Shown here: positions 1-64,000 of the stretch, in pieces
How positions within the stretch are numbered: the stretch's first letter is position 1
Layout: every line of letters begins with the position of its first letter
From: a virus
IMG/VR virus record: IMGVR_UViG_3300009103_000007
Span: 1-64,000 of that record
DNA length: 64,000 nucleotides
Reading direction: 5' to 3' (one strand)
The notes under the pieces: model-generated
Seen by the model: only the letters and a program-made list of their open reading frames with translations
What the model was told of the DNA's origin: nothing
Databases searched by the model: none
Made by a program: the position numbers and the translations under genes

Positions 1-149
1 AAATAAATAAGTGGCGCCTTTATGATGATAGTGTTCTCTATGAATTCAAGTCAAGGAGGGATATCGAGTTTTGGTTGGAATCCAAATTATTACAAGAAGT
101 GGACGATGATCTGCAGGTGTTCTTTTCAGGACATAAAGAGTATATTTAG
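1..149 (+). CDS. Hypothetical protein, 3' end only
   Basis: An open frame enters from the left edge (codons begin at base 3) and stops with TAG at 147-149. About 48 residues are visible, rich in charged and aromatic residues, ending in SGHKEYI. The family is not recognised. It is on the same strand as the next gene and 26 bases upstream of it. Only the C-terminus is in the window, so neither length nor function can be judged. Confidence 0.55.
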   Translation, partial: INKWRLYDDSVLYEFKSRRDIEFWLESKLLQEVDDDLQVFFSGHKEYI

Positions 150-175
150 TATTTGATGATACTAGTTATTATACA

Positions 176-427
176 ATGATCAAAGACATAATCAAAATAC
201 AGACAACTCATGGATACACAATAGATGTGTCTGCCGAAATTTCTTCTGAATACGACTCGGCAGCTGGAGTGACACGTTCACGGGACGGTGAAGATATCCC
301 CGAAGTACCTACATCACAGCATTTTATTCCATTTCGATTGACTTTTTTGGGCCCACCAAATATCAGGGGCCAGCGGCCGGAACCCAATAGTAAATATTAT
401 ACTTTCGTGGGAATCACTAGGGGTTGA
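176..427 (+). CDS. Hypothetical protein, 83 aa
   Basis: Small ORF starting with ATG and ending in TGA just before the next gene at 432. No good Shine-Dalgarno sequence precedes the ATG; the upstream DNA is AT-rich. The product is soluble and mixed in composition, with no signal peptide, Cys pair or catalytic motif that I can see. Its C-terminal half is rich in Pro and Gly. The family is not recognised. Its place in a packed + strand run is the main support for it being real. Confidence 0.55.
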   Translation: MIKDIIKIQTTHGYTIDVSAEISSEYDSAAGVTRSRDGEDIPEVPTSQHFIPFRLTFLGPPNIRGQRPEPNSKYYTFVGITRG

Positions 428-431
428 GCCT

Positions 432-1391
432 ATGATTGATCAAATTAAACCTCTGGCCAACAAATTAACAAAATTTTGCCAAAAAAAATTAGGATTTGAG
501 TCTCCGCCCAAACTCTTTCTAAAAAGTGATGAAGAGAATTCTAGGAATCCGCTAGGAAGAACCGCTCACTATAATCCAAATGAAAAGTCAGTAACCATTT
601 TTGTCACAGGCAGGCATATAAAAGATGTCTTAAGATCCCTTTCCCATGAACTTGTGCACCATCACCAAAATTTAAGAGGAGATCTGGCCCCAGAGAAATG
701 TGGAAATTTAAGTGCTGGATATGCACAAGATAATGAACATATGCGAAATATGGAAAAAGAAGCCTATTTATTAGGTAATATGAATTTTAGAGATTGGGAA
801 GACGGTTGCAAACTCAGCATAAAAGAGTCTAGATTATTAAAGGAGAACAAAATAATGAGTACCAATAAGTCAAAAGTTAAAATAAACAAAAGAATTCTTA
901 AAAAGTTGATCGAAAGAATTGTCGCCAAAAGATTAACATTAAAAGAGTTCGGAAGTGATCCTGCTTACAGTAGAGACGATGCCCTAGGGCCAGAAGAGGA
1001 ATTGGAATCAGATTCTTTTGTACCCGAAGATGAAGGAGAATGGCCAACAGATATGAAGCCGCCACCAGATTCTGATCTAGATTCAGGATATATAATGCCC
1101 GAAGACGAAGACGAAGAAGAATGGCCAGAGGCGGATCCAAATTGGGTACCCAATGACGAAGAAGAATGGCCTCCACCGGTCCAGCCGCCAGCGCTCCCAG
1201 GAGACGAAGAGCCGGTTCCATTTTTGCAAGGAGATGAAGAGGAGGATCCATTTTTACAAGAAGGTTCAACTGACTGTGATTGTACAGATTTAAACGGCAC
1301 TCCCGAAAGAGAGGGCAATTTATATGAAGCTAGGTTTGGTAACAGAAACTCAAAATTGTTTGAAAAATTAACCAAAAAGTGGACAAAATAA
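432..1391 (+). CDS. Putative zinc metallopeptidase with acidic Pro/Trp-rich tail
   Basis: Residues 1-140 form a zincin-like domain: H72-E-L-V-H76 is a HExxH zinc motif, and an E in the downstream NMEKEAY stretch is a candidate third ligand. Residues 142 onward are different: a basic helical stretch (KINKRILKKLIERIV) ending in TLKE-F, then a very acidic region with repeated EEEWP/EDEDEEEWP units and a final PFLQE-GS. The start overlaps no gene and follows the previous stop by 4 bases. The two halves are separated by a well-placed internal ribosome site and ATG (855; see separate entry), so this may be a fusion of two formerly separate genes or may encode two products. The tail contains L-x-E sites of the kind discussed for the cargo leaders. 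The substrate is unknown. Confidence 0.65.
   Translation: MIDQIKPLANKLTKFCQKKLGFESPPKLFLKSDEENSRNPLGRTAHYNPNEKSVTIFVTGRHIKDVLRSLSHELVHHHQNLRGDLAPEKCGNLSAGYAQDNEHMRNMEKEAYLLGNMNFRDWEDGCKLSIKESRLLKENKIMSTNKSKVKINKRILKKLIERIVAKRLTLKEFGSDPAYSRDDALGPEEELESDSFVPEDEGEWPTDMKPPPDSDLDSGYIMPEDEDEEEWPEADPNWVPNDEEEWPPPVQPPALPGDEEPVPFLQGDEEEDPFLQEGSTDCDCTDLNGTPEREGNLYEARFGNRNSKLFEKLTKKWTK
855..1391 (+). CDS. Possible internal-start product of the zincin gene (178 aa acidic protein)
   Basis: An in-frame ATG at 855 is preceded by AAGGAG at 840-845 with a 9-base spacer, a better ribosome site than that of the full ORF. The product would begin MSTNKSKVKINKRILKKL and reach TLKE-FGS. This is similar in style to the MKVTKQYLRKLIKE leader of the gene at 9087 (a basic amphipathic helix ending in L-x-E). 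The rest is the acidic EEWP-repeat tail. Whether this start is used alone, or only as a remnant of a gene fusion, cannot be told from sequence. Confidence 0.35.
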   Translation: MSTNKSKVKINKRILKKLIERIVAKRLTLKEFGSDPAYSRDDALGPEEELESDSFVPEDEGEWPTDMKPPPDSDLDSGYIMPEDEDEEEWPEADPNWVPNDEEEWPPPVQPPALPGDEEPVPFLQGDEEEDPFLQEGSTDCDCTDLNGTPEREGNLYEARFGNRNSKLFEKLTKKWTK

Positions 1392-1397
1392 ATACAA

Positions 1398-1679
1398 GTG
1401 TCTTTTTACAATAAAACATATAACGAGTTAAATGATTTAACTAGAAGATTCCTCATGAATGAGGGAAATATAGAAATAAACACATATATACAGGCTGTCT
1501 CTGATATACTTGAATCTCTTAAGCCTAAAACTACTTCTGATAAAAACAGGGTGTTAACCGCAAAAAATCATTTACGTGAAATACGCAGATATGCCAAAAG
1601 ACTGAAGGAGCAAATAAATATTTTGGAAGAGAGAGTCCAAATTCTAGAGGAAGCAAATGAATCGGAAATTATTAAATGA
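1398..1679 (+). CDS. Small coiled-coil protein with L-x-x-E leader
   Basis: The start is a GTG at 1398, since no ATG is near; the end overlaps the next gene by 23 bases. The 93-residue product starts MSFYNKTYNELNDLTRRFLMNE-GN, ending in a leader-like segment comparable to the T4 prohead-protease site, though with M rather than L/I at the third position. Residues 55-90 are strongly helical with heptad-like Leu/Ile spacing (KRLKEQINILEERVQILEE), so a coiled coil is likely. It might be a head-core or scaffold-like component or a packaged protein; this is inference and no specific family is recognised. Confidence 0.6.
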   Translation: MSFYNKTYNELNDLTRRFLMNEGNIEINTYIQAVSDILESLKPKTTSDKNRVLTAKNHLREIRRYAKRLKEQINILEERVQILEEANESEIIK

Positions 1680-4119
1680 AGGTGGCTCCGGTGGGCATAT
1701 GTTCCATCCTTTTAATTTGCCATCCATCAATTCTGGCACTGATTTAATAGAGTTTTTCTATAAAGCAGCTGAATTTCTTGCAAGAAATCCTGAAAAAATA
1801 ACACCTAGCGATTCCAGTAGCCTTAAAGTCGACGGCGCCAATACCGCCTTCAAACTTGTGCGTGGACCCTCTGGATTAGAGTTTGCATTTGATCGAGGAT
1901 CGATGTTCCCTATAGATATAGAGGGAATCACCATTGATAAACTCACCGATCCGGATGGTAACAAAACTCACGGACGTTGGCCCGCGGGACATGGCATGAT
2001 CTCTATGGGTAGGATTATGTTGGGGGCCCTCAATCGCGCGCTTCCAAGAATTAAGCAGGAATTAATTGCTTTAGGACTAATGGACGAAAAAGGCAACCCA
2101 GATACTACTAAATTTATAAATTCCGAATTCTGTTGGAAGGAGACGAACGCAGTAAAATACAATGAAGATTTTGTAGCATTTCACGGAGTGAATCAATATT
2201 ACGAAAAAGATTACAGGGGTATACATCGACCGGGCGCCGTACGGCCATTAATCAAAGATGAGAAAACAGGGAAAATGATCCCGACCAAACAGACGGCTAC
2301 AGAGATATTGTATGACGAAAGTGCGATGGAGAGTTTTAAAAATAAGGTTTTGCCATATTTCCGAGAAGCAAAGGGCCCGAAAAATCCGGATGGGTTTAAT
2401 GTATATACTGTGATTCCAGTGTACTTAAAAGAAGCCGGCGACCTACCTTCCAAGATCGAAGAAATGCTAGCTAGTGAACTTACTATTCGATTTAGACGCG
2501 ACCAATTAAATGAATGGAAAGCGGACCCCTCCGGAACGGCGACGATGTCACTCAAAGGGTGGTTATCAGACAAGAGAACTGTAAACCCCAGAGCAGTATT
2601 TATTAATATGTCTGATGGTTCCAAAAAGGGAGCTATGAGCAAAGAGGTTTATGGCCGTATCCTGAGTGGAGAACCTGTTGAAGAAATGGTAAAAGATCCT
2701 GAAAGTTGGGATGTGGCCGCGGCAATTAATGGAGCTTTATTTTACTATGCAATAGAGAATGTTGGCGCAACTATTTTAAAGGATTTAACAAGTCCTTTGG
2801 GGGATATTGTGACTGATGAAATGGCCCATGAGGGCGTGGTCTTAAGAAACGAAGAACTCTTCGGTGTAAAAATGGTAAAAATTACAGGCAACTTTATAAC
2901 GTCAGGAAGTACCGGTAAATTCGCCTCTAACAGGCCGGAAGAGCAATTGCCACTATCCCCTTCGGAAAGAGAGGAACAGCCCGAGCAGGCTGATATAGAG
3001 GCCCCAGAAGAGGTTCTGGCGGCCGGCCGGCGGCCATTTCGTATAGGTATGTTGCCAGGGGCATTTAAGCCACCTCACCGCGGCCATCTGAATATGGCTA
3101 CTCGACTGGCTAAGGCTGCGAAACTGGATAAGGTCCTAATTTTAATTTCTAAACCTACTCAAAAACAAAGAGCTATGGCCTCAGGAAAAGTCTTAACTGC
3201 TGAGGATTCACAACTTATTTGGCAGCAATATATTGCTGGCTCCTCTATTCCGAATGCTGAAGCGCACCCTTCTCCGCATGCCTCGCCTGTACAGGTAGTT
3301 TATGATTATGTAATGAAAGATCCTGACCCTAATGATGATTTAATCGCTCCTCTTGGAGCGGAAATTTTCTTGGGTTGCGGTGACAAAGGAAGTGATGCAG
3401 ATCGTTATAGTGAAATCGCCGCGAAAGCAAGAAAGGATTTAAAAATTAAAATAGTAACGTGCCCACTTGATGTTCGACATACAGGTGAGTATATGGAGCT
3501 TTTGAATTCAGCTCCAGAGATCAAAAACAATATGCCCTCTGTAATAGACCCTGACGAAGATAAAGATCCTAGAGACTTTCATGGCTCTGACATGAGATAT
3601 CTCGCAGAATTCACTGAAAACAGTTCTGTAGCTCTAGAGTTGTTTAAAGATTTTGTACCAAAGGGAGATGCTTTGGCTGTCTTGGGAATACTAGGCATAA
3701 ACCCATCCAGCGCTGGCATCGAGCGAGATGAGCCATCCGCGCAAGCCCCTGGAGCTGTCATGGAAGTAGAGAATCTATTTGATTTGTTTGGTGAGATATT
3801 GCTGCAAGAGGATTTTCAAGATAAAATGAAGGCGCGTCTTTGTCGAGCACATGATTGGTTCTTAAATCAGGGGCGCCATGATTTAACAAAACATGGTGGC
3901 GGATTTCATCTAGATCCTCCAAAGTGTAAGTCAAATGCTTTCGTTGCAAAAGAATCAGTAAAATCAAAAATAAAACTTAAACTTTTAAAAGGATTCGCAG
4001 AAAAAGATATAGAAGAGGCATCATCAATGGGTGCGGGAATGGTTGCAATTTCCCCGGCTAAAATTGGTGTTGGTAAGAGGGAGAATGAAGAAGATGAAGA
4101 AGAGACTCTCATTAGATAA
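1657..4119 (+). CDS. Ligase-like nucleotidyltransferase fused to cytidylyltransferase (NMNAT/PPAT-like) domain
   Basis: An 820-residue two-domain enzyme. The N-terminal part has the signature of covalent nucleotidyltransferases (RNA/DNA ligase superfamily): motif I K57-V-D-G60, a motif IV-like E392-G-V-V395 and a motif V-like K405-M-V-K408. From about residue 463 a second domain carries GAFKPPH474RGH477, the HxGH motif of class I cytidylyl/adenylyltransferases, followed by a nucleotide-binding-type fold to about residue 690. The C-terminus is acidic, with a helical linker containing ILLQE-DF. The protein begins MNRKLLNE-GGSGG, a very short leader with the L-x-E cut site seen in the cargo genes downstream. 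The ATG sits inside the previous gene, with GAGGAAG 5' of it. Possible roles are RNA/DNA end joining or NAD or nucleotide-cofactor metabolism; the substrate is not decided by sequence. Confidence 0.75.
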   Translation: MNRKLLNEGGSGGHMFHPFNLPSINSGTDLIEFFYKAAEFLARNPEKITPSDSSSLKVDGANTAFKLVRGPSGLEFAFDRGSMFPIDIEGITIDKLTDPDGNKTHGRWPAGHGMISMGRIMLGALNRALPRIKQELIALGLMDEKGNPDTTKFINSEFCWKETNAVKYNEDFVAFHGVNQYYEKDYRGIHRPGAVRPLIKDEKTGKMIPTKQTATEILYDESAMESFKNKVLPYFREAKGPKNPDGFNVYTVIPVYLKEAGDLPSKIEEMLASELTIRFRRDQLNEWKADPSGTATMSLKGWLSDKRTVNPRAVFINMSDGSKKGAMSKEVYGRILSGEPVEEMVKDPESWDVAAAINGALFYYAIENVGATILKDLTSPLGDIVTDEMAHEGVVLRNEELFGVKMVKITGNFITSGSTGKFASNRPEEQLPLSPSEREEQPEQADIEAPEEVLAAGRRPFRIGMLPGAFKPPHRGHLNMATRLAKAAKLDKVLILISKPTQKQRAMASGKVLTAEDSQLIWQQYIAGSSIPNAEAHPSPHASPVQVVYDYVMKDPDPNDDLIAPLGAEIFLGCGDKGSDADRYSEIAAKARKDLKIKIVTCPLDVRHTGEYMELLNSAPEIKNNMPSVIDPDEDKDPRDFHGSDMRYLAEFTENSSVALELFKDFVPKGDALAVLGILGINPSSAGIERDEPSAQAPGAVMEVENLFDLFGEILLQEDFQDKMKARLCRAHDWFLNQGRHDLTKHGGGFHLDPPKCKSNAFVAKESVKSKIKLKLLKGFAEKDIEEASSMGAGMVAISPAKIGVGKRENEEDEEETLIR

Positions 4120-4182
4120 ATCCAATTTTAATGTTGAGATCTTTTGTTTTTTTGAATCTATTTATATTAACGAGGGCACCAC

Positions 4183-4965
4183 ATGACTACGACTACTCAA
4201 GAAAATAAAATCCGTAAGATCTTAAAATCAGCTATAAGATCTTTTTTCGAAAAAAAAATAAGGAACGATGAGAAGATAGTGAAATCACTATTGGAAGAGC
4301 ACACTCTTCGCATGCATATTAGGGATCTACTATTAGAATCAGCAGTGGAGGATCCGGATGCAGATGTGCATGATAATACCGGTATTAACACATTAAAAGA
4401 CTTGCTTAAAAACACAAACGTATTGTCTACCCTCAGGGGTGTCTACAAAACCTTAACAACAAGTGAAGCCCAGAGAACATCGTTCAGATCACACATAGTT
4501 CGGTGGATTCAAGATACATTGGCGCCAATACGGATCAATGATAAGGCGCCCCTCAAAGATCCGGAAGAGGCCCTATCCGAAGGAATTGAAGATGGAGATG
4601 TGGATATCGATGTCACTGGAATAGACGCTGGAAAATTTATAGATGCAAAAGACGGTGGCCCAGAGGCACCAAAAGAAGAAGAAAAAGAAACTAGTAACAT
4701 GGATCCAATCGAAGGGGAAGATACCACTGGTCGTAATAAAGCTGAAAGAGTTTACCCTACAATAGAAAAATCTATTATAGATTATTATGCCGAACTTGAT
4801 CACGAAGAAGATCAAGAGTTATTTTATGATTATCTCATTGCAAACATAAAGCTGTATTTTGATAAGTGGGAAGGGGAAATGACCCCAGATGTAGACGAGC
4901 CAACTAACGATGAATACCAATCTCACGCGCAGCCAGAGCCAGCCCCGTCGCCAATATCAGAATAA
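4183..4965 (+). CDS. Acidic hypothetical protein (possible head-core/packaged protein)
   Basis: 260 residues. The N-terminal 55 are helical and basic (KIRKILKSAIRSFFEKKIRN), then RDLLLE-SAVED, an L-x-E-small site like those used by T4-type prohead proteases. The remainder is strongly acidic, with low-complexity EEEKETS and DEPTNDE stretches and a helical block with Tyr residues near 195-235. The composition resembles phage prohead-core proteins, but no named family is recognised. GAGGGC about 7 bases before the ATG can serve as ribosome site. It is separated from its neighbours by 63-base and 61-base gaps, the latter holding a possible promoter. Confidence 0.6.
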   Translation: MTTTTQENKIRKILKSAIRSFFEKKIRNDEKIVKSLLEEHTLRMHIRDLLLESAVEDPDADVHDNTGINTLKDLLKNTNVLSTLRGVYKTLTTSEAQRTSFRSHIVRWIQDTLAPIRINDKAPLKDPEEALSEGIEDGDVDIDVTGIDAGKFIDAKDGGPEAPKEEEKETSNMDPIEGEDTTGRNKAERVYPTIEKSIIDYYAELDHEEDQELFYDYLIANIKLYFDKWEGEMTPDVDEPTNDEYQSHAQPEPAPSPISE

Positions 4966-4967
4966 GC

Positions 4968-4996
4968 TTGCATTTTAAAAGCAAATATGCTATTTT
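4968..4996 (+). promoter_or_regulatory. Candidate sigma70-like promoter
   Basis: TTGCAT at 4968-4973 and TATTTT at 4991-4996 with a 17-base spacer, 31 bases before the ATG of the HTH-like gene at 5027. The -35 box and the spacing are good; the -10 box is weak. Confidence 0.4.
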
Positions 4997-5026
4997 AGTT
5001 GAGGTGGTTGGGTTTGGCAGTTAAAG

Positions 5027-5395
5027 ATGGTATTTGATAATTCATTAAAGAAAAAACCTGAAAGGTTGAAAAGTTTAAATAAAGATTTCGACATATACTC
5101 TTCTCTAATTTCAGAAGAAAAGATAGATCGTAAGTTTTTCGAAAAATTAAAATTTCTAAAATTAGAGGAATTAATAGCTTTAAAACTTTCTTCAGCTTCA
5201 ATAGGAATTAAAGGAAAATTAATTAATTTTCCTTTAATTAAATTTATTTCAGATATCTCCAAGGAGGCCTGTGTTTTATTTGCTTTATCAAGTACTGACT
5301 CTAAAAGAGATGCGGCAATGATACTTGGAATTACGAAAAAAGAACTCAATCGCTTAATTAAAGTGTATGATATTGATTTAAAAAAGGAGAAATGA
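5027..5395 (+). CDS. Small protein with Fis/NtrC-type helix-turn-helix C-terminus
   Basis: A 122-residue basic protein. The C-terminal 30 residues (SKRDAAMILGITKKELNRL, then IKVYDID) fit the helix-turn-helix pattern of Fis and NtrC-family C-termini, where AAxxLGI-turn-xLxRxIKxY is typical. The first 90 residues are helical, without a known domain. It has its own candidate promoter upstream and overlaps the start of a tiny membrane-protein gene. A role as DNA-binding regulator is inference from the HTH pattern alone. Confidence 0.6.
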   Translation: MVFDNSLKKKPERLKSLNKDFDIYSSLISEEKIDRKFFEKLKFLKLEELIALKLSSASIGIKGKLINFPLIKFISDISKEACVLFALSSTDSKRDAAMILGITKKELNRLIKVYDIDLKKEK

Positions 5396-5490
5396 TGTTT
5401 ACTACAATAATAATAGGGTCTGCGATATTACTTCCACTAATTATATTACCAATGTTAGTGTTTAAGTTGGCTGAATTTGGAGATAGGTGA
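5392..5490 (+). CDS. 32-aa single-span membrane microprotein
   Basis: ATG at 5392 (or 5395), preceded by AAAAAGGAGAA and overlapping the stop of the upstream gene. The predicted product reads MMFTTIIIGSAILLPLIILP, continues MLVFKLAEFG and ends DR. About 24 consecutive hydrophobic residues form one membrane span followed by a short charged tail. The strong ribosome site and the overlap favour translation. The function is unknown; size and topology would fit a holin-like, inner-membrane regulator or leader-type protein, but nothing distinguishes these. Too short for standard gene callers. Confidence 0.5.
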   Translation: MMFTTIIIGSAILLPLIILPMLVFKLAEFGDR

Positions 5491-5505
5491 GGAGGAACAT
5501 GGAGC

Positions 5506-6132
5506 ATGGCTAAGATAAGGGGTCTGCAAGCTAAAAAAATTGCTCTTCACTTTAAAGGTGTTCTTGATGCTAAGAAATATGCTTTTTTTGAAAAAGGTGA
5601 TTATAATGTAAATATTATAGCGGTTAGAAACGGCTCAGGAAGAGCCGATATCTTTGATGACTTCATGAATGTTGTGTATAAAATAGATGGAGAGTGGGTT
5701 GTCGATTCTTATATAATAACAACTGAACCTGGACCTCGGATTTTACGTAGGCCACTGCAAAGCGTAGCTCACAAGGGCACTGCCATATTAGTGCCCGATC
5801 AATATCGTTCAACTTATCAAATCGGTCTTCATGGCGGAAAGCGAAAATATATTGCTATAGTTCAGAGAGGAGGCGAGGTGAAAGTCTGGAGAGACAACAA
5901 TCGAGATTCTAAGCCTGATTATGTGGGAGAAAAAGACGAAGGATGGTATGGTATAAATATCCACAGACATTGGGGTTCTGACGAAAAAGACTATACTGGA
6001 TCTGTGTCAGCCGGCTGCCAAGTGTTCCAGAGTAGTAAAGATTTTTACGAATTTATGGATACTTGCAATATTGCAGCCGAAAGGTGGAAAAATAGTTTTA
6101 CATATACACTCTTAGAAGAGAGGGACTTATAA
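5506..6132 (+). CDS. L,D-transpeptidase-like (YkuD-fold) cell-wall enzyme
   Basis: A 208-residue protein. Residues 150-180 contain NIHRHWGS...SVSAGCQVF, the arrangement of a His followed by S-x-GC with a catalytic-type Cys seen in YkuD-like L,D-transpeptidases and in related phage cell-wall hydrolases. There is no signal peptide and no L-x-E leader, so it would be cytoplasmic until lysis or part of the virion. The start at 5506 is in the right frame, with GAGGAGG about 9 bases upstream; an out-of-frame ATG at 5499 is rejected. It is the first of several peptidoglycan-directed genes in the region. Confidence is moderate because the family is diverse. Confidence 0.6.
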   Translation: MAKIRGLQAKKIALHFKGVLDAKKYAFFEKGDYNVNIIAVRNGSGRADIFDDFMNVVYKIDGEWVVDSYIITTEPGPRILRRPLQSVAHKGTAILVPDQYRSTYQIGLHGGKRKYIAIVQRGGEVKVWRDNNRDSKPDYVGEKDEGWYGINIHRHWGSDEKDYTGSVSAGCQVFQSSKDFYEFMDTCNIAAERWKNSFTYTLLEERDL

Positions 6133-6143
6133 AGGAGAAGAAA

Positions 6144-6560
6144 ATGCCTAAATTTTATAGACAAAACAGAAAAAATATCAATCCAAGATATTTTTTGAAT
6201 GAGACTGCACAAAGAGAGGACGAAGCTGACTTAGCACAATGTGCTCAACATTTATTGCAGGGAGAAAAATGTTCCGGTCACTTCACAGATTTGGAATCTT
6301 TAAATGACCGAGGCATAAAGATGTTAGCTAATTTTTTTGATGACATAAGTAATGAAACGAATTGTGTCCTCACTACTTGTGAGGTAAAGGCTCTGTATCA
6401 TAGAATAGTCCAGATTTATGGAAAAGAATATGCTAGGAGTATGGCGTTTAAGCCAGAAATTTTTCAACATGAGGTGGAGGATATCAAAAACAGATACAAA
6501 GAAATAGATCAGATGTTTGATAATTCAATTCCAAGAGGCCTCGACCGAGGGGGAGAATAG
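6144..6560 (+). CDS. Putative packaged protein, NPRYFLNE leader type (copy 1)
   Basis: A 138-residue protein starting MPKFYRQNRKNINPRYFLNE-TAQ, with AAAGGAG placed well before the ATG. The first 20 residues are basic and aromatic and end in L-N-E before a small residue, matching the (L/I)xE cut pattern of T4-type prohead proteases. The next gene begins with an almost parallel segment, while the bodies of the two proteins are unrelated by eye. The body is mixed helical with four Cys residues. Function is not recognised. I infer packaging in the phage head from the leader only. Confidence 0.6.
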   Translation: MPKFYRQNRKNINPRYFLNETAQREDEADLAQCAQHLLQGEKCSGHFTDLESLNDRGIKMLANFFDDISNETNCVLTTCEVKALYHRIVQIYGKEYARSMAFKPEIFQHEVEDIKNRYKEIDQMFDNSIPRGLDRGGE

Positions 6561-6564
6561 AGAT

Positions 6565-7023
6565 ATGCCAAAAGTATACAAAAATAAAAAGAAGTTTATT
6601 GATCCAAGATATTTTCTGAATGAGACTGTAAATAGGGATTTGGAAGAAGCAGTAGTGGATCCCGGCCTTACAAAAGGTGGCCAATGGCCAGGAGTTAACC
6701 CACAAAAGAGGGCTTCTGATTTAGCTCAACAAGCTATGGATAGACAGACCTCTGGCGAAATACCCCCTTGGGAGGGTGATGGAACTCCAGATGTTCAGCT
6801 AGATCTTTTGACGGGAGAAGATATTGCAGTTCTGGAAAGTATATTACATCATTTTCGCAGAAGTAAGTATAGCGGCGGCGGAGACCGAGGCGACCGATTT
6901 GCGGAAATAATGGCCAAACTCGGAATAAAATTGAGTGATCACGAAAATATGTCTGACTGGTCAGAGGAAGATAAAGAACATGCTCGAAGAGCGGAATTAC
7001 ATAGAAAAAACTGGAATAGATAA
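6565..7023 (+). CDS. Putative packaged protein, NPRYFLNE leader type (copy 2)
   Basis: The start chosen is the ATG at 6565, after GGGGGAGAATAGAGAT; an upstream in-frame ATG at 6517 lies inside the previous gene and would add residues absent from the sister protein. The product is 152 aa and begins MPKVYKNKKKFIDPRYFLNE-T, the same leader design as its neighbour. The body is Gly/Pro-rich in the middle and ends in a charged helix. No domain is recognised. The shared leader with a different body is the pattern seen repeatedly in this window. Confidence 0.6.
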   Translation: MPKVYKNKKKFIDPRYFLNETVNRDLEEAVVDPGLTKGGQWPGVNPQKRASDLAQQAMDRQTSGEIPPWEGDGTPDVQLDLLTGEDIAVLESILHHFRRSKYSGGGDRGDRFAEIMAKLGIKLSDHENMSDWSEEDKEHARRAELHRKNWNR

Positions 7024-7036
7024 AGGAGGAGGCACT

Positions 7037-7132
7037 ATGAAAGGGTTACTACATAGAATAGCAAATTTATTCAATGCAAAGCATTGCTGCTGCTGCTGTG
7101 GCTGTTGTTCATGCACTAGCGGCTGCTGTTAA
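7037..7132 (+). CDS. 31-aa cysteine-rich microprotein
   Basis: ATG at 7037, preceded by AAGGAGGAGG, one of the strongest ribosome sites in the window. The product starts MKGLLHRIANLFNAKH, an amphipathic basic helix, and ends CCCCCGCCSCTSGCC, giving 10 Cys in the last 15 residues. No family is recognised. Metal binding (metallothionein-like), multiple acylation or a disulfide cluster are all possible. It sits 4 bases before the leader-bearing gene at 7136. It is shorter than usual gene-calling cut-offs. Confidence 0.55.
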   Translation: MKGLLHRIANLFNAKHCCCCCGCCSCTSGCC

Positions 7133-7135
7133 ATC

Positions 7136-7531
7136 ATGAAATTGATAATGGAAAACTGGAAACGATTCTTAAAAGAAGCTGATTGGCCGCCGCGGCACCA
7201 TACAGATTCATTCGGCCATGCTGGCACCTCTGGTTTAGGTGAAGATGAAGACGCGTCAGAATTGGCTCGCAAATTAATGGTAGTTATACGTACTCCAACG
7301 GATTTTTGCCAAGAAACCCCAGAAGACGAAGATTGTTTTAGTGCTGACTTTTTGGTAAATTTGTTGAAGAACAGAAATACGCCCGGATTTGATTGGCCCG
7401 AAGACGTCGAAACACCGGAAGAGTTGGCGTTATATTTGTGTTCTCGCGAAGGTCGTAATAGTGAGTGGAGTTGGGTTGCGGAGGAGGCAGTTCAAAAATA
7501 TCTTCAACTAGGTGAAGAAGGGAAGCTTTAG
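7136..7531 (+). CDS. Putative packaged cargo protein with MKLIMENW leader
   Basis: A 131-residue acidic protein that begins MKLIMENWKRFLKE-ADW: a 14-residue leader with L-K-E before Ala, the consensus cut of T4-type prohead proteases and similar in design to T4 internal-protein leaders (MKTYQEFIAE-A). The body is acidic, with two or three Cys, and matches nothing I know. Its TAG stop (7529-7531) shares its last G with the first base of the tmRNA. Ribosome binding may depend on coupling with the Cys-rich gene 4 bases upstream. Confidence 0.65.
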   Translation: MKLIMENWKRFLKEADWPPRHHTDSFGHAGTSGLGEDEDASELARKLMVVIRTPTDFCQETPEDEDCFSADFLVNLLKNRNTPGFDWPEDVETPEELALYLCSREGRNSEWSWVAEEAVQKYLQLGEEGKL

Positions 7532-7835
7532 GGGGTGTAAAGGTATCGACAGGGTAAGGACAATAATGCGTGCAAGGCTGTGTGAGTGAGGTCACAGTAA
7601 AAACACTCAAAACTATAAATGCCAACGATGATGTTGAAATTTTCGAGGACTTTGCGCTTGCCGCATAGTTCTTGAGGAGGTTTTCCAGATACCTTCTTAA
7701 CCGAACATCTGGAATTGATATATTTGATAATTTATTTGCTAATTAACGGCTGTCTAGGGCCAGATCTAGACTAACCTTGTGAACGACGTATTGTTTGAGA
7801 TGTTCTGGACAGGAGTTCAATTCTCCTCACCTCCA
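7531..7835 (+). ncRNA. ssrA: Transfer-messenger RNA (tmRNA)
   Basis: The 5' end GGGGGTG (7531-7537) pairs with CACCTCC (7828-7834) to form the acceptor stem, followed by discriminator A7835. The T arm is AGGAG-TTCAATT-CTCCT. The messenger part encodes ANDDVEIFEDFALAA then TAG (7621-7668), a canonical ssrA degradation tag ending in ALAA, preceded by the usual A-rich resume region. It is a one-piece molecule, not permuted. CCA is not encoded after A7835 (AAT follows), so a CCA-adding enzyme would be needed. During infection it could rescue stalled ribosomes and tag products for Clp-type proteases; a ClpP-like gene is present at 21739. It directly precedes the cargo array. Confidence 0.93.
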
Positions 7836-7844
7836 AATCCACCC

Positions 7845-7892
7845 AAAACTTTGGGCGTTTCCACTGATGGAGATGTCCAAAGTTTTTTATTT
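7845..7892 (+). terminator. Intrinsic terminator after tmRNA
   Basis: Perfect 10-base inverted repeat AAAACTTTGG (7845-7854) / CCAAAGTTTT (7877-7886). The loop can extend the stem through TCCA/TGGA, and a T-rich run follows. It lies 10 bases after the tmRNA 3' end, as expected for its terminator. Confidence 0.7.
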
Positions 7893-7912
7893 TGCGGAGC
7901 ATTTGATAAATG

Positions 7913-7965
7913 AAAATAAACAATCCTTTCCTAACAACAAAGCAAAATAAAGGATTGTTTATTTT
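7913..7965 (+). terminator. Second strong hairpin (17-bp perfect inverted repeat)
   Basis: AAAATAAACAATCCTTT (7913-7929) is the exact reverse complement of AAAGGATTGTTTATTTT (7949-7965), with a 19-base loop. A run of T closes the 3' arm and of A opens the 5' arm, so it could terminate in both directions. It probably insulates the cargo array from tmRNA transcription. A short ATG ORF at 7910-7987 (25 codons) runs through it; I consider that ORF incidental. Confidence 0.6.
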
Positions 7966-8009
7966 GGAACAAAAGGTTTACACTTAGAGCCAAGTGGAGT
8001 AAATTTGTG

Positions 8010-8028
8010 ACTCTCGCCACCTCCACCA
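8010..8028 (+). repeat. tmRNA-3'-end-like repeat R1
   Basis: ACTCTCGCCACCTCCACCA, one mismatch from the R3/R4 form. It is followed by a conserved 30-base linker (ACTTTTCTTATTTTGGA, then ACTATTTAATAT) into the ATG at 8059. It looks like the T-stem 3' strand, acceptor 3' strand, discriminator and CCA of a tmRNA. Confidence 0.75.
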
Positions 8029-8058
8029 ACTTTTCTTATTTTGGAAACTATTTAATAT

Positions 8059-8979
8059 ATGAAACTTATAATGGAAAACTGGAGAAAGTATTTAATAAAA
8101 GAAGAATTGTCCACACAAATATTTCCGGATTCGCCACTCGTCGCCATAAATCGCCCGGAAAAAATTCTTGCTCACTTTCCAAATGATGACCCCGAAGAAA
8201 TCGAAATACAAATCCGACTCCAGAATTATTTTAATGACTACAACAATCGCTTAGCACCCAGCCGGCTCAATATGATTCAGGAACTCAGCGTGCTTTTCAA
8301 CCGCTTCTTCGATGCAAGAAAGGACGTCGATGCTTCTAAGCCGAACTACCCGGGCACATATTCGAGAGAGTACGGTGATCCCCAATTTGGTCGACCATGG
8401 GAAGGAACCTTGGATATACATCCGAACCCGGAAGAGCGACCCGAGTATCGCCGAACAAGACGCCTCTACGGTTCTGAAGTTTTATGGGAATTTAGAAAAA
8501 GAGTAGAACACATAATCAGAAATTACAGCACCGGCACCAAGAATACATGGACCAGAACGTTGAGCTCGGGAAATACAACATTCAATATCTGGAAAGAAGT
8601 GAACGAATACGTCAACGAAGCCGCCAGGATAGCCAATGCCTGGGGAGGAGATCTTAAGTCAGTGTACCACGGCCCGCGGAGGGATCGCCAAGCTTGGAGG
8701 CCGGCCGCCGAAGAATACACAAAAGAAAAGTTAGCTGAATGGCAATCAAAACTGGAGCAACTGAAGATTGAAATTTATGAAAATCTTCAGACCGGATATC
8801 AGAAGTTACAAACAGAATTGGGGCCACTTATAAGAAAAGCACTAGAAGGACGCGTCGCTATGGCTATACCCACACCAGGCCAAGGAGAGATATCAATTTC
8901 GGATGAAGTTGGCGGTCTATCATTTCCCGATGATGCAATCGGAGGAGGAGTAGATTTTCAATTCGATCCAAAGAAATAG
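8059..8979 (+). CDS. Putative packaged cargo protein with MKLIMENW leader, 306 aa
   Basis: Begins MKLIMENWRKYLIKE-ELS, the shared leader, with I-K-E at the predicted cut. The rest is rich in charged residues and helical, with many Arg/Tyr/Pro residues between 90 and 150 and a probable coiled coil at about 215-265. No catalytic motif is recognised. Repeat R1 and the common GGA-ACTATTTAATAT linker precede the ATG; repeat R2 follows the stop by about 20 bases. The unit therefore looks like one cassette: element, leader, unrelated body, element. Confidence 0.65.
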   Translation: MKLIMENWRKYLIKEELSTQIFPDSPLVAINRPEKILAHFPNDDPEEIEIQIRLQNYFNDYNNRLAPSRLNMIQELSVLFNRFFDARKDVDASKPNYPGTYSREYGDPQFGRPWEGTLDIHPNPEERPEYRRTRRLYGSEVLWEFRKRVEHIIRNYSTGTKNTWTRTLSSGNTTFNIWKEVNEYVNEAARIANAWGGDLKSVYHGPRRDRQAWRPAAEEYTKEKLAEWQSKLEQLKIEIYENLQTGYQKLQTELGPLIRKALEGRVAMAIPTPGQGEISISDEVGGLSFPDDAIGGGVDFQFDPKK

Positions 8980-8998
8980 TTTATTTGGGACTTTGATT

Positions 8999-9011
8999 GC
9001 CACCTCCACCA
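8999..9011 (+). repeat. tmRNA-3'-end-like repeat R2
   Basis: GCCACCTCCACCA, the acceptor/CCA part of the element; the upstream T-stem part is degenerate here (GATT in place of CTCC). It is followed by AACTTTTCTC and, 40 bases on, GGAGACTATTTAAAATATG, where that ATG opens only an 8-codon frame before the real start at 9087. Confidence 0.65.
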
Positions 9012-9086
9012 ACTTTTCTCTTATTTGGAACTAATTACAATAAGGAGACTATTTAAAATATGAGAGAAAAAGGAGAAAATCTTTAA

Positions 9087-9323
9087 ATGAAAGTTACAAA
9101 GCAGTATTTAAGAAAGTTAATTAAAGAAGAGGTTGCTAAATCTCTGAATGAATCCGACTTGGCAACACCGGAGGCCCAACTTCAATACGTCAAAAGAGAG
9201 TTAGGTCAAATGCTATTTAATAAGGGCGCGCCCGCTTGGAGTCGACTCCCAGACCTCTGGGTCAAACTTGAAGATATCGCCACGAAGATAGGTGTAGAAC
9301 TACGAGGAAATTCAGCGCGCTAA
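9087..9323 (+). CDS. Small putative packaged protein, tandem L-x-E leader
   Basis: A 78-residue protein beginning MKVTKQYLRKLIKE-EVAKSLNE-SDL. It has two successive (L/I)xE sites at residues 12-14 and 20-22 in a basic amphipathic helix, a second leader type that resembles the internal-start segment at 855. The remainder is one or two helices with no known motif. AAAAAGGAG precedes the ATG. It is flanked by repeats R2 and R3. Confidence 0.6.
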   Translation: MKVTKQYLRKLIKEEVAKSLNESDLATPEAQLQYVKRELGQMLFNKGAPAWSRLPDLWVKLEDIATKIGVELRGNSAR

Positions 9324-9326
9324 ATA

Positions 9327-9345
9327 ACTCCCGCCACCTCCACCA
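9327..9345 (+). repeat. tmRNA-3'-end-like repeat R3
   Basis: ACTCCCGCCACCTCCACCA, identical to R4 and, as I recall the E. coli ssrA 3' end, differing from it at one position. It starts 4 bases after a stop codon. The conserved downstream linker is lost; the promoter of the next gene takes its place. Confidence 0.75.
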
Positions 9346-9354
9346 ACTTTTTAC

Positions 9355-9383
9355 TTTACATTTAGATAAAATTGTTTTATACT
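9355..9383 (+). promoter_or_regulatory. Strong sigma70-like promoter for the barrel protein
   Basis: TTTACA (9355-9360), a 17-base spacer and TATACT (9378-9383), both close to consensus. The expected start is near 9390, leaving a leader of about 28 bases that contains GATAGGAG before the ATG at 9418. Confidence 0.65.
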
Positions 9384-9417
9384 GTTCCTAACATTAAAAA
9401 AAGATAGGAGTATATAA

Positions 9418-9966
9418 ATGTTAAAGAAAGTAATTTTAGTAGCAACAGTAATGTTCGCAACTTTGGCACTCGCTGGGTACCCACAAGCAGAAGCCCACCC
9501 AACAGATAAAGAGGGTGTCAAGAAATGGACAAAGAGGTCAGGTCTCAGATTAGGTTATGTTTATGCCAATAAGGCTGATGAACCTGACGCAGATGGCGAG
9601 GAGTCAAAACTTAACAGCCCTCATATGTTCACGATGGGATTCGAACTACAACAATGTATGCCAGGGGGAGATTGGCTGGACGTTTTGTTTATTCAGAATG
9701 TGAGTATTACTGGCCTTGACCAGAGTGTCGTGTCACCATCGGCTCGGGTACTAGTTGGGTTTGAAATTGACAAATCAGTTCAATTAGCAGTCGGTCCTCA
9801 GTTATCATTCCACGACCCATCAGGAGAAGACAAGTATGTTCATCTTACAGCTGCCATAGGCTACACGATGGATGCCGGTGTATTTAGTGTACCGGTTCAC
9901 TTGAGCTTTGTGCCTGACGTCAACAATTATTGGGCAACAGCCATCACTACCGGTGTAAACTGGTAA
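9418..9966 (+). CDS. Secreted outer-membrane beta-barrel-like protein
   Basis: A 182-residue protein with a classical signal peptide (MLKKVILVATVMFATLALAG..AEA, predicted cut near residue 26). The mature part has alternating hydrophobic stretches (LRLGYVY, MFTMGFEL, SARVLVGFEI, VQLAVGPQLSF, VHLTAAIGYTM, VPVHLSF) and ends TGVNW with a terminal aromatic residue, as do many outer-membrane barrels. No specific family is recognised. It has no packaging leader, has its own sigma70-like promoter and lies between repeats R3 and R4, so it is a different kind of passenger from its neighbours. Remodelling of the host envelope or superinfection exclusion would be plausible; this is inference. Confidence 0.65.
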   Translation: MLKKVILVATVMFATLALAGYPQAEAHPTDKEGVKKWTKRSGLRLGYVYANKADEPDADGEESKLNSPHMFTMGFELQQCMPGGDWLDVLFIQNVSITGLDQSVVSPSARVLVGFEIDKSVQLAVGPQLSFHDPSGEDKYVHLTAAIGYTMDAGVFSVPVHLSFVPDVNNYWATAITTGVNW

Positions 9967-9973
9967 ACAAATA

Positions 9974-9992
9974 ACTCCCGCCACCTCCACCA
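9974..9992 (+). repeat. tmRNA-3'-end-like repeat R4
   Basis: ACTCCCGCCACCTCCACCA, identical to R3. It is followed by ACTTTTCTTACTTTGGAG then ACTACTTAATAT and the ATG at 10023, matching the R1 and R5 linkers with single substitutions. Confidence 0.75.
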
Positions 9993-10022
9993 ACTTTTCT
10001 TACTTTGGAGACTACTTAATAT

Positions 10023-10340
10023 ATGAAACATAAACTTATAATGGAAAACTGGAAGAAGTTTTTAACAGAGGAACACTCAGATCAGCAGAAATACGAACTT
10101 GGCCGCCGTTGGTCACAACAGGAGATGGAAGACCAACATGACATCGCACCTGATTGGCTAGATGATGCATACGAAGTGACGGTCGCCATGCAAAAATCTG
10201 GAGAAATAGCCTCCGGTACACCACCAGAAGAATTAGCAAAAAAGTATTCTTCCGGAAATTTAGAATTAGAAAAATTTCTGATTGTTAACATAATGCTTCA
10301 TCGCCTAAGAGGTAATCTTGGAGACAGGGGTTTAGCATAA
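10023..10340 (+). CDS. Putative packaged cargo protein with MKLIMENW-type leader, 105 aa
   Basis: Begins MKHKLIMENWKKFLTE-EHS. Compared with the other copies, an AAACAT hexamer is inserted after the second codon, adding two residues. The cut site is L-T-E. The body is acidic and helical, with no known motif. The TAA stop shares its last base with the first base of repeat R5, so the cassette boundary is immediately at the gene end. Confidence 0.65.
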   Translation: MKHKLIMENWKKFLTEEHSDQQKYELGRRWSQQEMEDQHDIAPDWLDDAYEVTVAMQKSGEIASGTPPEELAKKYSSGNLELEKFLIVNIMLHRLRGNLGDRGLA

Positions 10341-10358
10341 CCCCCGCCACCTCCACCA
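10340..10358 (+). repeat. tmRNA-3'-end-like repeat R5
   Basis: ACCCCCGCCACCTCCACCA, one mismatch from R3/R4. It is followed by ATTTTTCTTATTTTGGAG then ACTATTTAATAT and the ATG at 10389. R1, R4 and R5 are similar from the element through the first dozen codons of the next gene. Confidence 0.75.
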
Positions 10359-10388
10359 ATTTTTCTTATTTTGGAGACTATTTAATAT

Positions 10389-11435
10389 ATGAAACTTATA
10401 ATGGAAAATTGGCGCCAGTTCATAATTGAGTCTGATTACCGCTCGCGCGCTGTTTATATGAAGGCTCGTGATAATACTAAATATGCTTATATTTTCGGCA
10501 CTGTCTCAGGCAAGGTCCTTGAGGCAAAAAATGAAACAGACATGTACTATGGCGCATCAATGCCAAAGCCCATAATGGCTTTAGCTCACATGAAGAAGTT
10601 CCGAAATGCGGAAGAGGGATCCCTCAAAAAACTGACAGACGAGGAGCTGAAAGGTTTGTTGAATTATGTTGGATACGGCGCCCACGCAAGCAATGCAGTA
10701 AATAAGAGAATTATAGCAAAGGTTTCAGATAAGGAAGCTACAGATTTCATCGCGAGTACTGGAATAGCTTCGAACATTTCCAGTGAAGAACATCCGATGG
10801 GTCAGGACGCCCCGCGGGACAAGTCAGCCGCTTACGAAAAAGATGTAAAGAAGAAGGGCCGTTATATCACGAAACCAAAAAAAATGACGATTAAGCGCGG
10901 ATCCTTCCGGAACAAACAAACTCCACTGCAATTTTTCAATTTTTTAACATTTTTGTATAAAACTCGTAAAATGTTTTCAACTCAATCTCACGCGGATCCT
11001 CAAATTAATGAATTTAATAAAATTATGAGTATTATGAGGAGAGATTATTTTGGGGTAAATAAGCGCGACCGAGAAAATCAGGGGTTTGAGTTTATAAAGA
11101 AGTATTTAAACCACAAAGGCATAAAGGTATCTAAAGTGTATGGCAAAGGCGGCCGCGCCGCAGGTTCACTAAACTATGGCATCATAATAGATGATAAATG
11201 GATATTCTCAATATATACAGACTTTACAGCCGGCGCATGGAAACCTAAAAAAACCCACGAAAAAGATAAGTCGAAAAGAAGTCACTGGGCAACACACTCC
11301 GGACCAACAAGCCGAAGAAAACCCAGAAACAAATATGTCAAGATTATAAAAATAGGAGGAGAAAGATGGGAAGTGGGGGAAAGCAAGCTCCGATTGGTAG
11401 AGATTATAGCCAAAGTAATGAGTCGAAACACATGA
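10389..11435 (+). CDS. Packaged serine DD-peptidase/beta-lactamase-fold protein
   Basis: Leader MKLIMENWRQFIIE-SDY with I-I-E at the predicted cut. The body has the motif order of class A beta-lactamases and low-molecular-mass DD-peptidases: S57-M-P-K60 followed by PIMALAHMKKF (SxxK helix), a helix with HASNAVN near 99-105 where SDNxAxN would be expected, and K253-G-G followed by SLNYGIII and WIFSIYTDF (KTG strand). The second motif is degenerate, so activity is not assured. There is no signal peptide. With the packaging leader it would be delivered with the DNA, possibly acting on peptidoglycan. The 3' end overlaps the next gene by 70 bases. Confidence 0.65.
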   Translation: MKLIMENWRQFIIESDYRSRAVYMKARDNTKYAYIFGTVSGKVLEAKNETDMYYGASMPKPIMALAHMKKFRNAEEGSLKKLTDEELKGLLNYVGYGAHASNAVNKRIIAKVSDKEATDFIASTGIASNISSEEHPMGQDAPRDKSAAYEKDVKKKGRYITKPKKMTIKRGSFRNKQTPLQFFNFLTFLYKTRKMFSTQSHADPQINEFNKIMSIMRRDYFGVNKRDRENQGFEFIKKYLNHKGIKVSKVYGKGGRAAGSLNYGIIIDDKWIFSIYTDFTAGAWKPKKTHEKDKSKRSHWATHSGPTSRRKPRNKYVKIIKIGGERWEVGESKLRLVEIIAKVMSRNT

Positions 11436-12055
11436 AGGGTCCAACCATCAAAGAAGTGTCGGGCGGGTGGATTGGTTATTATATATGGAGAATACATAGA
11501 GACTATACAAAAATTGAGAAGTTAGCTGAAGAGAATTATAGCACGTCTCACTTACCTCAAAATGTGAGTAAAAGAAACCCCTCTGAACAAAGGGAATTCC
11601 GCGATATTATAGATTATAAAAGAGAAGCTTTCAGGCATATCTTGGCTGCAGCTTGGTTTGAATATCATTATTCACTATTACCCACTCGCGCCCTCGGCAT
11701 TGCAAAAGAGAAAGTAGACTTATTAAAGCAGAAAATTAAAGAATTTTTAGGAAAAAAATCAAACAGAAAAAGATTTAAACGCTTACAAGAGATGGATTTG
11801 GCAAATAATGAAGCTGGCCTTAGTCTGGCGAAAAGCATTCTCGATTTGGGCGCCAATCGTAGGACGTTTAGCTTGCCTGACGTGGCCCTCATGGTTCATG
11901 GTTTAATTGAGAAAGGTGAGTTCTATGTTGCAGGTGGTAAAATGAAATATAATGCTCTGGTCGCGTGGAGGGCCCAACAAAAGCGCATCAAAATGACAGT
12001 TAGCGGCGACAAAAACCCAAGAGAAACTGGAATTATAAAGAAAAAAAAGAATTAA
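11366..12055 (+). CDS. Basic hypothetical protein, 229 aa
   Basis: The start at 11366 is preceded by GGAGGAGAAAG, a very strong ribosome site, although it lies 70 bases inside the upstream gene; an alternative ATG at 11432 has a poor site. The product is basic and helical (KEKVDLLKQKIKEFLGKKSNRKRFKRLQEMD), ends in a Lys-rich tail, and has no leader of the L-x-E type, signal peptide or recognised motif. It lies between two cargo genes and may be co-translated with the beta-lactamase-like protein. Its function is unknown. Confidence 0.6.
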   Translation: MGSGGKQAPIGRDYSQSNESKHMKGPTIKEVSGGWIGYYIWRIHRDYTKIEKLAEENYSTSHLPQNVSKRNPSEQREFRDIIDYKREAFRHILAAAWFEYHYSLLPTRALGIAKEKVDLLKQKIKEFLGKKSNRKRFKRLQEMDLANNEAGLSLAKSILDLGANRRTFSLPDVALMVHGLIEKGEFYVAGGKMKYNALVAWRAQQKRIKMTVSGDKNPRETGIIKKKKN

Positions 12056-12067
12056 TGGCTATAGATT

Positions 12068-13132
12068 ATGAGTAATGTTCAAGATATGAAAAGTGTTATG
12101 AAAGGCTGGAGAGGGTACTTGAATGAGGCTTTTTATACTGTTCGCCGCGGCGACAATCTGGCCAAGATAGTTAAGTTTATAAACTCTCAATTCGAAGATG
12201 AAAATCTTGATGTTGAGGGGCTACTAAAGCTCAACCCACAAATAAAAAACAAAAATAAAATATATCCCGGCCAGAAAATCAGAGTCACTCGAAAAGACGC
12301 AGCAGGGAAGTTGGGGAAATATGAAAAAGATGAAGCTTATCAAGATAAGTCTGCAGAACTGGCCCAACATTTGGACAACCATGTGGACGAAATCTGGAAC
12401 CGCTCAATATCAACAGCCATTCATTTAGTATCTAAATACGCCTCACCCAATATTTCTGCGTTAACAAAGTGGGTTTCAACTGCTAGAGCGTCAAATCAGA
12501 TACAAGTAGATTATGAGGCCGCATTACCTGCCGATCGTTATGGTGAATGGATTTCAGGAAACAGGATCGGGAAATATCAATTGAAAGGGGCCAGTGAGAC
12601 TAATCCTCGTATGAGGGTTAACAAACTTTACTTTACGGGGGTGGTTGAGAAGATAATTTGGGCCATTGCTAATAATAATATGTTTGTTGAAATAACAGAT
12701 GTGATTAAAAAAGGAATAATAGATTTTATAGTGAATACAGTGGGGTATATACTATCTTTTACAATTGTTCACGAACTGACACATGCTGTACATAACCTGA
12801 AGTTAATACTTTATCTTAATAAACTGTCGACTTCCAAACGTATTAGTACGCTTGAGGGTATGAAAACGCCATCATTCGTTGCGCGGATGGAACTCGATTG
12901 TATTAAAAATGAAAAAGTTTTTTTAAGAAAGGCAGAACGGTACCGCTTTCAAATTATTGAAGACCTAAAGAATTGGATTGGCAAGTCTGAGACTGTCGCG
13001 CTCACCACAAAGGATCCTAAAGCATTAGAAAAAATGATGGCAACTCTTGCGCAGGAAATCGAAAAAGAAATAAAAAATGTAATGAGCTATAAACACGAAC
13101 AATTAAGTATATTGAAAAAGGAAGAAATTTAA
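12068..13132 (+). CDS. Packaged LysM-zincin, putative cell-wall peptidase
   Basis: The 20-residue leader ends KGWRGYLNE-AFY (L-N-E cut). Directly after it comes a LysM domain (YTVRRGDNLAKIVKFIN...LNPQIKNKNKIYPGQKIRV, about 22-75), a peptidoglycan-binding module. Further on, a hydrophobic helix leads to H235-E-L-T-H239, the HExxH zinc motif; E in RMELDCI is a possible third ligand. A charged helical tail closes the protein. The combination suggests a wall-bound metallopeptidase delivered from the head. The stop TAA overlaps the next ATG (TAATG), so the M15 peptidase after it is probably translationally coupled. Confidence 0.7.
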   Translation: MSNVQDMKSVMKGWRGYLNEAFYTVRRGDNLAKIVKFINSQFEDENLDVEGLLKLNPQIKNKNKIYPGQKIRVTRKDAAGKLGKYEKDEAYQDKSAELAQHLDNHVDEIWNRSISTAIHLVSKYASPNISALTKWVSTARASNQIQVDYEAALPADRYGEWISGNRIGKYQLKGASETNPRMRVNKLYFTGVVEKIIWAIANNNMFVEITDVIKKGIIDFIVNTVGYILSFTIVHELTHAVHNLKLILYLNKLSTSKRISTLEGMKTPSFVARMELDCIKNEKVFLRKAERYRFQIIEDLKNWIGKSETVALTTKDPKALEKMMATLAQEIEKEIKNVMSYKHEQLSILKKEEI

Positions 13133-13530
13133 TGAAATTGGAAGAAAATTTTGAACTATCAGAGTTCACATGCAGAGATGGCACTAGTGTTCCAGAGGAA
13201 TATATGGACAACGTCCGCATATTAGCTAAAAATCTGCAAGTGCTGAGAGATTGCACCGGTAGGCCCGTTAGGGTAATAAGTGGATATCGTTCTCCAAAAT
13301 ATAATACCAGTATTGGCGGAGCTCGACGCAGCCAACATATGCTAGCAAAGGCCGCAGATATTAAAATATCTGGCTTATCGCCACAAGAAATCAAAGATAT
13401 TATAGAGTGTCTAATATGTGAAGGGAAGATGGATAAGGGTGGTGTAGGTTTGTATACTACATTTGTTCATTATGATATCCGCGGCCGCAATGCTCGTTGG
13501 TATGGGAAAGGTGTCAAGGATGATAAATAA
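13132..13530 (+). CDS. M15-type peptidase, D,D-carboxypeptidase/endolysin-like
   Basis: A 132-residue compact enzyme of the peptidase M15A fold: SGYRSPKYN, then SQHMLAKAADI (His and Asp zinc ligands of the SxHxxGxAxD pattern), then GGVGLYTTFVHYDIR (H-x-D with the second His). This family cleaves D-Ala peptide bonds or cross-links and includes phage endolysins. It has no signal peptide, no packaging leader and no binding domain, so it is a candidate endolysin released by a holin, or a virion wall enzyme. It starts on the stop codon of the LysM-zincin. Confidence 0.8.
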   Translation: MKLEENFELSEFTCRDGTSVPEEYMDNVRILAKNLQVLRDCTGRPVRVISGYRSPKYNTSIGGARRSQHMLAKAADIKISGLSPQEIKDIIECLICEGKMDKGGVGLYTTFVHYDIRGRNARWYGKGVKDDK

Positions 13531-13545
13531 AATCTAAAAATTTAC

Positions 13546-13573
13546 TTGCTTTATAGTAAAATGTGCTTATAGT
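13546..13573 (+). promoter_or_regulatory. Candidate sigma70-like promoter for dnaK
   Basis: TTGCTT (13546-13551), a 16-base spacer and TATAGT (13568-13573), 20 bases before the dnaK ATG, with TGGAGG between. The -10 box is good and the -35 box partial. It is not a recognisable sigma32 heat-shock promoter. Confidence 0.45.
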
Positions 13574-13592
13574 ATTACTATGGAGGTAAGAA

Positions 13593-15470
13593 ATGTCTAA
13601 AGTTATTGGAATTGACCTAGGAACTACCAATTCGGTCGTCACGGTCATGGACTCTGGAGAACCCAGTGTCCTAACAAACGAGGAGGGGACTCGGACAACC
13701 CCATCTGTGGTAGCATATACAAAGTCAGGTGAACGTTTGGTTGGAATCATGGCTCGCAGGCAAGCGGTCACGAATCCTGAAAACACAATTTATTCTATTA
13801 AACGTTTTATCGGGATGAAGCATTCTGAGGTGATTGAGGAATCCTCAAAGATGCCATACAAGATTCAAAAATCAAAAACAGGAATGTGTGAGGTGTTAGT
13901 GGGCGAAAAAGCCCTATCACCACCAGAAATTTCCGCCCAAATATTAATAAAATTAAAATCGGCGGCAGAAAATTTTCTTGGCGTTGAAGTGAAAGAAGCG
14001 GTAATCACGGTTCCTGCATATTTTAATGACTCTCAGCGACAAGCAACAAGAGACGCCGGCAAGATTGCAGGTCTAAATATCAAAAGAATTATTAACGAGC
14101 CCACTGCGGCAGCCTTGGCTTATGGGATGGACAAAGGCGAAGATAAGAAGATTCTCGTTTATGATCTTGGTGGTGGTACTTTTGATGTCTCTGTGTTGGA
14201 AATCGGCGATGGCGTAGTGGAAGTATTGAGTACTAACGGAGATACCCATTTAGGCGGAGATGATATCGATAATGTGTTAATATCTTGGCTGACTGATTGT
14301 TTTAGGGAGGAAACTGGTATAGATATAACTAAAGAGGCGATGGTTACTCAAAGATTGAGAGAGGCAGCTGAGCGCGCTAAGATAGAACTATCCAGTGCAC
14401 AACAGACAGAGGTAAATTTGCCGTTTTTAACTGCTGACTCTACAGGGCCAAAACACCTTCAGGTTACATTATCTAGATCACAATTTGAAAAGATGATTGA
14501 TAGTTTAGTCTCGAAGACAATAATTCCGATACGGCGCGCCCTCGAAGATGCTGACATTGCAAAAGAGAGTTTAGATGAAATACTTCTAGTGGGTGGGTCC
14601 ACTAGGATTCCATTGGTGAAAAAGACTGTCGAAAGTTTCTTTAAAAAATCAATAAATTCGTCGGTCAATCCAGATGAAGTTGTTGCCCTCGGCGCCGCCG
14701 TTCAGGGTGGAGTGTTTATGGGGGAGGTTAATGACATACTACTGCTGGATGTTACTCCGCTTTCTTTGGGACTGGAAACAATGGGCGGAGTCATGACGCG
14801 TCTTATTGAGAGGAATACAACGATTCCGTGTTCCAAATCACAGACATTCACAACAGCAGAAAACAACCAGCCGGCTGTAGATATAAAGGTATTACAAGGG
14901 GAAAGAGAATTTTCAAAAGACAATAAGAACTTGGGCACGTTCAAATTAGATGGTATACCACCGGCTCCACGTGGAACTCCCCAAATTGAAGTTACGTTTG
15001 ATATAGACGCAAATGGAATTGTTAGTGTTCGTGCATTAGATAAGGCCGCAAACAAGGAACAAAAAATTACAATACAGGGTAGCGGTACTTTATCTTCTGA
15101 TGAAGTAGACAGGATGGTTCGCGAAGCCAAAGAAAACGAAACCCAAGATAGAGAAAAAAGGGAAATGATTGATGCACAAAACTTGCTGGAATCAACGATC
15201 TTTCAAGCAGAGAAATTCTTAGAGGAGCATGAAGAGAAAATATCTTCGATTATTAAAGAAGATATCACGAAGACAATTGATTCATCAAAACATTTTTTGA
15301 AGTCAGAAAAAAGTATAGAAGTAATTCAATCTGAGGTTGTAAAACTCAACACTGCTCTGCATGCTGCAGCTAAGAGCCTGTATGAGAATACTGCAGACAC
15401 AAATCGACATCCAGACCAGTCGGAAAATCACGAAGAAGATATAATTGATGCTGAGTTTGAAGAAACTTAG
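13593..15470 (+). CDS. dnaK: Full-length DnaK (Hsp70) chaperone
   Basis: A 625-residue Hsp70 with all main parts: GIDLGTTNS phosphate-1 loop (6-14), D191LGGGTFDVS phosphate-2 loop, VGGSTRIP near 335-345 and the [11 protein letters not shown] linker followed by the beta-sandwich substrate domain (to about 500). A helical lid follows, and the C-terminus ends [10 protein letters not shown], like the bacterial consensus. No broken motif is seen. GGAGG precedes the ATG. No dnaJ or grpE is in the window, so it would depend on host co-chaperones. It could assist folding of the very large virion proteins or refolding of ejected cargo; that is inference. An intact DnaK is uncommon in phage genomes. 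Confidence 0.95.
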
Positions 15471-15483
15471 AAATTGGATTTTT

Positions 15484-15506
15484 CATAAATAAAAAACTAT
15501 TTATGA
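15484..15506 (+). promoter_or_regulatory. CATAAATA late-promoter-like box within a hairpin
   Basis: CATAAATA (15484-15491) fits the NATAAATA late motif of T4-like phages. It is part of a perfect 9-bp inverted repeat TCATAAATA/TATTTATGA (15483-15491, 15498-15506) ending 3 bases before the ATG at 15510. It may be a late promoter, a hairpin after dnaK, or chance. Confidence 0.3.
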
Positions 15507-15509
15507 TAT

Positions 15510-16073
15510 ATGAAAAGTTTAATAAATTCATGGAACAGTTTTCTGGCTGAATCCTCCAAGGATCCAGAAAGCCATAAAAATACTATCCTCACCAAAAATA
15601 GCGAAAAGGAAAATATATACAACATCTATTTTTCCGGTCTTTCTCGAAAAGTTCCTGATACTCAGTCCCCCAAATATTTGATAAAAAAATATAAGAATAT
15701 TTTAGAGCAATGGGCTTACAATAATGGCAACCTAATATTGCTTTCTATGAGAGAGATAAATTTTGAAACTAATTTAGAGATAGCAAAAATAATAGGATTT
15801 TCTGCCGGCGCCCGAGCAGCCTTGAGATTTTCTGTAAAAAAACCTTCCGCAGAGCTAGTATTATTAGACCCGTGGATGCCTGCAGAGTCTGTTAGTATGG
15901 GCAGGTCTCCCGATAAGTTTTATGGACCGAGTTGCAGCCTAACGACTAATCACAAAAATGGCCTTAAAGTTCATGTTCCTCGATTAAAGAAACTTGGACT
16001 TTGGTCAGGCCAGTGTGAGGAAAAGAAACATATATCATATTTTTTAGATTATTTTCGAGGACATTTCATTTAA
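15510..16073 (+). CDS. Packaged alpha/beta-hydrolase-like protein
   Basis: Leader MKSLINSWNSFLAE-SSK with L-A-E at the cut, a variant of the MKLIMENW leader. The 173-residue body contains IIGFSAGARAAL, a G-x-S-x-G nucleophile elbow of alpha/beta hydrolases, followed by LVLLDPWMP (a strand with a candidate acid) and a late His near the C-terminus. It is short for a full hydrolase but complete enough for a minimal core. No Shine-Dalgarno sequence is visible before the ATG; the start follows ACTATTTATGATAT, the same type of AT-rich leader as in the array upstream. The substrate is unknown. Confidence 0.6.
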   Translation: MKSLINSWNSFLAESSKDPESHKNTILTKNSEKENIYNIYFSGLSRKVPDTQSPKYLIKKYKNILEQWAYNNGNLILLSMREINFETNLEIAKIIGFSAGARAALRFSVKKPSAELVLLDPWMPAESVSMGRSPDKFYGPSCSLTTNHKNGLKVHVPRLKKLGLWSGQCEEKKHISYFLDYFRGHFI

Positions 16074-16080
16074 TGTTTAA

Positions 16081-16088
16081 TATAAATA
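16081..16088 (+). promoter_or_regulatory. T4-type late promoter box TATAAATA
   Basis: Exact TATAAATA, the T4 gp55-dependent late promoter core, in the 84-base gap upstream of the MepA-like cargo gene (ATG 16158). A gp55-like sigma gene is present at 38921. An eight-base AT-only match can occur by chance. Confidence 0.4.
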
Positions 16089-16157
16089 CAATAATACAAA
16101 CTATATACCATAGGCATGCCCAAACAGATTTATTTAAAAAAGAAAAGAGTAAAATAA

Positions 16158-17567
16158 ATGAAGATTAAAGAACTTACGAAAAAATGGGATAAGTTTTTAT
16201 CAGAACAGGAAGAAGAATGGGTGACCATCAAAAATACTCCCACCCATAGGCCTGCACCCACACCTAAATCCGTTGATAAAACTAAATTAAGCAATTTGGG
16301 TTCGGCTGTAGTTGGGAACCTGCATGGCCATCCAATAAAAAAAGGAACCCCATATGGGCTTTTAATTAACGGCGTGGAATTGAAGCCAAATGATAGAATG
16401 ATTCTCGGGAAGAATATGCATGGTAACCAAAAAAGTAATAAATGGGGTACTGTAGAATTATTGCAAGTCATTAAAGCTGGAATAGATCAGGTCCATAAAA
16501 AAGAACAAGAAGATCCAGAATTTTATCACCGACTGAATTTTATGGATATCATGGGTCAGGATTATCCCTACCAAGGCGCCAGCACCACCGATCGGGATCC
16601 AAAAAATATTGAAGTTTTAAGGTTTCTGGGAGTAATACAGGACAAGACAGGTCCATTATATATAGAAGACCTAGCAGAGGCACCCTTTCATACTGGAAAG
16701 GATGGCACTACTTGGCATAGTGGAAAAAATCTTCCAAATCATGGATCACATCAGACTGGCCAAGACGCAGATCTGGGTCTTTATATGCGCCCCGGCGCTG
16801 AGATGAAAGCTAGTTTCCCTCGTAAAGTAACAACAAGAGTATTTAGATACCGCGGCAACAATCGAGCAGTTCATCAATCTAGATTTGCGATATTCAAACA
16901 TGACACTTTGGCTCAGTTATATAGGTCTTATACTGTCCTGCAGCAAGGCTCAAGTGCGATGAGGTCTCTTGGGATGGAGGTTGATCCCGCAATCGAAGAT
17001 GCTCACCGACAAAATGAATACACCAGATTAAAAAAGAAAATAAGAGGAAAGAAACAATTAATGGGAACAATGGATCCAGATAGAACTTGGCAGCTTTTGC
17101 TTGGAATGGTAAATACTGGCTTAGTGCAGGGCATAGTACTTGATCGGTCTCTTTGGCCTGACCTTGAGGCTGCCGCAATCCGCGCCGGCGAAAAAAGTCA
17201 GTGGCGAAGCGTTAGATCAAAGTTGTGGCACGACAAAAAAGGCAATCACAAAAACCACATTCATGTGAGGGTTTATGCGAAATCCTCGGTTGCAAGAGGG
17301 AAGGTCATGACCAAGGAGTTGAAGAAGGACTTTAAAAAGTACAAGAACACTCGGGCATGGGCTAAAGCCAATGCAATCCCAGCGCGCGCTTTTGTCACCA
17401 TGGTCGCCGGCATGCCATGGTTTCAATGGTACCATGGAACTGGAAAGTATGCACCCAAGCCCGCGGGACCTTTGCCAAGTATTTCTACTGGCGGGGAACA
17501 CGGTCCAAAAATTACACAACAAAGAAGCCCACAAAGAAAGAAGAAAATTAGGATTAAGAGCAAATAG
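16158..17567 (+). CDS. Packaged MepA-like (M74) murein endopeptidase
   Basis: A 469-residue protein with leader MKIKELTKKWDKFLSE-QEE. Residues 194-205 read NHGSHQTGQDAD, the zinc-site motif of penicillin-insensitive murein endopeptidase MepA. A second site, N366-H-I-H-V-R, corresponds to the H-x-H near the MepA C-terminus. MepA cleaves D-Ala-meso-DAP cross-links. Compared with MepA there is an extra N-terminal region (about residues 20-185) and a basic Pro/Lys-rich tail ending RKKKIRIKSK. The zinc ligands appear intact. It has no signal peptide, which fits delivery from the head rather than secretion by the host. Confidence 0.75.
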   Translation: MKIKELTKKWDKFLSEQEEEWVTIKNTPTHRPAPTPKSVDKTKLSNLGSAVVGNLHGHPIKKGTPYGLLINGVELKPNDRMILGKNMHGNQKSNKWGTVELLQVIKAGIDQVHKKEQEDPEFYHRLNFMDIMGQDYPYQGASTTDRDPKNIEVLRFLGVIQDKTGPLYIEDLAEAPFHTGKDGTTWHSGKNLPNHGSHQTGQDADLGLYMRPGAEMKASFPRKVTTRVFRYRGNNRAVHQSRFAIFKHDTLAQLYRSYTVLQQGSSAMRSLGMEVDPAIEDAHRQNEYTRLKKKIRGKKQLMGTMDPDRTWQLLLGMVNTGLVQGIVLDRSLWPDLEAAAIRAGEKSQWRSVRSKLWHDKKGNHKNHIHVRVYAKSSVARGKVMTKELKKDFKKYKNTRAWAKANAIPARAFVTMVAGMPWFQWYHGTGKYAPKPAGPLPSISTGGEHGPKITQQRSPQRKKKIRIKSK

Positions 17568-17583
17568 GGAGAGCTGGAATATT

Positions 17584-20577
17584 ATGCTGATGGAAGAAGT
17601 ACTAAGAGTTTGGAGAAAACAGTTTTTATCGGAAGCTAACGAGCCCGGCTCAACACGCTTTTATATGACGCCCGAAGATCAAAATTCTGATTATCCAGCC
17701 GGCTCAACAAGATCTGGTGGCCCAAAGCACGCGCATGGAAAAATTAATTCGAAACAACATAAGAGTTTCTTATCTTTTAATAGTGACGCGTCTGATTATA
17801 AAATCGAAGGCGCCACACATGGAAAAATAAGCCACATGATAAAACATTTTTGGGAATTTGGAGGAGATAAAAAAGCCCGATATGTAGAGTCCGTTCTTCG
17901 ACTTCAAGCAGAAATACGGGATTATATAAAAAAAACTGATAGTGATTCTTCACTTCCAAAGCTTTATTACCACAATGGAAAAAGGGGCACAAGTCAGGTT
18001 TTATCCTACGAAGGTAATGAGTCTTTCGAAGGTGCAAGACACCCCGAAGCACCTTCAACAACTTCTGGTCCGATCATAAGCAACACATTAGACTATATTC
18101 AAGATAAATATCACCACCCTGCCAGTGGCCAACTACAACATAAAGAAGTAGATTGGCTAGAGGGATATGCCAAACCACTTACTGCAATGTATGATCAAAC
18201 TATTCAGGATTACATTAGTGGAGCAATAGTGCTTGCAGATTATTTGGATCCCAAAGATAAAAAGTTTATTGAAGGAGGCCGCGAAAGAATAAAAATGTTC
18301 TGGGAACAGGGCAAAACAATAAAATTTAAAAATTCTTTTCAGGGCCAGCCCACAACTAATTTTTTAAATAAAAAAAGTTGGCTTGTCGCGAATACAGCTC
18401 AAGGCGAAACAGCCACTTTTATGGTTCAGGCTACGAAATTTAAGGGAGATTCTAATGCATCCGCCCCGCCTAACGAAATGAAGCAGACAATCTGTGCGTA
18501 TCTTGCAGGGCCTCACGGCGCAACAGACTTGCACATAGAGACAAAAAGACTGATCTGCGCAATTGATTGTCCGGAAGTTACTGAACCAAGGATGGCTGAT
18601 GGTGTGCCCTTAGTTGGCCAAGATGGCAAGCCTAAATTCCCCGCGGGCAAGCGAGCAGCTTCTCTTGGGGTGGATACATATTGGGATTGTGATGACGACC
18701 CATGTGACCAAGAGGACGCTGAAGAGAGAGAAGCTTGCAAGAAAAAAAATAAGGAAAGGAGGGCCAACGCAGTAGCAAATGCCACCTCCGGCGCCAATTT
18801 GGCCGCAACAGGATCAGAAGAAACAGAACAAAGTACAGCCTCTGATCCTAATCGCCCCCGCGATTCAAAACCCATAGAGGCCAGAGACTCAATTCCCCCA
18901 AAGGAGGTAGCTAAGTGGGTCGCCGCAGGCAGCGCAATAGCTGTGAGTGCTATATATTCTCACAAGATAGTTTCCGCTCTACCGGTGATCGCCCGCCTTT
19001 CTAGGTTTGCGATGGGGGGAGTGGCTTCCTCCTTGGCATCAGTATTTAGATCTTTGGGGATATTATCTCACGTGAAAACAATTCCAGCCAGCCAGTTGGC
19101 TGCAGTTCGCGCCGCGGCAAAAGTGCCCCCAAATAACGTTGTAAGTCTTGCTGCCGCTCGTGCCGCCAAAGCGTCTCAAGCTAGCAAACAAGCCCAACGC
19201 GTCCTACGTGTTCCGGCTCCCAAACATGCTAAGATACTTATGGCTGCACTTGCCGTAGGGATATTTTTCTTTGCAGGAAGCGCCTCTGCAGCTGAAGATG
19301 CAGTTAGACGCACCTCACGCTCTAAACGAAAGAAAAAACAAACAACACCATGTTCGGGCCCGATGACCAAGTATGGCATTAGAAATTGTGGTAACTCAGG
19401 TAATCCCACAAAAGTTGCACAAGCGGTGCGACAATCTGTAATAGATGAACATTTTAAGCTATCATCTGTCTACTTGAATATAATAGAGGATTATGTAACC
19501 ACAGTTGGTTCCCAGTCCCGCGGCATCCACCGCGTTAAAATGGCAGAATCAAGAAACATTGCCGAGGATAAGTCAGGAAAAATAAAAGAAAAGCCAGCGG
19601 ATAGGGCATCCCGACGCCTTCGCAAGTCTACTCGAAAACTGGCTCAAGGAATATTAGATAAATCACTTCCTGGTACCCTATCTTATCCTCAGGGGCCCCC
19701 TGGAGAGTTTAATCCATTTTTTGACAAAGGTGGAAAGTGGGATAAATCCAAAGCTCTTAGGTTTTTTAAGCTTCATGAAAATAAATCACCGTATGTTTTA
19801 TGGGAATATATGATAGAACAAAAATTTATTGACCAAAGTCTGCTTATGAAGATTATAAACAAACTTCTACCATCTCACGGAAAAATAATGGCTGAAATAA
19901 AACCTCACTTATTAAAGATGGACTCTGAATACGGAGTATTGACAATAAAGGATATCCTAGCAGGATCTCAGAAACTTGCTTCTGATAAAAAATTCAAATA
20001 CCCAGAAACGCCCCAAATATTGGGGTTCTTTCAGTACCAATATATGATTTCTTTAAAGAAATCAAGGCACGTACTAGTTTCTAAGAACGTGGCCCTTAGT
20101 GCATTGAGGGCAATCAAGAATCTTAAAAATGTCCCACAGGAAATACAGGGGAGTAAATATGTGGAAATTTTTAGAGAAGCGGCTCAAAATGGTCTTGCTG
20201 AGGCTGACTCCGGAGCAATCGTGGCTTGGATCTGGGATTTGTCAAGAGCAATGGAAATTAAACAAAATATCCCCCCAGCTCAGCACGAGAAAATTCGCCT
20301 CCATGGTTTTAAGGCAGCTGTTCGGACTTTCTTTCATTCTCCCAAAAACATTGTTGAAAATGATAATATTGTGCCAAAAATCTTAAATTCAATAAACGAA
20401 AGAAACAGATACAAATTAGGATCCCCCGAGGCGAAAGAAGAGCTTCGAAGAAAAGCTGCAGCTCAAATGAAGCGCGCCAAAGCCGCGGCCGAAGCTGAAT
20501 CTCGAAAACCACGCGTCAACGAGGCTCTTTTTGAAAAAAAGATAAATTTGAAAATCAAAACACAAAACACTATTTAA
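17584..20577 (+). CDS. Large putative ejected protein with hydrophobic segments, 997 aa
   Basis: The start chosen is ATG 17584 (GGGAGAGCTGGA upstream; ATG 17590 also possible). An in-frame ATG at 17371 is inside the MepA-like gene and would hide the leader MLMEEVLRVWRKQFLSE-ANE. There is no catalytic motif I recognise. A Cys-rich acidic patch (DCDDDPCDQEDAEEREAC) lies near residue 375. From about 440 to 500 there is an Ala/Gly/Ser-rich hydrophobic segment, and around 550-570 a clear membrane-type stretch (ILMAALAVGIFFFAGSASA). The last 400 residues are basic and helical, ending with KAAAEAESRK. The size, hydrophobic segments and leader suggest a protein ejected with the DNA that could insert into the inner membrane; this is inference. 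Confidence 0.65.
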   Translation: MLMEEVLRVWRKQFLSEANEPGSTRFYMTPEDQNSDYPAGSTRSGGPKHAHGKINSKQHKSFLSFNSDASDYKIEGATHGKISHMIKHFWEFGGDKKARYVESVLRLQAEIRDYIKKTDSDSSLPKLYYHNGKRGTSQVLSYEGNESFEGARHPEAPSTTSGPIISNTLDYIQDKYHHPASGQLQHKEVDWLEGYAKPLTAMYDQTIQDYISGAIVLADYLDPKDKKFIEGGRERIKMFWEQGKTIKFKNSFQGQPTTNFLNKKSWLVANTAQGETATFMVQATKFKGDSNASAPPNEMKQTICAYLAGPHGATDLHIETKRLICAIDCPEVTEPRMADGVPLVGQDGKPKFPAGKRAASLGVDTYWDCDDDPCDQEDAEEREACKKKNKERRANAVANATSGANLAATGSEETEQSTASDPNRPRDSKPIEARDSIPPKEVAKWVAAGSAIAVSAIYSHKIVSALPVIARLSRFAMGGVASSLASVFRSLGILSHVKTIPASQLAAVRAAAKVPPNNVVSLAAARAAKASQASKQAQRVLRVPAPKHAKILMAALAVGIFFFAGSASAAEDAVRRTSRSKRKKKQTTPCSGPMTKYGIRNCGNSGNPTKVAQAVRQSVIDEHFKLSSVYLNIIEDYVTTVGSQSRGIHRVKMAESRNIAEDKSGKIKEKPADRASRRLRKSTRKLAQGILDKSLPGTLSYPQGPPGEFNPFFDKGGKWDKSKALRFFKLHENKSPYVLWEYMIEQKFIDQSLLMKIINKLLPSHGKIMAEIKPHLLKMDSEYGVLTIKDILAGSQKLASDKKFKYPETPQILGFFQYQYMISLKKSRHVLVSKNVALSALRAIKNLKNVPQEIQGSKYVEIFREAAQNGLAEADSGAIVAWIWDLSRAMEIKQNIPPAQHEKIRLHGFKAAVRTFFHSPKNIVENDNIVPKILNSINERNRYKLGSPEAKEELRRKAAAQMKRAKAAAEAESRKPRVNEALFEKKINLKIKTQNTI

Positions 20578-20580
20578 AAT

Positions 20581-20745
20581 ATGAAAACATGCATGGTTTG
20601 TAATGGTCCGGCTAAATTTGTAATACAATGGGGCCCCCAACCAGATCAGAAAGAATATGTCTGCTCTCTGCATTTAGCAGAGGTGGTGGACAAAATGCCA
20701 GCAATTGAATTTTTTTGTGTAAAGATACAAAAAACAAATCCATAG
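20581..20745 (+). CDS. 54-aa zinc-finger-like protein
   Basis: ATG at 20581, 3 bases after the previous stop, preceded by CACTATTTAAAAT. The product is MKTCMVCNGPAKFVIQWG.. with a C-x2-C pair (residues 4, 7) and a C-x3-H pair (28, 31: VCSLHL), the layout of a small treble-clef or zinc-ribbon protein. It ends with TAG at 20743-20745. The function is unknown; such small zinc proteins are common in phages. Confidence 0.6.
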   Translation: MKTCMVCNGPAKFVIQWGPQPDQKEYVCSLHLAEVVDKMPAIEFFCVKIQKTNP

Positions 20746-20766
20746 ACTTGTCTTTGGGAATTTATA

Positions 20767-20795
20767 TTGACTTGCTAAAAGAAAGATGTTAATAT
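20767..20795 (+). promoter_or_regulatory. Strong sigma70-like promoter
   Basis: TTGACT (20767-20772), a 17-base spacer and TAATAT (20790-20795). The expected start near 20802 excludes a GTG at 20796 and supports GTG 20820 as the start codon of the next gene. It would drive the small gene and tilS. Confidence 0.65.
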
Positions 20796-20819
20796 GTGTA
20801 TATAAAAAGAGGTTTGATA

Positions 20820-21002
20820 GTGTATAAATTTAATATTGCATTTTACAATCAAAAAGAAGATTCGTGGGTTACGAAAACTGTTTCAAAGCTCACTTTTGCT
20901 GAGGCTGCCCGCTCAGCCTACATGCTGCGCTCTAACATGGGATTTGATTGGGAGATACGTTCTGTTTCGTCTCTTGAGAAGACAAACGTTGAGATAAAAT
21001 GA
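20820..21002 (+). CDS. Small hypothetical protein, 60 aa
   Basis: The start chosen is GTG 20820, because AAAGAGGT lies 6-7 bases upstream and the promoter start lies at about 20802. The product begins MYKFNIAFYNQKEDSWVTK and ends in a helical region with FAEAARSAYMLRSN. There is no recognised family, no Cys and no membrane span. It directly precedes tilS and is probably co-transcribed with it. Confidence 0.6.
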   Translation: MYKFNIAFYNQKEDSWVTKTVSKLTFAEAARSAYMLRSNMGFDWEIRSVSSLEKTNVEIK

Positions 21003-21005
21003 TGA

Positions 21006-21623
21006 TTGAGGGTCCCAAACGTGCTGCATATAATTGGAAAAATACCGAAAAGGGTAACTGTCGCATGCTCCGGAGGCCTCGACTCTGTGGCCGTAGTAGA
21101 TTTTTTATTAAAGGGTAAGCGTAAGGTTGATTTATTATATTTTAATCACGATACTCTGCATGGCCGCAAGGCAGAAGAGTTTGTAAAAAAACTAGCCGGT
21201 ACCCGAGGCTTGACTCTACTTATTGGTAGAGTCCGAGGTACGCGAGGCTCAAGATCATTAGAAGAATTTTGGAGAGATGAAAGGTATGATTTCTTCGGTA
21301 CTGTCAGGAGTCCTTTTATTATCACTTGTCATCACTTGGATGATGCTGTAGAAACATGGCTGATGTCCTCGTTTAATGGGTCTCCAAAACTCATACCCTA
21401 CCATCGTCCTCCAAATATTTACCGGCCATTTCTATTGACAAAAAGATCACAACTGGAAGACTACGCCCATAGAAAGAATCTTGATTGGATAGACGATCCA
21501 TCAAATATTTCAACTGCTCACGCGAGAAATTATGTAAGACACCAGATCGTGCCCCACGTTTTAAAGATTAACCCAGGCATAAGAAAGACGATAAAAAAGA
21601 AACTGATTGAAATATATCGGTAA
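21006..21623 (+). CDS. tilS: tRNA(Ile)-lysidine synthetase, short form
   Basis: The PP-loop motif C-S22-G-G-L-D-S27 binds ATP. HHLDDAVETWL and the WIDDPSN...ARNYVRHQIVP block are characteristic of TilS, which converts C34 of tRNA-Ile(CAU) to lysidine. At 205 residues it is only the catalytic core, without the C-terminal tRNA-binding domains of the E. coli enzyme, as in the shortest bacterial forms. The start is TTG at 21006, since an in-frame stop (21003-21005) precedes it; GTG 21021 is an alternative. A tRNA with CAT anticodon follows 22 bases downstream, a strong contextual match. Confidence 0.88.
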   Translation: MRVPNVLHIIGKIPKRVTVACSGGLDSVAVVDFLLKGKRKVDLLYFNHDTLHGRKAEEFVKKLAGTRGLTLLIGRVRGTRGSRSLEEFWRDERYDFFGTVRSPFIITCHHLDDAVETWLMSSFNGSPKLIPYHRPPNIYRPFLLTKRSQLEDYAHRKNLDWIDDPSNISTAHARNYVRHQIVPHVLKINPGIRKTIKKKLIEIYR

Positions 21624-21635
21624 ATTTGATATAGT
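21607..21635 (+). promoter_or_regulatory. Sigma70-like promoter for the tRNA and clpP
   Basis: TTGAAA (21607-21612), a 17-base spacer and TATAGT (21630-21635). It lies in the last codons of tilS and just after, with an expected start at about 21642, right before the tRNA. Confidence 0.6.
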
Positions 21636-21645
21636 ATATTTATAC

Positions 21646-21719
21646 GGGCCCTTAGCTCAATAGGTCAGAGCATCCGGCTCATAACCGGCAGGTTCGCGGT
21701 TCAAGTCCGCGAGGGCCCA
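21646..21719 (+). tRNA. tRNA with CAT anticodon, probably tRNA-Ile2 (lysidine-modified)
   Basis: A 74-base cloverleaf: acceptor GGGCCCT/AGGGCCC, D arm GCTC/GAGC, anticodon loop CTCATAA, T arm CGCGG-TTCAAGT-CCGCG, discriminator A. The acceptor has C4-G69 and C5-G68, the pairs TilS uses to tell tRNA-Ile2 from elongator tRNA-Met, and the T loop TTCAAGT matches E. coli tRNA-Ile2. CCA is not encoded. With TilS next door, reading of AUA codons is the likely role. Confidence 0.9.
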
Positions 21720-21738
21720 CTAAAATAAAGGAGTAGAT

Positions 21739-22368
21739 ATGAGAGATTGTTTTTGGGGCAATAAAGAAGATGGTGGCCCCATCACCATACACGAAGCAGC
21801 AAGTGAGACTCAGGGCCCTCCCATGGAGGACAACAATGTTGTGGAGGTGGTTAACAACAGAATTTATTTTTATTCTGGCGTAACACGACCAAAAATTTTG
21901 AAATTAAACAAGGGCATCTATAGTTTGAATGCCAACATGTTAGGAAAGTCAATGGCACTGGAATATGAACCGCCCCCGATTAAACTTCACATCAACAGTT
22001 ATGGCGGATCCGTCTTCGCTGGCCTTTCTGCAGTTGACTATATTAAAAATTCCAGAATCCCTGTACATTCTTGCATCGACGGTTGCGCTGCCTCGGCCGC
22101 AACTTTGATGTCCGTCGTGGCTGAAAGAAGGTTTATGCACCGGAATGCCTGCATGTTGGTGCACCAATTATCTGGGATGATGTGGGGAAAGTTCCAAGAA
22201 ATGCAGGATGATATGCAAAACTCAGAAATGCTCATGGAAAAAATAAAGAATATTTACAAACAGCACACAAAAATACCTAAACGCGAGATGGATAAGATTT
22301 TGAAGCATGATATATGGTGGGAAGCCGAAAAATGTTTAGAATATGGCCTAGTGGACGAATTAATTTAG
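21739..22368 (+). CDS. clpP: ClpP-like serine protease subunit
   Basis: A 209-residue protein of the ClpP/crotonase fold: INSYGGSVFAGLSAVDYI oxyanion region, catalytic S119 in DGCAASAAT and H142 in MLVHQLSG. A late Asp in HDIWWEAEKCLEYGLVDEL completes the expected triad region. About 40 N-terminal residues precede the fold. AAAGGAG lies before the ATG. It may act with host Clp ATPases on tagged proteins (the phage tmRNA tag ends in ALAA) or in capsid maturation as some phage ClpP-like enzymes do; the first is suggested by the tmRNA, neither is proven. Confidence 0.85.
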   Translation: MRDCFWGNKEDGGPITIHEAASETQGPPMEDNNVVEVVNNRIYFYSGVTRPKILKLNKGIYSLNANMLGKSMALEYEPPPIKLHINSYGGSVFAGLSAVDYIKNSRIPVHSCIDGCAASAATLMSVVAERRFMHRNACMLVHQLSGMMWGKFQEMQDDMQNSEMLMEKIKNIYKQHTKIPKREMDKILKHDIWWEAEKCLEYGLVDELI

Positions 22369-22378
22369 GGTTTTAATT

Positions 22379-22669
22379 ATGGCACGCAGGAAAAGTAAAG
22401 AATTAACACTTGATGAGTCGAAAGAAATTATAGCAAAACATGCATCCGGCGACGAGATGCTAGATTATAGAAATCACAGAAAATACCACTCAAAACCAAA
22501 TGTATTTAGGTTTACGGTTAGTGTTTTGTCTCTTGATTTTATTATTTCCCTAATGGAGGAAGAAGCAATTAAAAATGTTTATTGGACAGCATCAGTGCCC
22601 CCGCCGGGCGGTTCGGTAGACAGTATATCATTAAGATATAAGATATTTGTAGAGCACTATTTGGTTTGA
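22379..22669 (+). CDS. Hypothetical protein, 96 aa
   Basis: Begins MARRKSKELTLDESKEII, with a basic N-terminus and a beta-rich C-terminal half. There is no recognised motif. It follows clpP by 10 bases and its 3' end overlaps the end of the convergent protease gene by 13 bases. No intrinsic terminator is obvious at this tail-to-tail junction. Confidence 0.55.
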   Translation: MARRKSKELTLDESKEIIAKHASGDEMLDYRNHRKYHSKPNVFRFTVSVLSLDFIISLMEEEAIKNVYWTASVPPPGGSVDSISLRYKIFVEHYLV

Positions 22670-23400
22670 TTATTTTTTAAGATCTTTTTCGCAACATTTA
22701 AAAAATCTTTGGTGATTTCGTGATTTGTTATAAGTGTCACGTTGGGAAAATGCATATGTACAGCAAATATGACACCCACTATTTGGTACTTTAAATTTAA
22801 TACTGGGCCCCCACTTGATCCCGGGGAAGAAGGAACAGTAACTATGGATGTGGTAACATCCTTATTGCCAGAAAACACACCTTTAAAAATAGGCACGGTC
22901 GGCGGATGATAAACACCGTATGGAGATGACATAGCTATAACATCGTCTCCAATTTTTGGCGCCGACCTTGAAAAGGCGATTTTTGGAACATTTAAAGATT
23001 TGGATTCTAAAATACATAGGTCTGCAGTTGTGCCGGTATGGAGTGTGTAGAGCACAATATCAGCTTTATGTTCGGAGTTGTTGTAATCTAAAATAGAGAT
23101 CTCCATTTCTATTTTCTTGATATTATCAGGTACGTTTTTTAAGTTAGAGTCACATATATGTCCCGCAGTTAATATAGTGTTATGTTGCCTCGTCAGCTGT
23201 ACAGCTAGGCCGCTGGCAGTCCATCGCAATTCTTCTTGGGTGCATTTTTTTGTTTTTTCTGAGCATTTTAAAATTTTTATAAGTTTGGTTATTTTTACAA
23301 AAGATTTTGTTGGGATTTCTGCTCTCCCTCTTGAACAGCAGGTAAGTGGCGGCGCCATAAAGACAGTTATAAGTAAGAAATTTAAAAAAAGTTTCTTCAT
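22657..23400 (-). CDS. Trypsin-like serine protease, secreted or lipoprotein
   Basis: The only convincing gene on the - strand. It has 247 residues with a signal peptide (MKKLFLNFLLITVFMAPPLTCC), where the Cys pair at 21-22 suggests a lipoprotein or a cut nearby. The chymotrypsin/trypsin-fold triad is visible: H81 (TAGHIC), D127 (TADLCIL) and S196 in GSSGGPV. The fold resembles HtrA/Glu-endopeptidase-type proteases without a PDZ domain. It would act in the periplasm of the infected cell. Its isolated, opposite orientation between two + strand operons and its AT-rich sequence suggest an acquired moron-type gene. It could process envelope or incoming phage proteins; the target is unknown. Confidence 0.8.
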   Translation of the reverse strand: MKKLFLNFLLITVFMAPPLTCCSRGRAEIPTKSFVKITKLIKILKCSEKTKKCTQEELRWTASGLAVQLTRQHNTILTAGHICDSNLKNVPDNIKKIEMEISILDYNNSEHKADIVLYTLHTGTTADLCILESKSLNVPKIAFSRSAPKIGDDVIAMSSPYGVYHPPTVPIFKGVFSGNKDVTTSIVTVPSSPGSSGGPVLNLKYQIVGVIFAVHMHFPNVTLITNHEITKDFLNVAKKILKNNQTK

Positions 23401-23432
23401 CTAAAGTAACTATATACTAAGGAATACTTTTT

Positions 23433-23461
23433 TTGAAAGAAGAAGTAAAATGTGGTAAAAT
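23433..23461 (+). promoter_or_regulatory. Sigma70-like promoter for phoH
   Basis: TTGAAA (23433-23438), a 17-base spacer and TAAAAT (23456-23461) in the 81-base divergent gap. It lies 20 bases before the TTG start of phoH, with GAGAGG between. Confidence 0.55.
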
Positions 23462-23481
23462 GATAAAAAAGAGAGGTATTC

Positions 23482-24792
23482 TTGGCTAAAAAAATATATG
23501 TTTTAGATACAAGTGTTTATTTAACAGACTCAAACTGTATTGCTGCATTTGGTAATAATGATATAGTTGTGCCACTTAAGGTGCTTGATGAGATTGACAA
23601 ACACAAAAAGAGGCAGGATACTGTCGGCAGCCATTCACGTAAAATAATAAGAAAATTAGACACTCTTAGGTCGAAAGGGAACTTATCTCAAGGGGTGAGA
23701 ATAGAAAAGGGCAAAGGGATTTTGACAGTCAAGAGTTACAATCCTTTCGCCTGTCCAGATGATTTGGATTTAGAAGATTCTGATAATCAAATTATTGCGA
23801 CTGCACTTTCCGAAAGAGAATCTTCAGATCGAAAGGTAATAGTTGTCTCTCGCGACATAAACATGAGAGTCAAATGTGACTCTTTGGGATTGATGACAGA
23901 AGATTACAATTTTGAACAAGTTGTTGCGGAAGCGGATGGGCTATATAATGGATTAACTGGGCACCTCGTCGACGATCAAATAATCGATAATTTTTATGAA
24001 AATGGTTCATTTCAAGTAAGCAAGGAAGAGCTTAAATTATTCCCTAATCAATACATTATGCTGATATCGAACTCTAATGAAAAAAAGACAGCTTTGGGGA
24101 AATTTAAAGATTATAATTTTCCAATTTTAAAATTTTCAGCAAAGAATGAAAAGATTTGGGGCCTCAGGCCAAGAAACAAAGAACAAGCATTTGGTCTAGA
24201 CCTGCTAATGAATCCAGATATCCCCATTGTCACTCTTGTTGGAAAGGCAGGCTCGGGGAAAACACTCCTTGCCCTCGCCGCCGGCTTAGAGCAGACTTTC
24301 GGTCCCTCCCCGCGCTATAAGAAAATCGTAGTTACGAAACCAGTAGAGCCCGTCGGGAAGGATATAGGTTTCTTGCCAGGTACTTTGCAAGAAAAAATGT
24401 TGCCATGGCTAGCTCCCATCCAAGATAATTTACAATACCTGATGGGAAACGATAAGATGACCCTTGATATGTATATAGAGGAGGGGAAAATAGAGGTCGA
24501 GGCCATGACCTATATACGCGGCCGCTCGATATCTAACGCGTTTATAGTAATTGACGAAGTACAGAACATGACTCAACATGAGATAAAGACTGTTTTGACT
24601 AGAGTGGGTGAAGGAACAAAGATAGTTTTGACTGGCGATATAGAGCAGATTGATAATGTTTATATTGATGAAACCAACAACGGATTGACATATGTTGTAG
24701 AGAAACTTAAAGAAGAAAACCTAACGGGACACATAACACTAATGAAGGGAGAAAGATCGGCCGTAGCAACCATGGCCGCATTAAAATTATAG
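23482..24792 (+). CDS. phoH: PhoH-family ATPase with PIN domain
   Basis: A 436-residue PhoH2-type protein. The N-terminal PIN domain (KKIYVLDTSVYLTD, then PLKVLDEID and ASEDSDNQIIATA-like acidic residues in DLDLEDSDNQIIATA, about 1-135) is a candidate RNase. The C-terminal PhoH ATPase has Walker A G254KAGSGKT261 and AFIVIDEVQNMT as Walker B. The start codon is TTG with GAGAGG upstream. phoH genes are common in marine phages. The role is probably in RNA metabolism; phosphate regulation is not shown here. It starts a + strand run that continues to the glycan cluster. Confidence 0.9.
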   Translation: MAKKIYVLDTSVYLTDSNCIAAFGNNDIVVPLKVLDEIDKHKKRQDTVGSHSRKIIRKLDTLRSKGNLSQGVRIEKGKGILTVKSYNPFACPDDLDLEDSDNQIIATALSERESSDRKVIVVSRDINMRVKCDSLGLMTEDYNFEQVVAEADGLYNGLTGHLVDDQIIDNFYENGSFQVSKEELKLFPNQYIMLISNSNEKKTALGKFKDYNFPILKFSAKNEKIWGLRPRNKEQAFGLDLLMNPDIPIVTLVGKAGSGKTLLALAAGLEQTFGPSPRYKKIVVTKPVEPVGKDIGFLPGTLQEKMLPWLAPIQDNLQYLMGNDKMTLDMYIEEGKIEVEAMTYIRGRSISNAFIVIDEVQNMTQHEIKTVLTRVGEGTKIVLTGDIEQIDNVYIDETNNGLTYVVEKLKEENLTGHITLMKGERSAVATMAALKL

Positions 24793-24794
24793 AT

Positions 24795-25094
24795 ATGAAT
24801 ATGATAAAGCAAAACGAAGAAGCTAAAAAGGTATTAACACTGGGAGACTCTAAATTGAAAGATTTGATAGTAGACTATGTGGGTGAAAAGACTAATCCAG
24901 AAAATGATGAGGTCACTGTAGAGAGAGTAATCGAGGTAATCGCCGATGAGTTTCCGGAATTTTTACTTGTTGTGGCAGAAGAGAACTGGATTAGTGGCTA
25001 CACGCAGGCGCTAAGCGATGTAGAGTTTGTTAGCGCACGAAGAGTGGAGGACCAAGACGATGCCATCAACGATGATCAATCGGATGAGAAATAA
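24795..25094 (+). CDS. Conserved phage hypothetical protein, 99 aa
   Basis: A small acidic protein with VAEENWISGYTQALSDVE, a motif I associate with small proteins located near phoH in marine T4-like phages, though I cannot verify this here. It starts 2 bases after phoH and overlaps the next gene by 35 bases. No catalytic residues or membrane span are seen. The role is unknown. Confidence 0.65.
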   Translation: MNMIKQNEEAKKVLTLGDSKLKDLIVDYVGEKTNPENDEVTVERVIEVIADEFPEFLLVVAEENWISGYTQALSDVEFVSARRVEDQDDAINDDQSDEK

Positions 25095-25722
25095 AACTTC
25101 ACACCACTTTGTTTGGAACGGAGTAGAGGTTGTTGTAAAAGATCCTCCACCTGAAGACGTGAATGTGAAGGAGGTATTATCTTTGGTCGGACGTCTTATA
25201 CCTGCAAGATTTATAGAAACAATAGATTCAATATATGTTGGCATCTGGCCAGACTTGGAAGACAGAGATTTGCAAGCTCTGTATAAAGACGGCGCCATAT
25301 TTGTTACAAACGAACAAAGTAGTGAATCTGATATGGCGGATGACATTGTTCACGAGTTAGCACATGCAGTTGAAGAAAACTATACAGCTGAAATATATGG
25401 TGATGGCAAACTAGAGAGAGAGTTTCTTTCAAAAAGACAAAAAATGTGGATTCTTTTAAAAGATGAATTTGCAGGGGTGCCAGATTTACATACTTTTATG
25501 AATGTCGAATATGATAAGGGATTTGATTCTTATCTGTATAATGATGTTGGATATTCAATACTGAATGTATTGACGTCTAATATATTCTTTTCATCATACG
25601 GGGCCACATCTTTAAGAGAATATTTCGCAAATGGTTTTGAGGCCTATTATTTCCATAGAGATATTAAAAAAATAAAAGAATTAAGTCCGATTTTGTTTGA
25701 CAAAATAAATAATTTATTGTAA
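25060..25722 (+). CDS. Zincin-type metallopeptidase-like protein
   Basis: The start is ATG 25060 (GGAGG 10 bases upstream) rather than the earlier in-frame start at 25027. The 220-residue product has H98-E-L-A-H102-AVEE, a HExxH motif, and a downstream SLREYFANGFEAYYFH segment whose Glu residues are candidates for the third zinc ligand, as in gluzincins. There is no signal peptide or packaging leader. It could be a cytoplasmic protease during infection. It is unrelated by eye to the zincins at 432 and 12068 outside the motif. Confidence 0.65.
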   Translation: MPSTMINRMRNKTSHHFVWNGVEVVVKDPPPEDVNVKEVLSLVGRLIPARFIETIDSIYVGIWPDLEDRDLQALYKDGAIFVTNEQSSESDMADDIVHELAHAVEENYTAEIYGDGKLEREFLSKRQKMWILLKDEFAGVPDLHTFMNVEYDKGFDSYLYNDVGYSILNVLTSNIFFSSYGATSLREYFANGFEAYYFHRDIKKIKELSPILFDKINNLL

Positions 25723-25737
25723 ACTTAGGAGTAAGAT

Positions 25738-26103
25738 ATGAAGTTTGATATAAAAAAGCAACTGGATGGAGATTGTCTGTGTGTAGATGTCAGCCTTTCA
25801 TTAAGAAGGTTTCTTACAGAAAAGAAAGAATTTTTAAATACAGATTTTTTGATTAAAGCATTGGAGTTGGAAGGCTACAAGATTAAGGAAATTAAATCGG
25901 AACCCCAACGACCATTGGCTAATACTAAATCGGCCGGCTATAAACAACTTGGATCGTGGGTTTTTCTTTTGGAGCCGCAAAAAAAACCAGTACCCGCAAA
26001 AAAAACCAGTACCCGCAAAAAGAAGGCTACGACAAGTCGTAAGCCCGCAAGCATAAAAACAAGAATGAGCAACGTTGCTCAAAAAAAGAAAGAAATGGAA
26101 TGA
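25738..26103 (+). CDS. Basic-tailed hypothetical protein with duplicated segment
   Basis: A 121-residue protein. The first 85 residues form a mixed alpha/beta domain. The rest is a Lys/Arg/Ser/Thr-rich tail (KKTSTRKKKATTSRKPAS) typical of nucleic-acid-binding extensions. A 19-base tandem duplication (25981-25999, 26000-26018) encodes the start of the tail; because 19 is not a multiple of three, the two copies are read in different frames (PVPAK and TSTRK). AGGAG precedes the ATG. The role is unknown. Confidence 0.6.
   Translation: MKFDIKKQLDGDCLCVDVSLSLRRFLTEKKEFLNTDFLIKALELEGYKIKEIKSEPQRPLANTKSAGYKQLGSWVFLLEPQKKPVPAKKTSTRKKKATTSRKPASIKTRMSNVAQKKKEME
25981..26018 (+). repeat. 19-bp perfect tandem duplication
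   Basis: AAAAAACCAGTACCCGCAA occurs twice in direct succession inside the gene at 25738, shifting frame between copies while keeping the ORF open. Confidence 0.9.
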
Positions 26104-26106
26104 TTA

Positions 26107-26901
26107 ATGTCGACAAGGCAAGATGATGGCGATAGGATAAGCTTTTCGGAGCTAAAAATTTGGAACGAATGTTCCTACAAGCACAAATTAATATACAAGG
26201 ATAATTTGCCCCATTTTAAGGGTAATGAATATACAGCCTTTGGGACGGCTATGCACTTAATGTGTGAGCGAAATATCATGAATAGTGATATAGATACTCT
26301 ACAGGTTTTCGAGAAGGCCTTCGCGGAAGAATTATCTTCTTTAAAAAATGACGGCGCGATACTAGATGATAATTTGATCACAGCTATGAGATCTCAAGCA
26401 GGACCCCTTTGCGAACAGGCAATTCCAGCACTTAAAAAATATTTTGGGGAATATGAAGTAATATCAGTTGAAGAAAAATTACTTGAACAAATAGAAGAAT
26501 TTGACGCCTCCGGTAAGAAGTTTAAAGGGTACATTGATGTTGTTCTTAAGACTTCGGATGGCAAATATCATATTATTGATTGGAAAACATGTTCTTGGGG
26601 TTGGAACTTGGACCGCAGAACGGATCCTATGACAACTTATCAGCTTACATATTACAAAAATTATTTTTGTAAAAAGCACAATATTGATCCAAAAACGGTG
26701 GAAACATATTTTGGACTATTAAAGAGAACAGCAACTAAAAATAATATTGAGATCTTTAGAGTGACCAGTGGTCCGAAGAAAACCAGTAATTCCTTAAATC
26801 TTTTGCGAAAAGCTGTTATAAATATCAACAAAGACAATTATATTAAGAACAGGCTTGCCTGTAGAAATTGCGCTTTCTATAAAACTTCACACTGTAGGTA
26901 A
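26107..26901 (+). CDS. Cas4/RecB-like PD-(D/E)XK exonuclease with Fe-S cysteines
   Basis: A 264-residue nuclease: E in ISVEEKLL (about 122), D144 in FKGYIDVVL and D158-W-K160 make the PD-(D/E)XK active site. C22 near the N-terminus with C252-x2-C255-x7-C263 at the C-terminus gives the four-Cys arrangement that holds a 4Fe-4S cluster in Cas4 and AddB-type nucleases. Phage Cas4-like enzymes act in DNA recombination or end processing; no CRISPR array or other cas gene is in the window. It begins 3 bases after the previous stop. Confidence 0.85.
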   Translation: MSTRQDDGDRISFSELKIWNECSYKHKLIYKDNLPHFKGNEYTAFGTAMHLMCERNIMNSDIDTLQVFEKAFAEELSSLKNDGAILDDNLITAMRSQAGPLCEQAIPALKKYFGEYEVISVEEKLLEQIEEFDASGKKFKGYIDVVLKTSDGKYHIIDWKTCSWGWNLDRRTDPMTTYQLTYYKNYFCKKHNIDPKTVETYFGLLKRTATKNNIEIFRVTSGPKKTSNSLNLLRKAVININKDNYIKNRLACRNCAFYKTSHCR

Positions 26902-26903
26902 AG

Positions 26904-28160
26904 ATGAATACCCCTAAAAAAATAAAAGTATTAGTTATTTCCGATAATCCACTTGCACCTTCCGGAGTCGGTACCCAAACACGCTATATGATCGAGTCCC
27001 TTTTGCGCACAAGGGAATTCTCTTTTGTTTGTCTCGCCGGCGCAATAAAACACAACAGCTATCAGCCCATCCGGATGGAGGAATATGGAGATGACTTTAT
27101 TATCTATCCTGTTGACGGATATGGGAGCCCTGAAATCATTCGGAATTTTCTTCACAATCAGAAGCCAGATATTGTTTGGTTTATGACGGATCCTCGATTC
27201 TGGGTTTGGTTATGGGAGATAGAAAACGAAATCAGGCCGCACGCCCCGATGGTATATTATCACGTGTGGGACAATTATCCATATCCAAATTTCAATTCAG
27301 ATTTCTACAAATCAAACGACTATGTGTGCACTATAAGTAAATTAACGGATGATATTGTTCGCACAGTTGCACCTGAAGTAAAGTGTGTTCACATACCCCA
27401 CACAGTAGATACCAATGTTTTTTGTCGCATGGAAGAGGGTGAATATGAAGATTTGCTTGAAAAGGTCGACTACAAGGGTAAGTTCGTTTGTTTTTGGAAT
27501 AATCGAAACGCGCGCCGCAAACAATCTGGAACTTTAATTTGGTGGTTTAAAGAGTTCCTCGATGAAGTTGGCCATGACAACGCAACATTAATTATGCACA
27601 CAGAACCAGATGACCCGAATGGACAGGATCTAGTGGCGATTTTGGAGGAATTAGATATAGTTGACGGACAAGTTCAAATATCCACTGTCAAGATGCCTCC
27701 CCGCGATTTGGCAAAATTGTACAATATAGCTTCTTGTACAATTAATATTTCTGACGCTGAGGGTTTCGGCCTGTCAACATTAGAATCATTGGCTTGCGAA
27801 ACTCCAATTATCGTCAATATGACAGGTGGGCTACAGGAGCAAGTCACAGATGGTGAACAATATTTTGGAGTGGCTATTGAGCCCACTTCTAAAGCAGTTA
27901 TAGGCTCTCAATCTGTTCCGTACATATATGAAGATAGGATTTCAAAGGAAGATTTTTTGGAATCCCTTAGAAAGTTATATAATATGCCTCCCGACGAGCG
28001 CGCCAAATTGGGAAAGAAGGGGAGGAAGCATGTGATGAACAACTACAGTATGGCTAAATATGCTGGCTTATGGTATTCAACAATGAAGGAAATTCATGAA
28101 AACTTGGGTTCGTGGTCCGAAAGAAGGGGCTACAAAACATTCACGCTAGAGGAGATATAA
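26904..28160 (+). CDS. GT4-type glycosyltransferase
   Basis: A 418-residue GT-B glycosyltransferase. The N-terminal domain begins KIKVLVISDNPLAPSGVGTQTRYM (Gly-rich donor/acceptor loop). The C-terminal domain has a Rossmann-type KFVCFWNNRNARRK segment and E-GFGLSTLESLACETPIIV near 286-305, the E-x7-E nucleotide-sugar motif. It is cytoplasmic, first gene of the glycan cluster, and one base from the next transferase. Donor and acceptor are unknown. Confidence 0.85.
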   Translation: MNTPKKIKVLVISDNPLAPSGVGTQTRYMIESLLRTREFSFVCLAGAIKHNSYQPIRMEEYGDDFIIYPVDGYGSPEIIRNFLHNQKPDIVWFMTDPRFWVWLWEIENEIRPHAPMVYYHVWDNYPYPNFNSDFYKSNDYVCTISKLTDDIVRTVAPEVKCVHIPHTVDTNVFCRMEEGEYEDLLEKVDYKGKFVCFWNNRNARRKQSGTLIWWFKEFLDEVGHDNATLIMHTEPDDPNGQDLVAILEELDIVDGQVQISTVKMPPRDLAKLYNIASCTINISDAEGFGLSTLESLACETPIIVNMTGGLQEQVTDGEQYFGVAIEPTSKAVIGSQSVPYIYEDRISKEDFLESLRKLYNMPPDERAKLGKKGRKHVMNNYSMAKYAGLWYSTMKEIHENLGSWSERRGYKTFTLEEI

Positions 28161-28161
28161 T

Positions 28162-30189
28162 ATGTTGAAAGTGTTGATGAAGGCTCCCGCTCTCAGTATG
28201 TCTGGCTATGGTGAACAGGCTAGGTTTCTATTGAGGAGTATAAGGCACAGAGACGATATCGATCTTTATTTGGTGGACATCCCATGGGGCAAAAGTAATC
28301 AAATCTGCAAAAATACTGATGAATTTCAGTGGATAAGGGAGATGGCAATAAAAACAGGCCTTGCTCACTCCAATAACCCAGACATGACGTACGATGTATC
28401 CCTGCAGGTTACAATACCTAACGAGTGGGAAAACATTGCACCGGTAAATATAGGGTATACAGCAGGGATTGAATGTGACCGCGTTTCTCCGCTATGGATA
28501 CAAAAAGCTAATCAGATGTCAAAGATACTTACAATTTCAGAACATTCAAAGCTGGTATTTACGTCTACCAAATACGAGATCCTCAATCAGGATGAGGAGG
28601 TGGTGGATGTGTTGGAGCTCAAGACACCAATTGAAAGCGTTAACTATTCAATAAGGAACACCATACCTTCAGAAGAATTTGAACTAGAGTTAGATACTAA
28701 GTTTAATTTTTTGACAATGGCGCAATTTGGACCCAGAAAGAATTTAAAACTTCTAATAGACTCGTTTGTGAAACAATTTCATGACAATTCAGATGTTGGG
28801 TTAGTGGTCAAGACACATATATTGAATCCGAGTATTTGTGACAAATCTCGTACAAAAAATATGTTAAATAGTATCTTGTCGAAGTACCCCAAGAGAGAGT
28901 GCAAAATATACCTTCTACACGGAGAGATGACGGAAAATGAGTTAGCGTCGCTATATCAACATAAGGATATAGGCGCCTTTGTATCAACAACGCATGGGGA
29001 AGGCTTTGGCCTTCCGTTGTTTGAGTCGGTTTGCAACGGGTTACCTGTTATTGTACCGGGATGGAGTGGTCATATGGATTTTCTTCAAATACCGAGCCGC
29101 GGCAACAAAGTTTTTTTTCGGAATATACCTTTCCAATTAGCCGAGGTGGGCGAAGATGCAATATGGGAATCTGTGATAGAGAAAGGGTCGCTGTGGGCCC
29201 ACGTAAAAGAATCAGATGTGATGACCGCCATGAGGGATGTTTATAGGAACCATAAATCATATAAGCGGTTAGCCCGTGATCTAAAAGAGCATGTGCTAGG
29301 TAACTTTAAAGAAGACAGTATTTTCGAAAAAATTAATAATTTTATTTTTGATGATGAGCTGATGCCAACTCATGAGATTGATTTAGAATCTTTGAAGGAG
29401 GAAATATTATCTATTGAGTGTCCAAAGCAGCGCGCCAAAGCGTTGAGAAAATCCTTGCAATCGGTGCCGTCCCAAAAAGATAAACTATCCTTATTGAAGG
29501 GTTCTTTTGAGGGGGAGAAATGCTATGTCCTATCATGTGGTCCATCATTGCTTGAAAACGACCAAGAAAGATTAAAAAAAGCAACAGAAAATAATCTCAC
29601 CATTACAATAAAGCAAGCATATGATTTATTTTCGGAAACATCTGATTTGCATGTATATAATTGTGCAAATTTTAAAAAATATTCCTACACAGAACAGCCT
29701 CCGATAGTTGTAGAAGCATCCTCAACTCCTTATAAGTTGGCAGAGTGTGATATAAAGTTTTTCATACAGGAGAGAGACTTCAACAAGTCGATATCAGTTA
29801 CCAACCAGCTGGAAGAGTGGACCTATGAGAAACAGCCTCTTTTACGGCCGTATGGTCCTGGTATAATGTATGAGGCAGTGTTTTATTTGCTAGAGCATTT
29901 GGGAGTTGCAGAAGTGGTAACCGTTGGGTGGGACAACAAACTTTCAAAGGGCAGCATGGCCGAACAACATTTTTATGACAAAAAAGGTTCGAAATATGAT
30001 AAATCTGACTTTATTCACAGCAATGAGGTCGCAGAGAATATAACAAGGTCATCATTGGATCATGAAATAAAAATAACTTCAGAATGTATAGGCAAATGGC
30101 ACTCTTGGCTGAAGAATAAAGGCTGCAATTTGATGATATGTTCGCCAGTTAACCCTGCACCCGCTTTTGTAGAGAGAGTTACTATATGA
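28162..30189 (+). CDS. GT4 glycosyltransferase fused to DUF115/Maf-like domain
   Basis: A 675-residue fusion. Residues 1-415 form a GT4-type transferase with FGPRKNLKLLIDSF (donor domain start) and HGEGFGLPLFESVCNGLPVIVP. From about 450 a second domain starts KCYVLSCGPSLLEN, the Gly-x-Gly-Pro-Ser-like motif of DUF115/Maf-type proteins, and includes VVTVGWDNK. Maf proteins move nonulosonic acids onto flagellin in several bacteria. The fusion suggests sequential sugar transfer to one acceptor. It overlaps the next gene by 4 bases (ATGA). The specificity is inference. Confidence 0.75.
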   Translation: MLKVLMKAPALSMSGYGEQARFLLRSIRHRDDIDLYLVDIPWGKSNQICKNTDEFQWIREMAIKTGLAHSNNPDMTYDVSLQVTIPNEWENIAPVNIGYTAGIECDRVSPLWIQKANQMSKILTISEHSKLVFTSTKYEILNQDEEVVDVLELKTPIESVNYSIRNTIPSEEFELELDTKFNFLTMAQFGPRKNLKLLIDSFVKQFHDNSDVGLVVKTHILNPSICDKSRTKNMLNSILSKYPKRECKIYLLHGEMTENELASLYQHKDIGAFVSTTHGEGFGLPLFESVCNGLPVIVPGWSGHMDFLQIPSRGNKVFFRNIPFQLAEVGEDAIWESVIEKGSLWAHVKESDVMTAMRDVYRNHKSYKRLARDLKEHVLGNFKEDSIFEKINNFIFDDELMPTHEIDLESLKEEILSIECPKQRAKALRKSLQSVPSQKDKLSLLKGSFEGEKCYVLSCGPSLLENDQERLKKATENNLTITIKQAYDLFSETSDLHVYNCANFKKYSYTEQPPIVVEASSTPYKLAECDIKFFIQERDFNKSISVTNQLEEWTYEKQPLLRPYGPGIMYEAVFYLLEHLGVAEVVTVGWDNKLSKGSMAEQHFYDKKGSKYDKSDFIHSNEVAENITRSSLDHEIKITSECIGKWHSWLKNKGCNLMICSPVNPAPAFVERVTI

Positions 30190-31160
30190 GGTACATGATT
30201 ACGGGCGGCACAGGCTCACTTGGGCGCGCCCTTGTTAGAAAAATCCTTTCCGGAAAGAAAAACGAAGTGGTTGTCTATTCTAGAGATGAAGGGAAGCATG
30301 CATTGTATTTCTCAAAAAATCCTCGCGTAAAGACGGTAATTGGTGATATTAGAGATTTTGATCATTTAAATCTTGCAGTTAAAAGGTATGGTCCTGACTT
30401 TATTATACATGCCGCGGCCCTGAAGAGAATAGAGAATATGGAACTCCAACCAGAAGAGTCTATCAAGACAAACGTTATTGGGTCTGAAAACGTTGCGCGC
30501 GCCGCACTTTTCAATGATGTAAAAAAATGTATTTTCATATCGACAGACAAAGCATGCCACCCAGTCAATGTATATGGTTCCTCTAAGTTTATTGCGGAGA
30601 GAATTTTTACAAATTATGACTTTCACTCTAGAGAGACAATCTTCTCTTCTGTTCGTTATGGTAACGTGATCGCAAGTAGGGGCTCCTTTATACCGCTTTG
30701 GACAGAGTTATTATCGAAAGGGGAAAGCATACAGGTGACCTCCTTGGAGATGACTAGGTTTATGTTCACGTTGGGCGAGGCAGTAAATACAGTCCTCGCA
30801 GCTCTGGATAATAGCGAAGGAGGAGAAGTGTTTGTACCTCAAATAAAGTCTTACGGAATGAGGAACATTTTGAAAGCTATAGAGATATTGCAAGAAAGAG
30901 AGATTAGTTATGACATCATCGGGCTCCGGCCCGGCGAAAAATTACATGAAGATATGCTTGCCCCAACAGAGCTGCCATATACATATGTGGTACCGAATTC
31001 CGAATTGCTCGCTGTAAGACCACAATACACAAAAAGGATTCACAATGCGTCGTGGGGCAAGTATAACAGGGGAAGCTTCAACTCCCTGTTATGTGAGGAC
31101 GATGACGTATACGGGTTGGTCAATTTGATTAGACGAGGGACAAAGGAAGCAAATGAATAA
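30186..31160 (+). CDS. PseB/CapD-like UDP-sugar 4,6-dehydratase
   Basis: A 324-residue extended SDR: ITGGTGSLGRALV (NAD-binding TGxxGxxG), IIHAAALKRI, a STDKACHPVNVYGSSK segment in which the family's Tyr/Lys pair (Y-x3-K) lies after the TDKA motif, and GLRPGEKLHEDM. TDKA and RPGEKLHE are hallmarks of the PseB/FlaA1/CapD group that makes UDP-4-keto sugars from UDP-GlcNAc, the first step of pseudaminic- or legionaminic-type pathways. It is slightly shorter than PseB. It overlaps genes on both sides, so it is part of one operon. Confidence 0.85.
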   Translation: MRYMITGGTGSLGRALVRKILSGKKNEVVVYSRDEGKHALYFSKNPRVKTVIGDIRDFDHLNLAVKRYGPDFIIHAAALKRIENMELQPEESIKTNVIGSENVARAALFNDVKKCIFISTDKACHPVNVYGSSKFIAERIFTNYDFHSRETIFSSVRYGNVIASRGSFIPLWTELLSKGESIQVTSLEMTRFMFTLGEAVNTVLAALDNSEGGEVFVPQIKSYGMRNILKAIEILQEREISYDIIGLRPGEKLHEDMLAPTELPYTYVVPNSELLAVRPQYTKRIHNASWGKYNRGSFNSLLCEDDDVYGLVNLIRRGTKEANE

Positions 31161-31911
31161 AGACACATTAATTACTGGTGGTTCTGGAATGTTGGGTGGC
31201 AGCCTCTCCCTTCTCTTTCCTGAGGCGGAAATCCTCCACGGAAAACGAGAAAGAGACTTATCATCCCTAGAAGACGCTGAAAATTGGATTAGTACTAGAA
31301 AATACAAAACAATAATTCATGCCGCGGCCCTCACCGATCTGAACACACGCCCGGAAAAGTTTGAAGAAATAATGAATCTACACAGCAATATTGTGCCGAT
31401 TTTGTCTAAAAAGTGTGAGCACTTCATTTATATATCGACAGTTCCGGTCTGGCAAAAAGGCTCCACAACTTTAAAAGATTATTATGTATCCAAGCGTTTC
31501 GGCGAAGAAGAGACATTGAGGGCCCCAAACGGAACTGTATTAAGGACTAATATATTTGGGAATTCTAATTTAATTGACTGGGCCCACCGCTCTCTTATTT
31601 GTGGGGAAAGAATAAACGGATTTACAAACAGTTACTTTAATCCGGTTCACACATTGCAATTATCTGAAATTATAAAAGAACTTTCTGATATTGGCACCTC
31701 TTCAAAGCGCATTTTAACAATTGGTGGAGATGCGATACTTAGTAAATACGATTTTTTGATTAAGGTGGCAAATAGATTATCTTTGGACACCAACCTAATC
31801 ACACCACACGAAAGAGAGGAAAGTGAAGATTTGACATTGACGAATCCAGATATAATATTCCCACTCGACCGAGGCTTGGAGATATTAAGTGAACAATATA
31901 ATAATAAATAA
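31153..31911 (+). CDS. RmlD-like NAD(P)-dependent sugar reductase/epimerase
   Basis: A 252-residue SDR: ITGGSGMLGGSL nucleotide loop, IIHAAALTDLN, and YYVSKRFGEEE holding the Y-x3-K catalytic pair. The C-terminal region (SKRILTIGGDAILSKYDFLIKVA) follows RmlD-type dTDP-4-keto sugar reductases. It would reduce or epimerise a keto sugar made upstream, but substrate and cofactor are not determined. It overlaps the PseB-like gene by 8 bases and the NeuB-like gene by 23. Confidence 0.75.
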   Translation: MNKDTLITGGSGMLGGSLSLLFPEAEILHGKRERDLSSLEDAENWISTRKYKTIIHAAALTDLNTRPEKFEEIMNLHSNIVPILSKKCEHFIYISTVPVWQKGSTTLKDYYVSKRFGEEETLRAPNGTVLRTNIFGNSNLIDWAHRSLICGERINGFTNSYFNPVHTLQLSEIIKELSDIGTSSKRILTIGGDAILSKYDFLIKVANRLSLDTNLITPHEREESEDLTLTNPDIIFPLDRGLEILSEQYNNK

Positions 31912-32950
31912 TGCGTCTATTGGTCAAGGTTGTGCGACATATTTCATAGCAGATTTGGCAGCGAATCATGACGGAGATATAGATAGAGCTAAGAAATTGA
32001 TAAGTTTAGCTAAGGCCTCAGGAGCAGACGCCGTAAAATTTCAACATTTTCAGGCAAATTCTTTCATAAGTGCTGCAGGGTTTGATTCCCTCGACGGCCG
32101 TAAATCTCATCAAGACACATGGAAAAAGAGTGTATACAAGGTGTACGAGGACGCCTCAATACCCCTTACGTGGACTGAGGAGTTGATAACTTACTGCAGT
32201 GAAATTGATATTACATTTTTTTCTTCTCCATACGGCTTGGACATGGTGAAACACTTGAGCCAGCATGTGCCCGCTTGGAAAATTGGCAGTGGAGATATAA
32301 ACTTCCATGCCCAACTAGAAAAGGTTGCGCGCACACAAAAGCCAGTCATGCTTGCCACTGGCGCCTCAACCTTAGAGGAGGTTATTGAATCTGTAGAGTT
32401 ACTGAAGAAACACACAGATAAGATAGTGCTTATGCAATGTAATACAAATTATACTGCTGGCGAAGAAAATTTTGATCACATAAACCTAAACGTTCTTAAC
32501 ACTTATGGCACCTTATTCCCTGATGTTATATTGGGGCTGAGTGACCATACGCTTGGTCACGAAACAGTCCTTGGCTCCATCGCTCTTGGAGCTCGGGTGA
32601 TAGAAAAACACTTTACAGATGATAATACTCGCATCGGCCCCGACCATGCATTCAGCATGAACCCGGACACTTGGTCTCAGATGGTCAGAAGTAGTCGTAT
32701 CTTGGAGCGCTCTCTTGGATCCCCAATTAAGAAAGTGTGCGAAAATGAAAAAGAAACTGTCATACTACAAAGAAGGGCCCTTTATGCGACAGAAGATATT
32801 CCCGCTGGCACTTATTTAAAAAACAGCATGTTTGAACCAAAGCGCCCATCTCTAGGGGGGTGCGTGAACATTAATTCTTTTTTAGGCGAGAGGAAAACAA
32901 GAAAGCCGATTAAGAGTGGGAGTTGTTTAAGGGAAGACCACTTGGAATGA
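31889..32950 (+). CDS. NeuB/PseI-like nonulosonic acid synthase with SAF domain
   Basis: 353 residues. The TIM-barrel part has FIADLAANHDGDIDRAKKLI, AVKFQHF, WKIGSGDINFHA, LATGAS, QCNTNYTAG, LGLSDHTLGHETVLGSIALGARVIEKHFT, all standard for enzymes that condense phosphoenolpyruvate with ManNAc-type sugars. Residues about 290-350 form the C-terminal antifreeze/SAF-type domain (RRALYATEDIPAGTYL). The start is GTG 31889 with GGAG 8 bases upstream. A second, shorter synthase lies at 34313. Product identity (Neu5Ac, Pse or Leg) cannot be read from sequence. Confidence 0.88.
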   Translation: MNNIIINNASIGQGCATYFIADLAANHDGDIDRAKKLISLAKASGADAVKFQHFQANSFISAAGFDSLDGRKSHQDTWKKSVYKVYEDASIPLTWTEELITYCSEIDITFFSSPYGLDMVKHLSQHVPAWKIGSGDINFHAQLEKVARTQKPVMLATGASTLEEVIESVELLKKHTDKIVLMQCNTNYTAGEENFDHINLNVLNTYGTLFPDVILGLSDHTLGHETVLGSIALGARVIEKHFTDDNTRIGPDHAFSMNPDTWSQMVRSSRILERSLGSPIKKVCENEKETVILQRRALYATEDIPAGTYLKNSMFEPKRPSLGGCVNINSFLGERKTRKPIKSGSCLREDHLE

Positions 32951-33468
32951 CATCGCTGACACTCAGTCCCATCGAGCGCTCCGATTTAGCCTTGATTCAA
33001 AGTTGGAGAAACTCCAAAAAAGTGTTACCTTATGTGAGAGAATATCGCCTCTTATCTTTAGAGCATGTGGAAAAGTGGTTCGAGGACATGATATTGGATG
33101 ATAAATTCCAGATGTTTATGATGCACCACCAGTCAATTCCGATTGGAATTTGTGGCCTGACATACATAAATTGGCAAAACCGGCATGCCGATCTACACTT
33201 TGCAATCTACAAAGATGACAAGTGGATAGATGACAGATACGCTCCAGAGTTTTATAAAATAATTGCTGATTATGCATTTGGGGACCTTAATTTGAATAAA
33301 ATGTATGTTGAGGTCTATGAAAATGATCACAAAAAAATATCCTTTTTCGAAAGTCAACATTTTAAACTAGATGGCAGAAATAGACAGCATTATTATCACA
33401 AAGGCGAATATTTGGATTCACTCATTTACAGCATTCTGAAGGTCGAATATTTAGGAGAGAATTTATGA
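32947..33468 (+). CDS. GNAT acetyltransferase, PseH-like
   Basis: The start is ATG 32947, overlapping the stop of the synthase gene (ATGA), preferred over TTG 32923. The 173-residue product has the RimJ/PseH-type GNAT pattern: LSPIERSDLALIQSWRNSKKV at the N-terminus, IGICGLTYINWQNRHADLHFAIYKD central strands, and DLNLNKMYVEVYENDHKKISFFESQHF. In pseudaminic pathways PseH acetylates the 4-amino sugar. The operon context makes that the best guess. Confidence 0.75.
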   Translation: MTSLTLSPIERSDLALIQSWRNSKKVLPYVREYRLLSLEHVEKWFEDMILDDKFQMFMMHHQSIPIGICGLTYINWQNRHADLHFAIYKDDKWIDDRYAPEFYKIIADYAFGDLNLNKMYVEVYENDHKKISFFESQHFKLDGRNRQHYYHKGEYLDSLIYSILKVEYLGENL

Positions 33469-34340
33469 AACTATTCATCCTTGGTCCTGGTTCGTCACTA
33501 AATCACCATATAGAGGAAATAAAAAAAGCATCAATTACTGAAAAGTTACTGGCCTTTCAAAATGTTTTTCCAAATTGCGTAGATCATTTTGATGTGGTGC
33601 CAGATTACTGGGTTTCAGGGGATCCGAACGCCTATATGCAGGGGTTTAGATATTTGATGAACACCACGGACAAGAGGTTTCTGAAGATGCAAATATTGAT
33701 ACCCGACATCTTTACTAAAGGAATTATTGAATATAGAAGGTACTGTGGGACGACTCCGCTTATAAGAGCTGCTGGTGCATGGCAAGAGTTTGAATACCTG
33801 TTGAAAGAAGTGAGAAAGAGATATAATACAAGGGTGGTGAAATGCACAACAACTAAATTTATTAAAGATCCCTCGCATCAATCGGCAGCTTTAAAAGAAA
33901 ATGATATTTTTGGTGAAAATGCTTTTTATCGATTTATGCATCATGTGCCAATTTTTGGCACTGTTGAGTTTGACAGTGAATCTGTCATAGGGGACAGATA
34001 TAAGTGGGGGCTGGAAAACAAGCTAAGTAGTATAGTTTTTCCAATAGCATATTATTTAAGAGCAAAGCAGGTATATATAGCCGGCTTCGACTTTCAAGGT
34101 CCAAGATTCTATAGCGACGACGAAAGGCATCCGTGGTCTGATGAGTCTCAAGCCAATTCTGTGGTAGAATTTCCTTTAAGAATTATCAAAAAATGGTTAC
34201 AATGGAGTAGATTCCATGGAATGGAACTATTCAGTATAGTTGATGAAAAGTGGTCACTGTTGAACAAGGTGATACCACATAAAAAAATTACAGACGTTTA
34301 TAAGGAGAAACAATGTTTAACCCATACAAAGACACGCTAA
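33465..34340 (+). CDS. DUF115/sialyltransferase-like protein
   Basis: A 291-residue protein starting MKLFILGPGSSLNHH, a GxGxS nucleotide-sugar-type loop, with a later SIVFPIAYYLRAKQVYIAGFDFQG segment. This architecture is shared by DUF115/Maf proteins and by GT42-type sialyltransferases. It could transfer a CMP-nonulosonic acid to an acceptor. It overlaps the GNAT gene by 4 bases and the next synthase by 28. Family assignment is by motif only. Confidence 0.6.
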   Translation: MKLFILGPGSSLNHHIEEIKKASITEKLLAFQNVFPNCVDHFDVVPDYWVSGDPNAYMQGFRYLMNTTDKRFLKMQILIPDIFTKGIIEYRRYCGTTPLIRAAGAWQEFEYLLKEVRKRYNTRVVKCTTTKFIKDPSHQSAALKENDIFGENAFYRFMHHVPIFGTVEFDSESVIGDRYKWGLENKLSSIVFPIAYYLRAKQVYIAGFDFQGPRFYSDDERHPWSDESQANSVVEFPLRIIKKWLQWSRFHGMELFSIVDEKWSLLNKVIPHKKITDVYKEKQCLTHTKTR

Positions 34341-35179
34341 ATTTGCCATTTGTGATTGCTGAAATTGGCATTAATCACAATGGGGACATTGAGCTTGCAA
34401 AGAAATTAATTGATTTAGCGGTTGACTCAGGGTGTCAAGCCGTAAAATTTCAAAAAAGAGATATAGATGTGGTATACACACAAGAATATCTAGATTCAGC
34501 CCGTCAATCACCGTGGGGCACTACCCAAAGAGAACAGAAGCTTGGATTGGAATTTGGCAAGAAAGAGTATGATATTATAGATGATTATTGCAAACAGAAG
34601 GGAATTTTATGGTCTGCTTCCGCTTGGGACCTAGAGAGTCAAATCTTTTTGAGACAATATGATCTCCCTTTCAACAAGGTGGCTTCTGCTATGTTGACTC
34701 ACAAAGAGCTTCTTAAAGAAATTGCAAATGAGGGCCGCCACACTTTTATTTCTACTGGTATGAGCACCTTTGGAGACATTGACGATGCAATAGGAATTTT
34801 TGAAGCAGCAGGTTGTCCAATTACGTTATTTCATTGTGTGTCCACGTATCCGTGTAAAGACGAGGATTGTAATATAAATCTTATCAAGACATTGAAGGAA
34901 AGATATGGGGTTCCTGTGGGATATAGCGGCCACGAAGAGGGGATCCTTCCTTCAATACTGGCTGTTTCTGTTGGGGCTGTGGCCTTAGAGAGACACATTA
35001 CACTAGATAAGAATATGTATGGTTCTGATCAATCTGCGTCGATTGAGAGGGAGGATTTGGTGAGACTCGTGGAGGAGACTAGAAAGGTGACTAACACGAT
35101 GGGTACTGGTCAGAAATTCTTTCTACAACATGAGCGTCCTGTCGCGACCAAATTACGATATTTTGAAGTTGTGGGGTAG
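34313..35179 (+). CDS. Second NeuB-like synthase, without SAF domain
   Basis: 288 residues with FVIAEIGINHNGDIELAKKLIDLA, AVKFQKRDID, KVASAMLTH, FISTGMSTFGDID, HCVSTYPCKDEDCNINLI and GYSGHEEGILPSILAVSVGAVALERHITLD. This is the NeuB core, but the C-terminal SAF domain of the copy at 31889 is missing. The two copies are clearly different in sequence, so they may make different keto-sugar acids or one may be regulatory. AAGGAG precedes the ATG. Confidence 0.85.
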   Translation: MFNPYKDTLNLPFVIAEIGINHNGDIELAKKLIDLAVDSGCQAVKFQKRDIDVVYTQEYLDSARQSPWGTTQREQKLGLEFGKKEYDIIDDYCKQKGILWSASAWDLESQIFLRQYDLPFNKVASAMLTHKELLKEIANEGRHTFISTGMSTFGDIDDAIGIFEAAGCPITLFHCVSTYPCKDEDCNINLIKTLKERYGVPVGYSGHEEGILPSILAVSVGAVALERHITLDKNMYGSDQSASIEREDLVRLVEETRKVTNTMGTGQKFFLQHERPVATKLRYFEVVG

Positions 35180-35192
35180 CGTGGCCGGTAAT

Positions 35193-35534
35193 ATGAAATT
35201 TGTTCCCAAGGGATGGGGATTTGAGAAGTGGATAGTGAACAAAGAGCAATATTGTGGCAAGTTGTTGTATTTTGTGAAAGACAAGAGGTGCTCGTGGCAT
35301 TATCATAAGATTAAAGATGAAGTGTTTTATATACAATCTGGCAAAATACTCGTTAAATATTCTGATCAAGATGATATAACCCTTGCTGAGGAAAAGATCT
35401 TAACAAAAGGTGATAATTTTCACGTATATGTTGGCTTGAGACATCAGATGGTAGCTTTAGAAGATACAGAATTATTCGAATTCTCGACTCAGCACTTTGA
35501 TGAAGACAGTTATAGGATTGTGAAAGGTGATTAA
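35193..35534 (+). CDS. Cupin-fold protein
   Basis: The start at ATG 35193 is preferred because the product then begins MKFVPKGWGFEKWIVN as cupins of this type do; ATG 35130 in frame would lie inside the synthase gene. The 113-residue single cupin has SWHYHKIKDEVFYIQSGKILV (H-x-H...E metal site) and a later NFHVYVGLRHQM strand with another His. It could be a sugar isomerase or epimerase, or a sugar-binding protein, of the nonulosonic pathway. Ribosome site weak. Confidence 0.7.
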   Translation: MKFVPKGWGFEKWIVNKEQYCGKLLYFVKDKRCSWHYHKIKDEVFYIQSGKILVKYSDQDDITLAEEKILTKGDNFHVYVGLRHQMVALEDTELFEFSTQHFDEDSYRIVKGD

Positions 35535-36231
35535 GAATATTGACGAAATAGCTGTACTTGTCCAGGCAAGAATGTCGTCAGAAAGGTGTCCTGGTAAAAT
35601 GTTGAGACCCTTTGCTGAATCCAACCTTGTTGATATAACACTAAAAAAACTCAAAACTTCAAAAGTTTTCCCCAAAGAGAATATAGTGTTTGCAGCTGCA
35701 GAGCAAGAGTTATTGTCTGTTGCGATAGAAAATGGCGTGAATTGCTTTGTTAGGTCACACGAATCTTCGATGTGGGATGGCGGCCCCAATGCACATTTGA
35801 CTGGAATGTACGAGTGGTGGGATAAAATACCATTCAAATATGTAGTTCTTGTCAATGCTTGTACTCCGCTTTTGGCAATAGAGACTATAGACAATTTTGT
35901 AGAAGAGTATGTTAAATGTGAATCTAATGGCGCTTTTGGCGTGATAGATAAAATGAATTATTTTTGGGATGAAAATTTTAATCTACTAACCCCATTAAGA
36001 GATGCTGCCATGAATACAAAAAATGTTCAAAAAACCTACGAAGCAGCCCATTGCCTATATGCTAGTGCACTGGGGAGCATCGGGGAGAACATATGGATGG
36101 GCGACTTTAATGTTCCGGGAGAAATCGAACTTATTCCGATTAATGAAGAGGAATGTTACGACATAGATTATGAGTGGCAGTTTCCCATTGTGGAAGCAAT
36201 TTATAAATTAGAGTTTGATAATGATCGTTAA
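35527..36231 (+). CDS. CMP-nonulosonate cytidylyltransferase-like (NeuA/SpsF)
   Basis: 234 residues starting with GTG 35527. AVLVQARMSSERCPGKMLRPF is the pyrophosphorylase-type loop (xAR-x2-S-x-R-x-PGK) of NeuA/SpsF nucleotidyltransferases. VVLVNACTPLLAIETIDNFV contains the NACTP acceptor-side motif. It would activate the nonulosonic acid with CTP for transfer. It sits between the cupin and a DUF115-like gene with small overlaps on each side. Confidence 0.8.
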   Translation: MIKNIDEIAVLVQARMSSERCPGKMLRPFAESNLVDITLKKLKTSKVFPKENIVFAAAEQELLSVAIENGVNCFVRSHESSMWDGGPNAHLTGMYEWWDKIPFKYVVLVNACTPLLAIETIDNFVEEYVKCESNGAFGVIDKMNYFWDENFNLLTPLRDAAMNTKNVQKTYEAAHCLYASALGSIGENIWMGDFNVPGEIELIPINEEECYDIDYEWQFPIVEAIYKLEFDNDR

Positions 36232-37162
36232 TGGGTGTAAATTGGTTGCGGTTTCTGGAGAAATTATAGACAGCGACCCTTCTATTCAGCGCGCTTTCGA
36301 TGAATATGTTAGTGCGATCGGACACACCCCAAGGGACACTGTTTGGTATGATATCGAAGATTCTGTTTGTTTTGGATCTGATATGAATTATCTGAACTCC
36401 CCTAGACACGAAACGTGCTACCTAACAGATAGGGAATTTTTCATCAAAGATCCTCGCTATGGGTTGCCTTACTTTGATATTTATCGTGGCAGCGGTTATA
36501 AACTAAACGAACTGTATGTTGATAACGATATAATAGTCGAAAAGAATGTAAAAACTGAAAGGTACAGGGATTCGACAGTTTTAATCGTCGGCGCAGGCCC
36601 ATCTTTTAAAATGGCAAACATTCAGGAGGAGGAGTATGATCACCTCTGGATATGTAATGACGGGCACTCAACTAAGATGCCAGCTTCTTTATTTTATATG
36701 TCTAATACTTCTCAGACCCTTGGCACATCAAAAGAATATATGGAACTCAATAGAAATACCATAGGGTGTTTTGATATTAATGTGGTGAGAGATATAGGTT
36801 TAATGAAAGAATATCAGTCGAAGTTTGGCGAGAGAATGTTTTTGTTTAGCACTAGAGTTTTCACATCAATTGGTACGGTTCCTCGTTTAATAAATCTTGC
36901 TTCTCATCTGGGTGCCTCTAAGGTTAAATTTGTGGGCATGGATGGGCACTCTAAGGAGCATTTCAGTTCTGGGAAATCTTTCTCTTCATTCGAATTAACA
37001 TTAAAGGATATACCAAAGGGTCAAAACTACAGTAACCAGAGACGAGAATATTTATTATTCTGGGAATATATGAAAAAGAAATACCCTTCGGTTGAATTTG
37101 ATAATCTTGGAAAAGTGTACGAACATAATGTAACATCTAGGATCTTGGGATTTTTACCATGA
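36221..37162 (+). CDS. DUF115/Maf-like putative glycosyltransferase
   Basis: The start is ATG 36221, overlapping the cytidylyltransferase gene; TTG 36215 is a less likely alternative. The product has 313 residues with TVLIVGAGPSFKMANI (the GxGPS motif of DUF115) near residue 118 and HLGASKVKFVGMDGH, typical of the same fold. It is the third DUF115-like domain in the cluster, after those at 28162 and 33465. Likely a transferase acting on the CMP-sugar product; acceptor unknown. Confidence 0.65.
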   Translation: MIVNGCKLVAVSGEIIDSDPSIQRAFDEYVSAIGHTPRDTVWYDIEDSVCFGSDMNYLNSPRHETCYLTDREFFIKDPRYGLPYFDIYRGSGYKLNELYVDNDIIVEKNVKTERYRDSTVLIVGAGPSFKMANIQEEEYDHLWICNDGHSTKMPASLFYMSNTSQTLGTSKEYMELNRNTIGCFDINVVRDIGLMKEYQSKFGERMFLFSTRVFTSIGTVPRLINLASHLGASKVKFVGMDGHSKEHFSSGKSFSSFELTLKDIPKGQNYSNQRREYLLFWEYMKKKYPSVEFDNLGKVYEHNVTSRILGFLP

Positions 37163-37872
37163 AGTGTATTATTTGTTCTTGTGATAGTGATGTCAAAGCA
37201 GAGGATGTTTACCAATGCACATCTTGTGGTCACATATACCGGCACTTTCGAGGTGACTTGGAAGAATTTCATAGAGATAGGTATCGTACAGACCCACAAC
37301 GCCAACATAAACTTAAAGATGCCCCTGTGCGCAGAATGTTTGCTTCCAATATAGTGAGTACCATTAGTGAGCACATACCAAAGTCACCCTCATCAAGGAT
37401 ATTTGAAGTTGGATGTGGGTCAGGGTTTCTTTTAGAACAGATATCAAAAGACACAGAAGCTCAGTTAGTTGGCTGCGAATTAGACGAGGGGGTGTTAAGG
37501 ACAGCGCTAGCTTTGAATCCGGAAACATATATTATCAATGATAATTTCATGAATATAGAAAACATTGATCAAGTTGATCTTATAGTTGCCGTGGATGTTT
37601 TGGAGCATATTTTGCACGTCCGAGAGTTTTTAAGAAAGTGCCACAAGATGTTATCCGAAAAGGCATGTTTGGTTTTGCAAGTTCCAATTGACCGCCCCTC
37701 CATGTTCCGTCCCCCAAATCCTAATTTCGACGGGCATGTTCATTACTTTAATGAAGGGTCTATCAGGAAACTCCTCAGTGAGTTGTTTTTCACGGTGGAA
37801 AAAGTGATAAAGACTCAGAGAGGGCACACAGCACATGGCACAGAAATGATAATAATAGGAAAGAAAAAATGA
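37159..37872 (+). CDS. SAM-dependent methyltransferase with N-terminal zinc ribbon
   Basis: A 237-residue protein. The first 25 residues hold MKCIICSC and YQCTSCGH, a four-Cys zinc ribbon. From about 70 the class I methyltransferase core follows: IFEVGCGSGFLLEQI (SAM loop), GCELDEGVL, VDLIVAVDVLEHI and LVLQVP. Enzymes with this layout methylate sugars in surface-glycan clusters. It overlaps neighbours by 4 bases on both sides. Confidence 0.85.
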   Translation: MKCIICSCDSDVKAEDVYQCTSCGHIYRHFRGDLEEFHRDRYRTDPQRQHKLKDAPVRRMFASNIVSTISEHIPKSPSSRIFEVGCGSGFLLEQISKDTEAQLVGCELDEGVLRTALALNPETYIINDNFMNIENIDQVDLIVAVDVLEHILHVREFLRKCHKMLSEKACLVLQVPIDRPSMFRPPNPNFDGHVHYFNEGSIRKLLSELFFTVEKVIKTQRGHTAHGTEMIIIGKKK

Positions 37873-38180
37873 TCATATATATAGACATTGATGAAACAAT
37901 CTGCGTTACTTCGACAGATAGAAATTATAAAAATTCCAAACCCCTTTATCCTCGCATAAAGGAAATAAATGATTTATACGAACAAGGCAATAAGATAGTT
38001 TACTGGACTGCCCGCGGCAGCACAACCGGTATAGATTGGACCGATTTAACCCGATCTCAACTTGATGAGTGGGGTGCAAAATTTCACGATGTGAAACTCG
38101 GAAAGCCTCATTTTGATTTATATATATGTGATAAATCAATAAATTCAGAAGAATATTTCAACACAAAGGAGAAAAAATGA
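37869..38180 (+). CDS. Small HAD-superfamily phosphatase
   Basis: 103 residues: MIIYIDIDETIC is motif I (D-x-D-x-T), VYWTARGS contains the motif II Ser/Thr, and GKPHFDLYICDKS has the motif III/IV Lys and Asp. It is minimal, without a cap domain, like capsular-polysaccharide HAD phosphatases. It would remove a phosphate from a sugar intermediate, closing the glycan operon. Confidence 0.8.
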   Translation: MIIYIDIDETICVTSTDRNYKNSKPLYPRIKEINDLYEQGNKIVYWTARGSTTGIDWTDLTRSQLDEWGAKFHDVKLGKPHFDLYICDKSINSEEYFNTKEKK

Positions 38181-38389
38181 AATTATCAAACCAAGCATTA
38201 GGCGCCATTATGATGGCACTGCAAAAATCTTTAATGGAGCAGGAGGATATTGTTCCCATGCTAAACGAATTCAATTTTCGAATTGATTCAAATGAGATGT
38301 TGGTGGTAGAAAACCCTCCCTCATTTCAGGTATCTGAGTCGCAATTCAACGCCGATTGCGACACCAAAGCAACTACTGGCAGCGATTAG
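38177..38389 (+). CDS. Small conserved phage protein, 70 aa
   Basis: Begins MKLSNQALGAIMMALQKSLMEQ, a helical N-terminus followed by an acidic tail. I associate this kind of start with small proteins of marine T4-like phages, but no function is known to me. It overlaps the HAD gene by 4 bases, so the glycan operon runs directly into this small-gene block. Confidence 0.65.
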   Translation: MKLSNQALGAIMMALQKSLMEQEDIVPMLNEFNFRIDSNEMLVVENPPSFQVSESQFNADCDTKATTGSD

Positions 38390-38390
38390 G

Positions 38391-38642
38391 ATGCCATTTT
38401 ACATATATCGCTGCGAGGCCTGCAGAGAGGAGTTTGAAATAAGGCATGGTATGTTTTATGTGCAGGAGAAATGCATCAAGTGTAATGGATCCGATTGCCT
38501 GTTTAAAGTGCCTTCTTTTAGTACTTCGAAGAAAGAGGAAGAGCTTGCAAGAAAGCCCGGCGAATTGATTGAGGAATATATGAAAGACGCAAAAGAAGAA
38601 ATAAAGAAAGAAAAAAAGAAATTAAAATCTGAGGAATTTTGA
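38391..38642 (+). CDS. FmdB-like zinc-ribbon protein
   Basis: 83 residues. CEAC at 8-11 and CIKC at about 28-31 form a zinc ribbon as in the FmdB regulatory-protein family (MPxYxYxCxxC start). The second half is a long Lys/Glu-rich helix. It could be a transcription-related or DNA-binding accessory protein; the family's role in phages is not established. Confidence 0.7.
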   Translation: MPFYIYRCEACREEFEIRHGMFYVQEKCIKCNGSDCLFKVPSFSTSKKEEELARKPGELIEEYMKDAKEEIKKEKKKLKSEEF

Positions 38643-38643
38643 G

Positions 38644-38949
38644 ATGTGGTTTACGTTGTTCGTGGTAAGTTTGGTGATTAATGTATTTGGCATCATGTAT
38701 GTGAGGTGGCTCTTGAAAACGCTGTCAAGTATAGGGGAGGACTTAGATGCTTTGAAGATGGCCATGAGTGAATACGTCGGCCATGTCAAATCAGTATATG
38801 AGCTAGAGATGTTCTATGGAGATCAGACGCTGAAATCTTTGATGGACCATGGTCGCGACCTAATTGGCAAGATAGAAGATGTGGATTTTGTTTTAAATTT
38901 AGAGGAGGAAATAGAGGTAGATGGCGAGAAAGAAACGGAAGAAGAATAA
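38644..38949 (+). CDS. Single-span membrane protein, 101 aa
   Basis: The N-terminal membrane span MWFTLFVVSLVINVFGIMYV is followed by a helical cytoplasmic or periplasmic region with heptad character and an acidic end (EEEIEVDGEKETEEE). The layout is like small inner-membrane proteins beside late-gene regulators in marine phages. The acidic end overlaps the start of the sigma-like gene by 29 bases. Confidence 0.65.
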   Translation: MWFTLFVVSLVINVFGIMYVRWLLKTLSSIGEDLDALKMAMSEYVGHVKSVYELEMFYGDQTLKSLMDHGRDLIGKIEDVDFVLNLEEEIEVDGEKETEEE

Positions 38950-39613
38950 TTATTTCACAAAAGTTCATGAAGACGCAATTGTAAGGTATTCAAAGACGGT
39001 TTGCCTGAAAGAGCGGACAGAATTGTATGTCTCTTTTATAGAGCCAGCGTTGTCGGAAATGGTAAATAAGATTATTTTTACTTACAAATTTAACACATTA
39101 CCAAATATAGATTCGTTGCGTGAAGATTGTAAAATTTGGCTGACAACCATATTAGACAAATATGATCAATCTAAGGGCTCGAAAGCATTTTCTTATTTTT
39201 CAGTTGTAACTAAAAATTGGTTTATTCACAAAGTTAAGAAAAATTCTAAAAAAGTAAAAAAAGAAGTCTCATACGAGAATCTCGTTGAGAACGGCGGAGC
39301 GCATATTCTTGGCACATCTGACGATAAAATAGTGCCATATACAGAACAAAGAATTGAAAATGAGTTTTGGAACTCTTTATTAACGCATCTTGACAGGTGG
39401 GATACGGGTAATCTTAAGCAAAATGAAAAAAATGTTTTACAAGGTGTGAAAATATTGCTACACAACGTTGATGATATAGATATTTTTAATAAAAAGGCGG
39501 TGTACTTGTATCTTAGAGAATTAACTGGCTTGAACACTAAGCAGGTAGTAAACAATTTAAACAAACTACGTGAAAAATATAGAATATTCAAGACAAGGTG
39601 GGATAGGGAATAA
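38921..39613 (+). CDS. gp55-like late-transcription sigma factor
   Basis: 230 residues. The core KAFSYFSVVTKNWFIHKVKKNSKKVKKEVSYENLVE, with an upstream DKYDQSKG, is the sigma region 2-like pattern (AFxYFxxIxxNxFxxxIKKE) of T4 gp55-type sigma factors. The N-terminus is Lys-rich. In T4, gp55 recognises TATAAATA late promoters together with gp33 and the sliding clamp; a TATAAATA box is present at 16081. The small acidic gene just downstream is in the right place for a co-activator but shows no gp33 motif that I can identify. Confidence 0.75.
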   Translation: MARKKRKKNNYFTKVHEDAIVRYSKTVCLKERTELYVSFIEPALSEMVNKIIFTYKFNTLPNIDSLREDCKIWLTTILDKYDQSKGSKAFSYFSVVTKNWFIHKVKKNSKKVKKEVSYENLVENGGAHILGTSDDKIVPYTEQRIENEFWNSLLTHLDRWDTGNLKQNEKNVLQGVKILLHNVDDIDIFNKKAVYLYLRELTGLNTKQVVNNLNKLREKYRIFKTRWDRE

Positions 39614-39637
39614 AACTGCATGGACTCTATTTAATGT

Positions 39638-39931
39638 ATGACAAAGAAAAAATTAAATAATTTTATTGAAACAGCGACTCAGAATATAACAGAGGACAGG
39701 GCAGCGACCAAAACTTTATTAATGAACTTGATGAAATATATGCAAGTTTCAGACGATCGTCACAAAGAAGTCGGTTTGGTGGCTGCGAAATATCTAGAGA
39801 CTCTACAGAGATCTAATGAGCAATTGGTTAAGCTGGCTACTCTACTACAAAGGGGTCAAAAATCTCCTGGCTCGATGACTGACGAAGATAAAGAGGAATT
39901 GTTTGATTTGATAAAAGGAGAAGAAGAATGA
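39638..39931 (+). CDS. Small helical phage protein, 97 aa
   Basis: Begins MTKKKLNNFIETATQNITEDRAATKTLL and is helical throughout, with an acidic C-terminus (DEDKEELFDLIKGEEE). No named family can be assigned; a role in late transcription or packaging has been considered from position only. The start follows CTCTATTTAATGT, the same AT-rich leader type as the cargo genes. It overlaps the next gene by 4 bases. Confidence 0.6.
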   Translation: MTKKKLNNFIETATQNITEDRAATKTLLMNLMKYMQVSDDRHKEVGLVAAKYLETLQRSNEQLVKLATLLQRGQKSPGSMTDEDKEELFDLIKGEEE

Positions 39932-40575
39932 GCTGGGAAAGAATGTATGATCCGTGGCGAATCGGGCTCAAGCTAGATAGGGCAGCACCAACTATAGGCG
40001 CGCTCCAGTCCAGCGATCCAAATATGGATAAAGTCACCAAGCTGATCAACACCATGAAACAAGCCGGCAAATATGAGGCTTTCACGCACGACCACTTGAC
40101 GAATACCGGCTTGCTGGGCTTAATATTGCATACTGAAAAAACAACTGTGAATGAGGTTAAATTTATGCTCGGCGCCCATGCCGCGACCTATAAAAATTTA
40201 AAGATGGACAGCAAGACTATAATCAAGAAAGCATACGTTTTCATTCCGGAGATTTCCACCGTGTTGCCTCCTATAACTTCGTTGGGAACACCGCGCGATG
40301 GCCCTTTTAAGAAGTTTATGGACCTTGCCCGCCTCAAAGGTGAGGCAGCGACGAAGCCGAAGGAGGACAATAATAAACAGAAGTGGGAGAAGGCTGAATG
40401 TGATTACTGGAGGGCTCTTAAGGAAATAAAGAGATACCCGATAGCTTACCCTGTCGAATCCGCCGAGAGCGCGCAGAACACCATCGCGGCTGGCCGCTTT
40501 TGTATATGTCTTTTTCCCGACCCCACCAATATGTCGTTGGTAATGATCAAAGCGTCTACACAAGAATGGACCTAA
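39928..40575 (+). CDS. Hypothetical protein, 215 aa, at start of baseplate block
   Basis: A soluble protein with Lys-rich central helices (KKFMDLARLKGEAATKPKEDNNKQKWEK) and a beta-rich C-terminus. There is no recognised motif. It overlaps the upstream gene (ATGA) and lies just before the spike-like structural gene, so a virion or assembly role is possible from position only. Confidence 0.55.
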   Translation: MSWERMYDPWRIGLKLDRAAPTIGALQSSDPNMDKVTKLINTMKQAGKYEAFTHDHLTNTGLLGLILHTEKTTVNEVKFMLGAHAATYKNLKMDSKTIIKKAYVFIPEISTVLPPITSLGTPRDGPFKKFMDLARLKGEAATKPKEDNNKQKWEKAECDYWRALKEIKRYPIAYPVESAESAQNTIAAGRFCICLFPDPTNMSLVMIKASTQEWT

Positions 40576-40595
40576 TATAATGATAGGGATTTAGA

Positions 40596-42065
40596 ATGTC
40601 AAAAACAAAATTAAAAACATCAGTAACTAAGAGAAAAGACGGGAAATATTCAAGTACAGTTACGGTTGTTGACGAAACCGGTGCGGTATTATCAACTCAC
40701 GAATCAACCGGTGCAACACAAGAAGAGGCCGCCCAATCAGCAATCCAAGAAACAAGAGATTCTTACAAAGATTTAGATCCAGAAACCGGCTATGATATTG
40801 GTACTGCGCCCGTTGAGTATGTGCCCCCAAAGGGCGGCAAACGACGACCTAAACCACCACCAGCACCACCTAAAGATTCGGACGGAGATGGCATACCGGA
40901 TACAATGGACCGACAGAATGATCCGAACTATGAGGAGAGGGAAGTTACGAAAGGACGCAACCATACTTTGTGGAGGGGATTAGATGATAAGCCTCGCAAG
41001 ACTTCTGATCCCGGACATAAGTACGATGGCAAATACGGGTACCCCGTTAGAGAAGAGGTGCCGGGATACAAAGGCCTGCCAGGCGACGCCATATTGAATC
41101 CGAGTAATTTTGGCTCAGCTGTTGATAACAATACTCGCATAGTTCTTGGCCGCTCCCGCGATTTTCACTCTCATATGGCCGCAGGTTCTATAGATATTGT
41201 TGCTGGGCGAATGGCACCATTTCCTTTAGCATCCTGGGCCGGCCCGGGCGTAGATCCCATGAACCCTGACTCTGAGCGAACCAACGCACTTCGACTTGCA
41301 CCAATCTTTAAGCCAATGAAGTTTAATCAAAATTATGAACCCAAGTCGGCCGGCCAAATAATCGACGCAGAGGGTAATCCTGCAAAGCATCCTGGGGTTG
41401 TCATGGATGCTGCACGTGTTTACGTTAGTCAGATGACTGATGTAGATTCGCTCTTTGGTTTCGTATTGAATCCGAAGGAATCTCCTAACCCTACCATAGG
41501 AAAAGCAAATCCAGAGTACAACAAAAGGTATGAGACCCCACCTGCGCAAAAGATACCCACTTCGGCCGTCGCCGCTTCTGCTGATAAAGTGAGGCTCTAT
41601 GCGCGCCAAGATATTAAAATAATTACTGGAGGGAAAGAGGCTCAGTACAATTCTCAAGGTGTCCCGCTTAGATTTATAGGGGGAATTCACCTTATAGCTG
41701 GAAATGGAGACCCGTCCGCGGCCTCTTCAGAACCTATCCCAAAGGGAGTTAAATTAGCTGAGGCACTAGATAAACTAACAGATATAGTAGATAAAACAGT
41801 GGACCTTCTGGATGCTGGAATACAGGCCCAGATGGAGTTTAATACCGCTATGATGAACCATTTTCACCAATCTCCACTTCTTGGGATTCCAACCACCCCA
41901 TCTATAGTGGCTCAGGCTGCTGGGGTAAAGGTTCTCATTGATCACCTTTCCCGTGTTAAGGTTGGTGTTGCTTTTATAAAATCAAATATGGCTAGGTTTA
42001 AACTAAATAGACTTAACATCAGTGGGGATAATTATATCAATAGTAGATATAATACTACAAACTAG
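40596..42065 (+). CDS. Putative baseplate/spike-associated structural protein
   Basis: 489 residues. The N-terminal 60 residues are beta-rich (KRKDGKYSSTVTVVDETG). A Pro-rich linker and DSDGDGIPD, a calcium-binding thrombospondin-type-3 motif, follow at about 95-105. Later, SADKVRLYARQDIKIITGG resembles the beta-helical repeats of phage spike and hub proteins (gp5/VgrG-like). The C-terminal 110 residues are helical. The position directly before the giant structural gene and gp25 supports a baseplate role. The exact T4 counterpart is not determined. Confidence 0.6.
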   Translation: MSKTKLKTSVTKRKDGKYSSTVTVVDETGAVLSTHESTGATQEEAAQSAIQETRDSYKDLDPETGYDIGTAPVEYVPPKGGKRRPKPPPAPPKDSDGDGIPDTMDRQNDPNYEEREVTKGRNHTLWRGLDDKPRKTSDPGHKYDGKYGYPVREEVPGYKGLPGDAILNPSNFGSAVDNNTRIVLGRSRDFHSHMAAGSIDIVAGRMAPFPLASWAGPGVDPMNPDSERTNALRLAPIFKPMKFNQNYEPKSAGQIIDAEGNPAKHPGVVMDAARVYVSQMTDVDSLFGFVLNPKESPNPTIGKANPEYNKRYETPPAQKIPTSAVAASADKVRLYARQDIKIITGGKEAQYNSQGVPLRFIGGIHLIAGNGDPSAASSEPIPKGVKLAEALDKLTDIVDKTVDLLDAGIQAQMEFNTAMMNHFHQSPLLGIPTTPSIVAQAAGVKVLIDHLSRVKVGVAFIKSNMARFKLNRLNISGDNYINSRYNTTN

Positions 42066-42073
42066 TTAAAGAA

Positions 42074-45000
42074 ATGGCAGTTATAAAGCGAAAATATTTT
42101 GAAATAAGTCATAATAATGAAGCGATCTCTTTTGGCCCTCGCGGACTGGGAGATCTCGGCAGAGATATTTTAGCCGTCAAGGCAGCACTGGGAGAGATAG
42201 TGCCCGCTCAGGAAGTTGGCCAAGATGCTTCTGAAATGTCTGACAGCGGCTGGTTTGACTGTTCTACTGGTAATCCTCTAAACCCATCTGAAGGGGCAAC
42301 ATTCGATAAAAGAATGCAAAGGTCCCTGATGAAGTTCCAACTAGAAAACCAATACTACATATTAGAATATTTATTTCAGAAGTACTCTGTAAATAGAATA
42401 TTGGATGCTGTTGCTGAGGTGCAGAAAGGGGAGACTGATTATTGGTTCGAAGAAGCCGGCCCAGGCACTGAGACAACAGATAAGATGGCTGAAGCTATCA
42501 ATATGGCCAAAGAAGTACAGGCCATCATATCTCTTTTTGAATCAGAGTTTGGCTACTTGGGAGAAGCAACACTTAGTGTGCTAAATGGTTGGCTGCCCAT
42601 AACGAGCAATACTACATCGCCAGAGGGCACTTTTGATGTTGTAAGGGATGAGGCCACCGGTAGCCAACATTTATGGTATCTGACTCCCATAAACCTATGG
42701 AGTATGCTAAAAGATAAAACTATTGGCCCTGACTGGCAAGCATCGAGCACAATATTTAATTTACATACAATACAAGAAATTATTGATCACTCCTCATACT
42801 CTTATGAAGAGATTTATAGGGACTTGAGAGAGTCTTTTTTTCCACGGTCTGGCTTATCACCAGACTGGTTCAAGCTTATCCTCAGCCCTACAGGCCAGCG
42901 GTCCCAATTCGAGCGTTCTGGCCTCCCAGATTACGGATTTGTTCAGTTTGCTCGAAGACCGGAGGATTATCAGAGCCCCTTGAACACCGCGGTCCGTTTA
43001 ATTACAGAAAGTTTTCCAATACCCGCAGATCATCCCGAGTTGGAAACTCTATCCGCAGAAGCTCAGGCAGAGATGCTTATGAGGGCTTTTGAACCGGAAA
43101 TAAAAAATAATCCAGACCCCTATGAAGTTGGGTTGACTAAGATTAAATTCTTTTTGAAAACGGACTATACTTTTGAAAATCTGCCCCCTTCTCCGAATAC
43201 AGAAGAGTATGATGCATCTTTACGCGAAATGGCAGACGAGGCGCTACACCAAGTATTACAACACTATGAGCGCCCTGATGTGTGGTATATTAGCGAGGCA
43301 AGCGGAAAAGTGATTACACAGTATTTCTCTCGCCCGTGGCCACCTGAAGAAGACTCAGACAGGGCCCGACCGGAGGTCGGAGCCGGCCGGCATGATGGAA
43401 GCCTAACAGATAGCGAGACTTGGGTATTGACGCTGCAAAAACTAATAGATAATGGAACTGTCTCTTCAGACGCAGCAAAACACTTTTCATATATTGAGGG
43501 GTTCAATAACAAGGCGCCTTTAATAAAATTTGTAGAATTTAGAACACCGTCTCTTCGACCGGGCGACACCTATAGAGCTGAATTTGTCATCAACAAGAAC
43601 AAATTTGATTTAATTGAGAAAGGCATGCGCACTTCTGGCGATTACTCCGCTTCCGAAGGGTCTGTGGATTTAGGTGCTCGTCTTGATGAGGTGGAGGAGG
43701 ATCTCGCGAAGTTCTCTTGTGCAGAGAATGCAATGTCAGACGAAGAGCAGCGAAGGCGATATGCTGAGTTTAGGTCTATAGCTTCTAAGAAAAAGAAAGA
43801 AATTGTTAGAAATTTAAGAGCAATGGTTTTGGAAAGACAGGAAACTGCAGGCCGCCAACACGAAATAAGCATTCAGGGGAATCTGGGCCCTTTCGGAGAA
43901 TTAGACGTTACCAATAAGAACTTTAATGCTTTAGATGTTGCAGGGCTGGTCGGCCCCGCAGTACTCTCAAATAGTGAATCGGCCCATAACTCACTTACGG
44001 AAGATCTTCTTGGTAAGGCGAATATAGCCCAAAGCCGCAAGCAAGGTTCCCCTGTGCTGCTAGAGTGGAATACAATAAAGGTTGGTATACCAAAAGTTTC
44101 CAAAGCATTGCGCGATGCAGCTTCTGATGTATCATCTGAGGAATGGGTCGATACTAAGGGTAACCCTCTTAACCCGCCAATCGATATGGCGACAGAAGCA
44201 TCAAAATACGATGCAATTATGGACGAATTGGATCAACTATTTAAAATTATTGGCAACAAATCTATCGCTCGTCGAAATGATCAAGTTCAATTTTTGTTAG
44301 GGGGGTTTAAATCAAATTCGTTAATTCACATGGAGGACGATTTTAAATTTGACTTTACCGATGTCAAATCTGAAGACCAAACCATCATCCTCGGCCGCAA
44401 ACTTACTAAAATAGAATATGTGTCCTATCTGCGGCCGCAGTTCACATGTGCAATCGGCCCAGAGGAACTGGACTTGCACACAAAAGAGATGAACTCATTA
44501 TCCAGTCCAAGAACAATGGGATACTTTGAACAACACGAAGCCATGGCCGGCATGGGCATAGGGTCTATGGCTGACCCATTGAAGAGCACGTGCGCCGATG
44601 TCTTTTATTCAAAGCCGGGTGTTGCTTTTGCCATGCGCTATACTTATCCGAAATTGGAACCAAAGCCAAAAAAGCCCGGGCCCGACCCCGTAGAAGAGTG
44701 GGCTCGAACACAATTTATGGATCCCTTTGAAGATTGGGTTGCAACTTCCGCGGAGGGCCTCGGTGACCGATCTTGGAAAACCGGTTTCCTAGAGGATGAA
44801 AACAAATCATATAACTCCGCAGAAATATTGCCAATGATCGGGGAAGCTTGTACGCTAGAGCAACTATATGGAGAATTTTTAGATAAATATAATCTTTTTT
44901 CACTTTTGTGTGATTGGTTGAAATGTCTTCGGTTACCGGGATTTAGCTTGCAAATGCCAAATTTCCATATTCCACCTATCCCCGAGTTGCCTACATTTGG

Positions 45001-48000
45001 GTGGATGTCATTTCTTAGGGGGATGACTGAAGACATAATTATGCAAATTATCCGAAGAGCCTTGTGTACTCTAGTTCGCGGCCTGATGGATATTCTAACA
45101 TTTCCATTTTGTTCTGATGATTTACACAATGATATGTTCGGCGCAGCGGGCATTCCTGATATAGCCCAAAAGGCTCTTGCAGACGCCCTGACTGATTTAG
45201 GCCTACCAAGAGGAGAAATGCAGGCAGCCGGCGAGATGGTTTCTGACGCTAGTAATTTTCTGACTCCTCGCGAGCTGTGCCATCTGTTGCAAGGTAAACC
45301 AATGCCTTCGGATGTATATGATGTGGTGATAAACCTAATAGAATCCAGAGGTTATGGAACAGACGGAAATTTATCAAACAGTTTAAACACGGAAGATAAG
45401 GTTAAGTATTTCTTTGAAAGTTTGGGAGTGTTTGTAGATTCTGATCTTTGTAGTTCTCTAGAGCAGTATAACCATGTCCTAGGTGAATATACTTGCAAAA
45501 ACGCTTCAGATATGCTCAAACAAATTAGAGATCGCTTAAAAAGGGGCGGCGTCCCTGAAGGCAAGATAGAGGAGGCTTTAGATTTAGCGCAGAAGAACAT
45601 GATGGACAAATCAAAGGCCATGGAACTGATGGCTAGCAGTGCAGATATGTCCGCCATATTACCACCCGTGTTTAAGCCGGGCGACCCAGCTGCAGTAATT
45701 AGCGAGTTGCCACATGCTCTGAAGTATTCAGCCATGGAAGCAGCAAAGGGTATATTTGATCCAGCCAAGATGGCATACATTGGTTCTTTGAAGAACTATG
45801 TTCCAGCAATGACTATTTCTGTTCCTGGGGTGGTTGAAAAGTGTGATGACAATTATGATGCTGAATCAACAATTGTAGTTGAAAGGAATCTTGAGCGCTT
45901 AAGAATTTTTGCAAAACTTACCGAACAATCACCACTTGCCGTAGAGGATTTGGATGCCCATCATCCAAGATATGTCACTCCAAATCCTCGCGCTCGCATT
46001 GCAACGTGGTATGATTTGATAAATGTATTATATTTAGATTTCGAAACAAGATATGAACTTTGCGGCCCTCGACGCGTTAAAGTTCACAGTAAAAGGACAG
46101 AAACCGGTGCGGCGAACGAATTCACTTCTCGCTTGGATGGGGTGATTCCTTACCCGTCGATGAATCTTCGGCTGGGAGCTCCTGTGGATTCTCGTAGCCT
46201 GTCAGCATGGCGTAGTCAAACTAATACAGAATTTACGTATTATGAATATGACCAAAGGGACATTCAGATGGGTACCAACACGCCACAGGAGGCGAGGTTC
46301 CCATTCCAGAGAGTGACGGCCGACTCTTTTCTATCTTTCGGGTCGTTGGATCTTTCTATGGCTATAGACGTTGGCCGCAAAAGGACCAGAAAGGATCCCG
46401 GCGACGACGATAAGCGCGAAGTCTATATAAAAGCAAACGAATCTGAGCCGCTTTCGAAGATCTCTACCTATAAACAATTGATTCGATGTATGGAATCCAT
46501 CGATGTATGGAGGAGACTATCTCGAAATTCTGCATTAAGTCAGCGCAGCAAAAATCGAGATCTAGCCGCGGCCCAACTTAAAATATTAAAGTTGGCATTT
46601 TTACAAAAAATAGGCGACCGGATGATGGAGCTCCAAAAGGAAGTAGCTGATAATATTGAAAAGGTGACAAGTGTTGCCCAAAAGGCAGAACTCTTTGGGG
46701 TACTGAGGGGTTTATATGACCAATCCTTAGAAAACGCGAGAGAACAAAACCCCACTGCAGCCGGAGAGATGACATCATTCGCCGGCACAGGCGATGGTCA
46801 ACCCGGCGTATATGACACTTTTACAATCAAAATGCCAAATGAACTGTCAAACAGTACACCTTACGTGAAAATAAAAGAATTTCCAGGATATTATGATAAG
46901 GATCCGTATGTTATAGAAGTCGGAAATTCTCTTCATTTTAATGGGGTACCTCAAAGGTTTCAATATTGTGACCCGGTCGACCCGAGACACACAGACGAAT
47001 TAACTGAACGGTTTAAGGGCCCCGAAAAACAGTTTACTAAAAGAGCGGTCTTTTCTACTATGTGGACACAGGCAATTCAGGACACTCTTGCACGAGCCGG
47101 CGAGAATCAGAGATTATCTGACTATACAAATGTAAATTTATCTGATTGGTCTGCTGGGATTGAAATTGAGGGCGCCCCCTATTATCAGAGATCAATAGAA
47201 GGAATATTCGAGCAGAATCTTGGCTCTGTTTATCGTTCACGTATATTTGAAAATGATTATGTTGCTGAACTTGAACGACGCGTCTCTGGTCTATCTTTCT
47301 TTGATCCCATCGGCGGTCAGTGCGTGAAGAATAAATATAATTTGTCTCATTATGGGCTGCTGTCATTTGATGACTTGATATTTAAGGAATTTCCAGACGA
47401 GTTATCCAAAGAACTAGCTAGGCCGGAAAACGCACCAGAGATGACAGATTACACCAAACCTGGCCCTACAGAGAAAGCAATTCAAAATGTTGCATTACGC
47501 GGCTTTATTCGTGTTTGTTTGATTGAAATGTTGCTTAAGGGCGGCTTGGTATATCCTGTTTGGGATATGGAGCCGGTTATTTCTGATCCGTTTTTTATAG
47601 ATTATTTAACTAGAGTGGTCAAATTTCAAATAGAAAATAATCAGATGTTTTCTAAAAACGAGGAGGAGTTACTGAGTTGCCTCAGGAGGTTGGCCGCAGA
47701 CCGTAATGCCGAAAAGACTGATCTTATAAGGCACATTGTTAATATTGAGGCAATGCGTATGCCGGACTTGTCTAAGAGAGTGTTCGATAATCGAAATAAT
47801 ATTGATTACAGCAACTATTTTCTATCTGGAATTCCACATTATGATGTATCTGGTGAAATTGGCTGGTCTGGCCAAATCCTATGGAATAGGAGAAATAAGC
47901 TGTTAGAGTATAATGATCCATATTTGATAATGGAATCTTATGTACGTTTAACAGCTAGAAATCCAGAAGATCCTCATCTGGCAGACCTAAGTTCATTAAT

Positions 48001-51000
48001 AGGTTTCGGGGGAGCACAAATTGCTGATGTTCTGAGATCCTCGGGCGTATACAGAACATTCGATAACATAACGAGAGGCCTACAGATGCCTAGTTTGGCT
48101 TCTTACGATTTTGATATTTTGGATTATGGCGGCTTCTCTAATCAAGACAGAGACGACATCCGGCAAACCGAAATGGTCAACATAAATGAGTTACATAGAG
48201 TCATAAGATCTGTTGTCATACCTTCGGGAGACTACAAGAGATTTATAGACGACTTGAAGGGGTACTTTTATTATGAAGAGGGCCGCGACTATTCTCAATC
48301 TGATGCTGTTGTCATTACACTCCATCCTCTTGACGGCGCCCCCATCGCAATTGAAAATCAACCGGGACGATTCATCAGAAGAAAGAGGAGAAAATTTAAA
48401 ATAGCCCAACAAATATTTGATCCAGAATCCACCACGGGATCTAACGTTTTATTAAAGAGTGATTTAATTTCAGAGTTTCAATCTGGAATATTTCCAAGTC
48501 CAATGCCAGAAGGAGATGAGGAATCTTTTCAATCTTATATTGACGTAGCTTTTTCTCAAATCGTCGACAGCCCGGGCTGGGCAGAGAATAGCCCTTATAA
48601 ATATTACGTTGTTCCGGTCGACGGCGCTTTGCTGATAGAAAAGCCATCAAGAGGATTTAAGGGAAATCCTTATTCAGATGATGCGAATCTTGGCGATGGA
48701 ACTTTCGATTATAATTATAAGATTTTTCGACAAGGAGCAGAGCAGTCTATGCGCCTAGAAGGCGAGGTTTATGATTATGTATATGAGCAATATTCTTCGA
48801 TATATGGCCATGAATATGGGCCTCAAAAATATGACATACACAACAATGCCGGCCATAGGCAGGTGATGGACCCTGGAGTCAAAATGGGTCCAGTCCTTTT
48901 GCGCCAGCGCCGCTGGGATGAGGATAGGAGAGAGACGGTAACCACTATTGATGAGGAAAGCAGCTTGCCATTAGATCCAGATGCTCCGTGGTTTAATAGC
49001 CAGCGCGCTAGAGATAGAATAACGTTCACTGGCCGCGGCAACTTATTTATGAATAATTATGGAGAAATGGATCGCGCACAATGGGAGGCTATTTCCGGCA
49101 ACGAGAACCGAAATCATAAACGCGAGGATTGGGTTGAGACCGTGGTTGATTTTACTGGCACGCGCAGTATAATATATAAGATGCCAGGGGAAACTTTTGA
49201 CCCTCTTTTAGTATCAGGTGTAACAGGGGCATCTCTTCCAACTACACCGAACACCGCCGTCGGTCAGCTTGAAAGCCTCACAAACTCGCCAAATGTTCTT
49301 TTGCCAGCAACCTTGGAGGAGCAGTATTCATTCCAATGCGGCGACGAATTCCAAGCAAATGGCCACATTGTTTCGCCTGAATATAGAGAAACATTTAAGA
49401 GGCTTACAAAATATTTATCAACTCATGAATTGATATCAATGATACTGCCATATAGGGGTGATTTTGGTTGTTTTCACGGACCACACAATCATGTTTCCCA
49501 CGGCTTGTACGATGCTGGGGACGCTGTTCTATCACCCGTACCTTCACGCCCCATGGGATTTGTGCTGGATATATCAGCTAAGCGAGGCTATCTTTCCGGT
49601 CGAGCCACTTTAGAGGAAGAACCTACCTTTAGGAACAACCCAGTTCACCCTCAGGGAAGAGCTATGTTTGTTTGGGATAGGGTCAAAAACAACACTTCGA
49701 AGGAGCTTGGCTACAATGAATATCGCATACCCACAAGGTTGCTGATTACACAAATAAAAAGAGCCGCCCGTTCTGTGGTTGATACAAGTTATATGAAATT
49801 TGTTCTACCTCGTAGTATTACATTCGACTTTTATACTGAACAGTCAGCACCGGGCGACCCTCGTCGATCTCCAACTGATAAAGCTCGACTAGCCGAGGGT
49901 GGCTGGGGCTTATCTGAACGTTATCAGCTGATGCAGCGCGCCCTAGTTAGGATTTTCAATCAATACATGGAAGATGTTGACGCCGCTTACTTCAAGATAG
50001 CTTCACATAGAAATGACCAATCCGTCATAGACGAGATAGGGGAAGATATAATCAGGGCAGATAATTGGACGTTCAATGAGGAGCTTGCTGCCGATCCCAA
50101 ATGGCGCATGCGCGTGGTTCGTAAATATTGCCCAGATTTTCCTGTGTTTGTTAGGCAGGAGAATATGGAAAGATTTAACTATAGTGACTACAGTGAAATT
50201 CGAGGACAGGAATCGAAGAATTCCCGGATTTTAGAAAACGAGATAGTCACTGCGGCCAATGACCGATCATACGATGCTTCTTGGGATCTAGGGTCAGATT
50301 ATTATGACACTGCTAACGGGCGCTGGCTAGAGATGAAAGACAGAATTGTCGACCAAGACGCGGGCCATGAAAATGTAGAATTTCATGGTTGGCGCGATGC
50401 AGAAAAAGAAATATATAACTGCATGCACGAGTATAATGATTTACGTCCAGCTTATTGCTCTATTGCTAAAATATATAGTACTATGTGTGATATCGAGGCG
50501 GAAGAGGGGATAGGAAATTTTGATGACACCCTGCTAGATCGAATGTTCGGTCAGGACCCGGGTTTTCTCATCAAGAGGGATAATCTTGGTGAAAATATAG
50601 ATTATGCCTCCATTGTAGACCAAGCAAATCCAGATAATGCAAACAACATTGGTAATCGTTTCGCCCGCGGCGCCCAAACCGGTGACAACGTAGAGGGTGT
50701 TGAGACCGGATCCGATGTTGCTACTGGTTTGTTTGTTGGTAAATGGGATGCAATACTGTCAAACACCACGGGTTTATATCAGTGGGATCTACATTCTGAA
50801 ATTAATCAACATTCGGTTTTATCTATTTCAAATTTAATTTTATGGTTCAAACAGAGGAGAAGGGAGGGCTTCTGGGGGCGCACCTTTGATTTCAAGAAGT
50901 ATGCAAAACAAAAAATTGGACTGATGGTTTCTTACAGTAGGGGCGGAAAGATTGACGGGTTTGCCCTCACTAATCGATATATTGGGGGCACAGATAGTGC

Positions 51001-54000
51001 TATGCCCGATTTGAACTACAACCCCGATGAATATGCTGCAGATTCTCCGGAAAATTCACAAGAGAAGTTTTCAGGTACCAAGCTTTTTGGCACGATTGGC
51101 GATGCCACCACTCCCTATTCTTTTCACCTACAATCTTACGCGCCCAAGCTCGGGGGTTATATACAATATATTCCAGTGCAGGCAGATATACCAAATCCGG
51201 GTATTCTATGTGGTGCCTCACCAATTTTGGCCGACGGCCGCTGCAGTCTACCTGAGTTATATCGCGCGATAGAATCAGTTATGAAAACTGCGGTCGAAGA
51301 GAAAACGCTACTGGGCAAAACACGTTCTATGATACAAAGAGAGTCAACAGACGGTGTGGATTCCCTAACTATGGGCGAAAAAAGGTCGATCATGCAAGAT
51401 GGTCAGGGGATAATGTTTAGGGCATTAGTTGAGCTTGGTCTAGGTCCGCGCACTGCAGACTTGAAGGCGTCGAATGGGGGATATGACATGGCCCATACAT
51501 TCGGCTTACCTCAGCGCGTTACGCAGGCTAGGCCAGATATGAAGATGATTGACTTTATGACGGAGGTTATGTGGAAATATTTTAGATATCTTCCAATTCG
51601 AACTCAAAAACAGCATGACTTCACGGGCCGAGATCAATTACAAATTCCCGGTCTTGACAAATTTTACTACACGTATGCAAATGACTTGTTCAGTGCACAT
51701 GATTCTTGGGCCATGAACAATTCTTATGATGAAGCCGTCACGGAGACGTCTAGTGAAGAAAGGACAGTTCCAATCTTTGAAATGGTGTATGTTCTAAAGC
51801 ACTCACATCGCAATCGCCAACCCGGCTCTGGCGGATATGGCACTGACGAAACCCACGAATGGCGCGCCGTAAAAGTTCGCGACGAAGTGGTCACCATCAC
51901 GAACACTACAGCAACATTCAGGAGCCTGAAGGAGGGTGCTCTTCCGTATAGTCAGCCTCCATTGGAGTTATCCAATCTGGCAATCCGCGCCTTTAAAGAC
52001 CAAGCCAATCGGGAAATTTCAACAAGAGGTATGCTTAGGTACTGGATTCCTGATGTGAGATATGAACGTTATAAGCATGAAGACACAATAACGAGCACAA
52101 GGAGCTTTAACTTAGGCCTCGGCTCGGCTCTTGAGCAAACCATAGACACCGATACTACAACTGCAATATTCGAGATCGATTCCCGCATTGCAAATATGAC
52201 AAATTTTTATAGATTAGCTAAATATACTTATGCCAAAAACCACTGTTATGACCCGAAGCTCACGCTGATGGGTCAATCTTGGATTTCTAGGGGTTCGGAT
52301 CAATTTAGTACGCTATCGGAAAGTGTGCCTACTGTGGTTCACAATCGTTTTCAAAATTGGTCATCTTTTGTTTTTGATGATCTACTTAAAACGACATCGT
52401 GGCAATCATATTGCTATATGAAATATGGCGCTATGAGTTATGATAGGGCTGCAGCTGCTACTGTCCAGAATGAGGGCGATGACCTTTCAGTCTGGCGCGA
52501 CCATGAAGTCAGCAGAGACGCCGCGGTGGCTGCCGGCATTGCGCACGTCGAAGCGACCATCTCCGCCGAGCGCGATAGTAATCCTGGTCGCCTAGATCAA
52601 ATATTAGTAGAAGGCGACGGCGGATTTAGTTGGACTATCTCAGCGCCCCCGGTTGACGAATTTGGTGAAGCGCAAGAAGTGTCCGTAGGATTATCGGATC
52701 AACAGCTAGAAACACTACTAGAGGCAGATCCAGATTATTTGCGGTACCTTTTTGCAAATGATTTTTCAGAATCTAAAAATCTAGATTCAGCTGTGCAAAG
52801 CCTACTGGGTCACCCCTTTAGATGGGATAACTCTAGATGGAAAACATATGCTCTTGGTACTGGCAGGAATAATCGCTCTTCTCTACTAATACCTGATGGT
52901 GGATTTGCGTCTGAAAGGTCGCCTATATTTAGTAGGGGAACTAAACTTGTAACCCTCCCCTTTTCTACATATAGATTCATGGAAGACTTATACGGAAATT
53001 ATACTGATTCTACTGGCGGCAAAAACCTTTATCGGTTTTCATCACCAATGGACGCTAAAAGGCTTTTTAATGTCGGCAGCCACTCCGGCGAGAATCTAGA
53101 GGACGAAATTATGAAGTCTTCTCACGGTTCGATATCTACAACAAATCAGCCAATCCGGGATGGAGGAAATGACCCCTTTGGCTTGGAATATGTCGCCTTT
53201 GAGGGGGAAGAGACAGTGGTACCATTGGGGGTATATATACAACCAGGATCTGTTACTTACACAGCTGGTCTCCCTTCAGCTATGGTAGATTTGCTGCCTG
53301 GCTGGACGTCGATGACTAGATCGAGAGATGAAAACGCGATATTGGATACCGGCTCGCGTCGCATGGTGACATCCGGCCCTAGCTTGGACGAGAGGTTAAT
53401 GTTCTCTATGCACGAGAATTTAGATAAATATGATTTTGGAAGCAGAAAAACGGCTGAATATCCTCGCTGGTCTCAACTAAATTGTATTTCTAATGCCATG
53501 ATTCGTGAATGGGGTCCGAATCTAAGAGTAAGGTGGGATCAGGTATTGTCTGATTTGGGAATAACAAGTGCATTGAACACCGCACACACTGAATATAAAG
53601 ATTTACAATCAGGACGCATTCGCAATGTTTATGATAACACGGAAGTAAGGATGGGAATTCGACTGAATCATGTAACACCGCTAAATTCCCGATTCAGTGA
53701 AAGTGATCCTAGTGATCATGTGAAAGAATTTTTTCGTCAAATAAATCTTCGAGAAGAAGATGCTGGTGTAGTTGACTTGATTTCTCCAGAAAACGAAACA
53801 ATAATGTCAGCGTTTAGTCTCCCAATGGTGCATTACGAAGAGGAGATTATTTTAGAGGGCTGTCTTGATTTAATGAAAATAAAGGACCGGTTCAACGAAT
53901 CTAGAGAGTATATGAAGTGGAAACTGCAACAAGAAGAGGATTTTAAAACGATGGTGGATTATGTTTTCCCACTTAAGCGTTATATGTCGGCAATGACAGT

Positions 54001-54973
54001 GTTTAGTACAGATGTTTTAAGTATGTATGGGGATATGCCATCAGTCATGAGTTCGCCTAAATCTGCACTATCTGTAATCTTTTCTACGATGGCGAACAGG
54101 AACGACTTCAACAAGAACAATGCTTTGGAAAATATTGATGCTCAGAATTTAATAAATTCAGAACTCTTCAATCAGCAAATGCAGAATATGTCGGCACAGG
54201 GCCCAGGCCTTGAATGTTTTGATATTCCTGGCCTGCCAAAAGATTTCTGGAAAATGATATGGGAACAAATAAAACAATTTCTTAAGTATTTTCCGTCAAT
54301 GATTTTGAGAGGTATAGCGGATAATATAGATCCAGCTTATAAGGAAATGAAGCATCATTGGTTTGAGTGCGATATGGATTCATTTTCCTTTTGGGACGGT
54401 GGGGTGTTTAGACTCATAACTGATGGTACTTTTACGGGCGACAAGCATAAGGTTTTGAGACTGGGGATGGACGAGGACTGGGAAGACAAGACAGCTAATT
54501 ACGTGCCGGTAAATTTTGCATTCCCAATAGATCTCATTAGTTCTATTTGGGCTCTGTTTCCTCGCTTAATCGGCGGCGAAGATGATCGGGCAAAGTCACT
54601 GGGCCGCACGCTTGATAAGTTCATAACTTACATATATAGTGGTAACTTGCCTATGCTAGATCCAAATTTCGCTTTTGCTATACCGTGTATTGACGCGAGT
54701 GTCGCGACAGATTGGGGAAAGTTTGAGTTTGGTAAGCATGGTCGCTATGGGCATTCGATGACGCCCTTCACACTTATGGCAATGATGACACCAAATCTGC
54801 CTGGAGATAAAAACCAAAGAAAAGCCCTGTGTCAAGTGCGTGATGAAGAAGACGGCTCTCGCGAGGCATGCCCCGAGGAGTCACCTACTGTGCGCGATCG
54901 TAAACAATATGCTGGCCAAATTGAACGCACCAACAGAAAAACAGCCGGCCCCATGGGCCCAGTGAATTATTAA
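42074..54973 (+). CDS. Giant structural protein, 4299 aa
   Basis: One uninterrupted ORF of 12.9 kb. Residues about 20-175 (GDLGRDILAVKAALGE..., MQRSLMKFQLEN, EFGYLGEATLSVLNGW) fit a peptidoglycan-binding-type module. Hydrophobic aromatic segments occur at about 925-1014 (LLCDWLKCLRLPGFSLQ, then IIMQIIRRALCTLVRGLMDIL) and at 4058-4100 (FWKMIWEQIKQFLKYFPSMIL). Much of the rest is Asp/Arg/Tyr-rich and globular, without tape-measure-like coiled coil. It lies between a spike-like gene and gp25, so it is probably a baseplate or tail-tip protein. Its mass of nearly half a megadalton exceeds any T4 baseplate protein. It may be processed. No enzyme motif is certain. Confidence 0.75.
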   Translation: MAVIKRKYFEISHNNEAISFGPRGLGDLGRDILAVKAALGEIVPAQEVGQDASEMSDSGWFDCSTGNPLNPSEGATFDKRMQRSLMKFQLENQYYILEYLFQKYSVNRILDAVAEVQKGETDYWFEEAGPGTETTDKMAEAINMAKEVQAIISLFESEFGYLGEATLSVLNGWLPITSNTTSPEGTFDVVRDEATGSQHLWYLTPINLWSMLKDKTIGPDWQASSTIFNLHTIQEIIDHSSYSYEEIYRDLRESFFPRSGLSPDWFKLILSPTGQRSQFERSGLPDYGFVQFARRPEDYQSPLNTAVRLITESFPIPADHPELETLSAEAQAEMLMRAFEPEIKNNPDPYEVGLTKIKFFLKTDYTFENLPPSPNTEEYDASLREMADEALHQVLQHYERPDVWYISEASGKVITQYFSRPWPPEEDSDRARPEVGAGRHDGSLTDSETWVLTLQKLIDNGTVSSDAAKHFSYIEGFNNKAPLIKFVEFRTPSLRPGDTYRAEFVINKNKFDLIEKGMRTSGDYSASEGSVDLGARLDEVEEDLAKFSCAENAMSDEEQRRRYAEFRSIASKKKKEIVRNLRAMVLERQETAGRQHEISIQGNLGPFGELDVTNKNFNALDVAGLVGPAVLSNSESAHNSLTEDLLGKANIAQSRKQGSPVLLEWNTIKVGIPKVSKALRDAASDVSSEEWVDTKGNPLNPPIDMATEASKYDAIMDELDQLFKIIGNKSIARRNDQVQFLLGGFKSNSLIHMEDDFKFDFTDVKSEDQTIILGRKLTKIEYVSYLRPQFTCAIGPEELDLHTKEMNSLSSPRTMGYFEQHEAMAGMGIGSMADPLKSTCADVFYSKPGVAFAMRYTYPKLEPKPKKPGPDPVEEWARTQFMDPFEDWVATSAEGLGDRSWKTGFLEDENKSYNSAEILPMIGEACTLEQLYGEFLDKYNLFSLLCDWLKCLRLPGFSLQMPNFHIPPIPELPTFGWMSFLRGMTEDIIMQIIRRALCTLVRGLMDILTFPFCSDDLHNDMFGAAGIPDIAQKALADALTDLGLPRGEMQAAGEMVSDASNFLTPRELCHLLQGKPMPSDVYDVVINLIESRGYGTDGNLSNSLNTEDKVKYFFESLGVFVDSDLCSSLEQYNHVLGEYTCKNASDMLKQIRDRLKRGGVPEGKIEEALDLAQKNMMDKSKAMELMASSADMSAILPPVFKPGDPAAVISELPHALKYSAMEAAKGIFDPAKMAYIGSLKNYVPAMTISVPGVVEKCDDNYDAESTIVVERNLERLRIFAKLTEQSPLAVEDLDAHHPRYVTPNPRARIATWYDLINVLYLDFETRYELCGPRRVKVHSKRTETGAANEFTSRLDGVIPYPSMNLRLGAPVDSRSLSAWRSQTNTEFTYYEYDQRDIQMGTNTPQEARFPFQRVTADSFLSFGSLDLSMAIDVGRKRTRKDPGDDDKREVYIKANESEPLSKISTYKQLIRCMESIDVWRRLSRNSALSQRSKNRDLAAAQLKILKLAFLQKIGDRMMELQKEVADNIEKVTSVAQKAELFGVLRGLYDQSLENAREQNPTAAGEMTSFAGTGDGQPGVYDTFTIKMPNELSNSTPYVKIKEFPGYYDKDPYVIEVGNSLHFNGVPQRFQYCDPVDPRHTDELTERFKGPEKQFTKRAVFSTMWTQAIQDTLARAGENQRLSDYTNVNLSDWSAGIEIEGAPYYQRSIEGIFEQNLGSVYRSRIFENDYVAELERRVSGLSFFDPIGGQCVKNKYNLSHYGLLSFDDLIFKEFPDELSKELARPENAPEMTDYTKPGPTEKAIQNVALRGFIRVCLIEMLLKGGLVYPVWDMEPVISDPFFIDYLTRVVKFQIENNQMFSKNEEELLSCLRRLAADRNAEKTDLIRHIVNIEAMRMPDLSKRVFDNRNNIDYSNYFLSGIPHYDVSGEIGWSGQILWNRRNKLLEYNDPYLIMESYVRLTARNPEDPHLADLSSLIGFGGAQIADVLRSSGVYRTFDNITRGLQMPSLASYDFDILDYGGFSNQDRDDIRQTEMVNINELHRVIRSVVIPSGDYKRFIDDLKGYFYYEEGRDYSQSDAVVITLHPLDGAPIAIENQPGRFIRRKRRKFKIAQQIFDPESTTGSNVLLKSDLISEFQSGIFPSPMPEGDEESFQSYIDVAFSQIVDSPGWAENSPYKYYVVPVDGALLIEKPSRGFKGNPYSDDANLGDGTFDYNYKIFRQGAEQSMRLEGEVYDYVYEQYSSIYGHEYGPQKYDIHNNAGHRQVMDPGVKMGPVLLRQRRWDEDRRETVTTIDEESSLPLDPDAPWFNSQRARDRITFTGRGNLFMNNYGEMDRAQWEAISGNENRNHKREDWVETVVDFTGTRSIIYKMPGETFDPLLVSGVTGASLPTTPNTAVGQLESLTNSPNVLLPATLEEQYSFQCGDEFQANGHIVSPEYRETFKRLTKYLSTHELISMILPYRGDFGCFHGPHNHVSHGLYDAGDAVLSPVPSRPMGFVLDISAKRGYLSGRATLEEEPTFRNNPVHPQGRAMFVWDRVKNNTSKELGYNEYRIPTRLLITQIKRAARSVVDTSYMKFVLPRSITFDFYTEQSAPGDPRRSPTDKARLAEGGWGLSERYQLMQRALVRIFNQYMEDVDAAYFKIASHRNDQSVIDEIGEDIIRADNWTFNEELAADPKWRMRVVRKYCPDFPVFVRQENMERFNYSDYSEIRGQESKNSRILENEIVTAANDRSYDASWDLGSDYYDTANGRWLEMKDRIVDQDAGHENVEFHGWRDAEKEIYNCMHEYNDLRPAYCSIAKIYSTMCDIEAEEGIGNFDDTLLDRMFGQDPGFLIKRDNLGENIDYASIVDQANPDNANNIGNRFARGAQTGDNVEGVETGSDVATGLFVGKWDAILSNTTGLYQWDLHSEINQHSVLSISNLILWFKQRRREGFWGRTFDFKKYAKQKIGLMVSYSRGGKIDGFALTNRYIGGTDSAMPDLNYNPDEYAADSPENSQEKFSGTKLFGTIGDATTPYSFHLQSYAPKLGGYIQYIPVQADIPNPGILCGASPILADGRCSLPELYRAIESVMKTAVEEKTLLGKTRSMIQRESTDGVDSLTMGEKRSIMQDGQGIMFRALVELGLGPRTADLKASNGGYDMAHTFGLPQRVTQARPDMKMIDFMTEVMWKYFRYLPIRTQKQHDFTGRDQLQIPGLDKFYYTYANDLFSAHDSWAMNNSYDEAVTETSSEERTVPIFEMVYVLKHSHRNRQPGSGGYGTDETHEWRAVKVRDEVVTITNTTATFRSLKEGALPYSQPPLELSNLAIRAFKDQANREISTRGMLRYWIPDVRYERYKHEDTITSTRSFNLGLGSALEQTIDTDTTTAIFEIDSRIANMTNFYRLAKYTYAKNHCYDPKLTLMGQSWISRGSDQFSTLSESVPTVVHNRFQNWSSFVFDDLLKTTSWQSYCYMKYGAMSYDRAAAATVQNEGDDLSVWRDHEVSRDAAVAAGIAHVEATISAERDSNPGRLDQILVEGDGGFSWTISAPPVDEFGEAQEVSVGLSDQQLETLLEADPDYLRYLFANDFSESKNLDSAVQSLLGHPFRWDNSRWKTYALGTGRNNRSSLLIPDGGFASERSPIFSRGTKLVTLPFSTYRFMEDLYGNYTDSTGGKNLYRFSSPMDAKRLFNVGSHSGENLEDEIMKSSHGSISTTNQPIRDGGNDPFGLEYVAFEGEETVVPLGVYIQPGSVTYTAGLPSAMVDLLPGWTSMTRSRDENAILDTGSRRMVTSGPSLDERLMFSMHENLDKYDFGSRKTAEYPRWSQLNCISNAMIREWGPNLRVRWDQVLSDLGITSALNTAHTEYKDLQSGRIRNVYDNTEVRMGIRLNHVTPLNSRFSESDPSDHVKEFFRQINLREEDAGVVDLISPENETIMSAFSLPMVHYEEEIILEGCLDLMKIKDRFNESREYMKWKLQQEEDFKTMVDYVFPLKRYMSAMTVFSTDVLSMYGDMPSVMSSPKSALSVIFSTMANRNDFNKNNALENIDAQNLINSELFNQQMQNMSAQGPGLECFDIPGLPKDFWKMIWEQIKQFLKYFPSMILRGIADNIDPAYKEMKHHWFECDMDSFSFWDGGVFRLITDGTFTGDKHKVLRLGMDEDWEDKTANYVPVNFAFPIDLISSIWALFPRLIGGEDDRAKSLGRTLDKFITYIYSGNLPMLDPNFAFAIPCIDASVATDWGKFEFGKHGRYGHSMTPFTLMAMMTPNLPGDKNQRKALCQVRDEEDGSREACPEESPTVRDRKQYAGQIERTNRKTAGPMGPVNY

Positions 54974-55032
54974 ACTCGTAAGAGAAGTGATATTTTGTGG
55001 TCCGGAGCATAATTATATAGAGAGGTATCAAA

Positions 55033-55434
55033 ATGTATCAGCCGGAATTTCCACTAAAGATGTCTAGTCGCGACGGACCATATAAAAACATAGACCAATT
55101 GCAACACTCTGTTAAGCAAAATGTCCTGTTTTTATTAAACACATCTCCCGGCGAGTGGCCAGCTAAGCCAGACCTCGGCGTGGGTGTAAGAGCGTTCTTG
55201 TTTGAAAATCCTGGCTCATCTTCATGGGAAAGGTTACATCAGAGGATAAAGGAACAGTTTACTAGATATATGCCATTTTTGAATGTTGAAAGCGAGATGG
55301 TAACACATGATACACTGGGTAACAGCTTGGTGGATGAAAGCACCCTCAAGCTTGTGCTTAGGTATACAATAATTCCACTTTCAATAAATGAGGTGGTCAT
55401 GCTGGGGTTGAATACATCTCCGGATGAACAATAA
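55033..55434 (+). CDS. Baseplate wedge protein, gp25-like
   Basis: 133 residues of the gp25/IraD-like fold: an N-terminal strand (FPLKMSSRDGPYKNID), SVKQNVLFLLNTSPGEWPAKPDLGVGVRAFLFENPG (the conserved R/P-x-LG-x-G-x-FLFE region) and C-terminal beta strands. gp25 is the sheath-initiating wedge component. AGAGAGG precedes the ATG. Its position before gp6 follows T4-like gene order. Confidence 0.88.
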   Translation: MYQPEFPLKMSSRDGPYKNIDQLQHSVKQNVLFLLNTSPGEWPAKPDLGVGVRAFLFENPGSSSWERLHQRIKEQFTRYMPFLNVESEMVTHDTLGNSLVDESTLKLVLRYTIIPLSINEVVMLGLNTSPDEQ

Positions 55435-55446
55435 AGGGAGCATAAA

Positions 55447-55491
55447 ATGGTTGTAAAACTATTTATTTTAAAATTTGAGGAGCTGTTTTAA
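55447..55491 (+). CDS. Possible 14-codon leader ORF before gp6
   Basis: ATG at 55447 with AAAGGGAG upstream reads MVVKLFILKFEELF and stops with TAA, whose last base is the first base of the gp6 ATG (TAATG). It could couple translation to gp6, or be chance; very low complexity evidence. Confidence 0.2.
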   Translation: MVVKLFILKFEELF

Positions 55492-57302
55492 TGGTCAAAA
55501 AAGTAATGCCCATAGATTATACTAGTAGGGATTTCGACTCAATACGCCAAGACTTGGTGAGTTATGTAAAAAGGTATTATCCAAACACCTACAAAGACTT
55601 TAATGAGGCCTCTTTCGGGGCCCTTATGTTGGATGTCGTTTCATTAATTGGAGATAATTTATCATTTTATCTTGATTACAACTCAAATGAGTCATTTATG
55701 CAAACTAGTTTGGAATATGAAAATGTTTTGATGCACGCAAAACAACTAGGATATAAATATGTACCAGCTAGGAGTTCCGTCGGAGAAGTGGACATTTATA
55801 TACCAGTACCTGCAGATTCAGTTACAGTGAAGCCTGATATAAAGTATTTGCCAAAATTATTAAAAGGAACTACTTTCTCTACCCCTGGTGGAAAAGTGTT
55901 TACGTTGAATGAGAATGTGGATTTTTATTCGGAAAATATAGAAGTTGTCGGAGATCAAGTATCTTCGGAACAGGCAGATAGAATCGAGTGGTATATTTTG
56001 AAAGTTACTGCGCGCGTTGTCTCCGGCGAAGAGAGCGAGGCAGTTGTAGAGATTGGGGACTTTCAAAGATTCTTAAAAGTGGAGGTACCGAGCCTTACTG
56101 TGGGAGAAATCGTTAGAGTTGTCGATTACGACAACAATGAATATTATGAGGTTGATTATTTGACACAAAATGTGGTAACTAGATTAATACAAAGTTCTGA
56201 AGAGAAGCCAAACGAGCAGGTGAACTCTATATTAAAAAAGTACCCCGTTGCGCGCCGCTTTGTAGTTGAAAGGGACGGAAACAGGACCTTTTTGGTGTTC
56301 GGCTATGGATCAGAAAAGGATTTAAAAACGAACAAAATTGCAGACCCAAGCGAAGTGGCAATGAAAATAAGTGGAAAGAATTACGTTTCAGATGCAACTT
56401 TTGATCCGACCATGATGGTATCTTCTGACAAATTTGGTGTATCTCCCGTAAATACAACTCTGACAATTAGATACAGATATAACACACATGACAATGCTAA
56501 TACTGCGGTTGGAACCATAACTGATGTAAGAGACGCGTTAATAGAATTTAGAAATAGGCAAAATTTAGAAGACTCAAAAGTGCAATACATAACAAACAAT
56601 ATACAAGTTTACAACGAACTGCCTGTTAACGGGGATATAACAGTGCCAACAACGGAAGAAATTAAACAAAGATCTGCAGCATATTTTGCAACTCAAGGAA
56701 GAGCAGTCACAAAACAGGATTATATCAGTGCTGCTTACGCTATGCCATCCCAGCTTGGGTCGGTTAAGCGTTGTACAATCTCTAGAGATAAAGATGATTT
56801 TAGAAGAAATTTAAATTTACACATGATATCAGAAGGGTCCGATGGAGATTTGGAAAGAGCTAGTGATGCCTTAAAGAAAAATCTTCGTACGTGGCTTAAT
56901 TCTGTGCGGATGGTATCTGATAGTATAGATATTTACGATGCTGTATTGGTTAACTTGGCTATTGAATTTGATGTCATAGCTCAAGATAACGTAAACAAAA
57001 ATCAAGTATTTTCACGCGCGCGCCAAGCAATCTTTGAAAAACTAACAGAAACAATGCCGGAATTGGGCGAGCCATTTTATATATCAGAGGTGTTTAAGAT
57101 ATTGAAAGATGTGGAGGAAGTCCTTGATGTGATAAATGTAAAGGTCGTTTCTATTGATCCGACTGGCAATACAAATTATAGATCAGATATATTATATGAT
57201 ATTGAGAACAACATATCTCCCGAAGGGCGCGCCATATATTTTCCACACAATTATATATGGGAAATTAAGTATGTAGGCGACGTGAGAGGCACCGTTAGAT
57301 AA
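55491..57302 (+). CDS. Baseplate wedge protein, gp6/baseplate-J-like
   Basis: 603 residues starting MVKKVMPIDYTSRDFDSIRQDLVSYVKRYYP, the typical opening of gp6-like wedge subunits. A DFNEASFGALMLDVVSLIGDNLSFYLDYNSNESFMQTS block and a central baseplate_J-like domain follow, with a C-terminal region from about 400 (RSAAYFATQGRAVTKQDYISAAYAMPS). gp6 builds the inner baseplate ring. GAGGAG lies before the ATG. It overlaps the next gene by one base. Confidence 0.88.
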   Translation: MVKKVMPIDYTSRDFDSIRQDLVSYVKRYYPNTYKDFNEASFGALMLDVVSLIGDNLSFYLDYNSNESFMQTSLEYENVLMHAKQLGYKYVPARSSVGEVDIYIPVPADSVTVKPDIKYLPKLLKGTTFSTPGGKVFTLNENVDFYSENIEVVGDQVSSEQADRIEWYILKVTARVVSGEESEAVVEIGDFQRFLKVEVPSLTVGEIVRVVDYDNNEYYEVDYLTQNVVTRLIQSSEEKPNEQVNSILKKYPVARRFVVERDGNRTFLVFGYGSEKDLKTNKIADPSEVAMKISGKNYVSDATFDPTMMVSSDKFGVSPVNTTLTIRYRYNTHDNANTAVGTITDVRDALIEFRNRQNLEDSKVQYITNNIQVYNELPVNGDITVPTTEEIKQRSAAYFATQGRAVTKQDYISAAYAMPSQLGSVKRCTISRDKDDFRRNLNLHMISEGSDGDLERASDALKKNLRTWLNSVRMVSDSIDIYDAVLVNLAIEFDVIAQDNVNKNQVFSRARQAIFEKLTETMPELGEPFYISEVFKILKDVEEVLDVINVKVVSIDPTGNTNYRSDILYDIENNISPEGRAIYFPHNYIWEIKYVGDVRGTVR

Positions 57303-59965
57303 TGGCCGTAAAAAGATATACTGCAAGCAAAGACAATACTGTTACGAATTCCTATAAATTTAATTTAACTTCGAGGGCTTATAGCTCGAATATGGGGAGT
57401 TCTGATATAATGGAGATATATTCCATATTTGGGCAGGCCAACTCTTCTTCATTGGAAAAAACACGTATTTTGGTAGACTTCCCCATAGAAGAGATACACA
57501 AAGATCGCTTAGCCTCCACAATACCGCGTTCCGGATCGGTTAAGTTTTACATGGTGTTGACGAATGCTGAACATGGCCAAAGCACACCAGAAAAATATAC
57601 AATTTCAGCAATTCCGATTTTAAGAGAGTGGGATGAGGGATACGGCCTTGACATGGAGTCTTTTTTAGATGAGGGAGCAAGCAACTGGCTTTCAGCTAGT
57701 GACGGCAATCTGTGGCACACACAGGGGGGAGACTACAGAGACTACCATATTAATCCATACACAGCAGTGCCAAACGAATATACGCAGTATTTAAAATCCG
57801 GTATCGAAAATATAGAGATGGATGTAACCCACATAGTGGAAGAATGGATCTCTGGGCAAGCAAATGATATGCCAAGTGCTACATCAAAAATTGTTTTTAC
57901 TAATGATATCAGTAGGTTCTCTGGATCAACGTTAACACTTTATTCTCACGAAGGCCAGCAGGGTATCTTTAAATTTACTCGCGGAAATGGCGGAACTACC
58001 GTTTCAGCTGGCGAGCCTACCGGCTCATCAGGAAATACTCACTATGTCCCCACAGGATCTAACGTTTCGGAATTAATAACGAACTTATATGATTCTGTGG
58101 TATCAGCTTTTTCTAGTAAAATATACGGACAAGTAGAGACAGGAAACAGATCGATGGAACTCACACAATCTTCAGGTGGGTTTTTTGGAAACACTGTCAT
58201 AACTGCATCCGTTCATCAAACTAGCTCAATTACAATTTCAGCTGGCAATATAGCGGATGGTGATAGGTTTGAAATAAGATTTGCCGGCTTGAACCTTACT
58301 AGTAAGTTTTATTCATTTACAGCTTCTGGCGACGCCGGCACATACAATTTTGATAAAGGCGCCTCAAACGTGGCCGCAGCAACAAATCTATATACGAAGA
58401 TAAAGAGCACCGCAGAAGTTGCTAACTATATGGAGCCATCCAACCCATCGAACGGTGTAGTGGTGTTAAAAATGTTTAAACCAGGCCCAGTTTACGGATC
58501 CGGTAGCGTATCATTTAGGTTGAGATCCGGTGGCACAATCCCTGCCTCGCGCGTAGAGATAAACGGAATTAGTAATGAGGTCGATTCAAATATTAATCAG
58601 ATCAATTTTAATCCACCGAGTATATATCAAAGTCTGCCGCCGGTATTTACTGGTGGTGAATCAGCGCCATCTAATGGACTTCTTTTAAAGCTATCTGGAT
58701 CTTATGAAGCGGGGTCGCTAAAGAGATCTTTTTATACGAAGAAATTTTTTGCAAGAGGTTCTCAGTATTTCTTTCACAGGCCTAGACTTGAAGCGCGCTG
58801 GGATTCGTCCATGAAAGATGATAGGGGTTCTGTGTATAAATCAAGCAGTCTGGCAGAAGAAGCTGATAATTTGAATTCGATTTTCCTGTATAATAGACAA
58901 AGGGGTGGTTTGACTGACCTTCCAAATACTTCCTCTTATCTGCTTGCGCAATTGGTAACATCTTCTACGGGAGGCACTCCTGAAACTCTCAGTAAAGGAG
59001 GAGGAGTTTCTCCTGGCGCTTTAACATATATAACTGCAAGCAGGATGGATAAGGGTGTATATCGAGCACAGTTTGCATATCCTGGGAATTCAGCGACGTT
59101 ATATGATATGTGGTACCGCGGCGAAAAGAAAACAAAAGCAACAGCAACACTTTCTGTGACAGAGTCTCCAACGGCCGGGAACACAATAACCATAATAGAC
59201 AACAGCGAAACACCAGTAAGTAAAACATATATTGCCCATCAGGATGGCAGCCTTTCTGATCTTCATTTTGATGTTGATGGCAGCCAGCAGACTGTAGCTT
59301 TGGCGATTAAAGCAGCGATCGAATCTTCGGGAGGCCACAACGGCACAATACTTGTTTCAGATCCCGTCAACACAACGGGTAATACTTGGGCAATTACTCT
59401 AACTCAGAATGTCGAGGGCCCTACCGGAAATACAACAATTACAAGCAACGTGACAAATCTTGATGCCGGCTCAGGAGTCGCAAAGAACGGCGAATTTTCT
59501 GGGGGAGCGGTTCCGATAACTGCACTTGGGATAACTGGATCTCCGTTTACCATAAGAAAAATGGAGCACGATTTTTACCACCATACACCCTCATACTTGA
59601 CAAAGATAATAAACCTCAAACCGTCTTACAACAGCAACGAGAGGGTAACTTTTAGAGTTTTTACGAGAGATAAAAATTGGGCACCCAACGTTTACAGCAA
59701 AGCAACAAACAAAGTCCCAATTTCCAATATTAGAGACGGGTATTATAAACTTAAGAGAGTGGCTGATGACTTGACAGTAATACCATACTCTACGGGAAGT
59801 GTGCCTAGTTATTCTTCCATGTCTTATGATTTGAGTGGTAGTTATTTTGATTTAGATATGTCTTTATTGGAGTCTGGATATCTTTACGAAATTAGTTTCC
59901 TTTACAGGTTCGGTGGAGATTATGTTGAACAAAAGGAAAAATTTAAGTTCAGAGTAGAAGCATGA
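57302..59965 (+). CDS. Baseplate/tail structural protein with repeated beta modules, 887 aa
   Basis: The N-terminal part (MAVKRYTASKDNTVTNSYKFNL...GSSDIMEIYSIFGQ) resembles the DNRLRE-like modules of surface proteins. After about residue 222 there are three beta-rich modules sharing the layout Gly-Asn-Thr strand, Ala-rich helix, then LTQ/LKM strand and GNT: about 222-303, 310-406 and 613-720. The third has IKAAIESSGGHNG...AITLTQNVEGPTGNTTI. The composition is rich in Ser/Thr/Gly. It follows gp6 by a one-base overlap, so a peripheral baseplate or fibre-attachment role is likely. No T4 homologue can be named. Confidence 0.65.
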   Translation: MAVKRYTASKDNTVTNSYKFNLTSRAYSSNMGSSDIMEIYSIFGQANSSSLEKTRILVDFPIEEIHKDRLASTIPRSGSVKFYMVLTNAEHGQSTPEKYTISAIPILREWDEGYGLDMESFLDEGASNWLSASDGNLWHTQGGDYRDYHINPYTAVPNEYTQYLKSGIENIEMDVTHIVEEWISGQANDMPSATSKIVFTNDISRFSGSTLTLYSHEGQQGIFKFTRGNGGTTVSAGEPTGSSGNTHYVPTGSNVSELITNLYDSVVSAFSSKIYGQVETGNRSMELTQSSGGFFGNTVITASVHQTSSITISAGNIADGDRFEIRFAGLNLTSKFYSFTASGDAGTYNFDKGASNVAAATNLYTKIKSTAEVANYMEPSNPSNGVVVLKMFKPGPVYGSGSVSFRLRSGGTIPASRVEINGISNEVDSNINQINFNPPSIYQSLPPVFTGGESAPSNGLLLKLSGSYEAGSLKRSFYTKKFFARGSQYFFHRPRLEARWDSSMKDDRGSVYKSSSLAEEADNLNSIFLYNRQRGGLTDLPNTSSYLLAQLVTSSTGGTPETLSKGGGVSPGALTYITASRMDKGVYRAQFAYPGNSATLYDMWYRGEKKTKATATLSVTESPTAGNTITIIDNSETPVSKTYIAHQDGSLSDLHFDVDGSQQTVALAIKAAIESSGGHNGTILVSDPVNTTGNTWAITLTQNVEGPTGNTTITSNVTNLDAGSGVAKNGEFSGGAVPITALGITGSPFTIRKMEHDFYHHTPSYLTKIINLKPSYNSNERVTFRVFTRDKNWAPNVYSKATNKVPISNIRDGYYKLKRVADDLTVIPYSTGSVPSYSSMSYDLSGSYFDLDMSLLESGYLYEISFLYRFGGDYVEQKEKFKFRVEA

Positions 59966-62900
59966 CAAATTATAGAGATAAATATCGGAATCGCCCATCC
60001 CGCAAACTTACTGAATTTGATTCAACCGAAAGGAAGAATATTTTTTTCAATAAGCGAGGAGAAAACATACTCGCCAATAAAGATATTGATGATATAACAC
60101 CACTGGATGCTGAATCTGAAAGATTTATAAGAGCGTTCATTAAGAAAAAGACAAGATATGTTCCAGAAATGGATCATAACGATCCATCGACGTTTGCTTT
60201 TTATGGCTCGGCCGAAAAATATTATGAAGACTCAATTTCTCGCATATATGATACATATCCATATGATGGGTCCAAAGCAGAACGTTTAGAATGGTTCTTA
60301 AGCTCTTCTTATTTAGACATTTATATGTTTGAGCACGAGTACCCAAAGAGTACCGGATATGTTAAACTTTCTCCTGAAGGTTGGGGGTTGAAGGAGGCGT
60401 CTGATAGTAAGTATGGAAAGCCTGCTAATCTGCAATATATATATTTTAACGGCGGCCCACACAAAAACAACATATATAATGCTGCTAAAAATAGAGAAAG
60501 TAATTTAAAAATTGATGGAGCAAAAGGAAACACTGTAGAATTTTGGCTAAAAAAGAAAGCGTACGTATCTTCCACATTGACAACGCGGGAAGTGTTGTTC
60601 GATGTGCACGCCAGTAGAATTACCGCCTCTACTGACAATGATTATGCACGCTTTAGAGTAGAGCTTGATCAATCTGTTACTTCGGGTAGTCCTTTTCGGG
60701 TTACTTATTTGTCTGGAGCAGTAGGGTTCGATTCGGAACTTATTGGCAAGAATATCACCAAGGCCTCGGTGGCTGATGATTCTTGGCACCACTATGCTAT
60801 AACGGTCAAGCACTCTGGATCTTCTGGCCTGTGCGCCAAGCTTTATGTCGACGGCGCGCTCGAAGATGTGAAAAAGCAAGAAATAACTTCTTTTGGATCC
60901 GTGGATCGCCATCTTGTGGGCACCGTTGGTGCTTTGGTTGCTGAAGATGGCACCGCCGGCGGCCTTGGATGGGGGAAGTTATCCGGATCACTAGACGAAT
61001 TTAGGTATTGGAAAGAAGAAAGGTCCTCGAAACAGATAGGCAGATATTGGTATAGCCCCGTAGCTGGAGGAACAGACAAAGATCACTCCAACGCTTCCTT
61101 GGGTTTATACTATAAGTTCAACGAAGGTCTTACATCACCTATCCGCGACAGGACAATATTAGATTATTCCGGCCGGATTTCTAATGGTAAGTTTGTTGGC
61201 TATACTTCGTCTTGCAGATCCACATCTTCAGCAATAACTGAAGCTTCAGTTATATCCGAATCTGGCTTTGTGGAAAAGGGCGACCCAATCGTTAACAAAG
61301 AAAACACACAAGTTATAGCACTGCAAGAGAATTACTCTAAAAAAGGCAGTTCACATGATAGATCAAACCTCTCTTCGATGCAGAATACTATACCCGCCTA
61401 CATTACTGAATCCGGCGGTCCATTGTTCCAGGAATTGCTGCAGGTTGTATCCTCTGCTTTTGACGATATTTATATAAAAATAAAACTTTTACCAAAAATA
61501 AAAGATTACACTTATCATGACTTTTTTAACAAAAAGGGCACATCTAAGGTATTAAGGGACAACAACTTTTTACTTGGATGTGAATCTTCTGAGGATTTCG
61601 AATTTGTTGGCAGCCATATAAAACCATGGATAAGCTACATCTTGGAACATTTTGGGCTTGTTTCTAGAAATGTTTTTGCAAATGTTGAAGTATTTGAACA
61701 TTTTTCTAATAGAGCCGAGAAAGTCACTTACGAGCAGCAGCTTCATGAAGTAAAGAATGTAATTTTATCCAACATACACAGAAACCTCCCACTCTTGTAT
61801 AAAACAAAAGGAACGGAACAATCCTTCAGGAACTTGATAAGGTGCTTTGGTGTGGATGATGAGTTGGTGCGACTTAATGTTTACGCTAATAACGAAGAGT
61901 ACAAAATAAGTAACAATGCTACGTATTCTATTTTGAAACCCAAGAGTGTCGACTTCACAGATAAGGATTACTTGGGTACCATTTATCCTATTGCTGCCGC
62001 AAGTGACGAGAGAAGCTATATAACTGCCTCCTCTGGACAGATTCCAATCACCGTGGAGGGTAATTTTATTTTTCAAGAAGGCAAAGACGAAACTCAAAGC
62101 TTTGAAAAGACCTCCCTATTTGGAATGTATTCGGTAGAAGGAAAACAAACATCCAGCGATTTATCTTGGGCCAGCCCATCGTCTGGCTCATTTCAGGTAT
62201 ATGCAAGCAAATATAAAAAGCACGGAAACCGCGCTCAATTTGTTCTAGAGAGCGCTTCAGATTTATTTGAAACGGTAACTTCTTCATATTTTCCAGATGT
62301 TTATGATGGTAGTCATTGGAATATCTCTGTTAGGATGGGGAAATACTCCGATTTAAAATATGATGTTGCTGCTAGTTCATCGGTAGGTACACACGCTGTT
62401 GAATTTGCGGGATACAATTACGATCTAGACGTTCTTAAACATAGTTTTTACGTTACAAAAAGCATTGCAGCAACAGATTATGAGGCTTTCTGCAAAAGCA
62501 ACATGGCGCCATATCTTGGAGCCCAGAGAACAAACTTTTCTGGATCGAGTATCACCCCGGCTGATTCCCGTGCCCTCTCGTTTAATGTTTGGCACGACAA
62601 GCTGTCGGAACTTGAACTGAAGGAGCATGCGAAAAATCCACTGTCTTATGGCCGACAGGACCCACAGTTCGTTTCTAATTTTGATGTTGGTAAGAACCTC
62701 TCAGGTCAAGATTCTTTAGTCCTTAGGTGGCAATTTTCAGACATTACAGCATCTTCTGGCAATGGTGAATTATCTGTGGTGGATTATACCAGCGGGTCAT
62801 TATATAGATCGACAAGTGCCGGGTATAAATATCCTGGTAAGGGATTTGGTTTTGCATCCACGACAGGCTCCATAAGACAAGAATTCCTTCCAGTAACAAA

Positions 62901-64000
62901 ATATGCAGGAATAGATAACGTCTACACTAGCGATAGGGTTAAAATAAGAACTATTGATTCTACTGCTTACGAGGCAGACTCTAGACCAATTACTTATTAT
63001 TTTACATTTGAGAAGAGCATGTATCAGGCGATATCAGAGGAGATGATGAATTTCTTTTCTGGAGTTAAGGGTCTGAACAATTTGTTGGGCGACCCTATCA
63101 ACAAATATAGGGAAAACTACAAACTTCTTGGAAAGCTTAGGCAAAGATTTTTTGAAAAAGTTGAATCGGATATTGAGTTTGAAAGATATATTCAATATTA
63201 CAGATGGATAGATGATTCTTTATCAAATTTCTTAAATCAGCTTACACCATTATCGTCCGAGTTTTCGGACAGAATAAGAGATATTGTAGAGAGTCATGTT
63301 CTGGAGAGAAACAAATACCAACACAAATTTCCAACCTTAGAACCAAAAGATGGAGATTTAGAAGCTCATGTTATGGGTATCAACGAACTATTATATGATT
63401 GGGAATTCGGACATGCACCCCCAGTAGATACCGATAAGGTTATAACACACAGACCGCTCATAAAAGCTGTTTATTTTCCGGGGGGATTCAATGCCAACCC
63501 AGGCGGCGATGATGAATTAATAATTGATAAAATTAGCAAATCACTATCTTTTAATAATGCCCCGATAGCTCGCAACAGCCCAAGTACAATATCTAGTTAT
63601 TCACTAGCGGGCACAGAATTTATAGTAGGCAATAGCCCGTCCGGAGACTGGTCAGGCCAAGCTGGAAAGCTAGCAACTTGGGATGCAGAAAATTCTGAAT
63701 GGGATTTTTCCGTGAACCCATATGGTGAGAATCCTGGATACAACGCGTTCACTATAAGTGCGTGGATAAATATTTCTTCATATCATGGAAACAACGCATC
63801 CGACAAGAGGATAATATTAGAGAAGAGTTACGAATATAAATTAGCAATGGATTACAAGCTTTCCAGCGGCAATAATGTTCCGGACAAGTTGCAATTTTTC
63901 ATATACGACCAGGGCACAAATGGTTACAGCAGCACCAATCGTATGCAGTTGCTATCATCGACTGCAGCTGCCACAATGACTGATCATGAATTTCATCATG
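59962..64000 (+). CDS. Large baseplate/fibre protein with LamG domain, 3' end outside window
   Basis: ATG 59962 overlaps the previous stop (ATGA) and the frame is open to the last base, giving at least 1346 residues. It begins MTNYRDKYRNRPSRKLTEFD. Residues about 175-340 form a LamG/concanavalin-like domain (NTVEFWLKKK, SWHHYAITVKHSG, LYVDGALEDV, GSLDEFRYWKEE), a glycan-binding or structural fold. A second domain of that type seems to start near 1255 (YNAFTISAWINISSYHG, IILEKSYEYKLAM). Between them lie helical segments such as LYKTKGTEQSFRNLIRCFGVDDEL. It could be a baseplate protein carrying receptor-binding domains. Confidence 0.75.
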   Translation, partial: MTNYRDKYRNRPSRKLTEFDSTERKNIFFNKRGENILANKDIDDITPLDAESERFIRAFIKKKTRYVPEMDHNDPSTFAFYGSAEKYYEDSISRIYDTYPYDGSKAERLEWFLSSSYLDIYMFEHEYPKSTGYVKLSPEGWGLKEASDSKYGKPANLQYIYFNGGPHKNNIYNAAKNRESNLKIDGAKGNTVEFWLKKKAYVSSTLTTREVLFDVHASRITASTDNDYARFRVELDQSVTSGSPFRVTYLSGAVGFDSELIGKNITKASVADDSWHHYAITVKHSGSSGLCAKLYVDGALEDVKKQEITSFGSVDRHLVGTVGALVAEDGTAGGLGWGKLSGSLDEFRYWKEERSSKQIGRYWYSPVAGGTDKDHSNASLGLYYKFNEGLTSPIRDRTILDYSGRISNGKFVGYTSSCRSTSSAITEASVISESGFVEKGDPIVNKENTQVIALQENYSKKGSSHDRSNLSSMQNTIPAYITESGGPLFQELLQVVSSAFDDIYIKIKLLPKIKDYTYHDFFNKKGTSKVLRDNNFLLGCESSEDFEFVGSHIKPWISYILEHFGLVSRNVFANVEVFEHFSNRAEKVTYEQQLHEVKNVILSNIHRNLPLLYKTKGTEQSFRNLIRCFGVDDELVRLNVYANNEEYKISNNATYSILKPKSVDFTDKDYLGTIYPIAAASDERSYITASSGQIPITVEGNFIFQEGKDETQSFEKTSLFGMYSVEGKQTSSDLSWASPSSGSFQVYASKYKKHGNRAQFVLESASDLFETVTSSYFPDVYDGSHWNISVRMGKYSDLKYDVAASSSVGTHAVEFAGYNYDLDVLKHSFYVTKSIAATDYEAFCKSNMAPYLGAQRTNFSGSSITPADSRALSFNVWHDKLSELELKEHAKNPLSYGRQDPQFVSNFDVGKNLSGQDSLVLRWQFSDITASSGNGELSVVDYTSGSLYRSTSAGYKYPGKGFGFASTTGSIRQEFLPVTKYAGIDNVYTSDRVKIRTIDSTAYEADSRPITYYFTFEKSMYQAISEEMMNFFSGVKGLNNLLGDPINKYRENYKLLGKLRQRFFEKVESDIEFERYIQYYRWIDDSLSNFLNQLTPLSSEFSDRIRDIVESHVLERNKYQHKFPTLEPKDGDLEAHVMGINELLYDWEFGHAPPVDTDKVITHRPLIKAVYFPGGFNANPGGDDELIIDKISKSLSFNNAPIARNSPSTISSYSLAGTEFIVGNSPSGDWSGQAGKLATWDAENSEWDFSVNPYGENPGYNAFTISAWINISSYHGNNASDKRIILEKSYEYKLAMDYKLSSGNNVPDKLQFFIYDQGTNGYSSTNRMQLLSSTAAATMTDHEFHH

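Follow-up and report, generated by a model that had tools for sequence, protein, structure and literature searches.

Copies of a tmRNA 3' end bound a probable ssrA-anchored cassette array in uncultured T4-like phages

The window analyzed here is the first 64 kb of the 121-kb IMG/VR record IMGVR_UViG_3300009103_000007. It carries a phage tmRNA (ssrA) gene followed on the same strand by five cassettes, A to E, which are separated by copies of a short repeat, R (Table 1). The string GCCACCTCCACCAACTTTT occurs five times between 8016 and 10364, always on the plus strand and once in each successive gap 3' of the tmRNA, the first copy starting 174 nt downstream of the tmRNA end. With its continuation ACTTTT and up to three mismatches allowed, the pattern matched five times in the 64 kb, against 0.03 matches expected from shuffles; no further copies were found on either strand of the rest of the 121-kb record, and a reversed control pattern gave no matches. 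This confirms the original prediction of five copies in successive gaps behind the phage tmRNA, with R3 and R4 identical.

Table 1. Features of the tmRNA locus and the cassettes behind it, in window coordinates.
Feature	Position	Strand	Description
Phage tmRNA (ssrA)	7531-7836	+	ARAGORN; Rfam RF00023, 107 bits; tag ANDDVEIFEDFALAA
HNH-gene remnant	7836-7886	+	5' flank AATCCACCCAAAACTTTGGGCGTTTCCAC joined to TGGAGATGTCCAAAGT (gene start region)
Promoter-like element	7977-8005	+	TTTACA-17-TAAATT, shared with HNH-linked cassette of L088
R1	8010-8028	+	ssrA 3'-end copy, ACTCTCGCCACCTCCACCA
Linker after R1	8029-8058	+	kind seen directly 3' of tmRNA in L007, L008, L010
Cassette A	8059-8979	+	leader gene MKLIMENWRKYLIKE..., 306 aa
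R2	8999-9011	+	ssrA 3'-end copy, left side truncated: GCCACCTCCACCA only, preceding six bases unrelated
Cassette B	9087-9323	+	78-aa gene (MKVTKQYLRKLIKEE...), no MENW leader
R3	9327-9345	+	ssrA 3'-end copy, ACTCCCGCCACCTCCACCA, identical to R4
Cassette C	9418-9966	+	182 aa, signal-peptide-like start
R4	9974-9992	+	ssrA 3'-end copy, ACTCCCGCCACCTCCACCA, identical to R3
Cassette D	10023-10340	+	leader gene, 105 aa
R5	10340-10358	+	ssrA 3'-end copy, ACCCCCGCCACCTCCACCA
Cassette E	10389-11435	+	leader gene, 348 aa, array's distal end

At R1, R4 and R5 the repeat extends beyond the length first described into a full unit of about 80-90 nt, consisting of R, a 30-nt linker (ACTTTTCTTATTTTGGAGACTATTTAATAT) that carries a ribosome-binding site, and the first codons of a shared leader. 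A common linker and leader start had been proposed to follow every R; this is the case for these three copies, the only ones that precede leader genes, and not for R2 and R3, which stand before genes without the MENW leader.

The presence of well-conserved R in every array gap could mean that R is a functional RNA signal under selection, such as a terminator, a processing signal or a translation element. The 5' strand of the T-stem is missing from R, however, and four of the five stretches in the window fold with z-scores no better than -1.4 relative to shuffles, while the z-score of -2.2 at R4 is due mostly to a hairpin 5' of R. No terminators were called at R1-R5, no other gap in the 121-kb record has an R, and degenerate copies exist. 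We consider an RNA signal very unlikely.

The origin of R can be read from relatives gathered by a scan for the tmRNA core, all of which are metagenome contigs and most of which are incomplete. In nine of them (L007, L008, L009, L010, L011, L012, L013, L016 and L197) the tmRNA end is not interrupted by an endonuclease gene, and R is the tmRNA 3' end itself, from T-loop to CCA, ending GCGGGTTCGACTCCCGCCACCTCCACCA / GGACGCGGGTTCGACTCCCGCCACCTCCACCA; the original reading of R as a tmRNA end is thus borne out. ACTTTT continues the tmRNA end in six (L007, L008, L010, L012, L013 and L016), and in L007 and L010 the linker and a leader gene lie directly behind it. By sequence comparison, R plus linker is therefore this phage lineage's own ssrA end together with its downstream neighbour, in the allele without the endonuclease. 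The resident tmRNA of the window differs from R, with a T-arm of AGGAG/CTCCT, the 3' end TTCTCCTCACCTCCA (AGGAGTTCAATTCTCCTCACCTCCA) and no encoded CCA, which suggests that R1-R5 descend from an ssrA allele other than the resident one.

R3 and R4 presumably differ from the E. coli ssrA end at one position, and host ssrA had been put forward as the source of R. We rejected a host origin in favor of the phage's own ssrA and downstream linker: the 25-nt R-plus-linker pattern was not matched exactly by any of 84,980 cellular genomes (GTDB collection). In the tmRNA scan R was also found at the end of many unrelated tmRNAs, which would explain its likeness to bacterial ssrA without a host origin, and in places resembling prophage attachment sites. 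Cultured relatives were not recovered by either search, the tmRNA giving short 3'-end matches only and the 820-aa neighbour protein none.

The target gene is intact, with displaced 3' fragments downstream, in the window, L007, G003 and G012. The exception is G001 (L215), a 190-kb contig with seven R copies within L215:7600-12060 in which no tmRNA is detectable over the whole record; the array there persists without its anchor, and the tmRNA may have been lost. Two tmRNAs of about 450 nt (L226:117-565 and L140:2808-3261) have a small ORF (MSNKESGYGIRADLLTLARDILSENFHSRLE...) instead of the pseudoknot region, between the tag stop and the tRNA-like 3' part. G015 has an aberrant T-loop (L140:3223-3261, GCGGG-AGTCGGA-GCCCGC, where all relatives have TTCRAYT), possibly marking an endonuclease-resistant or dead allele. 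Just 5' of the tmRNA locus, a tiny Cys-rich peptide (...HCCCCCGCCSC...CC) is conserved in the window (7038-7132), L007, L008 and L014.

A comparison of the window with G001 indicates that cassettes move. Core proteins are 30-79% identical between the two, against 96% for C and 92% for D; at the DNA level the identity is 87% for C (9322-10002) and 91% for D (9986-10412), and both ends of the matching stretches fall at R. The window has C and D side by side, and G001 has two other cassettes between them. L225 matches the window at 92% through the end of C, R4 and the start of the leader, after which its body is a different one.

Other pairs of contigs differ by insertion or replacement at the tmRNA end. 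L012 has a single R, at the tmRNA, followed by a promoter-like ACTTTTCTTGACATTAT, whereas L007 has two cassettes (about 0.7 kb) between the tmRNA end and a degenerate R with the ACTTTTCTTGACATTAT promoter. L007 contains two matches to L012 2127-2154, one running up to 4438 and the other starting at 5152 in the degenerate distal copy, so that, on alignment, the difference is an insertion with a copy of the ssrA end on either side. The ssrA genes of G012 and G015 share 96.5% identity ending exactly at CACCTCCA; beyond it G012 has an HNH gene, one more gene and R, followed by 74 nt that are 100% identical to the sequence directly following ssrA in G015. L143 and G015 have flanks of 100% and 99% identity around one exchanged cassette, with the right joint at R. 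In L143 an apparent HNH-gene tail directly precedes R, which suggests that the HNH gene is itself an R-bounded cassette. In a set of three near-identical contigs, the differences comprise whole cassettes at the repeats, and some breakpoints lie in the leader instead of R.

The decisive check of the original prediction was whether breakpoints between related phages fall at R and set off whole cassettes, and they do in the C/D exchange, L007/L012, G012/G015 and L143/G015. The comparisons thus show, at the level of sequence, insertion between duplicated R copies, whole-cassette exchange between diverged phages and swaps among near-identical ones, with breakpoints at R or in the R-linker-leader block. 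Metagenome contigs might be misjoined at repeats of 20-90 nt, but the 9-13% DNA difference in C and D between the window and G001 points to evolved rather than misjoined sequence. L088 and G012 belong to different IMG datasets and share 7,539 bp at full identity, and the pattern recurs across many contigs. An assembly artefact is in our judgment extremely improbable.

These comparisons also bear on plain tandem duplication, in which a unit of ssrA 3' end, linker and leader gene was copied without any mobility and the bodies diverged later. In L007 and L010 the tmRNA is directly followed by the first leader gene, and R would have been copied along with it. Yet R is also found ahead of unrelated genes that have no leader (B, C and an iscU-like gene in L007), C and D are far closer between phages than the core while their neighbours differ, and near-identical contigs differ by whole cassettes. 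Duplication may account for the origin of the first copies; as an account of the array it is contradicted by the C/D exchange, and we hold it to be quite improbable.

The cassette proteins give few clues to their functions, with no Pfam or PHROGs matches for A, C, D and E. No homologue of C was found in bacterial genomes. Relatives of C (74-80%) lie directly behind tRNA genes, without R, in two other phage groups; these tRNA genes are Arg-like and Met-like by sequence (in L216 and L217 upstream of 10001, in L220 and L221 upstream of the C homologue). More distant relatives of C have no R-like sequence within 400 nt. IscU-like and IscA-like genes adjoin the array (L007:5211-6796, L105, L225:478-870), L007 has a cysteine-synthase-like gene, and the window encodes a full-length DnaK/Hsp70-like protein of 625 aa (13593-15470).

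A tyrosine recombinase had been suggested as the agent of cassette movement. This was not upheld by the search, which found no PF00589 in 16 records and, for serine recombinases, no PF00239 in 17 records (several of these records span 175-193 kb, and they may be incomplete); none of the cassettes examined showed a recombinase gene. A UvsX/RecA gene was found in 7 of 10 records, the misses being the window's own 121-kb record and two other partial records. The array is not an integron: no tyrosine recombinase was found in the 16 records, and R, unlike attC, has no consistent fold of its own.

Site-specific integration, in which a tyrosine or serine recombinase from the host, a satellite or some unseen region of the genome inserts single-gene circles into ssrA between T-loop and CCA, would fit an identity block that spans T-loop to CCA, a known signature of tDNA islands, and the insertions between duplicated R copies (L007/L012, G012/G015). 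It also has a precedent in the ssrA-specific genomic islands of Dehalococcoides, which lie in tandem behind ssrA, are bounded by 20-bp ssrA repeats and have an insertion point mapped to the T-loop (PMC3146451). Like the phage array, they form a row of strain-specific cargo with ssrA 3'-end copies between. They differ in lying on a bacterial chromosome, in being larger and in that many encode the serine recombinase DsiB (PMC3146451), whereas the phage array has one- or two-gene cassettes, an HNH endonuclease gene at the site and no recombinase found. Given the empty recombinase searches and the breakpoints within the leader, we regard site-specific integration as unlikely.

The HNH gene lies at the ssrA 3' end in L088/L226, L014, L231, L230 and L232. 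The copy at L088:195-746 matches phrog_3322 (endonuclease, 8e-18) and phrog_1035 (endonuclease VII, 5e-12) in PHROGs and nothing in Pfam. A collection scan placed its homologues at 68 loci, and each of the six closest (54-100% identity) begins some 60 nt downstream of a phage tmRNA; the tmRNAs of L227 and L228 were recognized from the sequence and by a second analysis, not by ARAGORN. At the more distant loci no tmRNA was found. Two crAss-like homologues (38-41% identity) in annotated records do not lie directly behind a tmRNA. The ribosome-binding site and start codon of the HNH gene lie within a long hairpin at all four loci folded (z -7 to -9), with compensatory changes in 4 of 16 pairs; translational control of free-standing endonuclease genes is discussed in a review of T4 (PMC2988022).

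The window retains a remnant of this gene between the tmRNA and R1. Its flank also adjoins the HNH genes of L088/L226 and L014; loop and gene are deleted, and a terminator scan and folding show a terminator-like 19-bp stem followed by a T-run (z -6.5). The promoter-like region shares 36 nt at 89% with L088:718-753. The HNH gene adjoins its presumed target. Endonuclease-bearing alleles have no encoded CCA and mostly other T-arms (AGGAG in the window, L014 and L231; AGCGG in L230), while GCGGG is common to the nine endonuclease-free alleles; this may reflect co-conversion of the flank or shared descent. G012 has perfect R copies together with an intact HNH gene, which makes it unlikely that R by itself is the complete cutting site. 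At L215:11631-11700 an R copy is split between CACCTCCA and CCA by a 56-nt piece containing a palindrome (ACAAAAGGTATACA...TGTATACCTTTTGT), at the position where the HNH flank is also inserted.

From these features the array probably contains, or once contained, a free-standing endonuclease locus of the T4-type kind. SegB, SegF and MobE are the free-standing homing endonucleases of T-even phages (PMC2988022); the array resembles them in having the gene between genes and beside its presumed target, and in what would be UvsX-dependent repair. In T6, SegB amplifies genes of the tRNA region in a uvsX-dependent manner, by tandem amplification through microhomology (PMC13096335). SegB is a GIY-YIG enzyme and yields identical repeats, whereas the array enzyme is HNH/endonuclease-VII-like and sits at the tmRNA, and the array consists of different genes in series with ssrA ends at their borders.

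The leader may point to the fate of the cargo. Its consensus over 140 distinct leaders is MENWRKFLxE, with conservation dropping after the E, and the bodies share nothing else (mean column identity 8%); scattered, unrelated domains occur among 62 leader proteins (TMEM65, GNAT, amidase, PAP2, GDSL lipase, LysM). The window's own record encodes a T4-type (gp21-type) prohead protease (PF03420, 98212-98631, E 9e-32), as do eight relatives. In T4, internal proteins have a short leader that gp21 removes by cutting at L/I-x-E (PMC9026906). The FLxE end and the protease suggest that the leader is probably a T4-type capsid-targeting sequence and the bodies head cargo. T4 internal proteins and Alt likewise combine a short N-terminal leader ending L/I-x-E with unrelated bodies, a gp21-type protease and a variable set (PMC9026906); the phage leader differs in its own sequence, MKLIMENWRKFLxE, in its many more genes and in a cargo partly organized by ssrA-end joints. 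A second shared start in the window, MPK(F/V)Y...(N/D)PRYFLNET (6144-6560 and 6565-7023), also ends FLNE and is possibly another head-targeting leader.

R had been proposed to explain how unrelated bodies acquire the same leader. Many leader genes have no R upstream, so R alone does not explain it and is not the usual route of leader acquisition. R, linker and leader form one homology block for joining new bodies, and leader DNA is a second. PeSL cassettes of T4-type phages are repeated intergenic modules of promoter and stem-loop that supply homology for gene shuffling. Here the repeated module is instead the tmRNA 3' end plus linker, and stem-loop and promoter are combined only in the HNH remnant before R1.

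The explanation we favor, and consider reasonably probable on the sequence evidence, is an ssrA-anchored cassette array shuffled by HNH-stimulated break repair, with head-delivered cargo. A cassette would enter at the joint at the ssrA 3' end, where the array grows; a functional tmRNA end would be kept or replaced, and the old end pushed downstream to drift. Exchange would proceed by UvsX-type recombination through homology in the R-linker-leader block, and a free-standing HNH endonuclease, encoded at the ssrA 3' end and decayed in the window, would stimulate it. The array would then encode an exchangeable repertoire of proteins that are packaged in the head and passed on to the host. The HNH gene at ssrA ends, the lack of any recombinase found and the presence of UvsX/RecA make endonuclease-stimulated break repair the leading mechanism, in which the enzyme would cleave the ssrA end. 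More tentatively, the array may serve dedicated gene capture, with an ssrA-specific homing endonuclease as first cassette opening endonuclease-free ends in co-infecting phages; if true, head-delivered effector cassettes would be stacked behind a tmRNA on an integron-like platform without an integrase.

Our literature search found nothing on point for phage tmRNA arrays. Each part of the favored explanation has a known counterpart. The explanation joins three topics: the use of ssrA as an address by mobile DNA, recombination hot spots created by homing endonucleases, and proteins packaged in the head. If the leader does serve as a targeting signal, cargo landing behind R, linker and leader would be packaged, and a scan for R plus linker would yield a list of candidate injected proteins in uncultured phages. 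The array would offer virulent-type phages a concrete way, open to testing, of acquiring and swapping accessory proteins at a fixed address without an integrase.
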